A DNA stretch of 43,315 nt, taken from the NCBI GenBank assembly GCA_028285365.1, contig JANQPS010000158.1, forward strand, positions 1 through 43,315. Reading direction: 5' to 3'. Below the pieces are notes generated by a model. The model had not been told where the DNA came from. It searched no databases and saw only the letters and a list, made by a program, of their open reading frames with translations. This document shows, piece after piece, positions 1-43,315 of the stretch (within the stretch, counting starts at the first letter, position 1; each line of letters starts with the position of its first letter). This stretch comes from Thermoanaerobaculia bacterium. Lineage in GTDB: Bacteria; Acidobacteriota; Thermoanaerobaculia; Multivoradales; Multivoraceae. The position numbers and the translations under genes are program-made.

Positions 1-367
1 CTCCGGTGACGGTGGCGCCCGAGTAGCGTGCGATTTCGATCATCGGGCCGCCAACTCCGCAGCCGACATCGAGAACACGCCACCCCGGCGCCAGCCCGAG
101 ATCGTTTGCCAGATCTTGCTCGTGACGCCTCAGCGACTGTTTGACCGTCTCGTCTGCCCTTCGTGGTGCGAAGTGAAACGACGGTCCCCAGCCAAACTCG
201 TAGAAGTCGGTCACGAGATCGTAGTAGTCGGTGACCATGGAGGCGTAGTTGGACTTGCGGGCCTCCACGGTTCCGTCTGAGCTCTCGTCGTGGAGCGCCT
301 CGTAGCGCCTGCGCTGCTCTTCGACGCTTGCTGGAGCTGATGGCGATGCCGCTTTGTGCCCGGTCAC
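1..367 (-). CDS. Sterol 24-C-methyltransferase-like SAM-dependent methyltransferase (C-terminus truncated by window edge)
   Basis: Reverse-strand translation from GTG at 367: (M)TGHKAASPSAPASVEEQRRRYEALHDESSDGTVEARKSNYASMVTDYYDLVTDFYEFGWGPSFHFAPRRADETVKQSLRRHEQDLANDLGLAPGWRVLDVGCGVGGPMIEIARYSGATVTG. 'YYDLVTDFYEFGWGxSFHFAPR' plus SAM motif I 'VLDVGCGVGGP' are typical of SMT/Erg6-type enzymes. Confidence 0.85.
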   Translation of the reverse strand, partial: MTGHKAASPSAPASVEEQRRRYEALHDESSDGTVEARKSNYASMVTDYYDLVTDFYEFGWGPSFHFAPRRADETVKQSLRRHEQDLANDLGLAPGWRVLDVGCGVGGPMIEIARYSGATVTG

Positions 368-374
368 GTGTTCC

Positions 375-1481
375 TCAGTCGAGTCGATTCGATCGACTCG
401 AGTCCCGGCTCGCGGTTGCAGTCGCAAGCCTTCGTCCTTTCTCGACGGTGGTTGGCGTGAGATCCTCGGGCAGGAACTGCCGGTACCAGTCGCGCATACG
501 GCGGACGGGGCCATCGCCTGGGACGAGCTTGGGTGGATCGCGATAGATCTTCTTCTCCCAGATGCCGATGTCCTCTGCGAACTGCGACATCCAAGACCCG
601 ACAACGTACCAGACCACCAGCCGGGGTACGGAACGAGACGCAAACCACCTGAAACGAACGCTCTGTTCGAGTGGTGAGAGTGGCGTCAATGTCTGAAACA
701 TCAGGATCTGACCCAGCTTCGGAAGCTCGAAGCGGAAGGTTGCAACTCCTCCCGGCCCCAGGAACTCGATGGTCGCCTCCGCTGCACTCCAGGATCGCTC
801 CTTGCCGAAGACCTCCAGGACCGCGCTGTCTCTGAAGGTCGCCTTCCAGGGATCTGGGTCACCAGGAGACCAGCGCACCCGGTGTCGTATCTTCACCTTG
901 GGCACCGACCACTGTGTCCAGGGCAGCTTCATGCGCGAGTGCAACACGTCGAAATGCTGGAAGTCGACGCTGTTCTCGGCAAATTCGATGAGATGCATGG
1001 CGACCGTCCCAAGGTCCTTCCAACCTCTAGGAACCAGAGCGCCGCTGTCGAGCTCTTCGTAGTCGCCGAGCTCGTGTGGCTCGTCGGTTCGTCCTTCGGC
1101 ATTGTGAAAGACGAGCACCATGCCGTGCAGCTCGCGAACATGGATGCAGTCGGCTCTCACCGCGCGCGAGACCGGGCCTCGAGGGGTTGAGGTGACGGAG
1201 CCGTCCCTCCCGAATCGCCAATGATGAAAAGGACAAACGAGTGTGTCGTCTTCGACGGTGCCGTCACCGAGGTGGGCACCGAGGTGTGGGCAGTAGGCGT
1301 CTAGAGCGGTAACGGAGGGATTCGTCTTTCCCCGAAAGAGCACCATCTCCCGACCGAGGCAGGCAACGGTTCGAAGCTGGCCGGGCCGCAGCTCGTGGGA
1401 GTCGAGGACCCGATACCAACCGGTTGGATACGCGTGCGGATAGGTCGCGAGTCGTCGCTTGATGGCGTCGTCGTGGTGCAT
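375..1481 (-). CDS. Rieske [2Fe-2S] oxygenase, KshA / DAF-36 (cholesterol 7-desaturase)-like
   Basis: 368 aa ORF; Rieske motif CPHLGAHLGDGTVEDDTLVCPFHHW; mononuclear iron motif ENSVDFQHFDVLH; C-terminal 'DIGIWEKKIYRDPPKLVPGDGPVRRMRDWYRQF' resembling KshA family. Stops 7 bp before the SMT start. Confidence 0.88.
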   Translation of the reverse strand: MHHDDAIKRRLATYPHAYPTGWYRVLDSHELRPGQLRTVACLGREMVLFRGKTNPSVTALDAYCPHLGAHLGDGTVEDDTLVCPFHHWRFGRDGSVTSTPRGPVSRAVRADCIHVRELHGMVLVFHNAEGRTDEPHELGDYEELDSGALVPRGWKDLGTVAMHLIEFAENSVDFQHFDVLHSRMKLPWTQWSVPKVKIRHRVRWSPGDPDPWKATFRDSAVLEVFGKERSWSAAEATIEFLGPGGVATFRFELPKLGQILMFQTLTPLSPLEQSVRFRWFASRSVPRLVVWYVVGSWMSQFAEDIGIWEKKIYRDPPKLVPGDGPVRRMRDWYRQFLPEDLTPTTVEKGRRLATATASRDSSRSNRLD

Positions 1482-1674
1482 TCCGCGTCTGACTTGGCAG
1501 ATCCGTGAAGAGGCGTCATCGCTAAACTACACTGCCCGTCTATCCCAGTTGTCTCGATAGACCCACATGGGTGGTCGACCGTGTCGACTTCGTGGCGTCG
1601 ACTTCGTGGTGTCGACGACGTGTCAACGCGGCCGCCGACTTGTGACCCGCTTGGACCCTGGCTCTGCCCCGACT

Positions 1675-2694
1675 ATGGCGCGTTTTCCTTTCCCATCGCT
1701 GCCTTCAGGCTGGTTTGTGGTCGAGCTCGCGCACAAGATCCGCCGCGGCTCGGTGCATCGATTTCGATACTTCGACCGCGAGCTCGTGCTCTACCGGACG
1801 AAGAGTGGTCAGGCTCGGGTCGTCGACGCGTTTTGTCCACACCTCGGTGCTCATCTCGGGCACGGGGGCCGAGTCGACGGTGAAGACATCGTGTGTCCGT
1901 TTCATGGCTTTCGTTTCGATGTTGAAGGCGCGTGTAGTCGAACCCCATACGGTTCCGCTCCGGCGAAGCGCGTGCGCCTCGGTCAACTACCCTGTCGGGA
2001 GCGCTGTGGAGTCGTGCTCGTGTGGTTCGACCCTCTGGGCAGACCGCCGAAGTGGGAGGTTCCCGAGCTCGACCTGGGGAGCTGGAGCCGCATCGTGAGC
2101 CATCGGTATCGCGTTGCCACGCACCCACAGGAGACCACCGAGAACAGCGTCGACTTCGGCCACTTCACAGAGCTGCACAGCTTCTCGAGTGCGTCGATGA
2201 GCTCACCACTCGAGACTGATGGACCTCAGTTGCGCACGAGCTACCGCGTGACCAAGCCGCTGCTTCCTCTCCGTGTCCTGGGTCGCTTGGCTGTCAGAGT
2301 CGATTTTGATGTCCACGTTTGGGGTCTAGGGTACTCGCTCGTCGAAGTTTCGGTGCCACGTTTCGGAGTCCAGTTGCGAGAGCTCGTGCTTCCGACACCG
2401 ATCAGCGATGACCTTCTCGACCTACGCGTGGCTTCGATGATCAGGCGTCTGCCCGGTGCGCCGCTGAGCGGACTCGTCGCCTACCCGCTCTTGCTACTCA
2501 CGTTTCGGGCTCTGCGGGCTGAAGTCGAGCGCGACATCCCCATATGGGAGCACAAGAAGTACTGCGAGAAGCCTGGTTTGGCGCCGGGAGATGGCCCGGT
2601 CGGGCTCTATCGTCGGTGGGCGCGTCAGTTTTACGTCTGGAGTGATGAAGACTCGATCCCGATGGTGGTCGATCGAGGAACTGGGAGCTCCTAG
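1675..2694 (+). CDS. Rieske [2Fe-2S] oxygenase, KshA / DAF-36-like (second paralogue)
   Basis: Start at MARFPFPSLPSGW (ORF open from 1567); Rieske motif CPHLGAHLGHGGRVDGEDIVCPFHGF; iron motif ENSVDFGHFTELH; C-terminal 'ERDIPIWEHKKYCEKPGLAPGDGPVGLYRRWARQFY'. Confidence 0.88.
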   Translation: MARFPFPSLPSGWFVVELAHKIRRGSVHRFRYFDRELVLYRTKSGQARVVDAFCPHLGAHLGHGGRVDGEDIVCPFHGFRFDVEGACSRTPYGSAPAKRVRLGQLPCRERCGVVLVWFDPLGRPPKWEVPELDLGSWSRIVSHRYRVATHPQETTENSVDFGHFTELHSFSSASMSSPLETDGPQLRTSYRVTKPLLPLRVLGRLAVRVDFDVHVWGLGYSLVEVSVPRFGVQLRELVLPTPISDDLLDLRVASMIRRLPGAPLSGLVAYPLLLLTFRALRAEVERDIPIWEHKKYCEKPGLAPGDGPVGLYRRWARQFYVWSDEDSIPMVVDRGTGSS

Positions 2695-2696
2695 AG

Positions 2697-3503
2697 ATGT
2701 CGATTCAACTGACCAGGCTGAACGCCGATACGAGCTGGATCCTCGAGGTGGACGGGACGAGATTGCTGCTGGATCCCTGGCTCGAGGGACCAGCGATCGT
2801 GGGACTGCCGTGGATTCACACGGCTGACCTGGCGCAGGCGGCGGTGCCGATCGCAGAGGTGCCGTCGGTCGACGCGCTCGTGATTTCGCACCCGTTCCCC
2901 GATCACTGCAACGCTCCGACGTTGCGCAAGCTGCGCGGGGACTTTCCGGCCTACGCGCCGGCCGTAGCGAGGCGACGAGTCAAGCGGTTGGGTGGCTTCG
3001 ACGACGTGACGGTGCTCGGCAACTGCACGGGACGCGGTCAGGCGGTTCGGGTCGGCAACGTGTCGATCGCCTACTGTCGCGCCGGACACTGGTTCGATCC
3101 GACCCACAACGTTCTGGTCATTCGCGGGCTCGACTCCGGCTCCACGCTCGCGTATTGCCCTCATGGGGTGGAAGTCTCGGACAGGACGCGCGACGCGATG
3201 GAGGCCCAGATCGGAGATCGGCTCGATCTGCTGATGTGCAGCTTTACGCTTCTGGATCTGCCGATCTATCTGGGCGGCGTCGCAAATCTCGGTCAGCAGG
3301 CGGCGGTCGGCCTGGCGCAATACTTTTCGCCGGACTGGGTTCTGCCGACTCACGACGGTGACAAGCCCGACAGTGGCTTCATCTCCTGGGTGTCGAAGCT
3401 GGAGCGCTGCGTCGAGCCTGGAGAGCTCCTGTCTCAGCATGGAATCAGCTCGGCCATTCCGTCGATCGAAATTGGCAGGACCTGGTCGTCGGCCGACGCC
3501 TAG
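2697..3503 (+). CDS. Metallo-beta-lactamase-fold protein (atypical metal motif)
   Basis: 'SWILEVDGTRLLLDPWLEG...VDALVISHPFPDHCNAPTLRKL...AGHWFDPTHN...VLPTHDGD'; starts 2 bp after Rieske 2 stop. Confidence 0.75.
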   Translation: MSIQLTRLNADTSWILEVDGTRLLLDPWLEGPAIVGLPWIHTADLAQAAVPIAEVPSVDALVISHPFPDHCNAPTLRKLRGDFPAYAPAVARRRVKRLGGFDDVTVLGNCTGRGQAVRVGNVSIAYCRAGHWFDPTHNVLVIRGLDSGSTLAYCPHGVEVSDRTRDAMEAQIGDRLDLLMCSFTLLDLPIYLGGVANLGQQAAVGLAQYFSPDWVLPTHDGDKPDSGFISWVSKLERCVEPGELLSQHGISSAIPSIEIGRTWSSADA

Positions 3504-3507
3504 TCGT

Positions 3508-5682
3508 CTAGTCAGAACCTTCCAGCAGTTCGATCATCCGCGCGGCGGCGGTCTCACCGAGTCCCTCGCGAAGCTCCCGTGAGCCGCTCGTGAGCCGGTC
3601 GAAGCCACTCCGTTCGATCTTGATGACGCGAGTGGGGAGCGCTCCGCAAGCCCGGACTGTTGCCGTTCGCTCACGATTCTCCAGCAGGCCGATCTCCCCG
3701 AAGTAGTCGACGGCTTCGAGGCGCGCCAGGGGGACTTCGTTGCCGCTCGGATGTCGATTGGAGACCTCTACTTGACCACCGACCAGGAGATAGAAGGTGT
3801 CGGCGACATCTCCTTGGCGAATGATGGCCTCGCCGGCGCTGTACTCCTCGAGCTCCCACGAAACGTCGAGATCTTCGAGTGAGTTCGCGTTCAGGTCTGG
3901 CAGCATGGCGGCAAGGGTGCGAGTCAGAGAACGACGTCTCATGGTCGCTGCCAGTTCGCTGGTCGTCAGGTCGCAGTCGACGGCGAGCGTGTTGAAGGCG
4001 TTGCGGCCCAGGCGGAGTACTCTGAGGGATTCGCTGCTGGTGACCCGAACCGTCGCCGTGCGTGGGACACGCTGCAAGAGCCCGATCTCGCCGAAAGAGT
4101 CTCCGGGGCCGAGTCGAGCGAGTTGTTGCACCCGGCCGTCTCTATCCGCCAGAACGTTCACGTGCCCTCCACGGATGACGTAGAAGCTGTCGGCTTCGTC
4201 ACCCTGTCGGAAGACCTCGGTGTCGGGGGCAAAAGAGACCTCGGTCAGTTCCTGCTGAAGTCGGTCGCGAGCCTCAGGCTCGAGTCCTGCCAATGCGGTG
4301 TCGACTGCTGAGGTCGCCGGCCTTGGCGCCGTGATGGGCGACGGTTCTGTCTCTCGCGTGTGCAGCGAGACTTTGAACCGGGCCTCTGGAATGGGACGCG
4401 GAAAGCCTCGCACCACCAGTTTGCGTTGCGGGTCGGCGAGCCGGATGTCGCTTCCTCGGAGAAGACCCGCCATGGTGATCTTGGCGAGTGCAAGAGAGAG
4501 GCCGCGCGACATGCACGAATGACGTCCCAGGCCGAAGGGTGCGTAGGCGTGCGGTTGGAGATGCTCGTTGCGGCCTGCCATGCAGCGTTCGGGGTCGAAG
4601 CGGTCGGGGTTGGGATAGAGATCGGACATGAAGTGCGTGGCGGGACCCGCGATGTAGATCATCTGGCCTGCTTCGAAGTCGTACCCCTGAAACTCGAAGT
4701 CGTGGGCTATCACCCTCGGCAGGGCGATGGCCATCGGATAGCGACGGAGGGTTTCCAGCAACGTGGCACTCAGCAGTTCCATGCGTTTGAGGTCCATGAT
4801 GCTGGGCTCGCGGTCCGGCAGGTAGGCGTCGACCTCTTGTCGGAGACGGTCCGAGAGATCCTGGTCGCGGAGGACTTCGTAGAGGGTGAAGCTCACGTGG
4901 CGATAGAGATAGATGCCGGCGTTCTTGAGGGGCAACATGGCGAGCGCCAAGAGCGCCTTCTGGTCGAATCGATCAGGTTGGCTGCGCTCTAGCATGACCA
5001 GTGCATCGAGAACGTCTGGCGGCCTCGAGCCATCGGGCTGGGATTGCCTTCTCTCCTCGAGCACGTTCTCGAGAAACCCCGCGAAGCGGTTGCGAGCGCG
5101 CCTGACCGGCGGCAGATAGAGCGTCTTCTCAGGCAGGGCGTGGCCTACGGCGACGATTCCCATCATCGTGCCGTAGAGGCTCACGTCGGAAGCAAGGCGG
5201 CCGATGGTCTGGTTGGTCGTGCACGTCGATACGAGGTCGAAGACCAACTCCCGTAGAGCGGCCTCGACGTGCAGGTGTTGTCCCTCTCGCCAGTTGGCGA
5301 TCTGCAGCTCGATCCGCTCGAACAGCCTCGGGACAAAAGGCTCGATGGCGGATACCGAGAGTGCTGGCCCCAGCAGTCTCCGCAACTCGAGATGGCGGTC
5401 GCCGTCGTGACAGTTGGGAGCTGCGTCGCTCTCCATCTCGCGCACCATGCGCTGGTAGGTCCGTGAGTTGCTGAAGACTTCGTGGCCGCAACGCGAGAAG
5501 AACTGGTTGGCCTCGAGTCCAGCGAGGGTCAACATCTCCTGCCCTGGATAGCGGATGCGAAAGACCGGCCCGAGGCGGGCGTGTGCCTTGGCGAAAAAAC
5601 GGCAAGGGTCCCCGGTGGCCTGAAAGGAGTTGCCGAGAAGCGGCAGGCCGGGGTGGATCGGTGCGTCTTTTGAGTGCGGCAT
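3508..5682 (-). CDS. Cytochrome P450 fused to two C-terminal cyclic-nucleotide-binding (cNMP/CRP-like) domains
   Basis: 724 aa. P450 part: 'HPGLPLLGNSF', K-helix ETLRRYP, PDRFDPERC, heme loop PFGLGRHSCMSRG (Cys390). cNBD1: FRQGDEADSFYVIRGG...GDSFGEIGLLQRVPRTATVR. cNBD2: IIRQGDVADTFYLLVGG...YFGEIGLLENRERTATVR. Confidence 0.92.
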   Translation of the reverse strand: MPHSKDAPIHPGLPLLGNSFQATGDPCRFFAKAHARLGPVFRIRYPGQEMLTLAGLEANQFFSRCGHEVFSNSRTYQRMVREMESDAAPNCHDGDRHLELRRLLGPALSVSAIEPFVPRLFERIELQIANWREGQHLHVEAALRELVFDLVSTCTTNQTIGRLASDVSLYGTMMGIVAVGHALPEKTLYLPPVRRARNRFAGFLENVLEERRQSQPDGSRPPDVLDALVMLERSQPDRFDQKALLALAMLPLKNAGIYLYRHVSFTLYEVLRDQDLSDRLRQEVDAYLPDREPSIMDLKRMELLSATLLETLRRYPMAIALPRVIAHDFEFQGYDFEAGQMIYIAGPATHFMSDLYPNPDRFDPERCMAGRNEHLQPHAYAPFGLGRHSCMSRGLSLALAKITMAGLLRGSDIRLADPQRKLVVRGFPRPIPEARFKVSLHTRETEPSPITAPRPATSAVDTALAGLEPEARDRLQQELTEVSFAPDTEVFRQGDEADSFYVIRGGHVNVLADRDGRVQQLARLGPGDSFGEIGLLQRVPRTATVRVTSSESLRVLRLGRNAFNTLAVDCDLTTSELAATMRRRSLTRTLAAMLPDLNANSLEDLDVSWELEEYSAGEAIIRQGDVADTFYLLVGGQVEVSNRHPSGNEVPLARLEAVDYFGEIGLLENRERTATVRACGALPTRVIKIERSGFDRLTSGSRELREGLGETAAARMIELLEGSD

Positions 5683-5828
5683 GACGATCTGCTGCGACGA
5701 AACTACAGCGTCGCGAACGAAGGTGGCTGGACCTCAACTCAGACGCAGTCGGAGTCGATCACCCGACGTGCTGAGGTTGGCACCCACCGGGAGCCACAAA
5801 CCGGAGTCAGGCTGGCGCGGTCTTGCCG

Positions 5829-7316
5829 CTACTCAGACGGCGGTGCTTCGTAGGCTCCGACGTCGGGTGTGGAGTCTCGAGGTCGCCCTTCGATGTCGTG
5901 AGTGGCCGCGCCCACGGGATTGCCGTCGTCGATAGCCGGTGAATCTGGTGCCAGACGCAGGTCCTCGCCGAGCCAATTGACGAAGTAGTCGTCCAAATCG
6001 TCCGCGACGATCTCGTGATTGTGGTCGCCACCCGCCAGATTGCGACTCGTGAGATTGTTGCGCACGGTGTTGCCGGTACCCTCGATGGTGATCCAGGTGC
6101 GGGTCGGCCAGCCAGAGCTCCCGGGCGGTAGACCAGGGAAGTTGGATCCGCCGATGACGGTGTTGTTGACGATCTCCGAGTTGTTGGTGTCGTACCAGGT
6201 GATGCCGTGCCAATGATCACCCTTGCAGACGTTGTTGGTGATCTTGATGCGCTCCTTGGGGCCGTCTTCGAAGCCGCTCAAGCACTGCGTTGGTGACCAC
6301 GTTTCGGCGGGTTGTCCCGGCCCGTAGCGATTCATGAACACGTTGCCCGTGACCTCGATGTCCGAGGAGGTGTCGAGACCGGCTCCCATGTGACTCTGAA
6401 AGAAGTCGTCGTGGTGCCCGTCACCGAGTGACACGGCGTCGTAGATGCGATTGCCGACGAAGCGGTTGTGGTGGCCACCGGTGGCGATGCCGTCGCGCGA
6501 GAAGTACTCGACCTCGTTGTTGATGACGTCGGTGTTGTTGGCGCCGACCACGAAGCCCATGGCGACTCGCTCCAGGTGGTTGCACCTGACCACGACCGGA
6601 CCGGTGACACTGTAGATCCGCATCGCGTCGGTTGCCTTCTCGAGCCAATCGTCGACGGTGAGGAGCGCTCCGGAAGTGAAGTGGTTGCCATCGAGCTCGA
6701 TGTTCAGCGCCGGGCCATGGGTGCCATGGTCGTCGATGCGAATCATGGTGCCGCCGCCGTCGTTCGTGAAACTGAGCCCTTCGAGTCGCCAGTAGCCGCT
6801 GCCTCTGAAGTGCACGGAGCGAATGTTGGCTACTCGTGGCTGACTGGAGCGAATGGTCACCCAACTCGAGTTGTAGCAGCCCGTGATCTGCAGGTCCTGA
6901 TCGTGTCCGAGCTCACCCTCTAGAACGATGACGTCGCCGCCCTGGACGGGGGCTCCGGGGTTCCGAGGCGTCCCGAATCGATCGGTGCATGCGACTTCGT
7001 TGTCGATGACGTGCTGCAGAGAGGCCCAAGGGTTCGCGGGAGTTCCGTCACCGGTGACGTCGTCGCCCTCGTTCGGATCGACGTGGTGCTGCACCTCGCC
7101 GTCGTCGACCGGGTCGAGCAGGCAAGGACCCACCCCCGTGCTACCGCCTTCGAACAGATCCCAGGCCCAGAGATCTCCGCTTTCGACGCCATCGTCGAAG
7201 ACGAGGTTGGCCTGACCTGAAGCGAGCGCAGTCGACAGAGTGGCGACGAGCGCCGCCGCGACGACCAGGCGACGAGCGGTCAGGGCCCCGCAGGTAGCCG
7301 TCTCGTATAGCCACAT
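5829..7316 (-). CDS. Secreted right-handed parallel beta-helix repeat protein
   Basis: Hydrophobic N-terminal signal segment, 'FDDGVESGDLWAW', many N/G/V-rich beta-helix repeats ('VRCNHLERVAMGFVVGANNTDVINNEVEYFSRDGI...NRFVGNRIYDAV'). Confidence 0.8.
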   Translation of the reverse strand: MWLYETATCGALTARRLVVAAALVATLSTALASGQANLVFDDGVESGDLWAWDLFEGGSTGVGPCLLDPVDDGEVQHHVDPNEGDDVTGDGTPANPWASLQHVIDNEVACTDRFGTPRNPGAPVQGGDVIVLEGELGHDQDLQITGCYNSSWVTIRSSQPRVANIRSVHFRGSGYWRLEGLSFTNDGGGTMIRIDDHGTHGPALNIELDGNHFTSGALLTVDDWLEKATDAMRIYSVTGPVVVRCNHLERVAMGFVVGANNTDVINNEVEYFSRDGIATGGHHNRFVGNRIYDAVSLGDGHHDDFFQSHMGAGLDTSSDIEVTGNVFMNRYGPGQPAETWSPTQCLSGFEDGPKERIKITNNVCKGDHWHGITWYDTNNSEIVNNTVIGGSNFPGLPPGSSGWPTRTWITIEGTGNTVRNNLTSRNLAGGDHNHEIVADDLDDYFVNWLGEDLRLAPDSPAIDDGNPVGAATHDIEGRPRDSTPDVGAYEAPPSE

Positions 7317-7373
7317 GGCTACGAGTCTACTGGACCGGGCTCTTTGAAGCTCCGCTACGAGAGCTGGGGTGGT

Positions 7374-8942
7374 CTAGACCCTGGTCGTGTGACCTTTCCA
7401 GAAAGGCTCGCGCAGTTGTCGCTTGAGGATCTTGCCTGAGCCCGTCTTGGGCAGCTCGTCGAGGAAGTCGAGAGATCGCGGCACCTTGTAGCTGGCCAGG
7501 TGCTCACGGGCAAACGCCGCGACCTCTTCGCCGTCGAGTGACTCTCCGGGGACCGCGACGATCGTGGCATGGACACTCTCGCCCCATTCTTCGCTCGGGA
7601 CTCCGAAGACGGCGGCTTCGTAGATCTTCGGGTGATGCTCGAGGGCGGCTTCGATCTCGGCGGGATAGATGTTGACTCCGCCGGAGATGATCATGTCCTT
7701 CTTGCGGTCACAGATGTAGTAGAAGCCCTCGTCGTCGAGATAGGCGACGTCTCCGACCGTGTGGTATTCGCCGCGCGTGTCTTCTTCGTACTTGTCCTGT
7801 GCCTTGTGGTAGGTGGTGAAGACACTCGGACTCCGGACGAACACCTCTCCAGGGACATTGGTTTCGGTGACTTCGTTGCCGTCGTCGTCCAGGAGCTTGA
7901 CCTCGACGAACGGCGCAGGCTTGCCACAGGATCCTGGCTTGCGAAGCTGGTCCGGCGGCTCGAGGATCATGTTGACCCCGAGCTCGGTCGAGCCGTAGAC
8001 CTCGAACAGCGAGTCATCCGGAAAGTCTCCCAGATAGGCCTGCTTGAGCGGATAAGGCCAAGGCGCTGCGTTGGCGACCATCACCCTCATGCTGCTCGTG
8101 TCGTAGCGCGCCTTGATCTCCTCGGGGAGGCTACAGATGCGCCGAATTGGTGTCGGGGCGGAGAACGTCGAGGTGACGCCGTAGTGCTCGACGAGGCGCA
8201 GCCAGTCTTCGGGGTCGAACTTTCTCTGCAGCACGACGGTATGGCCGATCAGGAACGCAATTCCCATGAAGCCACCCGGGCCGGAGTGGTAGAGCGGACC
8301 GGTCGTCAGGTAGACGTCGTCGGGCTGGTAGCCGAGGACCTCGATCATGCCGGCCAGTTGATCGGGGTTCCCCTGGCCGGTCCTCACGGCGCCTTTGGGG
8401 TGACCGGTCGTGCCGGAGGTATAGATCATGGTCCGACTCTCGATCTCGACGGGTGGTGGCTCTTCGGCCGACGATCCGTCGATCAGCTCGTTGGCGCTTT
8501 GCATCCCTGCCCCAGGATCTCCGCCGAAGACCACGACCTCCTGGAGTTTGGGAGTCTGCTTGCTGATGGCTTCGAAGAGCTCGACCTGCTCCGCGTCGAT
8601 CCATGCGAAGGTCGCATCCGAGTTGTCGACGACGTAGGCAGCCTCTTCGGGTGACAGACGGTAGTTGAGGGGCACTGTAGTGGCTCCGAGCTTGCGCCCG
8701 GCCTGGCCCAGAGTCACCACGTCGGGTGAGTTCATTCCGCACCAAAGAATCGTGCACGTGGGCCCGAAGCCACGTGCGTGCAGCGCGTTGGCCAACCGAT
8801 TGACTCGCTGGTTGAGCTCGGAGTAGCTCCAGCGCGTCTCTTCCTGACCTGGACGCAGCTCTAGCAGCGCCGTCTTGTCTGGATGGCTTGCCGCATGACC
8901 GGCAAGGTAGTCAGGGGCGGGATCGGCTGCTGAATCGGTCAT
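7374..8942 (-). CDS. AMP-dependent acyl-CoA synthetase/ligase (FadD-like)
   Basis: Start MTDSAADPAPDYL; P-loop 'MIYTSGTTGHPKGA', 'YGSTELG', 'GEYHTVGDVAYLDDEGFYYICDRKKDMIISGGVNIYPAEIE', C-terminal 'LPKTGSGKILKRQLRE'. Confidence 0.93.
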   Translation of the reverse strand: MTDSAADPAPDYLAGHAASHPDKTALLELRPGQEETRWSYSELNQRVNRLANALHARGFGPTCTILWCGMNSPDVVTLGQAGRKLGATTVPLNYRLSPEEAAYVVDNSDATFAWIDAEQVELFEAISKQTPKLQEVVVFGGDPGAGMQSANELIDGSSAEEPPPVEIESRTMIYTSGTTGHPKGAVRTGQGNPDQLAGMIEVLGYQPDDVYLTTGPLYHSGPGGFMGIAFLIGHTVVLQRKFDPEDWLRLVEHYGVTSTFSAPTPIRRICSLPEEIKARYDTSSMRVMVANAAPWPYPLKQAYLGDFPDDSLFEVYGSTELGVNMILEPPDQLRKPGSCGKPAPFVEVKLLDDDGNEVTETNVPGEVFVRSPSVFTTYHKAQDKYEEDTRGEYHTVGDVAYLDDEGFYYICDRKKDMIISGGVNIYPAEIEAALEHHPKIYEAAVFGVPSEEWGESVHATIVAVPGESLDGEEVAAFAREHLASYKVPRSLDFLDELPKTGSGKILKRQLREPFWKGHTTRV

Positions 8943-9041
8943 CGTCTGCTCCGAAAGTACGCTGTCAGATCGGGAGGAACATTTTGCGAGCTGAGCAAGG
9001 GTCTCGGCCGTCACCTGCGCAAACCAAGGTAGCTGAGGTCG

Positions 9042-9467
9042 TCAGGCCGCGTCGTCGGAGTCGCTCCAGCCTGAGCCGTGCAGAGCGTTGGCGAGGACGC
9101 GACACGCGTCGAACGTCGTGAAGATCCCGGCGAGCTTGCCTTCGTGACGGACGAGCGCGCAGTCGACGCGATGCTCGATCATGTGCGCCAGCACGGCGTC
9201 GAGCGGACGGTCCATGTCCACCACGAACACCCGTGTGCTCATGGCGTCGTCGACCGTACCCTTCGAGCCCGGAGGCTGGTCGAGGGACTGAGCGCTGATG
9301 ATCCCTATGAGCTCACCTGCGGATTGGACCGGCAGGTGGCGGAAGCCTTGAGCCGACATCAGCGATCGAGCTTCGCTCAGACTCGCACCGGAATCGATGA
9401 AATGCGGGAACGGAGTCATGACCGTCTTGATCTTGGGGATGTCCCCGTCGAGGCTGAGCTTCTTCAT
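9042..9467 (-). CDS. CBS-domain pair protein
   Basis: 141 aa: 'VMTPFPHFIDSGASLSEARSLMSAQGFRHLPVQSAGELIGIIS...AMSTRVFVVDMDRPLDAVLAHMIEHRVDCALVRHEGKLAGIFTTFD'. Confidence 0.88.
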   Translation of the reverse strand: MKKLSLDGDIPKIKTVMTPFPHFIDSGASLSEARSLMSAQGFRHLPVQSAGELIGIISAQSLDQPPGSKGTVDDAMSTRVFVVDMDRPLDAVLAHMIEHRVDCALVRHEGKLAGIFTTFDACRVLANALHGSGWSDSDDAA

Positions 9468-9537
9468 GTGCTTGGTGGAGATACGTCGAGAACGTCAGGT
9501 GTAGGGCAGCCAGGGTCAGCCATAGATCAGCTATAGG

Positions 9538-11037
9538 TCAGCTATAGAGAGCCAGTGCCCTGGGGGCTTTGGCATTCGGCTCGTTTCCAGAGTCGAGGTG
9601 GATGGACAGTGTTCCGTGCCGGAGCGTGAAGTCGACGGCCTTGCCGCCAGGGTACTCGGAGATCCGCGACACGCTGCGCGGGTAGTCCGCAATCTCGATG
9701 GCCGCTGGCATCGATTCCGAAGCCGTCTCGACGTGAAGGTAGACCACACCGTCGCGCTCGGTACTCAGCACCGCGTCGTGTCCCTGGACAGGACCCCAGG
9801 TCGTGTCGTGTATCGAAGGTCCATAGCGGTCGAGGAACTGCCCAACGCGGTCCAGGCGCTCGAGGGCTTGGCTCGGGAAGCTGCCGGTCGGCGACGGTCC
9901 GACGTTGAGCAGCAGGTTGCCGCCTCGGCTGGCCACTTCGACGAGCGTACGAATCAGTTCGGCAGTCGACTTCCACTCCGTGTCGGACGGGTTGTAGGCC
10001 CAGGTCCGATTCATCGTCAGGCACGTCTCCCAGCGCTGGAACTCGTCGGCATCGGGAAGGAGCTTGGTCGGGAAGCGCGCAGCCTGTGCTGCAGCGAGCA
10101 GGTTCTCCATCTGGGCCTCGGACCGATCGCTGAGCAGCAGATCGAAGAAGCCCTTGATGGCTTCTTCGGTCACGGCGGGGGTCGGTCGCTTTGACTTGAC
10201 GGGAATCCCGGTCGGGAAGAACTGCTCTGGAGTGATGTAGTCGCCGGGTCCCAGACGGTCGTTGACGAGCGTTTCGGGGCTCAGATCGCGAATCGCTCCG
10301 ACCATGCGCTCCGGTTGGTAGCGATCGTGGTCGAAGAGACCGTCGAACCAGATGACCGACACCGGACCGTAGTCGCTCAGCAGCTTGCGTAGATGATCCT
10401 CCATGCGGTCGAGGTAGCCGGACCATTCTGGTCGATCGGGTTGACCGGTCCAGTTGCTGGACGAGGGTTGGCTCGTGTCTCGGTAGCCTGGGTCGTGCAT
10501 GTCGGGTGGGGAGTAGTAGAACCCGAGTCTCATGTCGCGCTTGGCGCAGGCTTCCGCCAACTCGGCGCAGATGTCGCTGCCGTATGGCGACGCGGTGACC
10601 TTGTAGTCGGTGCCGGGAGCGTCGAACATGCAGAAGCCGTCGTGGTGTTTGGCGGTCAGCACGATGTAGCGCATCCCCGCGCGCTCTGCCTGTCGAACCC
10701 AGCCTTCAGGGTCGAACTCTCGGGGGTCGAACCGGCTCGCCAGCGAGACGTAGTCGTCTTCGGAGATGGCCGGCTGCGGTAACACCTTCCTGAGCCCGGG
10801 CACCATGATGGGCCAGGAGGCCTCGACGCCAGCCAGTGAGTACGGTCCCCAGTGAACGAACAGTCCCAGCTTCGCGCGGTCGAACCAGTCGAAGCGATCT
10901 GCGGTCATCCGTGCTGGCTCTCCGTAGCCCAGAAGTGTGGACGCGCCCCCGAGCGAGCCGGATGTGGCGCTAGCTGCCGACCCGACAGCAACGGTGCTCA
11001 GAGCCATCAAAAGGTCGCGGCGGGTCGGTCGGCTCAT
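9538..11037 (-). CDS. Alpha-L-fucosidase (GH29 family), Tat-exported
   Basis: Tat-like N-terminus MSRPTRRDLLMALSTVAVG; 'FDRAKLGLFVHWGPYSLAGVEASWP', 'AKHHDGFCMFD', 'VSVIWFDGLFDH'. Confidence 0.9.
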   Translation of the reverse strand: MSRPTRRDLLMALSTVAVGSAASATSGSLGGASTLLGYGEPARMTADRFDWFDRAKLGLFVHWGPYSLAGVEASWPIMVPGLRKVLPQPAISEDDYVSLASRFDPREFDPEGWVRQAERAGMRYIVLTAKHHDGFCMFDAPGTDYKVTASPYGSDICAELAEACAKRDMRLGFYYSPPDMHDPGYRDTSQPSSSNWTGQPDRPEWSGYLDRMEDHLRKLLSDYGPVSVIWFDGLFDHDRYQPERMVGAIRDLSPETLVNDRLGPGDYITPEQFFPTGIPVKSKRPTPAVTEEAIKGFFDLLLSDRSEAQMENLLAAAQAARFPTKLLPDADEFQRWETCLTMNRTWAYNPSDTEWKSTAELIRTLVEVASRGGNLLLNVGPSPTGSFPSQALERLDRVGQFLDRYGPSIHDTTWGPVQGHDAVLSTERDGVVYLHVETASESMPAAIEIADYPRSVSRISEYPGGKAVDFTLRHGTLSIHLDSGNEPNAKAPRALALYS

Positions 11038-11231
11038 GAGTGGTTCCAAGGACGTAAGGACGGGATGTCGAGTGTATTGCCTCCTCGGCAATCTGCTAAG
11101 TCTCCGGCTCCTGGGCGACTAGGTCCTCTCGAGGATGTCGTGACAGGATCTGCTGACTTCTTGGCGAGCCATCACACTGCAGCACCAGCATCACGAGCAA
11201 GAGCTCGCGAACAACCTCACGGATCGAGACC

Positions 11232-11588
11232 ATGACTGAGAACGCCGACAAGGCTTCGGCCGTACACACTCCGCCCGACAGACTTTCACTCAACCCTCGC
11301 AGCAAGTTCTTCGACATGCAGCACCTCGAACGCGGAGTCGGTATCCGCTTCAAGGGCAACGAGCGCCAGGACGTCATGGAGTACTGCGTGTCCGAAGGCT
11401 GGATTCGAATCCCGGCAGGAAAGTCCCTCGATCGTCACGGGCATCCGATGACCGTCAAGCTCAAGGGGCCCGTTGAGGCGTGGTATCTCGACGCGGTCAG
11501 CGGGGGCACTCCTGACGATGGAGCTACTGAGGACGTCGAGACCGAACAAGTCGAAGATGACGGAACGGCTGGAGAACCGGAATCATGA
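11232..11588 (+). CDS. DUF3297 family protein
   Basis: 'PPDRLSLNPRSKFFDMQHLERGVGIRFKGNERQDVMEYCVSEGWIRIPAGKSLDRHGHPMTVKLKGPVEAWY' matches the family pattern as I know it. Confidence 0.85.
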   Translation: MTENADKASAVHTPPDRLSLNPRSKFFDMQHLERGVGIRFKGNERQDVMEYCVSEGWIRIPAGKSLDRHGHPMTVKLKGPVEAWYLDAVSGGTPDDGATEDVETEQVEDDGTAGEPES

Positions 11589-12889
11589 GAGTGGCACGAC
11601 GACCGAAGCGACTGACGACCCTGCTGCTCGCGGGCGCGACGTTCTGTCTGGCGTCCTGCACCTCGGACGGTGGTGATACAGGGGCAACTGCAGCCACCTC
11701 AGATGCCAGCGATCTGCAGCAAAGAGCCCGCGAGATTCACGATCGGGTGCTCGTGCTCGATGCGCACGCCGACATCGAAATTCCCGGTCAGCCGTCCCGC
11801 TACGCCGGTGCCGATGGACTCTCGAAGGTGGCGCCCGAAAAGATGAAGGCGGGCGGAATGGATGCTGTGGTCATGGCAGTTGCGGTGGGACCCGGACCGC
11901 GTACCCCCGAGGGTTACGCCGCTGCTCGCGAGACGGCGGACCAGGAGCTCGCGGCGGTTCAGCAACTCGTAGGAGACGCCAGCAACGAAGCGGTGCTGGC
12001 CCTGACTGCTGACGCAGTCGAGGCTGCCCACGCGGAGGGTCAGCGGGCTCTGCTGCTCGGCTTTCAGAACGCGTTGATTCTCGGAAAAGACGTAGATGGC
12101 ATCGACTCTCTCTATGCGGACGGAGTTCGCGTGTTTGCGCTGACCCACATGGGCCACAACGACTTCGCTGACTCTTCCAGGCCATTGTTCGTGGGGGAGA
12201 CTGGCTCTTATGAGCCCGAAGCCGAGCACGGTGGTTTATCCGACCTGGGCCGAGCCGCCATTCGCAAGCTCAACGAGCTCGGAGTCGTCGTCGACGTCTC
12301 CCAGCTCTCGAAACCGGCAACCCTCGAAGTGCTCGAGCTCAGCAGGGCACCGGTCATCGCCAGTCACTCGAACGTCAAGGCGCTCTGCGACGTGCGTCGC
12401 AATCTCTCGGACGAGGAGCTCGATCTCATTGCCGAGAACGGTGGAGTCGTCCACGTGGCTGCGTTCAGGGGTTATCTCTTCGACTCCAACGACGAGAAGC
12501 TGGACAGCGACATTCGGGCAGCTCGTCGTGAGGTTGGTCTTCCCGAGGACTATGACTATCCGTTCGAGCTCTACTGGGAGCTGGACGATCCGGAAGTACA
12601 GCAGTCATACATCGGTGCCATCAGCAATCTTCTCGGGCCGGGCAGCGTCGACGCCATGCTCGATCACGTCGACTACATCGTCCAGCGCGTCGGGGTCGAC
12701 CACGTCGGAATCGGCAATGACTTCAATCACGGCTCGGGCATCGAAGGGTTCGACGACGCGAGCGAGTCTTTCAACGTCACTCTGGCCCTGCTCGAACGTG
12801 GCTACAGTGAAGAAGACATCGCGAAGATCTGGGGCGGGAACTTCTTGCGTGTCATGCGGGCCGCAGAGGCAGCAGCGACAGCGAACTAG
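11585..12889 (+). CDS. Membrane dipeptidase (peptidase M19), putative lipoprotein
   Basis: Lipobox-like 'LLLAGATFCLASC'; 'VLVLDAHADIE', 'VDVSQLSKPATLEVLELSRAPVIASHSNVKALCDVRRNLSDEEL', 'VGIGNDFNHG'; ATGA overlap with DUF3297 gene. Confidence 0.9.
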   Translation: MRVARRPKRLTTLLLAGATFCLASCTSDGGDTGATAATSDASDLQQRAREIHDRVLVLDAHADIEIPGQPSRYAGADGLSKVAPEKMKAGGMDAVVMAVAVGPGPRTPEGYAAARETADQELAAVQQLVGDASNEAVLALTADAVEAAHAEGQRALLLGFQNALILGKDVDGIDSLYADGVRVFALTHMGHNDFADSSRPLFVGETGSYEPEAEHGGLSDLGRAAIRKLNELGVVVDVSQLSKPATLEVLELSRAPVIASHSNVKALCDVRRNLSDEELDLIAENGGVVHVAAFRGYLFDSNDEKLDSDIRAARREVGLPEDYDYPFELYWELDDPEVQQSYIGAISNLLGPGSVDAMLDHVDYIVQRVGVDHVGIGNDFNHGSGIEGFDDASESFNVTLALLERGYSEEDIAKIWGGNFLRVMRAAEAAATAN

Positions 12890-12920
12890 TTCGGCGCGTG
12901 ACGCTGAGCGTCTCGGACAC

Positions 12921-13076
12921 ATGTGCGAGCGCTATCTGCGGGTAGTTGCTTTGCAGAGGCCAGTCAGCCCCGACGCGATCGATCTCGACGAGGCCTTGCC
13001 CGGAGTGATCCGCTCGATGCGAGCGAGCCTGGCGGCCGGCGACGGCTATACTCCGCCCGATCCAAAACCAGCATAG
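12921..13076 (+). CDS. Possible 51-aa small ORF between M19 peptidase and livH
   Basis: ATG at 12921 to TAG at 13076: MCERYLRVVALQRPVSPDAIDLDEALPGVIRSMRASLAAGDGYTPPDPKPA; no homology known to me. Confidence 0.25.
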   Translation: MCERYLRVVALQRPVSPDAIDLDEALPGVIRSMRASLAAGDGYTPPDPKPA

Positions 13077-13126
13077 ACATACTGGGAACGCGGACAGCGG
13101 GCCGCGAGCCAGTCGAAGGAATCGCT

Positions 13127-13999
13127 CTGAGTCAGCTCCTGCAGGTCCTCATCAATGGGCTAGCCGTCGGCTGTATCTACGGCCTGATCGCGCTCGGTTT
13201 CGTGCTCGTCTACAAGGCGACCGAGATGGTCAACTTCGCTCAGGGCGACCTCATGATGCTGGGCGCCTTCTTCGGCGTGACTCTCATCGGTGACTTCGGG
13301 CTGCCCTGGTTGCTGGGCCTCCTGCTCGCGGTGCTGTCTCTGGCGGTTTTCGGCTATCTACTCGATGCGTTTGTTCTACGCCGGGTCCTCGGGGAGCCCC
13401 AGTTTGCAATCGTGATGCTGACGATCGGCCTGGGCTTCGTCTTCCGTGCCGTCGCCGGACTGGTTTGGGGCTACGACCCGCAGAGCTTCCCCACGCCGTA
13501 CACCGGCAAGACCCTGCGCATGGGCGAGGTGGTCGTGAGCTACGAGAACCTCACGATCCTCCTGGGCACCTTCTTCCTCTGCCTCGTACTTTTCCTCTTC
13601 TTCCGTCACACGCGGCTCGGCATCGGTATGCAGGCCACGTCGCAGAATCAGCTTGCGGCCTACTACGTGGGCATTCCCGTCAAGCGGGTCTTCTCCCTCG
13701 TTTGGGCGATCTCCGCTGGCGTCGCTGCCGTCGCCGGGATCCTCCTGGCGCCCGTGTCGCTCGTCCAGCCGGGCATGGGATTCATCGGGATCAAGGCCTT
13801 CGCTGCAGCGGTGATCGGCGGTTTCGGCTCCATCCCCGGGGCGCTGCTCGGCGGGTGGATCATCGGCATCTCCGAGCAGGTCGCGGGTGTCTACCTGCCC
13901 GCCGGTTTTCAGGAAATGACCGCCTACGGCATTCTCATCATCGCCCTCGTCCTTCGCCCCGAAGGGCTCTTCGCCCAGGTCCAGCGCAAGAAGGTCTGA
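13127..13999 (+). CDS. livH: Branched-chain amino acid-type ABC transporter permease LivH
   Basis: 'LLQVLINGLAVGCIYGLIALGFVLVYKATEMVNFAQGDLMMLGAF...AVIGGFGSIPGALLGGWIIGI'. Start uncertain: CTG at 13127 follows GAAGGA; the nearest upstream in-frame canonical start in the ORF is GTG 12923. Confidence 0.9.
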   Translation: MSQLLQVLINGLAVGCIYGLIALGFVLVYKATEMVNFAQGDLMMLGAFFGVTLIGDFGLPWLLGLLLAVLSLAVFGYLLDAFVLRRVLGEPQFAIVMLTIGLGFVFRAVAGLVWGYDPQSFPTPYTGKTLRMGEVVVSYENLTILLGTFFLCLVLFLFFRHTRLGIGMQATSQNQLAAYYVGIPVKRVFSLVWAISAGVAAVAGILLAPVSLVQPGMGFIGIKAFAAAVIGGFGSIPGALLGGWIIGISEQVAGVYLPAGFQEMTAYGILIIALVLRPEGLFAQVQRKKV

Positions 14000-14015
14000 T
14001 CGCAACGGACACCCA

Positions 14016-15092
14016 ATGCGGTTTCTCTTCAAGACGCACTACAACCAGGACATCGACCACCTCAAACACGGTGGCGACCGGTTCTGGTACGGCCTGCTCC
14101 TGCTCCTCGTCGTAGCGGCGCCGGCAGCGCTCGACACCTTTTATCTGGGTGAGCTCAACCTGGTGATGATCTACGCCATCGCCGGCGTGGGCCTGATGCT
14201 GCTCGTGGGCTACACCGGCCAGGTGTGCATGGGCCACGCGGCGTTCCTCGCGATCGGCGCCTACACCCACTCGCTGCTGCTCGGCGCAGGTGTGCCGTTT
14301 CTCTTGTCGATGATCGCAGCGGTCCTGGTCTCCGCCCTCGTCGGCGCCGGCGTCGGATGGATCGCGCTGCGCATGACGGGCCTCTACCTGGTGATCGCCA
14401 CCCTGGCCTTTGCGATGCTCACCGAGCAGACGATTTCGCGGGCCGAGTGGCTCACGGGGGGCTTTCGAGGCCTGTCCGTGCCGCAGGCGAGCCTCTTCGG
14501 CTTGCCGCTGACCGAGGTGTGGCAGCGGTACTACCTGACGCTCGTCCTCCTAGTCGTGGTCCTCATCGCAGCGCTCAACATCCTTCGATCCTCGACGGGG
14601 CGGGCCATGGTCGCGATCCGTGACTCGGAGATCTCCGCCGAGAGTGTCGGCATCAACGTGGCCGTCTACAAGACTCTCGCCTTCGCCCTGAGCGCGGGCA
14701 TCACCGGCCTCGCGGGCGCCCTCTTCGCGCATCGCCTCGGGTATCTCTCTCCCGACGCGTTCACCTTCCTCATTTCGCTGCAGCTTCTGCTGATGGTGGT
14801 GGTGGGCGGCGTCGGCTCGATGCGTGGCGTCATCTACGGAGCGCTCTTCATCGGTTTCCTGCCCCAGCTCCTGGCCATCGCTCGCGACACGCTACCGCGG
14901 CAGATCGCGCAGGCACCCGGTCTCGAACCGGGCATCTTCGGCCTCATCCTCGTGTTGGTGATCCTGTTCGAGCCGCAGGGTATCTTCGGCCGCTGGCTCA
15001 AGATCAAGAGCTATTTCCAGCTTTTCCCGCTCTATCGCCGCGCGACTCACAAGCGCCAGAAGACCTACATGCGCACAGAGAGGCTGCGATGA
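14016..15092 (+). CDS. livM: Branched-chain amino acid-type ABC transporter permease LivM
   Basis: 'LVMIYAIAGVGLMLLVGYTGQVCMGHAAFLAIGAYT...LQLLLMVVVGGVGSMRGVIYGALFIGFLPQLL'. Confidence 0.93.
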   Translation: MRFLFKTHYNQDIDHLKHGGDRFWYGLLLLLVVAAPAALDTFYLGELNLVMIYAIAGVGLMLLVGYTGQVCMGHAAFLAIGAYTHSLLLGAGVPFLLSMIAAVLVSALVGAGVGWIALRMTGLYLVIATLAFAMLTEQTISRAEWLTGGFRGLSVPQASLFGLPLTEVWQRYYLTLVLLVVVLIAALNILRSSTGRAMVAIRDSEISAESVGINVAVYKTLAFALSAGITGLAGALFAHRLGYLSPDAFTFLISLQLLLMVVVGGVGSMRGVIYGALFIGFLPQLLAIARDTLPRQIAQAPGLEPGIFGLILVLVILFEPQGIFGRWLKIKSYFQLFPLYRRATHKRQKTYMRTERLR

Positions 15093-15850
15093 GCTACCTC
15101 GCCGTCGAAGACCTGTCGATTCGTTTCGGCGGCATCAAGGCCGTTGACGGCGTGAGCTTCGGCGTCGAAGAGGGTGAGGTCTTCGCCATCATCGGGCCGA
15201 ACGGAGCCGGCAAGACGACACTCTTCAACCTGGTGAGTGGCATCTACACCCCGGACGGCGGAAGCGTGCACTTCGCTGGCCAGGACATCACCTCACTGCC
15301 GGCGCATCGCATCGCGCCGCTCGGACTTGCGCGCACCTTCCAGAACATCGAGCTCTTCGAGCACGCTACGGTCCTGCAGAACCTCCTCATCGGTCGGCAC
15401 ATCCACCGCAAATCGCACGCCCTCTCCCACCTGCTGTTCCTGCCCTCTGTGAGGCGAGAGGAGCTCGAGCACCGGCGTCGCGTGGAGGACGTCATTGATC
15501 TGCTCGAGCTTGCCCACTACCGCGAGCAGACGATCGCGAACCTGCCCTACGGGGTGCGCAAGGTCGTGGAGGTCGGCCGAGCGCTGTGTCTCGAGCCGAA
15601 GCTCCTGCTCCTCGACGAGCCCACCTCCGGGCTGAACCCCGAAGAGAGTGAGGACATGGGGTTCTGGATCGAAGACATCAACCGTGACCTGGGTGTGACG
15701 ATCATCATGGTGGCGCACGACATGGGTCTCGTGAGCCGAGTGGCCGGACGGGTGCTCGCGCTGAACGAGGGCCGCGTGCTCGCCCAGGGCAGCCCCGACG
15801 AGGTACAGAAGAACCCCGATGTCGTCGACGCCTACCTGGGGGGAGAGTGA
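15089..15850 (+). CDS. livG: ABC transporter ATP-binding protein LivG
   Basis: Walker A GPNGAGKTTLFN, 'LARTFQNIELF', 'LLLLDEPTSGLNPEE', ATGA overlap with livM. Confidence 0.94.
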   Translation: MSYLAVEDLSIRFGGIKAVDGVSFGVEEGEVFAIIGPNGAGKTTLFNLVSGIYTPDGGSVHFAGQDITSLPAHRIAPLGLARTFQNIELFEHATVLQNLLIGRHIHRKSHALSHLLFLPSVRREELEHRRRVEDVIDLLELAHYREQTIANLPYGVRKVVEVGRALCLEPKLLLLDEPTSGLNPEESEDMGFWIEDINRDLGVTIIMVAHDMGLVSRVAGRVLALNEGRVLAQGSPDEVQKNPDVVDAYLGGE

Positions 15851-15857
15851 GGTCGGT

Positions 15858-16661
15858 ATGACGGAAGCGCAAGCCCAGAGGGAGGCGGCCTCGGACGTGC
15901 TGCTCGAGCTGAAGAACGTCGAGACCTACTACGGTCCGATCATGGCGATCCGCGGTGTCAGTCTCACCGTGCCCGCTGGCCGCATCGTCGCGGTGTTGGG
16001 AGCCAACGGGGCGGGCAAGACGACCATCCTGCGCACCATCTCCGGCGTGATGGATCCCCAGAAGGGACAGATCTTCTTCGCTGGCGAAGAGATCGCCCGC
16101 CGCGACCCCGATGCCGTGATGCGCCTTGGTCTGAGCCACGTCCCCGAGGGCCGCGAGGTCTTCCCCTTCCTGACGGTGAGCGAGAACCTTCAGATGGGCG
16201 CCTTCAGCCGCCGAGATCGGGTCACCATCGCCAACGATCTCGACCGCGTCTACGACTACTTCCCCGCGCTCGCCGATCGAGGCTCACAGCAGGCGGGCCA
16301 GCTGTCCGGCGGCGAGCAGCAGATGCTCGCCATCGGACGGGCGCTGATGGCACATCCCAAGATGCTGCTGCTGGACGAGCCGTCGCTCGGCCTGTCGCCA
16401 CTGCTGGTGCACCAGATCTTCGACATCATCAACCGCATCAACGAAGAGCAGGGCATGACGATCCTCGTCGTCGAGCAGAACGCCCACGTCGCGCTGAACC
16501 ACTCGCACTACGGCTACGTGCTCGAAAACGGGAGAGTCGTCATGGACGACACCTGCGAGAAGCTCGCGAGCTCGCCGGACATCCAGGAGTTCTATCTCGG
16601 CATGAAGGACCAGATGCCGAGAGGAGTCCGCCGGTGGAAGAAGCGCAAGACCTGGAGGTGA
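15858..16661 (+). CDS. livF: ABC transporter ATP-binding protein LivF
   Basis: 'VETYYGPIMAIRGVSLTVPAGRIVAVLGANGAGKTTILRTISG', 'LSGGEQQMLAIGRALMAHPKMLLLDEPSLGLSPLLV'. Confidence 0.94.
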   Translation: MTEAQAQREAASDVLLELKNVETYYGPIMAIRGVSLTVPAGRIVAVLGANGAGKTTILRTISGVMDPQKGQIFFAGEEIARRDPDAVMRLGLSHVPEGREVFPFLTVSENLQMGAFSRRDRVTIANDLDRVYDYFPALADRGSQQAGQLSGGEQQMLAIGRALMAHPKMLLLDEPSLGLSPLLVHQIFDIINRINEEQGMTILVVEQNAHVALNHSHYGYVLENGRVVMDDTCEKLASSPDIQEFYLGMKDQMPRGVRRWKKRKTWR

Positions 16662-18550
16662 GCATGGGCGCCTTGGCATCCAACCCCGATCTCGTGCGCG
16701 AGACACGAACGACCGACGAAGGCCGCGAGCTCGAGATCTGGCGCGACAACAGCTTCGACGGCACGGTGGCGACGATGTTTTGGAGCCGCGTCGAGAAGTA
16801 CGGTGAGCGCACCGCCATGCGGGAGAAAGACTTCGGCATCTGGCAGCACATCTCGTGGCGGGAGTTCGGAGAGAAGGCCCGCCACACGGGGCTCGCGCTG
16901 CGATCGCTCGGCTTCGCCAAGGGTGACGTCGCGTGCATCCTGTCCAACACCGTCACCGAGTGGATGTTTGCCGACATGGGTGTGTTGGGAATCGGAGGCG
17001 TGTGTGCCGGGATCTACCCCACCGACGCGGCCGAGCAGGTGGACTACCTGGTCAACGACTCGAGCTGCAAGGTGATGTTCGTCGAGGACGAGGAACAGCT
17101 CGACAAGGTGCTCGAAGTGCGCGCGCGCTGCCCCAGCCTGGAGCACATCGTCATCTTCGACATGGAGGGTCTGCGCGACTTCGAGGACCCGATGGCCATG
17201 AGCTTCGACGACCTGCTCACTCTGGGACGCGAGCAGGACGAGCTCCACCCCGAGGCCTGGGCCGAGTGCCTCCAGCTGGCGAAGCCCGAGGACCTGGCGA
17301 TCCTCGTCTACACCTCCGGCACCACCGGCCCGCCGAAGGGCGCCATGATCAGCCACCACAATCTCGTCTTTCAGTGCGTCAACGGCCCGCACGTGCTGTC
17401 ACAGGGGGAAGACGACGAGCGCATGGCCTTTCTGCCCCTGTGCCACATCGCCGAGCGGATCTTCGTGTACTACTCGCTCTACGCTGGTACGAAGCTCAAC
17501 TTCGTCGAGAATCCGGAGACGGTGCCGGAGAACGCCCAGGAGATCCAACCGACTCTGTTCTTCTCGGTGCCGCGCGTCTGGGAGAAGTTCTACTCGGCCA
17601 TCAGCATCGCGCTGTCCGACGCCACCTGGCTGCAGCGATGGGCGTACGACAAGGCGATCGGCCTCGGGTTCCAAAGAGCCGACAAACGGCTCGCGGGAGA
17701 GCCGACGAGCGCGGGACTGGAGCTCGCCTACCGCATCGGTAGCGCGCTCGTGCTGCGCAACATCCGCAAGTTCATAGGCATCGACCGATGCCGCTGGATC
17801 GGCACCGGCGCCGCGCCGATCTCTCCCGATCTGATCCGCTGGTACCTGGCGCTCGGCATCGACATGGTCGAGGGGTATGGCCAGACCGAGAACACGGGCA
17901 TCGCCACCATGCTCGAGCCGGGCGAGATCAGGCCCGGTACCGTCGGCCGCGCCGTGCCGTGGGGCGAGGTGAAGATCTCCGAAGAGGGCGAGATCCTCAT
18001 TCGCGGAGAGCACGTCTTCATGGGCTATCTCAACCAGCCCGAGAAGACGGCCGAGACGGTTCGCGACGGGTGGCTTCACACCGGCGATGTCGGCGAGATC
18101 GATGACGAAGGCTTCCTCAGGATCACCGACAGAATGAAGGACATCATCATCACGGCCGGCGGCAAGAACATCACCCCGAGCGAGATCGAGAACCAGCTCA
18201 AGTTCTCGCCGTACATCGCCGACGCCGTGGTGATCGGCGACAAGCGCAAGTTCCTGAGCTGCCTCGTGATGATCGATCACGACAACGTCGTCAAGTACGC
18301 TCAGGACAACCACGTGCCGTTCACCAACTACCAGAGCCTGTGCGCCGCCGAGCAGGTCATCGAGCTCATCGACGAGCAGGTGCAGGCCGTCAACGCCAAG
18401 TTCGCGCGCGTCGAGCAGGTCAAGAAGTTCCGCCTCATCGACCAGGAGCTCACCCCCGAAGACGACGAGCTCACGCCGACGATGAAGCTCAAGCGCAAGT
18501 TCGTGAACGAGAAGTACGCGCCGCTGATCGACTCGATGTACGGAGGCTAG
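16634..18550 (+). CDS. Long-chain acyl-CoA synthetase (AMP-forming, FAA1-like) embedded in the liv cluster
   Basis: 'LAILVYTSGTTGPPKGAMISHHN', 'GYGQTENTG', 'GWLHTGDVGEIDDEGFLRITDRMKDIIITAGGKNITPSEIEN'; alternative start 16664. Confidence 0.93.
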   Translation: MEEAQDLEVSMGALASNPDLVRETRTTDEGRELEIWRDNSFDGTVATMFWSRVEKYGERTAMREKDFGIWQHISWREFGEKARHTGLALRSLGFAKGDVACILSNTVTEWMFADMGVLGIGGVCAGIYPTDAAEQVDYLVNDSSCKVMFVEDEEQLDKVLEVRARCPSLEHIVIFDMEGLRDFEDPMAMSFDDLLTLGREQDELHPEAWAECLQLAKPEDLAILVYTSGTTGPPKGAMISHHNLVFQCVNGPHVLSQGEDDERMAFLPLCHIAERIFVYYSLYAGTKLNFVENPETVPENAQEIQPTLFFSVPRVWEKFYSAISIALSDATWLQRWAYDKAIGLGFQRADKRLAGEPTSAGLELAYRIGSALVLRNIRKFIGIDRCRWIGTGAAPISPDLIRWYLALGIDMVEGYGQTENTGIATMLEPGEIRPGTVGRAVPWGEVKISEEGEILIRGEHVFMGYLNQPEKTAETVRDGWLHTGDVGEIDDEGFLRITDRMKDIIITAGGKNITPSEIENQLKFSPYIADAVVIGDKRKFLSCLVMIDHDNVVKYAQDNHVPFTNYQSLCAAEQVIELIDEQVQAVNAKFARVEQVKKFRLIDQELTPEDDELTPTMKLKRKFVNEKYAPLIDSMYGG

Positions 18551-18554
18551 TGCC

Positions 18555-19736
18555 ATGACCTATCGATACCGTTCTCTCATCGTCCCCGCCGTGCTGCTGT
18601 GCGTGCTCCTCGCAGGATGCGGAGGCTCCGGCGATCCCGAAGCCTCTGGCGCGGCCGAGGAAATCGTGCTCGGCGCCTACAGCGACCTGTCCGGCCCGGC
18701 CGCCGCCATCGGTGTCGGTGCCACCAACGCGGCGCGTCTGCTGTTCGATCGCGTCAACGAGGAGGGTGGCATCCACGGCCGTCAGATCCGCTACGTCGTC
18801 GAGGACGGTCAATACCAGGTACCGCGCGCCGTCCAGGCGGCCAACAAGCTGATCAACCGCGACAAGATCTTCGCCATGGTCGGCTCCCTCGGTACCCCGA
18901 TGAACAACGCCGTCATGAGCACTCAATTCCAAGCGGGCATTCCCAACATCTTTCCGCTCTCGGGCGCCCGCTCCATGGCGGAGCCTCTTCACCCGCTGAA
19001 GTTCGCCGGTATCTCCACCTACTACGGTCAGACGCGCTCTGCCATCAAGTACTTCATCGAGGAGAAGGGCAAGGAGCGCATCTGCACCATGACCCAGGAC
19101 ACCGACTACGGAACGGAGCTGACCGACGCTGCGAACGATCAGCTCGGCGAAATGGGGCGACAGGTCACCGAGTCGACTGCCCACAAGCCCCTCGATACCG
19201 ACTTCAGTGCTGCGATCCTCAAGCTGAGGGAAGCCGACTGCGACCTGATCGTTCTCGGCAGCATCATCACCGACACGATCCTGGCGATCTCGGCGGCGCG
19301 AGCAATCGACTGGGACGTCGACTTCGTTGGCCCGATCGCGGCGTTCGAGTCCGAAGTCGCGGAGGCGGAGGGCGGCGTGACCAACGGCTTCTACGCGATG
19401 ACGTCATTCGAGTTCCCCTACCCCGACCATCCCCGCCAGGAGGTTCGTGACTTCGTCGCCGCGTACCAGGAGCGCTACGGGCAGGATCCCAACACCGGCT
19501 CGCTCTTCGGCTGGCTCTTTGCCGACTTCACCATCCGTGCTCTGCGCGATGCGGGGCCCGACCTCACCGTCGACTCGCTGGTCGCCGCCATCGAGTCGAT
19601 CGACGACTACCAGGACATCTTCGGCGGCCCGGTCCTGACCTTCGGGCCCGACAAGCACATCGGCTCCGACGAGTCGTTCCTCGCGGTGGTCGAGGATGGA
19701 CGCTGGGTGCGTGTCACCGAGAACCTGTCCTACTGA
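18555..19736 (+). CDS. livK: ABC transporter substrate-binding lipoprotein (LivK-like)
   Basis: Lipobox 'LLCVLLAGCGGSG'; 'EIVLGAYSDLSGPAAAIGVGATNAARLLFDRVNEEGGIHGRQIRYVVEDGQY'. Confidence 0.92.
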   Translation: MTYRYRSLIVPAVLLCVLLAGCGGSGDPEASGAAEEIVLGAYSDLSGPAAAIGVGATNAARLLFDRVNEEGGIHGRQIRYVVEDGQYQVPRAVQAANKLINRDKIFAMVGSLGTPMNNAVMSTQFQAGIPNIFPLSGARSMAEPLHPLKFAGISTYYGQTRSAIKYFIEEKGKERICTMTQDTDYGTELTDAANDQLGEMGRQVTESTAHKPLDTDFSAAILKLREADCDLIVLGSIITDTILAISAARAIDWDVDFVGPIAAFESEVAEAEGGVTNGFYAMTSFEFPYPDHPRQEVRDFVAAYQERYGQDPNTGSLFGWLFADFTIRALRDAGPDLTVDSLVAAIESIDDYQDIFGGPVLTFGPDKHIGSDESFLAVVEDGRWVRVTENLSY

Positions 19737-19745
19737 CGAAGGGCC

Positions 19746-19763
19746 GCCGCGAGCCACCGCGGC
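19746..19763 (+). terminator. Possible hairpin (6-bp stem) after livK
   Basis: GCCGCG-AGCCAC-CGCGGC, followed by a weak T-rich stretch 'agtcctttc'. Confidence 0.3.
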
Positions 19764-19855
19764 AGTCCTTTCGGCCGCGCGAGCCGTGATCCTCAGCTGG
19801 CCGTGCTGCGCAGGGTCGGCGCCACGAGTTGCGCGCAGTTCTCGCTCAACGCGAG

Positions 19856-20917
19856 CTAGTTGCTGCCTGACGGTTTGGCCTTGATGAGATCTGCGTCGAC
19901 CCCGTAGTGGTCCGCCTCGGTGAGGCCGCGCTTGAGTCGGTCGATGCGCCCGCGAGCTGCCGTGACGGCCGGGTCGGGTTCGGCATCGACCAGGGTACTT
20001 GCCAGGAACCGGTAGGCCGCCTGAGTCCTAGGCCTCATGGTGCGTCCGACGTGGTCCGCGTCGTAGTAGAGACGATACTCGTGACGGATGCGCTGATCCC
20101 AGAGGACCTGGTGCAGGAACTCGGCGCCCTCGTAGAGCCAGAAGAGGTCGGCGTCGCCAGCTTCGAGGAAGATCTCGAGTCCGCTGCTGCGCAGCTTTTC
20201 GGCGTCACGCTGAGCGATGGTTGCCGGGTTGTTGGCGTTCCAGTAGTCGCGGTCGACTGGCTTGCCGTAGATCGACTCCATGAGCTGGTCACCACGCCAG
20301 AAGCGGTGTTTCGGTCGCATGTCGGCCCAGTCGTCGATCGGTGAGATGCCGGGCTCCATGCTTGCGACGGCGCCAAACTTCTCGGGGTACTTGAAGGCAA
20401 GGCGGAGGGAGCCCATGCCGCCCATCGAAATGCCGGTGACGAGGGTGCCGCGACGATCTGCTCGCACGTTGAACCGACCGCGCAGGTGTTCGAGGAAGGG
20501 ACCGATGATCAGGCTCTCCCACTTCTGCGAGCCATCGCGGTAGTCCATGTAGAAACATCGCGGTGTCACGCTGGGGGTGACGATGACCATGGGTGGGAGC
20601 TCCTCCGTCTCCCACATCTCCACGAAGATCGGCATCTGGCGCTTGAGTACGTCGCGACTGCCACCGCCGCCGTGGAGGTTCAGGACCAGTGGGAGTGGGT
20701 CGCTGCTCGAGGTGTAGCCTGGAGGGGTGAGTGCGTAGTACTCGACAGCCTCCGGGACGAGGTCGGACCTGAGCTCGCCCTCCAGGAGCTGCGCATCCTG
20801 GGCCCCAGCCACGCCCATGCCAAGCGTGAGGAGACCGACGGCGAAGAGCCCGACGTGGCGAAACCACCACGCTCGGACCAAGGATGGGTTCAGGTGGGCA
20901 GTGGTCGACGGACTCAT
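19856..20917 (-). CDS. Secreted esterase (alpha/beta-hydrolase, esterase D / PHB-depolymerase-like)
   Basis: Signal segment; 'LPLVLNLHGGGGSRDVLKRQ', nucleophile elbow 'GISMGGMGSLRLAFKYPEKFGAVASMEPG'. Confidence 0.85.
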   Translation of the reverse strand: MSPSTTAHLNPSLVRAWWFRHVGLFAVGLLTLGMGVAGAQDAQLLEGELRSDLVPEAVEYYALTPPGYTSSSDPLPLVLNLHGGGGSRDVLKRQMPIFVEMWETEELPPMVIVTPSVTPRCFYMDYRDGSQKWESLIIGPFLEHLRGRFNVRADRRGTLVTGISMGGMGSLRLAFKYPEKFGAVASMEPGISPIDDWADMRPKHRFWRGDQLMESIYGKPVDRDYWNANNPATIAQRDAEKLRSSGLEIFLEAGDADLFWLYEGAEFLHQVLWDQRIRHEYRLYYDADHVGRTMRPRTQAAYRFLASTLVDAEPDPAVTAARGRIDRLKRGLTEADHYGVDADLIKAKPSGSN

Positions 20918-20933
20918 CAGCTCTTCCTCCTCG

Positions 20934-21914
20934 TCAGGTGAGATAGCTCAGGCGCTCAGGCAGGTAGTCGTTGACGCAGCCAGAAACCGCCACGTTGTCC
21001 GCTTCGCCGACGACCACGCTGCCTCGGCGCCTCACGTCGTAGATGGGTACCGAATAGACGTATGTGTCTCGATAGACCCCCTCGATTCGGTCGCCCCCAG
21101 CGAGGGTCAGGGCAAAACGCCTTGCGGACGGCTGTTGCGACGGCGGCTCGATGTCGAATGCGTTGACGGAGTCGGCCTTCTCCGACCGAACGACGAAGCC
21201 GACCGCTCCCTGCTCGAGCTTGATGGCGACCGAGTGATAGCCCGGCCCGCGGAGCGTGGCGTAGCAGAACGGCGCCATCCAGCGCGGCGTGGAACGGACC
21301 TGCTCGTGGAAATGTCCTTGCCAGTCGACGAGATGCGAGACGCCGTCCATCTCGACGGTGCCACTCATCGAGCCGAGGACCTCGGTGCGACCGGACAGGG
21401 AGCTCACAGGCGCATGTGCGGGTCGAAACGTAGCGTCGAGCCGAATTGGTGTCGCACCAACTCCGTGCTCGGCGTGAGCCGAGCGATGAGCTCCGACCGA
21501 GCCACTGATTCTGCAGACTTCCGGAGCGTCTCGGGGCCCCGTTCGTGTCAAGCGGAGTCGCGTGTCGCCCCGCGTTGCTGTGTACGCAACGTCGGTCTCG
21601 TCGAGGTGGGTTTGCTGCTCGCTGCAGGGCATCTCCTGGCTGGTGAACGCGAGCGTCTTCCCACCCTGGAAGGCATGGACCCATGCCCAGGACACATTGA
21701 TCGACGGATAGCGGGCGATTCGGCAGATGAAGCCGAGATCACCGTCTGGACTGATGGCGTCGGCATAGACCGACTCGCTGTGGATCTCGCGGCCCTTGAC
21801 GTCTCCCGCGAGCTCGAGGTTTGGTGCGTGCGCTGGCGGCGCGTCGTCGGTTCGGCGCGCGCAGGCTGCTGCCATCAGCGTGCCGCCGATGACGGTTCGC
21901 CTCGTCAGGGTCAC
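20934..21914 (-). CDS. Tat/lipoprotein-type exported protein, possibly lipocalin-like (CrtC/AttH-like fold)
   Basis: N-terminus MTLTRRTVIGGTLMAAACARR (twin Arg plus Cys); body beta-strand rich with 'DWQGHFHEQ', 'GPGYHSVAIKLEQGAVGFVVRSEKAD'. Family assignment is weak. Confidence 0.6.
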   Translation of the reverse strand: MTLTRRTVIGGTLMAAACARRTDDAPPAHAPNLELAGDVKGREIHSESVYADAISPDGDLGFICRIARYPSINVSWAWVHAFQGGKTLAFTSQEMPCSEQQTHLDETDVAYTATRGDTRLRLTRTGPRDAPEVCRISGSVGAHRSAHAEHGVGATPIRLDATFRPAHAPVSSLSGRTEVLGSMSGTVEMDGVSHLVDWQGHFHEQVRSTPRWMAPFCYATLRGPGYHSVAIKLEQGAVGFVVRSEKADSVNAFDIEPPSQQPSARRFALTLAGGDRIEGVYRDTYVYSVPIYDVRRRGSVVVGEADNVAVSGCVNDYLPERLSYLT

Positions 21915-22138
21915 TTGGTTACTCCTCGTGGCTGTTCATGGTCCCAGAGCTCGTCTCCATCTTGTCACCAACAGGCCGGTGCCCCGAGGCGCTCTTGGCA
22001 ACCTCTGTCGACGGCCCTCATCGAGGGTCGTGAGAGCCGTCTTCTAAGATGGTGAGAATCGGCACCGCAAGCACTCCCCAAACCAGATCGCTGACCCGGT
22101 CGAAGAAAGTCCCGAGCAGCAAGAATTGCAGGCAATAG

Positions 22139-22176
22139 CAGGCAGTAACAGCGAATACAGGCAGTAACAGCGAATA
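22139..22176 (+). repeat. Two perfect 19-bp tandem repeats upstream of dienelactone hydrolase gene
   Basis: caggcagtaacagcgaata at 22139-22157 and 22158-22176; partial related 'caggcaatag' just upstream. Confidence 0.95.
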
Positions 22177-22191
22177 ACTGTGGAGAGAACG

Positions 22192-23067
22192 ATGTGTGAC
22201 GACCTGACTCAGAGAGACGTAGATCGCTTCCTTGCTAGCCGCGGAGTGTCGCGTCGAGACTTCGGCAAGGTCTCTGCAGCGGCGGGACTCGTCATGATGC
22301 TGCCTCCGGTCGCCAACGCTCAGGAGACCACCGAGACAGACGTCGAGATCACGACGCCGGACGGAGTCGCTGACTGCTACTTCGTTCATCCCTCGAGTGG
22401 GAAGCATCCGGCAGTCCTGATCTGGCCCGACATTCTCGGGCTGCGTCCTGCTTTCCGGGCCATGGGCAAGCGGTTGGCCGAGTCGGGCTACTCCGTGCTC
22501 GTCATCAACCAGTTCTATCGGGACGCAAAGTCGCCGGTCGTGGGCGAAGGCGCGAGTTTCAGTCAGCCGGAGACTCGCGCCATCGTCATGCCGATGAGAG
22601 CCAACTTGAGCGCCGACACCAATGTCACCGACGCTTCGGCGTGTATCGACTTCCTCAAGAAGCAGACCGCCGTCGACACGAACCGCAAGATGGGCACGAC
22701 TGGCTACTGCATGGGGGGTCCCATGGTGATGCGCACCGTCGCCGTCGACGCTGACTGGCTAGGAGCCGGTGCGACCTTCCACGGTGGCGGCATGGCCACG
22801 AACGCCGAGGACAGCCCCCATCTCCTCATTCCCAAGACCAAGGCGCACATGCTGCACTGTGTGGCCGAGAACGACGACGAGCGCAATCCGGAAGCCAAGA
22901 ACATTCTTCGTGCCGCATACGAAGAAGCAGGGATTCCAGCCGAGATCGAAGTCTACGAGGGCACTCTGCACGGGTGGTGTCCGCCGGATTCGCAGGTCTA
23001 CAACGAGGCTCAGGCCGAGCGCGCGTGGAGTCGCATGCTGGCGTTGTTCGAGCGGGCGCTGGTTTGA
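22192..23067 (+). CDS. Dienelactone hydrolase family protein, Tat-exported
   Basis: 'SRRDFGKVSAAAGLVMMLPPVANAQ' Tat signal; 'PAVLIWPDILGLRPAFRAMGKRLAESGYSVLVINQFYRD', nucleophile 'GTTGYCMGGPMVMR', 'LHGWCPPD'. Confidence 0.9.
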   Translation: MCDDLTQRDVDRFLASRGVSRRDFGKVSAAAGLVMMLPPVANAQETTETDVEITTPDGVADCYFVHPSSGKHPAVLIWPDILGLRPAFRAMGKRLAESGYSVLVINQFYRDAKSPVVGEGASFSQPETRAIVMPMRANLSADTNVTDASACIDFLKKQTAVDTNRKMGTTGYCMGGPMVMRTVAVDADWLGAGATFHGGGMATNAEDSPHLLIPKTKAHMLHCVAENDDERNPEAKNILRAAYEEAGIPAEIEVYEGTLHGWCPPDSQVYNEAQAERAWSRMLALFERALV

Positions 23068-23086
23068 CGTCTCGGGAGGCTTCGGC

Positions 23087-24481
23087 CTAGTCGAACCGGA
23101 CGAGATCGTCGAGGTCGTTCCTCTCGAAGGCTCGACCTCGAACGACCACCGCCTCGATGGCCCGGGTCTTCGTGATGTCTACAAGAGGATTCGCCCGTAA
23201 GAGCACGAGGTCGGCGACCATACCCGCCTCGATGCGGCCGGAGTCGGAGCGTCCGAGGAAAGCCGCTGGTGCGGTCGTTGCGGCTGCCAGGGCGCTGCCC
23301 GGCGATATCCCGGCCGTGACCAGCTCCTCGAGCTCGTCGTGTTGCGAGGTGCCGGCGACGATGACGGGGATGCCGACGTCGGTGCCCGCCAGGAGTGCAA
23401 CACCCGCGGCGTCGAAAGCCTTCGTCAGCTCTTGCAGGAACGGGAACGTCCGGCTCACTCCGGCCAGGAATCGAGGCAGGTTGGGGCGACTCAGATAGTC
23501 GTTTCGGTCGCGCTGCCAGAACCGTGTCATCGAGGCGGGCATCAGGGCGACCTCGGGCCTGGCCAGGCTTCGATCGAGATCTTCGAGCTGGAGAACGATG
23601 TTGTGGTACGCCGTCAGATTGGGGGTCACGAACAGCTTGGCCTCCGCGACCCGCTCCGCGAGGGGCGCGATCAGCTCGGAGTCGAGGAGCGCATCCAATC
23701 GAGGGCCGATCTCGTTTGGAAGATCGGCCGGGCGCGAGCTGCGCTGGGGCCAGGTGAAGTAGCCGTAGACGACTTCCTCCATGTGCGCGAGGTGCTGACC
23801 GGCTTCGATGACGCCATCGAGACCGACTGACCTCACGGCGTGGCCGATGACCGGGACGTCGCGCTCGCGGGCAGCCTGGATGATGGACAGATAGGCCGGC
23901 CCCGGAATTCCGTTGTAGACCTTGATCAGGTCGTAGCCGGCCTCGATCTGGTCCAAGGCGACGGTCCGGCCGTCTTCGGCGGTCATCCCCTCGTGTCCTC
24001 GGATGATGGGGCCGCTGGTCACCACCTTGGGCCCGAGTCGTTCGCCCCGGTCGATTTCGTCTCGCAGTCTCAGAACCGAGCTGCCGCCGTCGAGGTTGAT
24101 CACGGTGGTCACGCCGTGTGCGAGGAAGAGAGGCAGGAGACGGTCGAGATCGGAACGGGACCGCTTGATGTGGACATGAGCGTCGGTGAGACCGGCGATG
24201 GCAAAAAGCTCGGAACCGTCGATGGTCTGAGCCCGTCTCGGACGCTTGACGGTGTCGCTCGGCCCGACCGATTCGATCCTGCCGTCGCGGACGACGATCG
24301 TCTGGTCGGCTGTCGAACGAGGGTCTCCATCGACGGAGATCACGGTGACGTCGGTGATGACGAGGGGACGTTGGGCTCCCGCCAACGAGGCAACGAACAT
24401 GAGGACGATTGCTGCCCAGCGTCTTCCGACGATCTCGGATCCCTTGCTGACGGTAGGGTCGGCTTGCGGCGAAGTCCTCAT
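23087..24481 (-). CDS. Secreted amidohydrolase family protein
   Basis: Signal peptide; 'ITDVTVISVDGDPRSTADQTIVVRDGRIESVGPSD', 'FAIAGLTDAHVHIKRSRSD', 'LLAGTDVG', 'GRIEAGMVADLVLLRANPLVDI'. Confidence 0.9.
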   Translation of the reverse strand: MRTSPQADPTVSKGSEIVGRRWAAIVLMFVASLAGAQRPLVITDVTVISVDGDPRSTADQTIVVRDGRIESVGPSDTVKRPRRAQTIDGSELFAIAGLTDAHVHIKRSRSDLDRLLPLFLAHGVTTVINLDGGSSVLRLRDEIDRGERLGPKVVTSGPIIRGHEGMTAEDGRTVALDQIEAGYDLIKVYNGIPGPAYLSIIQAARERDVPVIGHAVRSVGLDGVIEAGQHLAHMEEVVYGYFTWPQRSSRPADLPNEIGPRLDALLDSELIAPLAERVAEAKLFVTPNLTAYHNIVLQLEDLDRSLARPEVALMPASMTRFWQRDRNDYLSRPNLPRFLAGVSRTFPFLQELTKAFDAAGVALLAGTDVGIPVIVAGTSQHDELEELVTAGISPGSALAAATTAPAAFLGRSDSGRIEAGMVADLVLLRANPLVDITKTRAIEAVVVRGRAFERNDLDDLVRFD

Positions 24482-25293
24482 CGGAGGTCGCCAGCATCGA
24501 GGCGTAGCTCGACGTTGCCGACTTCCACGTCGACCTCGAGAATTGTCTCCCCTCTACCCTCGACCTCGATTCGAGCTCCAGGGCCTGGTGGCTGACGCCG
24601 CTTGATCCGCCGGCCGTCGATCCACAGCCGAGCTTCACCGACACGAGAGCGCAGATCCACCAGGTGCCAAGTGTCGACCGCGCTCCTCACCTCGATGGTT
24701 CCGACCTGGAGGCGAAGATCGAGGTCTCCTCTCGGCACATCGATTTTCGCCTTACCGTGTCCTTGTCTGAGCCGAATGCCTCCGTAAACCTCGGACACCA
24801 CAGTCGTCGCGGAGTTGGCCTCGAGCTCTAGAAACACTCGAGGTGGTAGCTCGAGGAACCAGTCTTCTTTCGTGCGTGACGCGCGGCTCTTACCAAGAGG
24901 CAGCAGGCGAAGGGTCGCTTGGCCAGCCGATACGCTCTCCGAAATGGAGATGGCTCCTGCAAGGTCGTCGGCGCGCTCCAGCCGCGAGGTCAAGAACCAG
25001 CCGAGCGGACGTCTCTCCTTGTCTGACGAACCCTCGACGGTGACCTCGACTCGTGCCCGGATCGTGTCGTCCGATGACGGCGAGACCGTGATGGACCCGT
25101 CGCCGGCCCGCAAGGTCAGTCGATCGATCCCTTCAGCCGGAGTCTCGGACTCCAGAGTTCGACGATTCGACGAGTCGGCACCCAGGGTGGGATGCGACAG
25201 AAGGGTCAGGAACAGGGCGATCACGCAGCAAGCCGTGACGGTTGAACTGCTGCACGGCCTCGAGTCTCCGACGCGGTGGCGCTTGGCTGTCAT
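24478..25293 (-). CDS. DUF4097-like putative adhesin (exported)
   Basis: Start after strong GGAGGG; signal segment 'VTACCVIALFLTLLSHPTLGAD'; repetitive beta 'LTLRAGDGSITVSPSSDDTIRARVEV...GGIRLRQGHGKAKIDVPRGDLDLRLQVGTIEVRSA'. Confidence 0.65.
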   Translation of the reverse strand: MTAKRHRVGDSRPCSSSTVTACCVIALFLTLLSHPTLGADSSNRRTLESETPAEGIDRLTLRAGDGSITVSPSSDDTIRARVEVTVEGSSDKERRPLGWFLTSRLERADDLAGAISISESVSAGQATLRLLPLGKSRASRTKEDWFLELPPRVFLELEANSATTVVSEVYGGIRLRQGHGKAKIDVPRGDLDLRLQVGTIEVRSAVDTWHLVDLRSRVGEARLWIDGRRIKRRQPPGPGARIEVEGRGETILEVDVEVGNVELRLDAGDLR

Positions 25294-26012
25294 GTGATCC
25301 CTCCTGATTCGCTCCCCCGGGAGGATGGTCCGTTGGATCCGGACGTTGGGAAGTGCGCGACGTTGGAGTGCGTGGTCTTGGAAAAGGACTCGGTCGACTT
25401 GGGAATGGAGGCCCGCTCCTGACGGGCCAGCAGGCGATGGGCGAGGCGACGGTGAACACCCCGCCACCGTAAGAGCTGCAAGCCGAGCGTCGCGAGCGCT
25501 CCGCCGGCGAGCAGCACTACGAGCTGAGGCAGTCCGGGGCGGAGAGTCGGTTCGAGAAGATGGCTGGGGACCAGAGGGAGCACGAAGGCCGCGACGCTCG
25601 CCACGAGTCCCGTGGCGAGCGCGGCGAGGCCGACGATCGTCAAAATCGCGGTGACGACCGAGCCCGAGAGAGCGACGAGCGCGCGACGACTGAAGGCGCG
25701 CGCCCGAGTCCAGGACGAAGGTCGGCCTTCGGCGAGATCCATCCGCAGTGCTGCACCGTAGGCGTCAGCCAGTTCGTCTGCGGAGCCAAGGCCACCGAGG
25801 ACCTCGGCGGTCGTTCGACCCGCCTGTTTGGCGTCGGCCACGTGACGCTCGATCTCACCCACGATCTCGACGATTTCGGTTGGCGAGATCTCCCACGACT
25901 GAAGCTCCTTGCGGAGGCCCGTCAGGTAGCGGTCCAGCAGGGGCTCATGTCCTGTGAAGCCCATGGTCCGCGAGGCGTGTTGGAGCGAGCTGAGCTCGTG
26001 ACGCGCGCTCAT
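25290..26012 (-). CDS. HAAS/DUF1700-like membrane protein
   Basis: N-terminal 'LLDRYLTGLRKELQSWEISPTEIVEIVGEIERHVADAKQAGRT' (HAAS-like) plus two hydrophobic segments; ATGA overlap with PadR gene. Confidence 0.75.
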   Translation of the reverse strand: MSARHELSSLQHASRTMGFTGHEPLLDRYLTGLRKELQSWEISPTEIVEIVGEIERHVADAKQAGRTTAEVLGGLGSADELADAYGAALRMDLAEGRPSSWTRARAFSRRALVALSGSVVTAILTIVGLAALATGLVASVAAFVLPLVPSHLLEPTLRPGLPQLVVLLAGGALATLGLQLLRWRGVHRRLAHRLLARQERASIPKSTESFSKTTHSNVAHFPTSGSNGPSSRGSESGGIT

Positions 26013-26428
26013 CCTGCAGCCCCCGCGGCCTCGGCGGTTTTCTTTTTGTTCTCGGCAGCGGTCTTCTCGTGAGAGGTCGGCGACGACGTGGCGGTGAGTG
26101 CATCGACAGCACTGCTGATCTCGCGCCACTCTTCGCGCAAGTCGACGAGGTGCTTTTGGCCACGACGCGACAGACGGTAGTACTGGCGGGGTGGGCCCGA
26201 GACCGACTCCTGCCAATAGGTGGTGAGGTGGCCGAGCCTCTTCAGGCGGCGAAGGAGCGGGTAGACGGTGCCTTCGCTCACCGCGAAGACCGGCTGTCCG
26301 GCGAGCCGCATGACGATCTCGTAGCCGTAGGAGGCTTCCTCTTCGAGGAGTCCCAGGATACAGAGCTCGAGAAGACCTCGGCGCATTTGCGAGCTCCAGC
26401 TGTCTCGGTTGGATCTCTCGGTCGTCAT
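26009..26428 (-). CDS. PadR family transcriptional regulator
   Basis: 'MRRGLLELCILGLLEEEASYGYEIVMRLAGQPVFAVSEGTVYPLLRRLKRLGHLTTYWQESVSGPPRQYYRLSRRGQKHL'. Confidence 0.93.
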   Translation of the reverse strand: MTTERSNRDSWSSQMRRGLLELCILGLLEEEASYGYEIVMRLAGQPVFAVSEGTVYPLLRRLKRLGHLTTYWQESVSGPPRQYYRLSRRGQKHLVDLREEWREISSAVDALTATSSPTSHEKTAAENKKKTAEAAGAAG

Positions 26429-26431
26429 CGC

Positions 26432-26467
26432 TACAGTGTAGTGCAAGGTACCTGGCAGTGGCAAGTA
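26432..26467 (-). promoter_or_regulatory. Putative padR promoter with PadR operator dyads
   Basis: Reverse strand: TTGCCA (26464-26459), 18-nt spacer, TACACT (26440-26435). Imperfect 19-bp palindrome TACYTGSCASTGSCARGTA at 26449-26467 overlaps the -35; a weaker copy at 26432-26450. Confidence 0.5.
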
Positions 26468-26543
26468 CTGTGTCGACGTGAGTAGCGCTGGGGCTAGATC
26501 CTGACCAGACCCTGGCCCACTTAGAAAGGGCAGGCCGCACCGG

Positions 26544-27482
26544 CTACCAGCGCTTGACGAAGACGTAGTAGAGGTGACGCAGTCGACGACGCCAGCGCGC
26601 ATCGCGATCGACGAGCTCGTAGCCGAAGACCTCGAGGGTGCTACCGGCCACGTCCTGGAACACGAGCTGGTCGCCCAGAGACATGGAGCGCTGCCACTCG
26701 AAGACCTTGTCGGCATCGGGTGATCTGACCGAGTTTTGGTGCCACTCCATGCTTCGTTCCGGCATCTCCTCGCGAGCATCCTGGTGATAGTCGAGTAGCG
26801 AGTCGTCGTAGTCCTCGCCGAGAAAGCTGCAGATGTGGCGAAGGCTGGCCTGGGGCTCGAGGACCAGATCCTCGTACCTCACCTCGAGATAGTCTCCTTC
26901 GAGCAGCGCGCCCATCTTGTGCGCCAGAGTCGCCTTCCAGGCCCAGTCTCGTGCGACCCTCGGCAGACATGCGGATCCCCAGCTGACGTTGCGGAGCGAC
27001 AGGGCGACGTCTCTGCCGTCGCGAACGACGTGGATTACCTTGCAGTCAGGGAACAGGTCGCGCAGGACGTCGATCTCGGTGACGTACTGCGGTGTCTTGT
27101 CTCCCCAGCGCGCCTTTCCCGAGCGCGCGACAGCATGCGAGAAGATGGCGTCGACGAGTCCGGCGTAGGAAGGCTCGCTGGCATCGAGGACGGCTTCGTG
27201 ATCCTGGATCAACCCGCCTCGCTCAACGAATCGGTGATTCGAGATGTCGTCGAGCAGTCGCGCGAGATTGTCTCTCGCTCTCAGGTCGCCGTAGCGATCG
27301 ATGAGCCGACTGAACTGGGGAATGAAGTGAGACTCGAAGGGGATGCCCAGCCGAGGATGTGCGTTCAGCATCAGGCGGAGCATCGTCGTGCCCGAGCGCT
27401 GACACCCGACTATGAAAAACGGTGGTTCGTCGCGGCGACCGATGGCCCTGTCGGAGTTGCCGGGCAGACCGTCGCCCCTCAT
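26544..27482 (-). CDS. Sulfotransferase family protein
   Basis: 5'-PSB motif 'PPFFIVGCQRSGTTMLRLMLNAHPRL', 3'-PB region 'KVIHVVRDGRDVALS'. Confidence 0.9.
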   Translation of the reverse strand: MRGDGLPGNSDRAIGRRDEPPFFIVGCQRSGTTMLRLMLNAHPRLGIPFESHFIPQFSRLIDRYGDLRARDNLARLLDDISNHRFVERGGLIQDHEAVLDASEPSYAGLVDAIFSHAVARSGKARWGDKTPQYVTEIDVLRDLFPDCKVIHVVRDGRDVALSLRNVSWGSACLPRVARDWAWKATLAHKMGALLEGDYLEVRYEDLVLEPQASLRHICSFLGEDYDDSLLDYHQDAREEMPERSMEWHQNSVRSPDADKVFEWQRSMSLGDQLVFQDVAGSTLEVFGYELVDRDARWRRRLRHLYYVFVKRW

Positions 27483-28699
27483 GGGGACCGCTCCGAGGAA
27501 TACAGCTGGGCTTCTTCGCCGCGTTCGAGGGTCAAGATCGTGATCTCGGGCGGTGTGCCGAGTCTCAGAGGGACTCCCCAATAGTTGGTACCCGGGTTGA
27601 TGTAGAGCAGGGATTGGCCCCGACGGTGTGAGCCCATCGCGAGTTGCAGGAAAGGCGACGCCAGACACCAGCCGAGCCATGGGATCGCAAACTGACCGTA
27701 GTGCGTGTGTCCGCTCAGGGTGAGGTCGACGTCGAACTGTGTGAGTGCCGGCCAGAGAGCTGGATTGTGCGCTAGAGCGATCACGACGTCAGACGACGAG
27801 ATGCCTTCGACCGTTCGTGCAACGTCAGGGGCACCAGAGCTCTCGCTGGCGAGTGCGCTGCCAGCCGCGGGGTCTCCGGTTCCGGCCAGCCACAGTCGTT
27901 GCCCCTCTCGTTCGAACGCTACGGCGTCGTTCTCGAGTACCGAGATGCCGCCGGATTCCAGTCCTTGACGTACGGCCGACCAGCCAGCATAGACGTCGTG
28001 ATTCCCTGCGATGGCAAACACGCCCAGCGGCGCTTCGAGACCTTTGAGCGCGCTGCAGTAGATCTGGGTGTCGCGAGGAAAGTCGTCCACCTGGTCTCCG
28101 GTCATGACGATCAGGTCCGGATCGCTCTGCATCACGCCGTCGACGACTCGGGCGAGAAACCCACTCGGTGTGTGAGGACCCACGTGGAGATCCGAGATTT
28201 GAGCGATCTTCAGGTGCTCGAACGCTGGTGGAAGGCGCGGCAGGCGAGCCCGGATGTGGCGGACGACCAGCCGTCGGCTTCCGACGTAACCAGCCAGTCC
28301 GAGGATGAGGAAGATCGCTGAGGAGGCGGCGAGCGCAACACGTGCGGCCTGTCCCGGATCACCTAGCGCCAGCCCCGCCACGGCGCCGAGGATCGTCGCG
28401 ATCGCCAGGAGCGGCACAAAGAGCATGGCGTACCAGAACGGCCGAAACAGCCACACTCGGGTATGCCGACCGGGATAGGCGATGCCTCCGAAGCCGCGTG
28501 CCAGGGCCCGGATGGGAAGGACGAAGACCAGCGGCAGGGCGAGCAGTGTCAGCCAGCCGCCAGGAGTGAAGGCGGCTACGGAGGTGGCGACGACCAGCCA
28601 GGAACCGCCGAGCCAGATCGCCACGAAGATCAGAATGGGAGCGAGCGTGGAGCGTCGCTCTCGAGACTCTGGCGAGGGGGTGGTATCGGCTTGGCTCAT
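27479..28699 (-). CDS. Membrane metallophosphoesterase
   Basis: N-terminal TM helices; 'IAQISDLHVG', 'VMTGDQVDD', 'AIAGNHDVYAG', 'LSGHTHYGQFAIP'; ATGA overlap with sulfotransferase. Confidence 0.92.
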   Translation of the reverse strand: MSQADTTPSPESRERRSTLAPILIFVAIWLGGSWLVVATSVAAFTPGGWLTLLALPLVFVLPIRALARGFGGIAYPGRHTRVWLFRPFWYAMLFVPLLAIATILGAVAGLALGDPGQAARVALAASSAIFLILGLAGYVGSRRLVVRHIRARLPRLPPAFEHLKIAQISDLHVGPHTPSGFLARVVDGVMQSDPDLIVMTGDQVDDFPRDTQIYCSALKGLEAPLGVFAIAGNHDVYAGWSAVRQGLESGGISVLENDAVAFEREGQRLWLAGTGDPAAGSALASESSGAPDVARTVEGISSSDVVIALAHNPALWPALTQFDVDLTLSGHTHYGQFAIPWLGWCLASPFLQLAMGSHRRGQSLLYINPGTNYWGVPLRLGTPPEITILTLERGEEAQLYSSERSP

Positions 28700-28807
28700 G
28701 GGGCAGGTCGGTCAGGTGCGTTCGGATCATCCGTGTTCGGGCGGATACCGTACTCCTTGTCGACAGAGTGTCGTGGCTTGGGCTCGGGCGACTTCGTGGA
28801 GACGATC

Positions 28808-29761
28808 ATGGGAAGACTCGTAGATGGACAGTGGACTACCGACGACTTCGTGCCGCGATCTCGGGACGGTCGATTCGTGAGGGCGGAGTCGCGGTTTCGC
28901 AGCTGGATCACACCCGACGGATCTGCCGGGCCGACCGGTGAGAGCGGTTTTGCTGCCGAATCCGGCCGTTACCACCTCTACATCTCTCATGCCTGTCCCT
29001 GGGCTCATCGCACGCACATCTTTCTCAAGCTGAAGGGACTCGAAGAGATGGTGACGCTGTCAGTCGTCCACTGGTTCATGGCCGAGTCCGGTTGGACATT
29101 CGAGCCAGGTGACGGTGTCGTTGCGGACGGAGTGAATCAGGCAGACGCTCTCTATCAGGTCTATCAAGCAGCGGATCCCAACGTCACCGGTCGCGTCACC
29201 GTTCCCGTCCTGTGGGACAAGGCTCGTGGGACGATCGTCAACAACGAGTCGTCAGAGATCATTCGCATGTTCGGCAGCGCCTTCGACGGCATTGGAGCGC
29301 GGCCCGGCGACTTCTACCCGGAGGCCCTGCGTGCAGAGATCGACTCGGTCAATGAAAGGGTCTACGAAACGGTCAACAACGGGGTCTACAAATGCGGGTT
29401 TGCCAGGTCGCAAGATGCCTACGATGACGCCGCGGTTGCTCTGTTCGAAACCCTGGATTGGCTCGAGGCTCGCCTCGACGACGGACCATGGCTCGTCGGC
29501 GACGGTCCCACCGAGGCTGACTGGAGACTGTTCACGACTCTAGTGCGGTTCGACGCCGTCTACCACGGGCACTTCAAATGTAATCGCAGGCGCCTGATCG
29601 ACTACCCGAATCTCTGGGGTCACACCAAGCGGCTCTATGCAGTGCCGGGCGTGAGCGACACGGTGGTCATGGACCACATCACCAAGCACTACTACTCCAG
29701 CCATACGTCGATCAATCCCAGCGGGATCGTGCCGGTAGGCCCGGAGACTCTCTTCGAGTGA
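28808..29761 (+). CDS. Glutathione S-transferase, glutathionyl-hydroquinone reductase-like
   Basis: 'GRYHLYISHACPWAHRTHIFLKLKGLE' (CPWA active site), 'RVTVPVLWDKARGTIVNNESSEIIRMF'. Confidence 0.92.
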   Translation: MGRLVDGQWTTDDFVPRSRDGRFVRAESRFRSWITPDGSAGPTGESGFAAESGRYHLYISHACPWAHRTHIFLKLKGLEEMVTLSVVHWFMAESGWTFEPGDGVVADGVNQADALYQVYQAADPNVTGRVTVPVLWDKARGTIVNNESSEIIRMFGSAFDGIGARPGDFYPEALRAEIDSVNERVYETVNNGVYKCGFARSQDAYDDAAVALFETLDWLEARLDDGPWLVGDGPTEADWRLFTTLVRFDAVYHGHFKCNRRRLIDYPNLWGHTKRLYAVPGVSDTVVMDHITKHYYSSHTSINPSGIVPVGPETLFE

Positions 29762-29953
29762 GTGTTCCGAGACTCTGGCGTTGAAGCCTTGGTCCTTGCG
29801 GTCTGACGTCTCAGTGCAGGGGTTCGGGTCGCGAAGCTCGCCTCGCTGGTGTGCTCATGGGGCAGGACGTAGGCTAGCCCGTGGACTGCCAGAGTGCTGG
29901 AGGTCTCTGCGGCATGCGGGTCCTTTCGCCGGTTCCATCCCAGGGAGATCGTC

Positions 29954-31177
29954 ATGGCCGAATCAGCTCGTCATACTGGAGAGATGAGCGAAGCCCCGAA
30001 GAAACCGCTGGACGGCGTGCGCGTCATCGAGATGGGGCAGCTGCTAGCAGGCCCCTTCTGTGGCACTCTGCTCGCCTACTACGGTGCCGAGGTCATCAAG
30101 ATCGAGCCGCGAGGCGGCGACCCGATTCGCACCTGGCGCGAGACACGAGACGGAGTTTCGTACTGGTGGTACAGCCTTGGTCGCAACAAGAAGAGCGTCA
30201 CTCTCGACTTGAAGAGCGAAAAGGGACGTGAGCTGGCTCGCCGGCTGATTCTCACCGCCGACGTACTCATCGAGAACTTTCGGCCGGGAACCCTCGAGAA
30301 GTGGGGTCTTACCCCAGAGGGTCTGCGCGAGGAGAACCCCGGGCTCGTCGTGTCTCGGATCTCCGGCTACGGCCAGACGGGTCCGCTCGCGTCTCGTCCA
30401 GGATACGCGTCGGTGTGCGAAGGCTTCGCGGGCCTGCGCTACGTCAATGGCTTTCCGGGTGAGAGGCCGGTGCGCCCCAACCTGAGCCTGGGTGATTCTC
30501 TGAGTGGGCTGCACGCGGCATTCGGAATCCTGCTGGCGCTGGTCGAGCGCTCTCAGAGCCGGTCGGGCCAGGACGTCGACGTGGCGATCTTCGAATCGGT
30601 CTACAACATGATGGAAGCAGTTGTGCCCGAGTACGACGGCGCTGGCGTCGTTCGCGAGCCTTCGGGCTCGACGATCACCGGGATCGTGCCGACGAACACG
30701 TACCTGTGCAAGGACGGTAGGTACGTGATCATCGGGGGCAACGGTGAATCGATCTACAAGCGCCTCATGCGAGCAGCGGGGCGGCCGGAAATGGCCGACG
30801 ACCCGAAGTACGCCGGCAACGCGAATCGAGTCGAGCGCGAGGACGAGATCGACGAGGCTCTGACGGAGTGGACCCAGTCGTTGACCCTGGAGGAGGTCCT
30901 CGAGGCCCTGCGCGAGGCTCAGGTGCCTTCAGGTCCCATCTACAGCGTTCGCGAGATGATGGAGGATCCGCAGTACCAGGCGCGCGACCTCTTCGAGACT
31001 GTGCGGGCGGGCGGTCAACCACTCAAGGTGCCGGCAATCGTTCCGAAGCTGAGCCGAACTCCGGGGGCAACCGAGTGGCCCGGTCCTGAGTTGGGGCAAC
31101 ACAACGACGTCGTTCTGGAATCGATCGGCGTGTCCGCACAAGAGCTCGAGCAGTTGCGTCAGGACGAGGTCATCTGA
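29954..31177 (+). CDS. CaiB/BaiF (class III) CoA-transferase
   Basis: 'PLDGVRVIEMGQLLAGPFCGTLLAYYGAEVIKIEPRGGDPIRTWRE', 'DVLIENFRPGTLEKWG', 'RISGYGQTGPLASRPGYASVCEG'. Confidence 0.95.
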   Translation: MAESARHTGEMSEAPKKPLDGVRVIEMGQLLAGPFCGTLLAYYGAEVIKIEPRGGDPIRTWRETRDGVSYWWYSLGRNKKSVTLDLKSEKGRELARRLILTADVLIENFRPGTLEKWGLTPEGLREENPGLVVSRISGYGQTGPLASRPGYASVCEGFAGLRYVNGFPGERPVRPNLSLGDSLSGLHAAFGILLALVERSQSRSGQDVDVAIFESVYNMMEAVVPEYDGAGVVREPSGSTITGIVPTNTYLCKDGRYVIIGGNGESIYKRLMRAAGRPEMADDPKYAGNANRVEREDEIDEALTEWTQSLTLEEVLEALREAQVPSGPIYSVREMMEDPQYQARDLFETVRAGGQPLKVPAIVPKLSRTPGATEWPGPELGQHNDVVLESIGVSAQELEQLRQDEVI

Positions 31178-31179
31178 TC

Positions 31180-32148
31180 TTGAGCGGCGACACCAAGCGG
31201 AGTGCAGCCGACCTCGGGCTGCCTTCGCGGATCCAGCTCATCGAGGTCGGGCCGCGGGACGGCTTCCAGATGGAAGATCGCTTCATTCCGACCGAGCTCA
31301 AGGTCGAAACGATCGAAAGTCTTGCGACCGCGGGCCTGCGTGAGATCGAAGCCGTTTCGTTCGTTCACCCGCGGGTGATCCCACAGATGCGCGACGCTGA
31401 CGACGTCATGGCGAAACTCTCGCGCACGAACGACACCATCTACTGGGCCCTCGTTCCGAACCTGAGAGGAGCCGAGCGAGCTCTCGCGGCGCAAGTCGAT
31501 GGCATCCACCAGGTGATCTGCTGTACCGAGACCTACAACCGGAAGAATGTGGGACTGTCGATCGACGAGTCGCTGGCTCAGCTCGGCGAAGTCGTCGAGC
31601 TGGCTCGCGCCGAAGCCGGGGGTCGCCGAGACGTTGTCACTGCGGTCACCATGGCGGCGACCTTCGGCTGTCCCTTCGAGGGCCAGGTCGATGATGATCG
31701 ACTGGTGGCACTGGCTCTGCGCCTTGCCGACAGCGGCGTCATGCAGCTCGGGCTCGCCGATTCTGCTGGACTCGGACATCCGGAGTTGGTCAGGAGAGTC
31801 ACAGCGAAGATTCGCCACGCTGTGCCGCAGGTGTCCTTGCGGATGCACCTGCATGACACCAGGGGCCTGGGCATCGCCAACGCCATGGCCGCGCTCGGCG
31901 AGGGTGTCACCCGCTTCGATACCTCCCTGGGAGGTCTTGGCGGCTGTCCGATCATGCGAGGAGCCAGCGGCAACATCCCGACTGAAGACTTCAACAACCT
32001 CTGCCTGGAAATGGGGCTCGAGACCGGAGTCTCGACCGAGGGAGTCGTCGCTGCTTCTACCAGGATCCAGTCGTTTCTAGAACGTCCCCTCGAAAGCAAG
32101 ATCCTGCGATCAGGTACCCGCCAGCAGCTGTACGCAGCCAATCGCTGA
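31180..32148 (+). CDS. Hydroxymethylglutaryl-CoA lyase-like (HMGL-like) protein, TTG start
   Basis: 'IQLIEVGPRDGFQMEDRFIPTELKVETIESLATAGLREIEAVSFVHP', 'GGLGGCPIMRGASGNIPTEDF'. Confidence 0.92.
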   Translation: MSGDTKRSAADLGLPSRIQLIEVGPRDGFQMEDRFIPTELKVETIESLATAGLREIEAVSFVHPRVIPQMRDADDVMAKLSRTNDTIYWALVPNLRGAERALAAQVDGIHQVICCTETYNRKNVGLSIDESLAQLGEVVELARAEAGGRRDVVTAVTMAATFGCPFEGQVDDDRLVALALRLADSGVMQLGLADSAGLGHPELVRRVTAKIRHAVPQVSLRMHLHDTRGLGIANAMAALGEGVTRFDTSLGGLGGCPIMRGASGNIPTEDFNNLCLEMGLETGVSTEGVVAASTRIQSFLERPLESKILRSGTRQQLYAANR

Positions 32149-32277
32149 GATAGACCACCACCGCCTCGGACGAAGTGTTCGGCCGACCTCTCATCACTCG
32201 AATTGTCTTGGAATAGGGCTCGACTGTAACAGAACGGGTTTCAAGCCCGGCCCACGGGGTCCAGCATGCGGGCCGAC

Positions 32278-33699
32278 TCAGAGGGTCTCCAAGATGACCG
32301 GCAAGCCTTTCTTGGGATGAGGTATCGGGATGGGTCTCATCACCTCCTGGTGACCAGGAAGCAGGCGCACGCGATAGCGCCTCAAGAACTCCAACAGAAA
32401 GGCCTTGACCTGGAGGATCGCGAAGTGCATGCCGATGCAGGTGTGGGCGCCCCCGCCGAAAGGGAAGTACGCGTGGGTGTGCTGCTTCTCCTCTGCCCGC
32501 TGCGTCGAGAACCGTTCAGGGTCGAATTCTCTGGGTGCGCTCCAGATGTCTTCGCGAAAGTGGGTGATCAGGGACACGACGGAGACGGCGCTGTTTCCCG
32601 GCACCTCCATTCCGGCGATCTCGCAGGGCTCGAGCGCCCTACGACCCATGAAGGGGACCGGCGGATAGAGCCGTAGCGCTTCTTTGAAGGCCAGTTCCAT
32701 CACCTTCAGGCGGTCGCGATCGTCGTATCCCAGAGGGCCCGAAGGAAGGGAACGGGCCTCTTCTCGCAGTTTCTCTTGCCAGTCCTGGTTCTGCGCAAGG
32801 GCCCAGACCAGGCTGGTCGCCGAACTCGTCGTGGTGTCGTGAGCTGCCATGAGGAGGAAGATCATGTGGTCGACGATCTCCCGGTCCGAATAGCGCTCGC
32901 CGTCTTCGGTCGTCGCCTGGCAGAACTGGGTGAACATGTCGGCTCCGTCTCCGGCGCGTCTGGAGTCGATCAAGTCGAAGAAAAACTGTTCGAGAAACCT
33001 ACGGCCCTCCATGCCTCGCCTGTAGGCGAGAAAGGGCACCTCGCGTTTGACCAGCGCAATCGAAGCCGCCACCGAATCAGAGAAGGCCTGGTTGATGCGG
33101 TCGGCCTGTGGGCCCAGCGGGACGCCGAGAAAGACCTCGGCCGCAAGGTCGAGTGTGAGCTTCTTGATCGACAGGTAGAAGCGCAGGGGCTCGCCATTGG
33201 TGGCCGCCGGTCTCCAGCCCTTGACGCCGCTTTCGATGAGCGGGTTCATGAGGTCGAGGTAGCCGCGCATCGCCTCGGCTCGAAATGCGGTTTGCATGAT
33301 GCGTCGGTGGGACCTGTGCTCTTCGAAGTCCCTCAGCATGAGGCCATTGGCGAACAACTCGCCGATCGCATGCTGCCATCCGAGGCGGTTCGAGAAGTTT
33401 CGATCGCGATCCATGAGCACCGTCTTGACGCCGTCCGGATCTCCGACGTGGAGAACCGGATGGCCGAAGACGCGGGCTCTGAACACGGAGCCGTGTCTCG
33501 CCGTCATCTCGCGCACGAAGTCGTGCGTCCTGAGGACAAACTGGAGTGTGTGGCCGACGAGTGGCGGTCCGTTGGTGCCGGGCAGGCTCGAGAGGTCCTG
33601 GCAGGGTGCCGAGCTCAGTGATGCGGCGAGCTCGGCTCGCGATGGCGCGTGTGCGGCGGACTGTGGACCTGACGCTGGATCGTTGGCTGGCAGGTTCAT
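32278..33699 (-). CDS. Cytochrome P450 (canonical)
   Basis: Start MNLPANDP; I-helix 'MAAHDTTTSSA', K-helix 'KEALRLYP', heme loop 'FPFGGGAHTCIGMHFA'. Confidence 0.94.
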   Translation of the reverse strand: MNLPANDPASGPQSAAHAPSRAELAASLSSAPCQDLSSLPGTNGPPLVGHTLQFVLRTHDFVREMTARHGSVFRARVFGHPVLHVGDPDGVKTVLMDRDRNFSNRLGWQHAIGELFANGLMLRDFEEHRSHRRIMQTAFRAEAMRGYLDLMNPLIESGVKGWRPAATNGEPLRFYLSIKKLTLDLAAEVFLGVPLGPQADRINQAFSDSVAASIALVKREVPFLAYRRGMEGRRFLEQFFFDLIDSRRAGDGADMFTQFCQATTEDGERYSDREIVDHMIFLLMAAHDTTTSSATSLVWALAQNQDWQEKLREEARSLPSGPLGYDDRDRLKVMELAFKEALRLYPPVPFMGRRALEPCEIAGMEVPGNSAVSVVSLITHFREDIWSAPREFDPERFSTQRAEEKQHTHAYFPFGGGAHTCIGMHFAILQVKAFLLEFLRRYRVRLLPGHQEVMRPIPIPHPKKGLPVILETL

Positions 33700-33836
33700 G
33701 TCGAAGCTCCTCGGGTGCTCGGCTCGACGCCGATCTGTCTGACGCGAACCTACGAATGCTAACGACAAGTCTGGCGGGCTGATTTCCCGAGCTCGAAGAA
33801 ACCCTGGTGGATCTCGCGAGTCCGGCGCTGGCTCGT

Positions 33837-34574
33837 TCAGCCAGACGACGATCTGCCGTAGACGGAGACGTGAAAGTCGCTGGTCGAGTCGAAGGTTCCG
33901 CGTCGCCAGTTGCCCCAGCGCGCCTCGAGCTCGAGACCCGCCAGCCGAGCCATCAGGTCGAGCTCGCTTGGCCAGGCATAACGCTGGACGACGGGTGTCA
34001 GCTCGACGCCGTGCTGAGAGAGTGCGATGTGAGTCTGGTCGAGGGTCTGTGAGGCGACTTCGTGACGAAGGACCCCGAGCATCACCTCGCTCGTCTCGAT
34101 GGACTCCACTTCGACGCTCTGCGCGTCTCGATAGTGATGGAGAAAAGACGGCACGTAGGCTTCGACGAGGAAGCGGCCTTCAGGCGTGAGGTGATCGGCG
34201 ACGTTCTCGAAGCACCGGATCTGATCGTCCTGGGTCAGCAGGTTGAAGAGCGTGTTCCACGCTACGAAGATCAACCGGTACCGAGCCTTCACTTTCACCT
34301 CGGCGAAGTTGCCTAGGACGCAGCGGATTCGTTCGCCCCCTGGCTTGGATCGGAGGCGCGTGAGCATGGGCAGCGAAAAGTCGATTCCGTCCACGCGGAG
34401 CCCGTGCTCGGCGAGCGGAATGGCAAGCCTCCCGGTTCCGACGCCTAGCTCCAGGACGGGACCACCGTCGGCCAGGTCGACGAGACAGCTGACGGCTTCG
34501 CCCTCGTCGCCTCGATGGTCGTGGCGTTTTGCCGAGGTCGGATCGAAGCTCGATAGCGGATCGTAGTCCTTCAT
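33837..34574 (-). CDS. Class I SAM-dependent methyltransferase
   Basis: 'LADGGPVLELGVGTGRLAIPLAEHGLRVDGIDFSLPMLTRLRSK'. Confidence 0.9.
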   Translation of the reverse strand: MKDYDPLSSFDPTSAKRHDHRGDEGEAVSCLVDLADGGPVLELGVGTGRLAIPLAEHGLRVDGIDFSLPMLTRLRSKPGGERIRCVLGNFAEVKVKARYRLIFVAWNTLFNLLTQDDQIRCFENVADHLTPEGRFLVEAYVPSFLHHYRDAQSVEVESIETSEVMLGVLRHEVASQTLDQTHIALSQHGVELTPVVQRYAWPSELDLMARLAGLELEARWGNWRRGTFDSTSDFHVSVYGRSSSG

Positions 34575-34583
34575 GGGCGGCAG

Positions 34584-36143
34584 CTACGGATGTTTCCCGC
34601 CGCCGGCGCCGGCAATCAGCTCGGCTCGTCTGATGGCACCGTCGCGACCGAACCGAAGTCCGAAGAACACCTGGTCGCCATTGAGCGGTCGGCTTGGGCG
34701 CCACGCACCGTTGTCGAAAGAACCTTCTTCGACACGAAGGAACTGAGACGTCTCGTCGCGCGTGGACGAGCGAAAGTTCACACTGGCGTCGAAACCGAGA
34801 ACGTAGAACTCGTTCGAGCCGGTCTGCAGCACGAGGGCCCGCCCCGTGCGCTCTCGAGTACCGCTGGCGAACTCCCCACCGTAGCTCTGAGTCACCCTGC
34901 CGAACTGGACGAGCACGTCCCATCCTTCGAAGCTGAGGAGGACGGTAGAGAGGAGATCTTCCTCGACGGCGGCCTGGACTCGTCGCTTGCCCTCGCTCGG
35001 GATCCGACGCAGCTCGAGCAGTGTGGGCGCCAACTGGGCAAAACCCGCGAAGTTCTTGGCGAGCTCGGTGTGCTGCTCCAGGAGGTCGGTCTCACCGTCT
35101 CTCCGATTGAAGCCAAAAGGCGCATAACCCACGGCGTCGTAGTCGCCGAGTGCATAGAAGGAGTAGCGTGCGCCCTCGATTCCGGAGAACGTCTCCGGTA
35201 CGACGAGTGGATTGTCGGGGCGCGTGTAGGACTCGCACACGCTCCTGAAGCCGACCCAGTCCCGAACGTAGATGTCGGGCGCGAGAACGTCGACGTTGGG
35301 TGCGGCCGCCTTCCACAGGTCGAGCATGTTGGAAGTGGGGCCCCCGCTAGGGTATTGCTCTCCTGGCCGCGCCCAGCTCTTGCGCTCCTTGAGCCAGACG
35401 TTGACGAGTGTCGGCAGAGGCCAGATGGCTCTGGCTGTTCGGGCCAAGTCGTCGACGTAGGTTGCCACTGCGTAGGCGGCAAAAGCTTCGTCGGCCTCTC
35501 GTCCGAAGACCTCGCTCCACGTTCCAGCCGACAGCTCCAGCTTCTCGACCAGGCTTTCCGGGACCGGCTCGCTGAACAACCGCTCGGCCTTCTCCGAGTG
35601 ATCGCGCGCGACGAATAGCGACCCCGGCTCGTTCTGGATCTGAAGCATGATCACGGTGTGCTCTGAATCGACGTCTCGGAGGTGGGCGACGAGCGCCGAA
35701 AGCGCATTTCGGTCGGCCTCGAGGTTGGCGTCTTCGTGTGGAGAGAGGACGCGCACCGGCGACCCGGCGGAATCGAGCATGCGCGGAAATCTCTTCGGGT
35801 CGGACTTGATCCAGGCCGGGACGTAGTCCATCGTGCCGTTCTTCCAGGTACCGAACCACAAGAGGACCACCCGAAACCCGTGGCTTCGCGCTCCCGCGAG
35901 CACCGCGTCGACCTGCTCGAAGTCGAAGTGTCCTTCGGTCGGCTCGAGCTCGCTCCAGTAGATGGGGACTTCGAGGGTGTTGGCGTTGAGCTGACGCAAC
36001 TGGTCCCAAGCCGTGCTCAGCATGGCGCCCGAGCCGCTCGAGTTGTGGACCTGGGCGCCGAGCATCAAGAACGGCTCGTCGTCGACCAACAGCTCGAACG
36101 TGTCGCCGCAACGAACCAGGCGAGGTGGAGATCCTTGAGTCAT
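34584..36143 (-). CDS. Beta-galactosidase-like glycosidase (GH42/GH35-like, DUF5597-type)
   Basis: 'LLVDDEPFLMLGAQVHNSSGSGAMLSTAWDQLRQLNANTLEVPIYWSELEPTEGHFDFEQVDAVLAGARSHGFRVVLLWFGTWKNG', 'IMLQIQNEPGSL'. Confidence 0.85.
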   Translation of the reverse strand: MTQGSPPRLVRCGDTFELLVDDEPFLMLGAQVHNSSGSGAMLSTAWDQLRQLNANTLEVPIYWSELEPTEGHFDFEQVDAVLAGARSHGFRVVLLWFGTWKNGTMDYVPAWIKSDPKRFPRMLDSAGSPVRVLSPHEDANLEADRNALSALVAHLRDVDSEHTVIMLQIQNEPGSLFVARDHSEKAERLFSEPVPESLVEKLELSAGTWSEVFGREADEAFAAYAVATYVDDLARTARAIWPLPTLVNVWLKERKSWARPGEQYPSGGPTSNMLDLWKAAAPNVDVLAPDIYVRDWVGFRSVCESYTRPDNPLVVPETFSGIEGARYSFYALGDYDAVGYAPFGFNRRDGETDLLEQHTELAKNFAGFAQLAPTLLELRRIPSEGKRRVQAAVEEDLLSTVLLSFEGWDVLVQFGRVTQSYGGEFASGTRERTGRALVLQTGSNEFYVLGFDASVNFRSSTRDETSQFLRVEEGSFDNGAWRPSRPLNGDQVFFGLRFGRDGAIRRAELIAGAGGGKHP

Positions 36144-36418
36144 GACGGAGAGCTCTCCCTGATCGAGCGGACGTGATGTGACGAGGTGGGAAGTGACGGG
36201 CGAAAGACGTGTGCGAGTCTCGCGACTCTGAGCCTGGGGCGGCTACTGGCCGCGTCGCCGCCCAGCTTTCCGAGACCGGGTCGGATCGTCAAGTGGCTCG
36301 TCAGGCGAGGAGCTCCGGTCGCCTCAGGTGTGGTCTCGACGAGCCCGCTTTTGCAGTCGTGTGCGTGGTGACGCTACGATGGTGGGATCTCAGTCATTCC
36401 AGCTCGGAGGGTTCGGCC

Positions 36419-37522
36419 ATGAAACGCAGTGCGTACCTCGTGTTGACCTCGTTCTGTTCGGTGCTGATTCTCGTTGCTGCTGCGGCTTCGGCCCAGCGGC
36501 CGGAGATCAAGCGCATGCCCAACGGCAAGCCTGATCTGAGTGGCACTTACGACGCTGCCACGCTGACGCCGCTGCAGCGGCCGGTCGAGCTCGGCAACAA
36601 GGCTTTTCTCACCGTCGAGGAGGCCAACCGGCTGGCGGACGAAGAGATCGCCTTTCGGGAGAATGCGCTCAAGCGTTCGGATGGCGATCGCGAAGCGCCC
36701 CCAGAAGGTGGAGCGGCGGCCGTCGGTTTCGAAGAAGATCCGGCCGCGGGCGAGCGCCTCGGTGCCGGAAACGTCGGTGGCTACAACTGGTTCTGGGTAG
36801 ACCGGGGGTCGGACGCCTTTGCGATCGATGGAAAGTTCCCGACTTCGATCGTCACGCAACCGGAGAACGGACGCATTCCTGCTCTGACCGAAGAAGCCAT
36901 GGCGGGTCTCCGAGCGCGGCGCGCACTCTTCCGTCCGAACGACGGGTCGGCCTGGTGGTTGGAGCTCGACGGACCGGGTCCTTACGACGGCCCCGAGTCC
37001 CTGCCGACGAGCGAACGCTGCCTGCTCGGATTCACCGGCGCGGCTCCCACGTTTCCCAGTCTCTACAACAACTTCAAGCGCATCGTGCAGACCGACACTC
37101 ACGTGATGATCCTGATCGAGATGAATCACGACGCACGTGTCGTGCGACTCGATTCCGAGCATGCACCTGCGCACGAGCGGCGTTGGCTGGGCGACTCGAT
37201 CGGTTGGTGGGAAGGCGACACGCTGGTCGTCGATACCACCAACTTCCGTCACGACTCCTCTATGCGCGGCGGCACCGAGACCCTCCACGTGGTCGAGCGC
37301 TTCACGCCGATGATCGGGGGCGACGTGCTCTACAGCTTCACGATCGAAGACCCGGCCTATTGGACCGAGCCCTGGGGCGGTGAGTACATCTGGCGGGGTA
37401 GCGACGAGAAGGTCTACGAGTACGCCTGTCACGAAGGCAACTACTCGATGGGCGGGACGTTGCGGGGCGCACGACTCCTCGAGTCGGAGGCGCTCGCGGC
37501 CGCGAGCAGTAGCGGCCAGTAG
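36419..37522 (+). CDS. Secreted protein of unknown function ('PDLSG...WWEGDTLVVDTTNF' family)
   Basis: Signal peptide MKRSAYLVLTSFCSVLILVAAAASA; 'MPNGKPDLSGTYDAATLTPLQRP', 'DSIGWWEGDTLVVDTTNF'. Confidence 0.8.
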   Translation: MKRSAYLVLTSFCSVLILVAAAASAQRPEIKRMPNGKPDLSGTYDAATLTPLQRPVELGNKAFLTVEEANRLADEEIAFRENALKRSDGDREAPPEGGAAAVGFEEDPAAGERLGAGNVGGYNWFWVDRGSDAFAIDGKFPTSIVTQPENGRIPALTEEAMAGLRARRALFRPNDGSAWWLELDGPGPYDGPESLPTSERCLLGFTGAAPTFPSLYNNFKRIVQTDTHVMILIEMNHDARVVRLDSEHAPAHERRWLGDSIGWWEGDTLVVDTTNFRHDSSMRGGTETLHVVERFTPMIGGDVLYSFTIEDPAYWTEPWGGEYIWRGSDEKVYEYACHEGNYSMGGTLRGARLLESEALAAASSSGQ

Positions 37523-37629
37523 GCGGTTCCGTCGGTCGCCGACGCGGCTGAGCTAGCGAGCGCGGCCGAGGGTGACCTGCGCCTGTGCTCGTCACGGTCG
37601 CTGTTGAAGTGGCTGGCAACGGTGCGAGA

Positions 37630-40131
37630 ATGGGCGCCATCAAGAGGAGAGAATTCGTGAAGCGACTCACTTGCCGTCTACCGTTGCTGTTTGCGCCCGT
37701 GTGCGCCGTCATGCTGTCGACTCCGGTCTCGGGCCAGGACCCCAAGATCATTCAGCCCGGTGCCCCTGGCGAGCCGAGTCGCGAGATCTCCGCGGACGCG
37801 GCGTCTGACCTGGCCGGCATCCTCTACACGGACGCTGACGTCAAGTTCATGCAGGGGATGATCGCGCATCACGCACAGGCGATCGTCATGACCGATCTCC
37901 TGGAGACTCGCAGCGAGAACGAGGAAATGCGCGCTCTCGCTGGTCGCATCGAGCTCTCGCAAGCCGACGAGATCCAGATGATGGAGGAGTGGCTGCGTGA
38001 CAACGGACAGGAGGTGCCCGAGCGCGGCGCCGGTCACGGCCACCACGGTCATGGCGAGCACCTCATGCCAGGCATGCTGACGCCCGAGCAGATGGATCAG
38101 CTCGCTGCGGCCGACAAAGGAGAGTTCGACAAGCTGTTCCTCGAGCTGATGATTGCCCATCATCAGGGTGCGCTGATCATGGTCGAAGATCTCATGGAGC
38201 AGCCTGGAGCTGCTCAAGAGTCGACGATGTTCGGATTCACGGCCGACATCGTGGCCGATCAGAGTGCCGAGATCGACCGCATGGCCAACATGTTGGCCCG
38301 GTTCTCGAGTGATCCCCGCGTCAATCTCGCCGCTGGTTTCAGAGACGCCGGTGTCGCACTGGCGAACCTCGAGCTCGTGGCCGAGTTGTCGAAGCCAGTT
38401 GGTTTCTTCTCCCCTGACGCTCCTGAAGGAGTTGCGATTCCGCCGGAAGAGGAGGAAGACTCGGACGAAGACGACGAGGAAGGTGAGAGCGACGAGGGAG
38501 ACAGTGGAGACGACGCTGAAGGAGCCGACGACAAGCCGGCCCGTCGCCCCGGCGCCGGACTCCTCAACTTCGCCAACTCGGACATGGCGTTTGCCGGAGA
38601 CATCCTCTTCGAAGGCAACTTTCACGGCTTCAACACCTACAACGTAGAAGATCCGAAGACGCCTCGGCTCGTGGGCTCGGTCGTCTGTCCCGGAGGTCAG
38701 GGTGACGTGTCGGTCGTCGGAGATCTGCTCATCATGTCGGTGGAGCAGACTCGTGGTCGTCTCGACTGTGGCCTTCAGGGAGTGGCTGAGCCCGTCAGCG
38801 CGGAGCGATTCCGTGGCGTGCGCATCTTCGACATCAGTGATCTCGGCGTGCCGCAGCAGGTAGCGGCGGTCCAGACGTGCCGTGGATCGCACACCCATAC
38901 GGTGGTCACGGATCCTGACGACGAAGGCAACGTCTACGTGTATGGATCTGGTACCAGCTCGGTGCGCTCGGGTGACGAGTTGGAGGGCTGCTCCGACGCG
39001 CCTCCTGGTGAAGACGAGAACACGGCACTCTTCAGCATCGACGTCATCCGGATTCCGATGGATCGGCCTCAGGAGGCCAAGATCGTCAACCGCCCTCGCA
39101 TCTTCGCCGACCCCGAGACCGGCGCCATTGCCGGTCTGTGGAAAGGCGGCCGCCATGGAGTGGGCACTCAGAAGACTGCGGTCACCAATCAGTGTCACGA
39201 CATCACCATCTATCCAGAGCTGGGGCTGGCAGCAGGTGCATGCTCGGGTAACGGGATCCTGCTCAACATCTCGGATCCGGTGAACCCGGTACGCCTGGAC
39301 CAGGTCGTCGACGACGGATTTGCGTACTGGCACTCGGCGACCTTCAACAACGACGGTACGAAGGTCTTGTTCACCGACGAGTGGGGAGGCGGCATGCGTC
39401 CCCGGTGTCGCGCATCCGACCCCAAGCGATGGGGAGCCAACGCCATCTTCGACGTCGTGGATCGCAAGCTGGAGTTTCGTGGCTACTTCAAGCTCCCGGC
39501 ACCCCAGACCGAGAACGAGAACTGTGTTGCGCACAACGGCTCGCTGATACCGGTCCCCGGGCGCGACATCATGGTTCAAGCCTGGTACCAGGGCGGGATC
39601 TCGGTGTTCGACTTCACCGACTCGGCCAACCCGCAGGAGATCGCCTACTTCGACCGGGGTCCGATCAACCCCGAGAAGCTCATCATGGGGGGCCACTGGT
39701 CGGCCTACTGGTACAGAGGTCACATCTACGGCACCGAGATCGCTCGCGGTCTCGATGTCCTCAAGCTCACGGAGAGCGAGTACCTCACCCAGAACGAGAT
39801 CGATGCCGCCGCTCTGGTCGAACCGGAAGTGTTCAACCCACAACAGCAGCGCCGCATCGACTATCCCGCGGAACCGATGATCGCGCGCGCCTATCAAGAT
39901 CAGCTGCGACGGTCGAGTACTCTTCCTGACGATCTGTCAGCTGCTCTGTCCAAGGCGCTCGACGCCGCCCAGCGATCGATCGATCGGGAGAGGTCCGATG
40001 ACTCCGTGGCGGCTCAGCTGTCTGATCTTGCGGGAAGTCTCGGAGAGCTCGAAGGCGAGTCCCGGGCCGATCGAGACCGGCTCACGGCGATGAGTGCGAC
40101 GCTGGAAGAGTTGGCTGAGCGCCTGCGCTGA
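37630..40131 (+). CDS. Secreted DUF305 - acidic linker - LVIVD-repeat beta-propeller fusion protein
   Basis: DUF305-like 'DVKFMQGMIAHHAQAIVMTDLL...LFLELMIAHHQGALIMVEDLM'; acidic linker 'PPEEEEDSDEDDEEGESDEGDSGDDAEGADD'; LVIVD-like repeats e.g. 'GISVFDFTDSANPQEIAYFDRGP'. Confidence 0.82.
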   Translation: MGAIKRREFVKRLTCRLPLLFAPVCAVMLSTPVSGQDPKIIQPGAPGEPSREISADAASDLAGILYTDADVKFMQGMIAHHAQAIVMTDLLETRSENEEMRALAGRIELSQADEIQMMEEWLRDNGQEVPERGAGHGHHGHGEHLMPGMLTPEQMDQLAAADKGEFDKLFLELMIAHHQGALIMVEDLMEQPGAAQESTMFGFTADIVADQSAEIDRMANMLARFSSDPRVNLAAGFRDAGVALANLELVAELSKPVGFFSPDAPEGVAIPPEEEEDSDEDDEEGESDEGDSGDDAEGADDKPARRPGAGLLNFANSDMAFAGDILFEGNFHGFNTYNVEDPKTPRLVGSVVCPGGQGDVSVVGDLLIMSVEQTRGRLDCGLQGVAEPVSAERFRGVRIFDISDLGVPQQVAAVQTCRGSHTHTVVTDPDDEGNVYVYGSGTSSVRSGDELEGCSDAPPGEDENTALFSIDVIRIPMDRPQEAKIVNRPRIFADPETGAIAGLWKGGRHGVGTQKTAVTNQCHDITIYPELGLAAGACSGNGILLNISDPVNPVRLDQVVDDGFAYWHSATFNNDGTKVLFTDEWGGGMRPRCRASDPKRWGANAIFDVVDRKLEFRGYFKLPAPQTENENCVAHNGSLIPVPGRDIMVQAWYQGGISVFDFTDSANPQEIAYFDRGPINPEKLIMGGHWSAYWYRGHIYGTEIARGLDVLKLTESEYLTQNEIDAAALVEPEVFNPQQQRRIDYPAEPMIARAYQDQLRRSSTLPDDLSAALSKALDAAQRSIDRERSDDSVAAQLSDLAGSLGELEGESRADRDRLTAMSATLEELAERLR

Positions 40132-40182
40132 TCTCTCGGTCGTTCGGGTGCTCTTGTGGGTGGGGTTCGAGCGGCTAGCCTT

Positions 40183-40200
40183 TAGTTGACCAGTCATCTA
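40183..40200 (+). promoter_or_regulatory. Putative MarR operator upstream of marR gene
   Basis: tagttgaccagtcatcta; matches reverse complement of 40721-40738 at 16/18 positions; overlaps candidate -35 TTGACC (40186-40191), with -10-like TAGTCT at 40208-40213. Confidence 0.6.
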
Positions 40201-40221
40201 ATTGTGGTAGTCTAGAGCGCC

Positions 40222-40671
40222 GTGGCTCGACGCTCCAGCACTCCGCTCTCGGCTGAGTTTCACTCTCTAGGCCAGGAGACCGCGATCACCTTGCTGCGCG
40301 CAGCAGACTCGGTGAGGCGTCACTTCACGGCCGTGCTCGAGCCGTTCGGCGTCACGCTACAGCAGTACAACGTCTTGCGCATCCTTCGGGGTGCCGGCCC
40401 GGATGGCTTGCCCACGCTCACGATCTCCGAGCGCATGATGGAGAAGACTCCAGGAGTCACCCGTCTGCTCGATAGGCTGGAAAAGCGCGGCTGGGTCGCG
40501 CGTGAACGTGACTCCGAGGACCGTAGGCGGGTATGGGTGAAGATCACCCGCGATGGCCTGGAGCTCCTGCGGCAGCTCGATGAACCGATCGATCGCGCAG
40601 ACGAGGAGTGCGTGGAGTCGTTGAGCGATCGAGAGCAGGCGCAAGTGGTGAGAGCCCTGCGCAAGCTCTGA
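40222..40671 (+). CDS. MarR family transcriptional regulator (GTG start)
   Basis: 'VTLQQYNVLRILRGAGPDGLPTLTISERMMEKTPGVTRLLDRLEKRGWVARERDSEDRRRVWVKITRDGLELL'. Confidence 0.93.
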   Translation: MARRSSTPLSAEFHSLGQETAITLLRAADSVRRHFTAVLEPFGVTLQQYNVLRILRGAGPDGLPTLTISERMMEKTPGVTRLLDRLEKRGWVARERDSEDRRRVWVKITRDGLELLRQLDEPIDRADEECVESLSDREQAQVVRALRKL

Positions 40672-40720
40672 GGCCAAGATTGTGTCTTGGAGATGAAACC
40701 GCGGCGCGAGGTGCGGCATA

Positions 40721-40753
40721 TACATGACTAGTCAACTATTAACCAGTCATCTG
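40721..40753 (+). promoter_or_regulatory. Two overlapping putative MarR operators upstream of VOC gene
   Basis: tacatgactagtcaacta (40721-40738, contains perfect palindrome TGACTAGTCA) and ctattaaccagtcatctg (40736-40753, 13/18 to the marR site). Confidence 0.6.
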
Positions 40754-40772
40754 AAGTGAAAAGACTCTTGTC

Positions 40773-40832
40773 ATGAAAACCTCTCTCAACTTCCATCGGG
40801 ACGTTCGCCGCGTTGCGACGGAGGCCGCGTGA
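40773..40832 (+). CDS. Possible 19-aa leader ORF translationally coupled to VOC gene
   Basis: ATG 40773: MKTSLNFHRDVRRVATEAA*, TGA overlaps the VOC ATG (TGATG). Confidence 0.35.
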   Translation: MKTSLNFHRDVRRVATEAA

Positions 40833-41293
40833 TGGCTGCCTCAGAGATCCTGGCGGACTCGGTTGACCGAGTGCGACTCGGGCATGTCCACCTGGAGGTG
40901 CGTGACCTCGAGAGGTCCGTACGCCACTATCGCGACCTGTTGGGTCTCGAGGTCACCGAGCGAACGGGACGGTTTGCCTTCCTCTCGTTTGGTCGACACC
41001 ACCATGACGTGGCACTCCAGCAGGTTTCCGGCGACCGGTTGGGGCGTGATGGCGAGAGCCGACCGGGTCTCTACCACGTGGCGTTCGAGGTGTCTTCGCT
41101 TCAAGAGCTCGAACGGGTGGTCGACCATTTGAGGAGTCAGGGACAGCCGCATGAGCTGATCGACCACGGCATCAGCTTGGCTCTCTACACTCGGGATCCC
41201 GACGGTCACGGCGTCGAGGTTTACGTCGATCGTCGTCAGGAACCGAGTGGACGCGACGTGTGGAACGGCGTCAGCCACGGAGCGGCTCTTTGA
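40832..41293 (+). CDS. VOC superfamily (glyoxalase / extradiol dioxygenase-like) protein
   Basis: 'LGHVHLEVRDLERSVRHYRDLLGLEV...LYHVAFEVSS...LYTRDPDGHGVEVYVD' with H, H, E ligand pattern; alternative GTG start 40829. Confidence 0.9.
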   Translation: MAASEILADSVDRVRLGHVHLEVRDLERSVRHYRDLLGLEVTERTGRFAFLSFGRHHHDVALQQVSGDRLGRDGESRPGLYHVAFEVSSLQELERVVDHLRSQGQPHELIDHGISLALYTRDPDGHGVEVYVDRRQEPSGRDVWNGVSHGAAL

Positions 41294-41314
41294 CCGCGGC
41301 TCTTTGGGACGACG

Positions 41315-41344
41315 CAGCGGGGACGGTTGGTCCGTCCTCCGCTG
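41315..41344. terminator. Strong stem-loop between convergent VOC and ADOP genes
   Basis: CAGCGG-GGACGG / loop TTGGT / CCGTCC-T-CCGCTG: 12-bp stem with one bulged base. Confidence 0.55.
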
Positions 41345-41371
41345 TGTCTACCGAGTTACCGTCCAGATTAG

Positions 41372-43315
41372 TCAACCTTCGCGGAGGCTCTCTGACGTCT
41401 CGGCCCGGGTGGCCCGCAAGGCAGGAGCGAGGCTCGACAAAACTCCGACGGCGAGCAGCACCAGGCAGGCGCCGGCAGCGACCACCGGGTCAAACGGAGA
41501 TGTCTCATGGAGCAAGGCGCGTAGCGACGACACCAGCGCCAAAGCGAGCCCAAGGCCGATCAACAGGCCGATCGCCACCAAACGCAGGCCGCTGCCGACC
41601 ACGATGCCAGCGATCTGGTGTCTTTGGGCGCCAAGCGCCATTCGCAGTCCGAGTTCCTTCTCGCGGCGGCTCACCGAGTAGGCCACGAGTCCGTACGTCC
41701 CGAGTGAAGCGAGGATGACGGCGACGACGGCGAAAGCGATGAGAAGCGCCATGCTGAGCAACGGTCGCGCCATTGCCTCTCGGCGCTGTTCGTCGAGGCT
41801 CGCAAATCGCGGCGCTGCCAGGAGCGGGTCGATCTCTGCGACAAGATCTCGAATCTGAGGGGCGAGAAACTGTGCCGGGATCGAGCCACGCACGGCAACG
41901 GTCATGTTCGGCCATCGAATGATGGCCTGGGACAAATACACCATGGGAAGTGCGGCTTCACCCAGCTCGACGTCTGATGCATCTCCGACGACTCCGACGA
42001 CTTCGAACACCGGTCCCGAGGGTCTGTTCCAACGCATCTGCTGACCCACAGCATCGTCCTGCGGCCAGAGGAGCGAAGCCAGACTCCGGCTCACGACGAC
42101 TTCCAGCTTGGGCAGATCACCAAGTCCCCGGCCCCGGAGAAGAGGGATGCCGAGAGTGTCGAAGTAGCCGGGAGTCGCAGCCCGCCACTGAACCTGTGGA
42201 AAGTTCTCGAGCTCCGTCTCACTCTGGTCGGCAACGTTGTTGGTGGGGCGAGGGCCCCGGAAGTGGCTGATGTTCACTCCCCCGGCTCGCTCGACCCCGG
42301 GAAGGGCCTCGACGCCGGCAACCAGCTCCTTGAAGAACTCGTGGACGGCTTCCGAGTTCTCGGCATAACGCTCGGATGGCAGGTCGATCTGGGCGAGAAG
42401 GACGTCCTTCGAACCGAATCCCGTTTCGAACGAGCTGAGCCGATCGAAGCTCCTGAGGAGCAGTCCCGCACCGAGAACCAGGATGGCCGCGAGCGCGATC
42501 TCGGAAACCACCAGCAGGGTGCGTACCCGTGTGGTGCCGCGGTCGTTGGACGTCGCTCTCATCTGCAGCGACTGAGTGGACGTTCGGGACAAACGGAAGG
42601 CGGGAGCCAGTGCCGCAGCGACCGTCGCGACCGAGGCTACGAGAAACAGGAAGAGCGCAAGGCCGGCGTCGACGGTCATCTGGTCGATGCGTGGAAGAGC
42701 TAGATCCAGTCTCCGAACGACGGGTACCGCCCAGAGCGCCACGAGAAGGGCGCCGCCTGCTCCCATGAGGCCGATGATCAGGGCTTCGGTCGCGAGCTGT
42801 GCGTGAAGACGACCGCGCGTCGCCCCCAGCGCCAATCGAACGCGCAGCTCGCGAAGCCGATCCGTGCTGCGCGCGAGAATCAGATTGGAGACGTTGACGA
42901 ACGCGAGTAGGACCAGGACGGCTACCGCTCCCAGGAGCACCCAGTTGGTCGCCCGTCCAGTGTCGCCTAGCAGGTACTCCTCGATAGGCCGGAGCTGAAC
43001 CCCCCAGCCTTCGTTCGACACCGGGTACTCTTCGCCGAGCTGGCGAGCGATGTTGGTGAGCTCGGCACGTGCCGCCTCGAGCGTGACACCGTCCGCCAGC
43101 CGTGCGAAGGCATCGATGCGGCGGTCTGCGCGCGGATACAGCTGATTGATCCGATGAGGAAGATAGATGTCGGCGGTGAGTCGAGGAATGCGCAGCTCCG
43201 GTGCGAGGACACCGAGGATCGTCCAGGCTTCGCCGTCGAGATCGACGACCCGGCCGACGATGTCCTCGTCGGCCTGGAACTGGTTCTTCCAGAGCCGATC
43301 GGAGATCACCGCGAG
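41372..43315 (-). CDS. ABC transporter permease, FtsX/MacB-like ADOP type (N-terminus beyond window edge)
   Basis: 'ISDRLWKNQFQADEDIVGRVVDLDGEAWTILGVLAPELRIP', 'NVSNLILARSTDRLRELRVRLALGATRGRLHAQLATEALIIGLMGAGGALLVA', C-terminal second FtsX copy 'SVSRREKELGLRMALGAQRHQIAGIVVGSGLRLVAIGLLIG'. Confidence 0.9.
   Translation of the reverse strand, partial: LAVISDRLWKNQFQADEDIVGRVVDLDGEAWTILGVLAPELRIPRLTADIYLPHRINQLYPRADRRIDAFARLADGVTLEAARAELTNIARQLGEEYPVSNEGWGVQLRPIEEYLLGDTGRATNWVLLGAVAVLVLLAFVNVSNLILARSTDRLRELRVRLALGATRGRLHAQLATEALIIGLMGAGGALLVALWAVPVVRRLDLALPRIDQMTVDAGLALFLFLVASVATVAAALAPAFRLSRTSTQSLQMRATSNDRGTTRVRTLLVVSEIALAAILVLGAGLLLRSFDRLSSFETGFGSKDVLLAQIDLPSERYAENSEAVHEFFKELVAGVEALPGVERAGGVNISHFRGPRPTNNVADQSETELENFPQVQWRAATPGYFDTLGIPLLRGRGLGDLPKLEVVVSRSLASLLWPQDDAVGQQMRWNRPSGPVFEVVGVVGDASDVELGEAALPMVYLSQAIIRWPNMTVAVRGSIPAQFLAPQIRDLVAEIDPLLAAPRFASLDEQRREAMARPLLSMALLIAFAVVAVILASLGTYGLVAYSVSRREKELGLRMALGAQRHQIAGIVVGSGLRLVAIGLLIGLGLALALVSSLRALLHETSPFDPVVAAGACLVLLAVGVLSSLAPALRATRAETSESLREG

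Follow-up and report, generated by a model that had tools for sequence, protein, structure and literature searches.

The window, that is the whole analysed stretch of 43,315 nucleotides, contains a gene in which a cytochrome P450 domain is joined to two C-terminal cyclic-nucleotide-binding domains (cNBDs), and this gene lies beside genes for a metallo-beta-lactamase-fold (MBL-fold) protein and KshA-like Rieske oxygenases. The features are as follows.

375..1481, minus strand: second KshA-like Rieske oxygenase, divergent (Pfam); present in the window only, with a single Rieske gene at the related locus L039
1567..2694, plus strand: KshA-like Rieske oxygenase (Rieske and KshA_C in Pfam), 2 bases upstream of the MBL-fold gene
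2697..3503, plus strand: MBL-fold protein (Pfam), convergent with the fusion gene across a 4-base gap
3508..5682, minus strand: P450-cNBD-cNBD fusion gene, 724 aa, ATG start, uninterrupted ORF, with full-length homologues
3589..3849, minus strand: cyclic-nucleotide-binding domain B (PF00027, E 3.3e-20, above cut-off in the genome-wide scan)
3652..3702, minus strand: phosphate-binding cassette B, FGEIGLLENRERTATVR, with Glu663 and Arg672, aligned with PKA RI-alpha
3985..4239, minus strand: cyclic-nucleotide-binding domain A (PF00027, E 5.8e-20, above cut-off in the genome-wide scan)
4045..4095, minus strand: phosphate-binding cassette A, FGEIGLLQRVPRTATVR, with Glu532 and Arg541, aligned with PKA RI-alpha
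4297..4359, minus strand: variable Ala/Pro/Thr-rich linker, residues 442-462, gapped and unconserved in the alignment, pLDDT below 50
4456..5652, minus strand: cytochrome P450 domain, residues 11-409 (PF00067, E 5.3e-46)
4501..4536, minus strand: heme-binding loop FGLGRHSCMSRG, with the proximal Cys390 present
4744..4755, minus strand: ExxR motif E310-R313 (ETLR), kept in the homologues
4900..4923, minus strand: I-helix motif N254-A-G-I-Y-L-Y-R261, which replaces A/G-G-x-D/E-T in alignments

The plus-strand frame of 3508-5682 contains stops throughout, and the coding strand is the minus strand (5682 to 3508). A preliminary description of this DNA had proposed a single ORF of 724 aa made up of a P450 and two cNBDs; the ORF check and Pfam confirmed this with the same coordinates and assigned it to the minus strand, and the domain limits then given agree with Pfam and the genome-wide scan. 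Pfam placed residues 11-409 in the P450 superfamily (157.8 bits versus a curated cut-off of 22.8) and recognised two cNMP_binding stretches with 140.3 bits in total (cut-off 27.5), all three domains being above cut-off. A fused flavin or iron-sulfur redox partner of the CYP102 or CYP116B type is absent, as Pfam shows p450 and cNMP_binding only. The statement that neither an HTH nor a kinase follows also held in Pfam, which returned no HTH family after the cNBDs and no kinase domain in the protein; the CRP matches in NCBIfam extend over the cNBD alone, and the chain ends about 25 residues past domain B.

Other P450 genes were seen in the same DNA and genome. A second P450 in the window (32278-33768) is canonical with an AHDTT I-helix and lies beside an HMG-CoA-lyase-like gene (31180-32148). 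Two further open frames of the genome, with 1135 and 1141 aa (L001 and L002), start with a BM3-like P450 domain and are probably P450-reductase fusions.

A full-length homologue with 49% identity was identified in genome G080, which belongs to the same class but to a different family; its contig is identical to RHKY01000004.1 of 'Acidobacteria bacterium isolate ACB1' in GTDB. A third fusion, with 30% identity across the whole length and with p450 and two cNMP domains in Pfam, is encoded in the 6.47-Mb single-contig genome G438 of another Acidobacteriota family. The domain order is identical over the full length in these two independent genomes. It is thus extremely improbable that a chimeric assembly, a frameshift or a read-through of two genes created the apparent fusion: the source genome is a draft in 1394 contigs, which would leave room for such an error, but full-length homologues occur in two other genomes, one of them a single contig, and the junction contains no stop or shift, the two-gene reading raised in the preliminary description having failed on both counts. 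No in-frame ATG was found in residues 405-560 of the ORF, where weak GTG/TTG codons occur at 423, 424, 464, 508, 518 and 536; internal initiation near the P450/cNBD junction is unlikely.

The architecture is rare. Three fusions were found in about 646 Acidobacteriota genomes searched, none in 350 Chloroflexota genomes, none among 72,556 plasmids and none in IMG/VR. A GTDB scan with narrow peptide patterns, by which alone genomes of phyla besides these two were covered, returned the ACB1 fusion and four Chloroflexota P450 loci without cNBDs, and nothing else. With the I-helix columns left out, a tree of 42 P450 domains pairs the window protein with L010 as its sister (100/99) and puts L048 next to this pair; a clade of the three fusions was not rejected (p-AU 0.39), within the limits that long branches set. 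In a small cNBD tree the A domains of the three fusions form one group (80/83), and the corresponding clade of their B domains was not rejected (p-AU 0.30); this is consistent with one ancient fusion. Outside the fusions, the nearest P450s are stand-alone proteins from Chloroflexota and Acidobacteriota, together with a large group that has an N-terminal GPP34 domain.

Both cNBDs of the window protein belong to PF00027 and are intact at the ligand site, as had been read from the sequence beforehand. Cassettes FGEIGLLQRVPRTATVR and FGEIGLLENRERTATVR correspond to FGELALIYGTPRAATV and FGEIALLMNRPRAATV of PKA RI-alpha, and the alignment places the phosphate-contacting Arg and the ribose-contacting Glu in each of them; these two residues are kept in both cNBDs of 3/3 fusions. 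The residue after the cassette Arg is Thr in PKG and Ala in PKA; it is Thr in the window protein and Asn in the third homologue. As Thr (PKG-like) and not Ala (PKA-like) follows the Arg, the identity of the ligand is not assignable. Foldseek with a model of the cNBD tandem ranked PKA/PKG tandem cNBDs first, with a TM near 0.4. Entries from T. cruzi and T. brucei in the fold search are tandem cNBDs of PKA architecture that bind nucleosides, not cNMPs. The structure models, proposed earlier as a check, are silent on the packing of the two halves: the tandem forms two beta-rolls, each reasonable but with unreliable relative orientation, and mean pLDDT is 63.4 for the tandem and 55.6 for the whole protein, low values that stem from few usable sequences, so that no interdomain packing was read from them.

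The window genome has class III cyclase domains, with four PF00211 matches of which three are strong; one of the proteins, L051, combines FHA, GAF and cyclase domains and shows the expected catalytic motifs when read by eye. The genome also has 15 cNMP-domain matches, some of them fused to Ser/Thr kinases, FHA or ferredoxin-type proteins, and the cNBD is therefore a normal plug-in sensor in this genome. Two Ser/Thr kinase-like proteins (L089 and L093) carry the cNMP-binding domain at the C-terminus, a PKG-like arrangement with the sensor C-terminal, and in L097, on contig C805, a multi-cluster ferredoxin-like domain comes after two cNMP-binding domains. Because class III cyclase domains are present and other bacterial enzymes are gated by fused cNBDs, direct control of the P450 by cAMP or cGMP is a reasonable inference.

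The gene neighbourhood gives an indication of the substrate. On RHKY01000004.1 (L039) the Rieske, MBL-fold and fusion genes are again adjacent in a rearranged order, with 47%, 57% and 49% identity, respectively. The nearest solved structures of the Rieske protein are 3-ketosteroid 9-alpha-hydroxylases (KshA), and its motifs for the Rieske cluster and the mononuclear iron are conserved. The MBL-fold protein occurs in 2 of 396 Acidobacteriota genomes (E <= 1e-25), in both only beside the fusion, and in both cassettes its metal motif is HPFPDH, not HxHxDH. A function of this protein as cyclic-nucleotide phosphodiesterase is unsupported, since the metal motif is altered and no PDB relative was found at E 0.01. 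The Rieske and MBL neighbours are both absent from the G438 locus, where an aldo-keto reductase gene and an SDR-like gene take their place. On a Planktothrix plasmid, a related P450 (31%) lies amid genes for an SHC-type cyclase, a squalene/phytoene synthase, an SDR and an FAD-oxidoreductase. Together, the KshA-like Rieske and MBL neighbours and this triterpenoid-like cluster suggest a steroid- or triterpenoid-like substrate.

The triterpenoid-like cluster L087 on the Planktothrix agardhii plasmid NZ_LR882940.1 includes a P450 gene of 187 aa (locus 3364-3927) that resembles a shortened copy of the gene next to it (locus 3920-5278). In the window genome the one SQHop_cyclase_C match is an SHC with DCDDTA that adjoins an HpnH-like gene, and judged from this single SHC the organism probably makes hopanoids rather than sterols. 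Sterol biosynthesis was accordingly discarded as the pathway, given that this SHC is the single SQHop_cyclase_C match and no oxidosqualene cyclase was found in the genome.

The P450 half retains the heme-thiolate site and has lost a central catalytic feature. The heme loop reads FGLGRHSC, in agreement with FxxGxxxC, and the Cys and ExxR are conserved in 3/3 fusions. The classical O2-activating pair [AG]Gx[DE][TS] is absent from the I-helix of 3/3 fusions (NAGIYLYR, NAGIYLYR and ASIGYVGR); the window protein has KNAGIYLYRHVSF versus FFAGMDTVANTMGF or FIAGLDTVGSTCAF in stand-alone relatives, in which the acid-alcohol pair is kept. In the alignment the pair positions are taken by Ile257-Tyr258, and Tyr258 and Arg261 are common to all three fusions. 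A HMMER alignment to CYP120 shifted the motif by one residue and likewise showed no acid-alcohol pair. Residues 241-272 form one long helix in the AlphaFold2 model, at the low confidence of a model with mean pLDDT 55.6; the placement of Tyr258 relative to the heme is taken from the sequence alignment, the structure models being weak. With the pair gone, hydroxylation by the usual NAD(P)H/O2 cycle is most likely not the reaction of this domain, which is then no ordinary monooxygenase. The P450 chemistry named in the preliminary description is accordingly not to be read as O2-dependent hydroxylation, as the pair is missing in 3/3 fusions. CYP152 membership was ruled out, because Ile257-Tyr258 is found in place of Arg-Pro and the NCBIfam CypC score is 28 bits against a cut-off of 600.

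Some natural P450s without the Thr, such as P450eryF, still use O2. An O2-dependent monooxygenase under cAMP or cGMP control, with ordered water or substrate hydroxyls standing in for the acid-alcohol pair, would fit the intact Cys390 and ExxR, the canonical pair in close relatives and the general existence of substrate-assisted P450s. This reading is nevertheless quite unlikely, as 3/3 fusions have lost both members of the pair and have a bulky Tyr in place of the alcohol residue, which goes beyond the usual Thr-to-Ala exchange. Very unlikely is the reading that the P450 half acts mainly as a binding module, a substrate- or heme-sensing pseudoenzyme that together with the cNBDs forms a regulator. 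Loss of the catalytic pair and the altered HPFPDH motif of the neighbouring MBL-fold protein would speak for it, but pseudo-P450 activators typically lack the heme Cys and ExxR, which 3/3 fusions have, and real oxygenase genes adjoin the fusion.

An N-terminal GPP34 (GOLPH3-type) domain is present on many Acidobacteriota P450s from the clade to which the fusion belongs (L011, L012, L014, L020-L022, L024-L031, L038, L063, L066 and L068-L077; PF05719 was confirmed on L011 and the rest were read from sequence). The GPP34 domain has the GOLPH3 fold, which in eukaryotes binds phosphoinositide and membrane. These proteins share 25-32% identity with the fusion in the P450 part and, like it, have an added non-redox domain; they differ in that GPP34 is N-terminal and that the I-helix pair is D/E-T or H-T in most. 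Five of them (L024, L025, L026, L027 and L038) have an I-helix without the usual D/E-T pair (SVYVGD, AGHYTG), and loss of the normal pair is therefore not unique to the cNBD fusions. A literature search on GPP34-P450 fusions found no paper. Since cNBD and GPP34 fusions occur in one P450 clade, this clade seems to have repeatedly gained regulatory or localising domains.

This bears on the possibility that the tandem cNBD serves as a module for recruitment or oligomerisation, by which a cyclic nucleotide would bring the P450 to a partner, a membrane or a neighbouring enzyme and leave the heme site unchanged. Tethering of this kind is a real rival to allostery, because the linker between the halves is variable and the models are silent on their packing, and the GPP34 domains of sister P450s, with a membrane-binding fold in eukaryotes, indicate that the add-on domains of the clade may localise. 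It is rather unlikely all the same: the cyclic-nucleotide-contacting residues are kept in both cassettes of 3/3 homologues, which argues for ligand-dependent behaviour, and the data identify no partner.

The preferred explanation, to which we give slightly less than an even chance, is a cyclic-nucleotide-gated, non-classical heme-thiolate enzyme that would work alongside a Rieske oxygenase and whose substrate would be steroid- or triterpenoid-like. In this scheme, cAMP or cGMP would bind to one or both of the C-terminal tandem cNBDs, which are of the PKA/PKG regulatory kind, and binding would switch the activity or the availability and placement of the heme-thiolate P450-fold domain. The P450 half would probably catalyse a rearrangement, a dehydration-type or a peroxide-driven reaction, in which Tyr258 or Arg261 of the I-helix would cover part of the distal-pocket role, and the fusion would work in a pathway with the KshA-like Rieske oxygenase and the MBL-fold protein on such a compound. 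The variable and probably flexible linker speaks against this explanation, as it would fit a tether no less than allostery, and so do the nucleoside-binding tandems of PKA architecture, the P450s that use O2 without the Thr and the lack of Rieske and MBL neighbours at the G438 locus. The most specific version, in which cAMP or cGMP directly switches a non-monooxygenase heme-thiolate reaction in a Rieske-MBL-P450 pathway, would make the protein the first cyclic-nucleotide-gated P450 and seems somewhat unlikely.

Control of P450s is usually described at the level of expression, substrate and electron supply. If binding and gating hold true, a P450 that carries its own second-messenger sensor would allow the cell to gate heme-thiolate chemistry in seconds and would offer a natural template for ligand-switchable biocatalysts. 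Directly cNMP-regulated bacterial enzymes would then extend beyond acetyltransferases, and the fusion homologues, all of which have lost the O2-activation pair, would provide a concrete test case for P450s freed from monooxygenation.

The open-access literature contains no description of a P450-cNBD architecture that we could find, most subscription journals lying outside its scope, and within these limits the earlier statement that no characterised enzyme has this architecture agrees with it. The solved P450s nearest to the P450 half, by sequence or by fold, are CYP120, CYP51 and CYP204A3, and among P450s the fold search placed CYP204A3 first; these terpenoid- or sterol-type bacterial P450s (CYP120, CYP51 and CYP204) are, to our knowledge, not cNBD fusions. 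Both by sequence and by fold, the C-terminal half is matched best by the PKA/PKG regulatory tandems (for example PDB 1NE4, 1RGS, 5J3U and 4Z07), which likewise have two consecutive intact cNBDs. The fusion differs from them in its partner domain, a P450, and in that no kinase or inhibitor segment was found; with a tandem cNBD and no kinase domain in Pfam it is not a PKA/PKG regulatory subunit, and with no HTH after the cNBD it is not a CRP/FNR protein.

The CYP152 peroxygenases P450BSbeta and OleT also lack the acid-alcohol pair and keep the heme-thiolate (PMC5818669), but they have Arg-Pro at the pair site, whereas the fusion has Ile257-Tyr258 and Arg261 one turn later. In Family 2B encapsulins, a cNMP-binding domain is inserted into shell proteins that often have terpene cyclase cargo (PMC8346489); as in the fusion, a bacterial cNMP-binding domain sits in an unrelated protein, but this is a shell protein, not an enzyme, and has a single cNBD. 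According to the commentary PMC5861322, which cites Nambi et al. 2010, the mycobacterial lysine acetyltransferase Pat/Kat (Rv0998, MSMEG_5458) carries a fused cNBD and is directly activated by cAMP, and it is, like the fusion, a bacterial metabolic enzyme with a covalent cNBD. Pat is also the top partial NCBIfam match of the fusion, via the cNBD only. Unlike the fusion, with two cNBDs C-terminal to a P450, Pat/Kat has a GNAT catalytic domain and one N-terminal cNBD. As cNBD-gated enzymes and P450s without the pair are both already known, what appears to be new is the combination, a P450 whose fused partner is a signalling module and not a redox protein.
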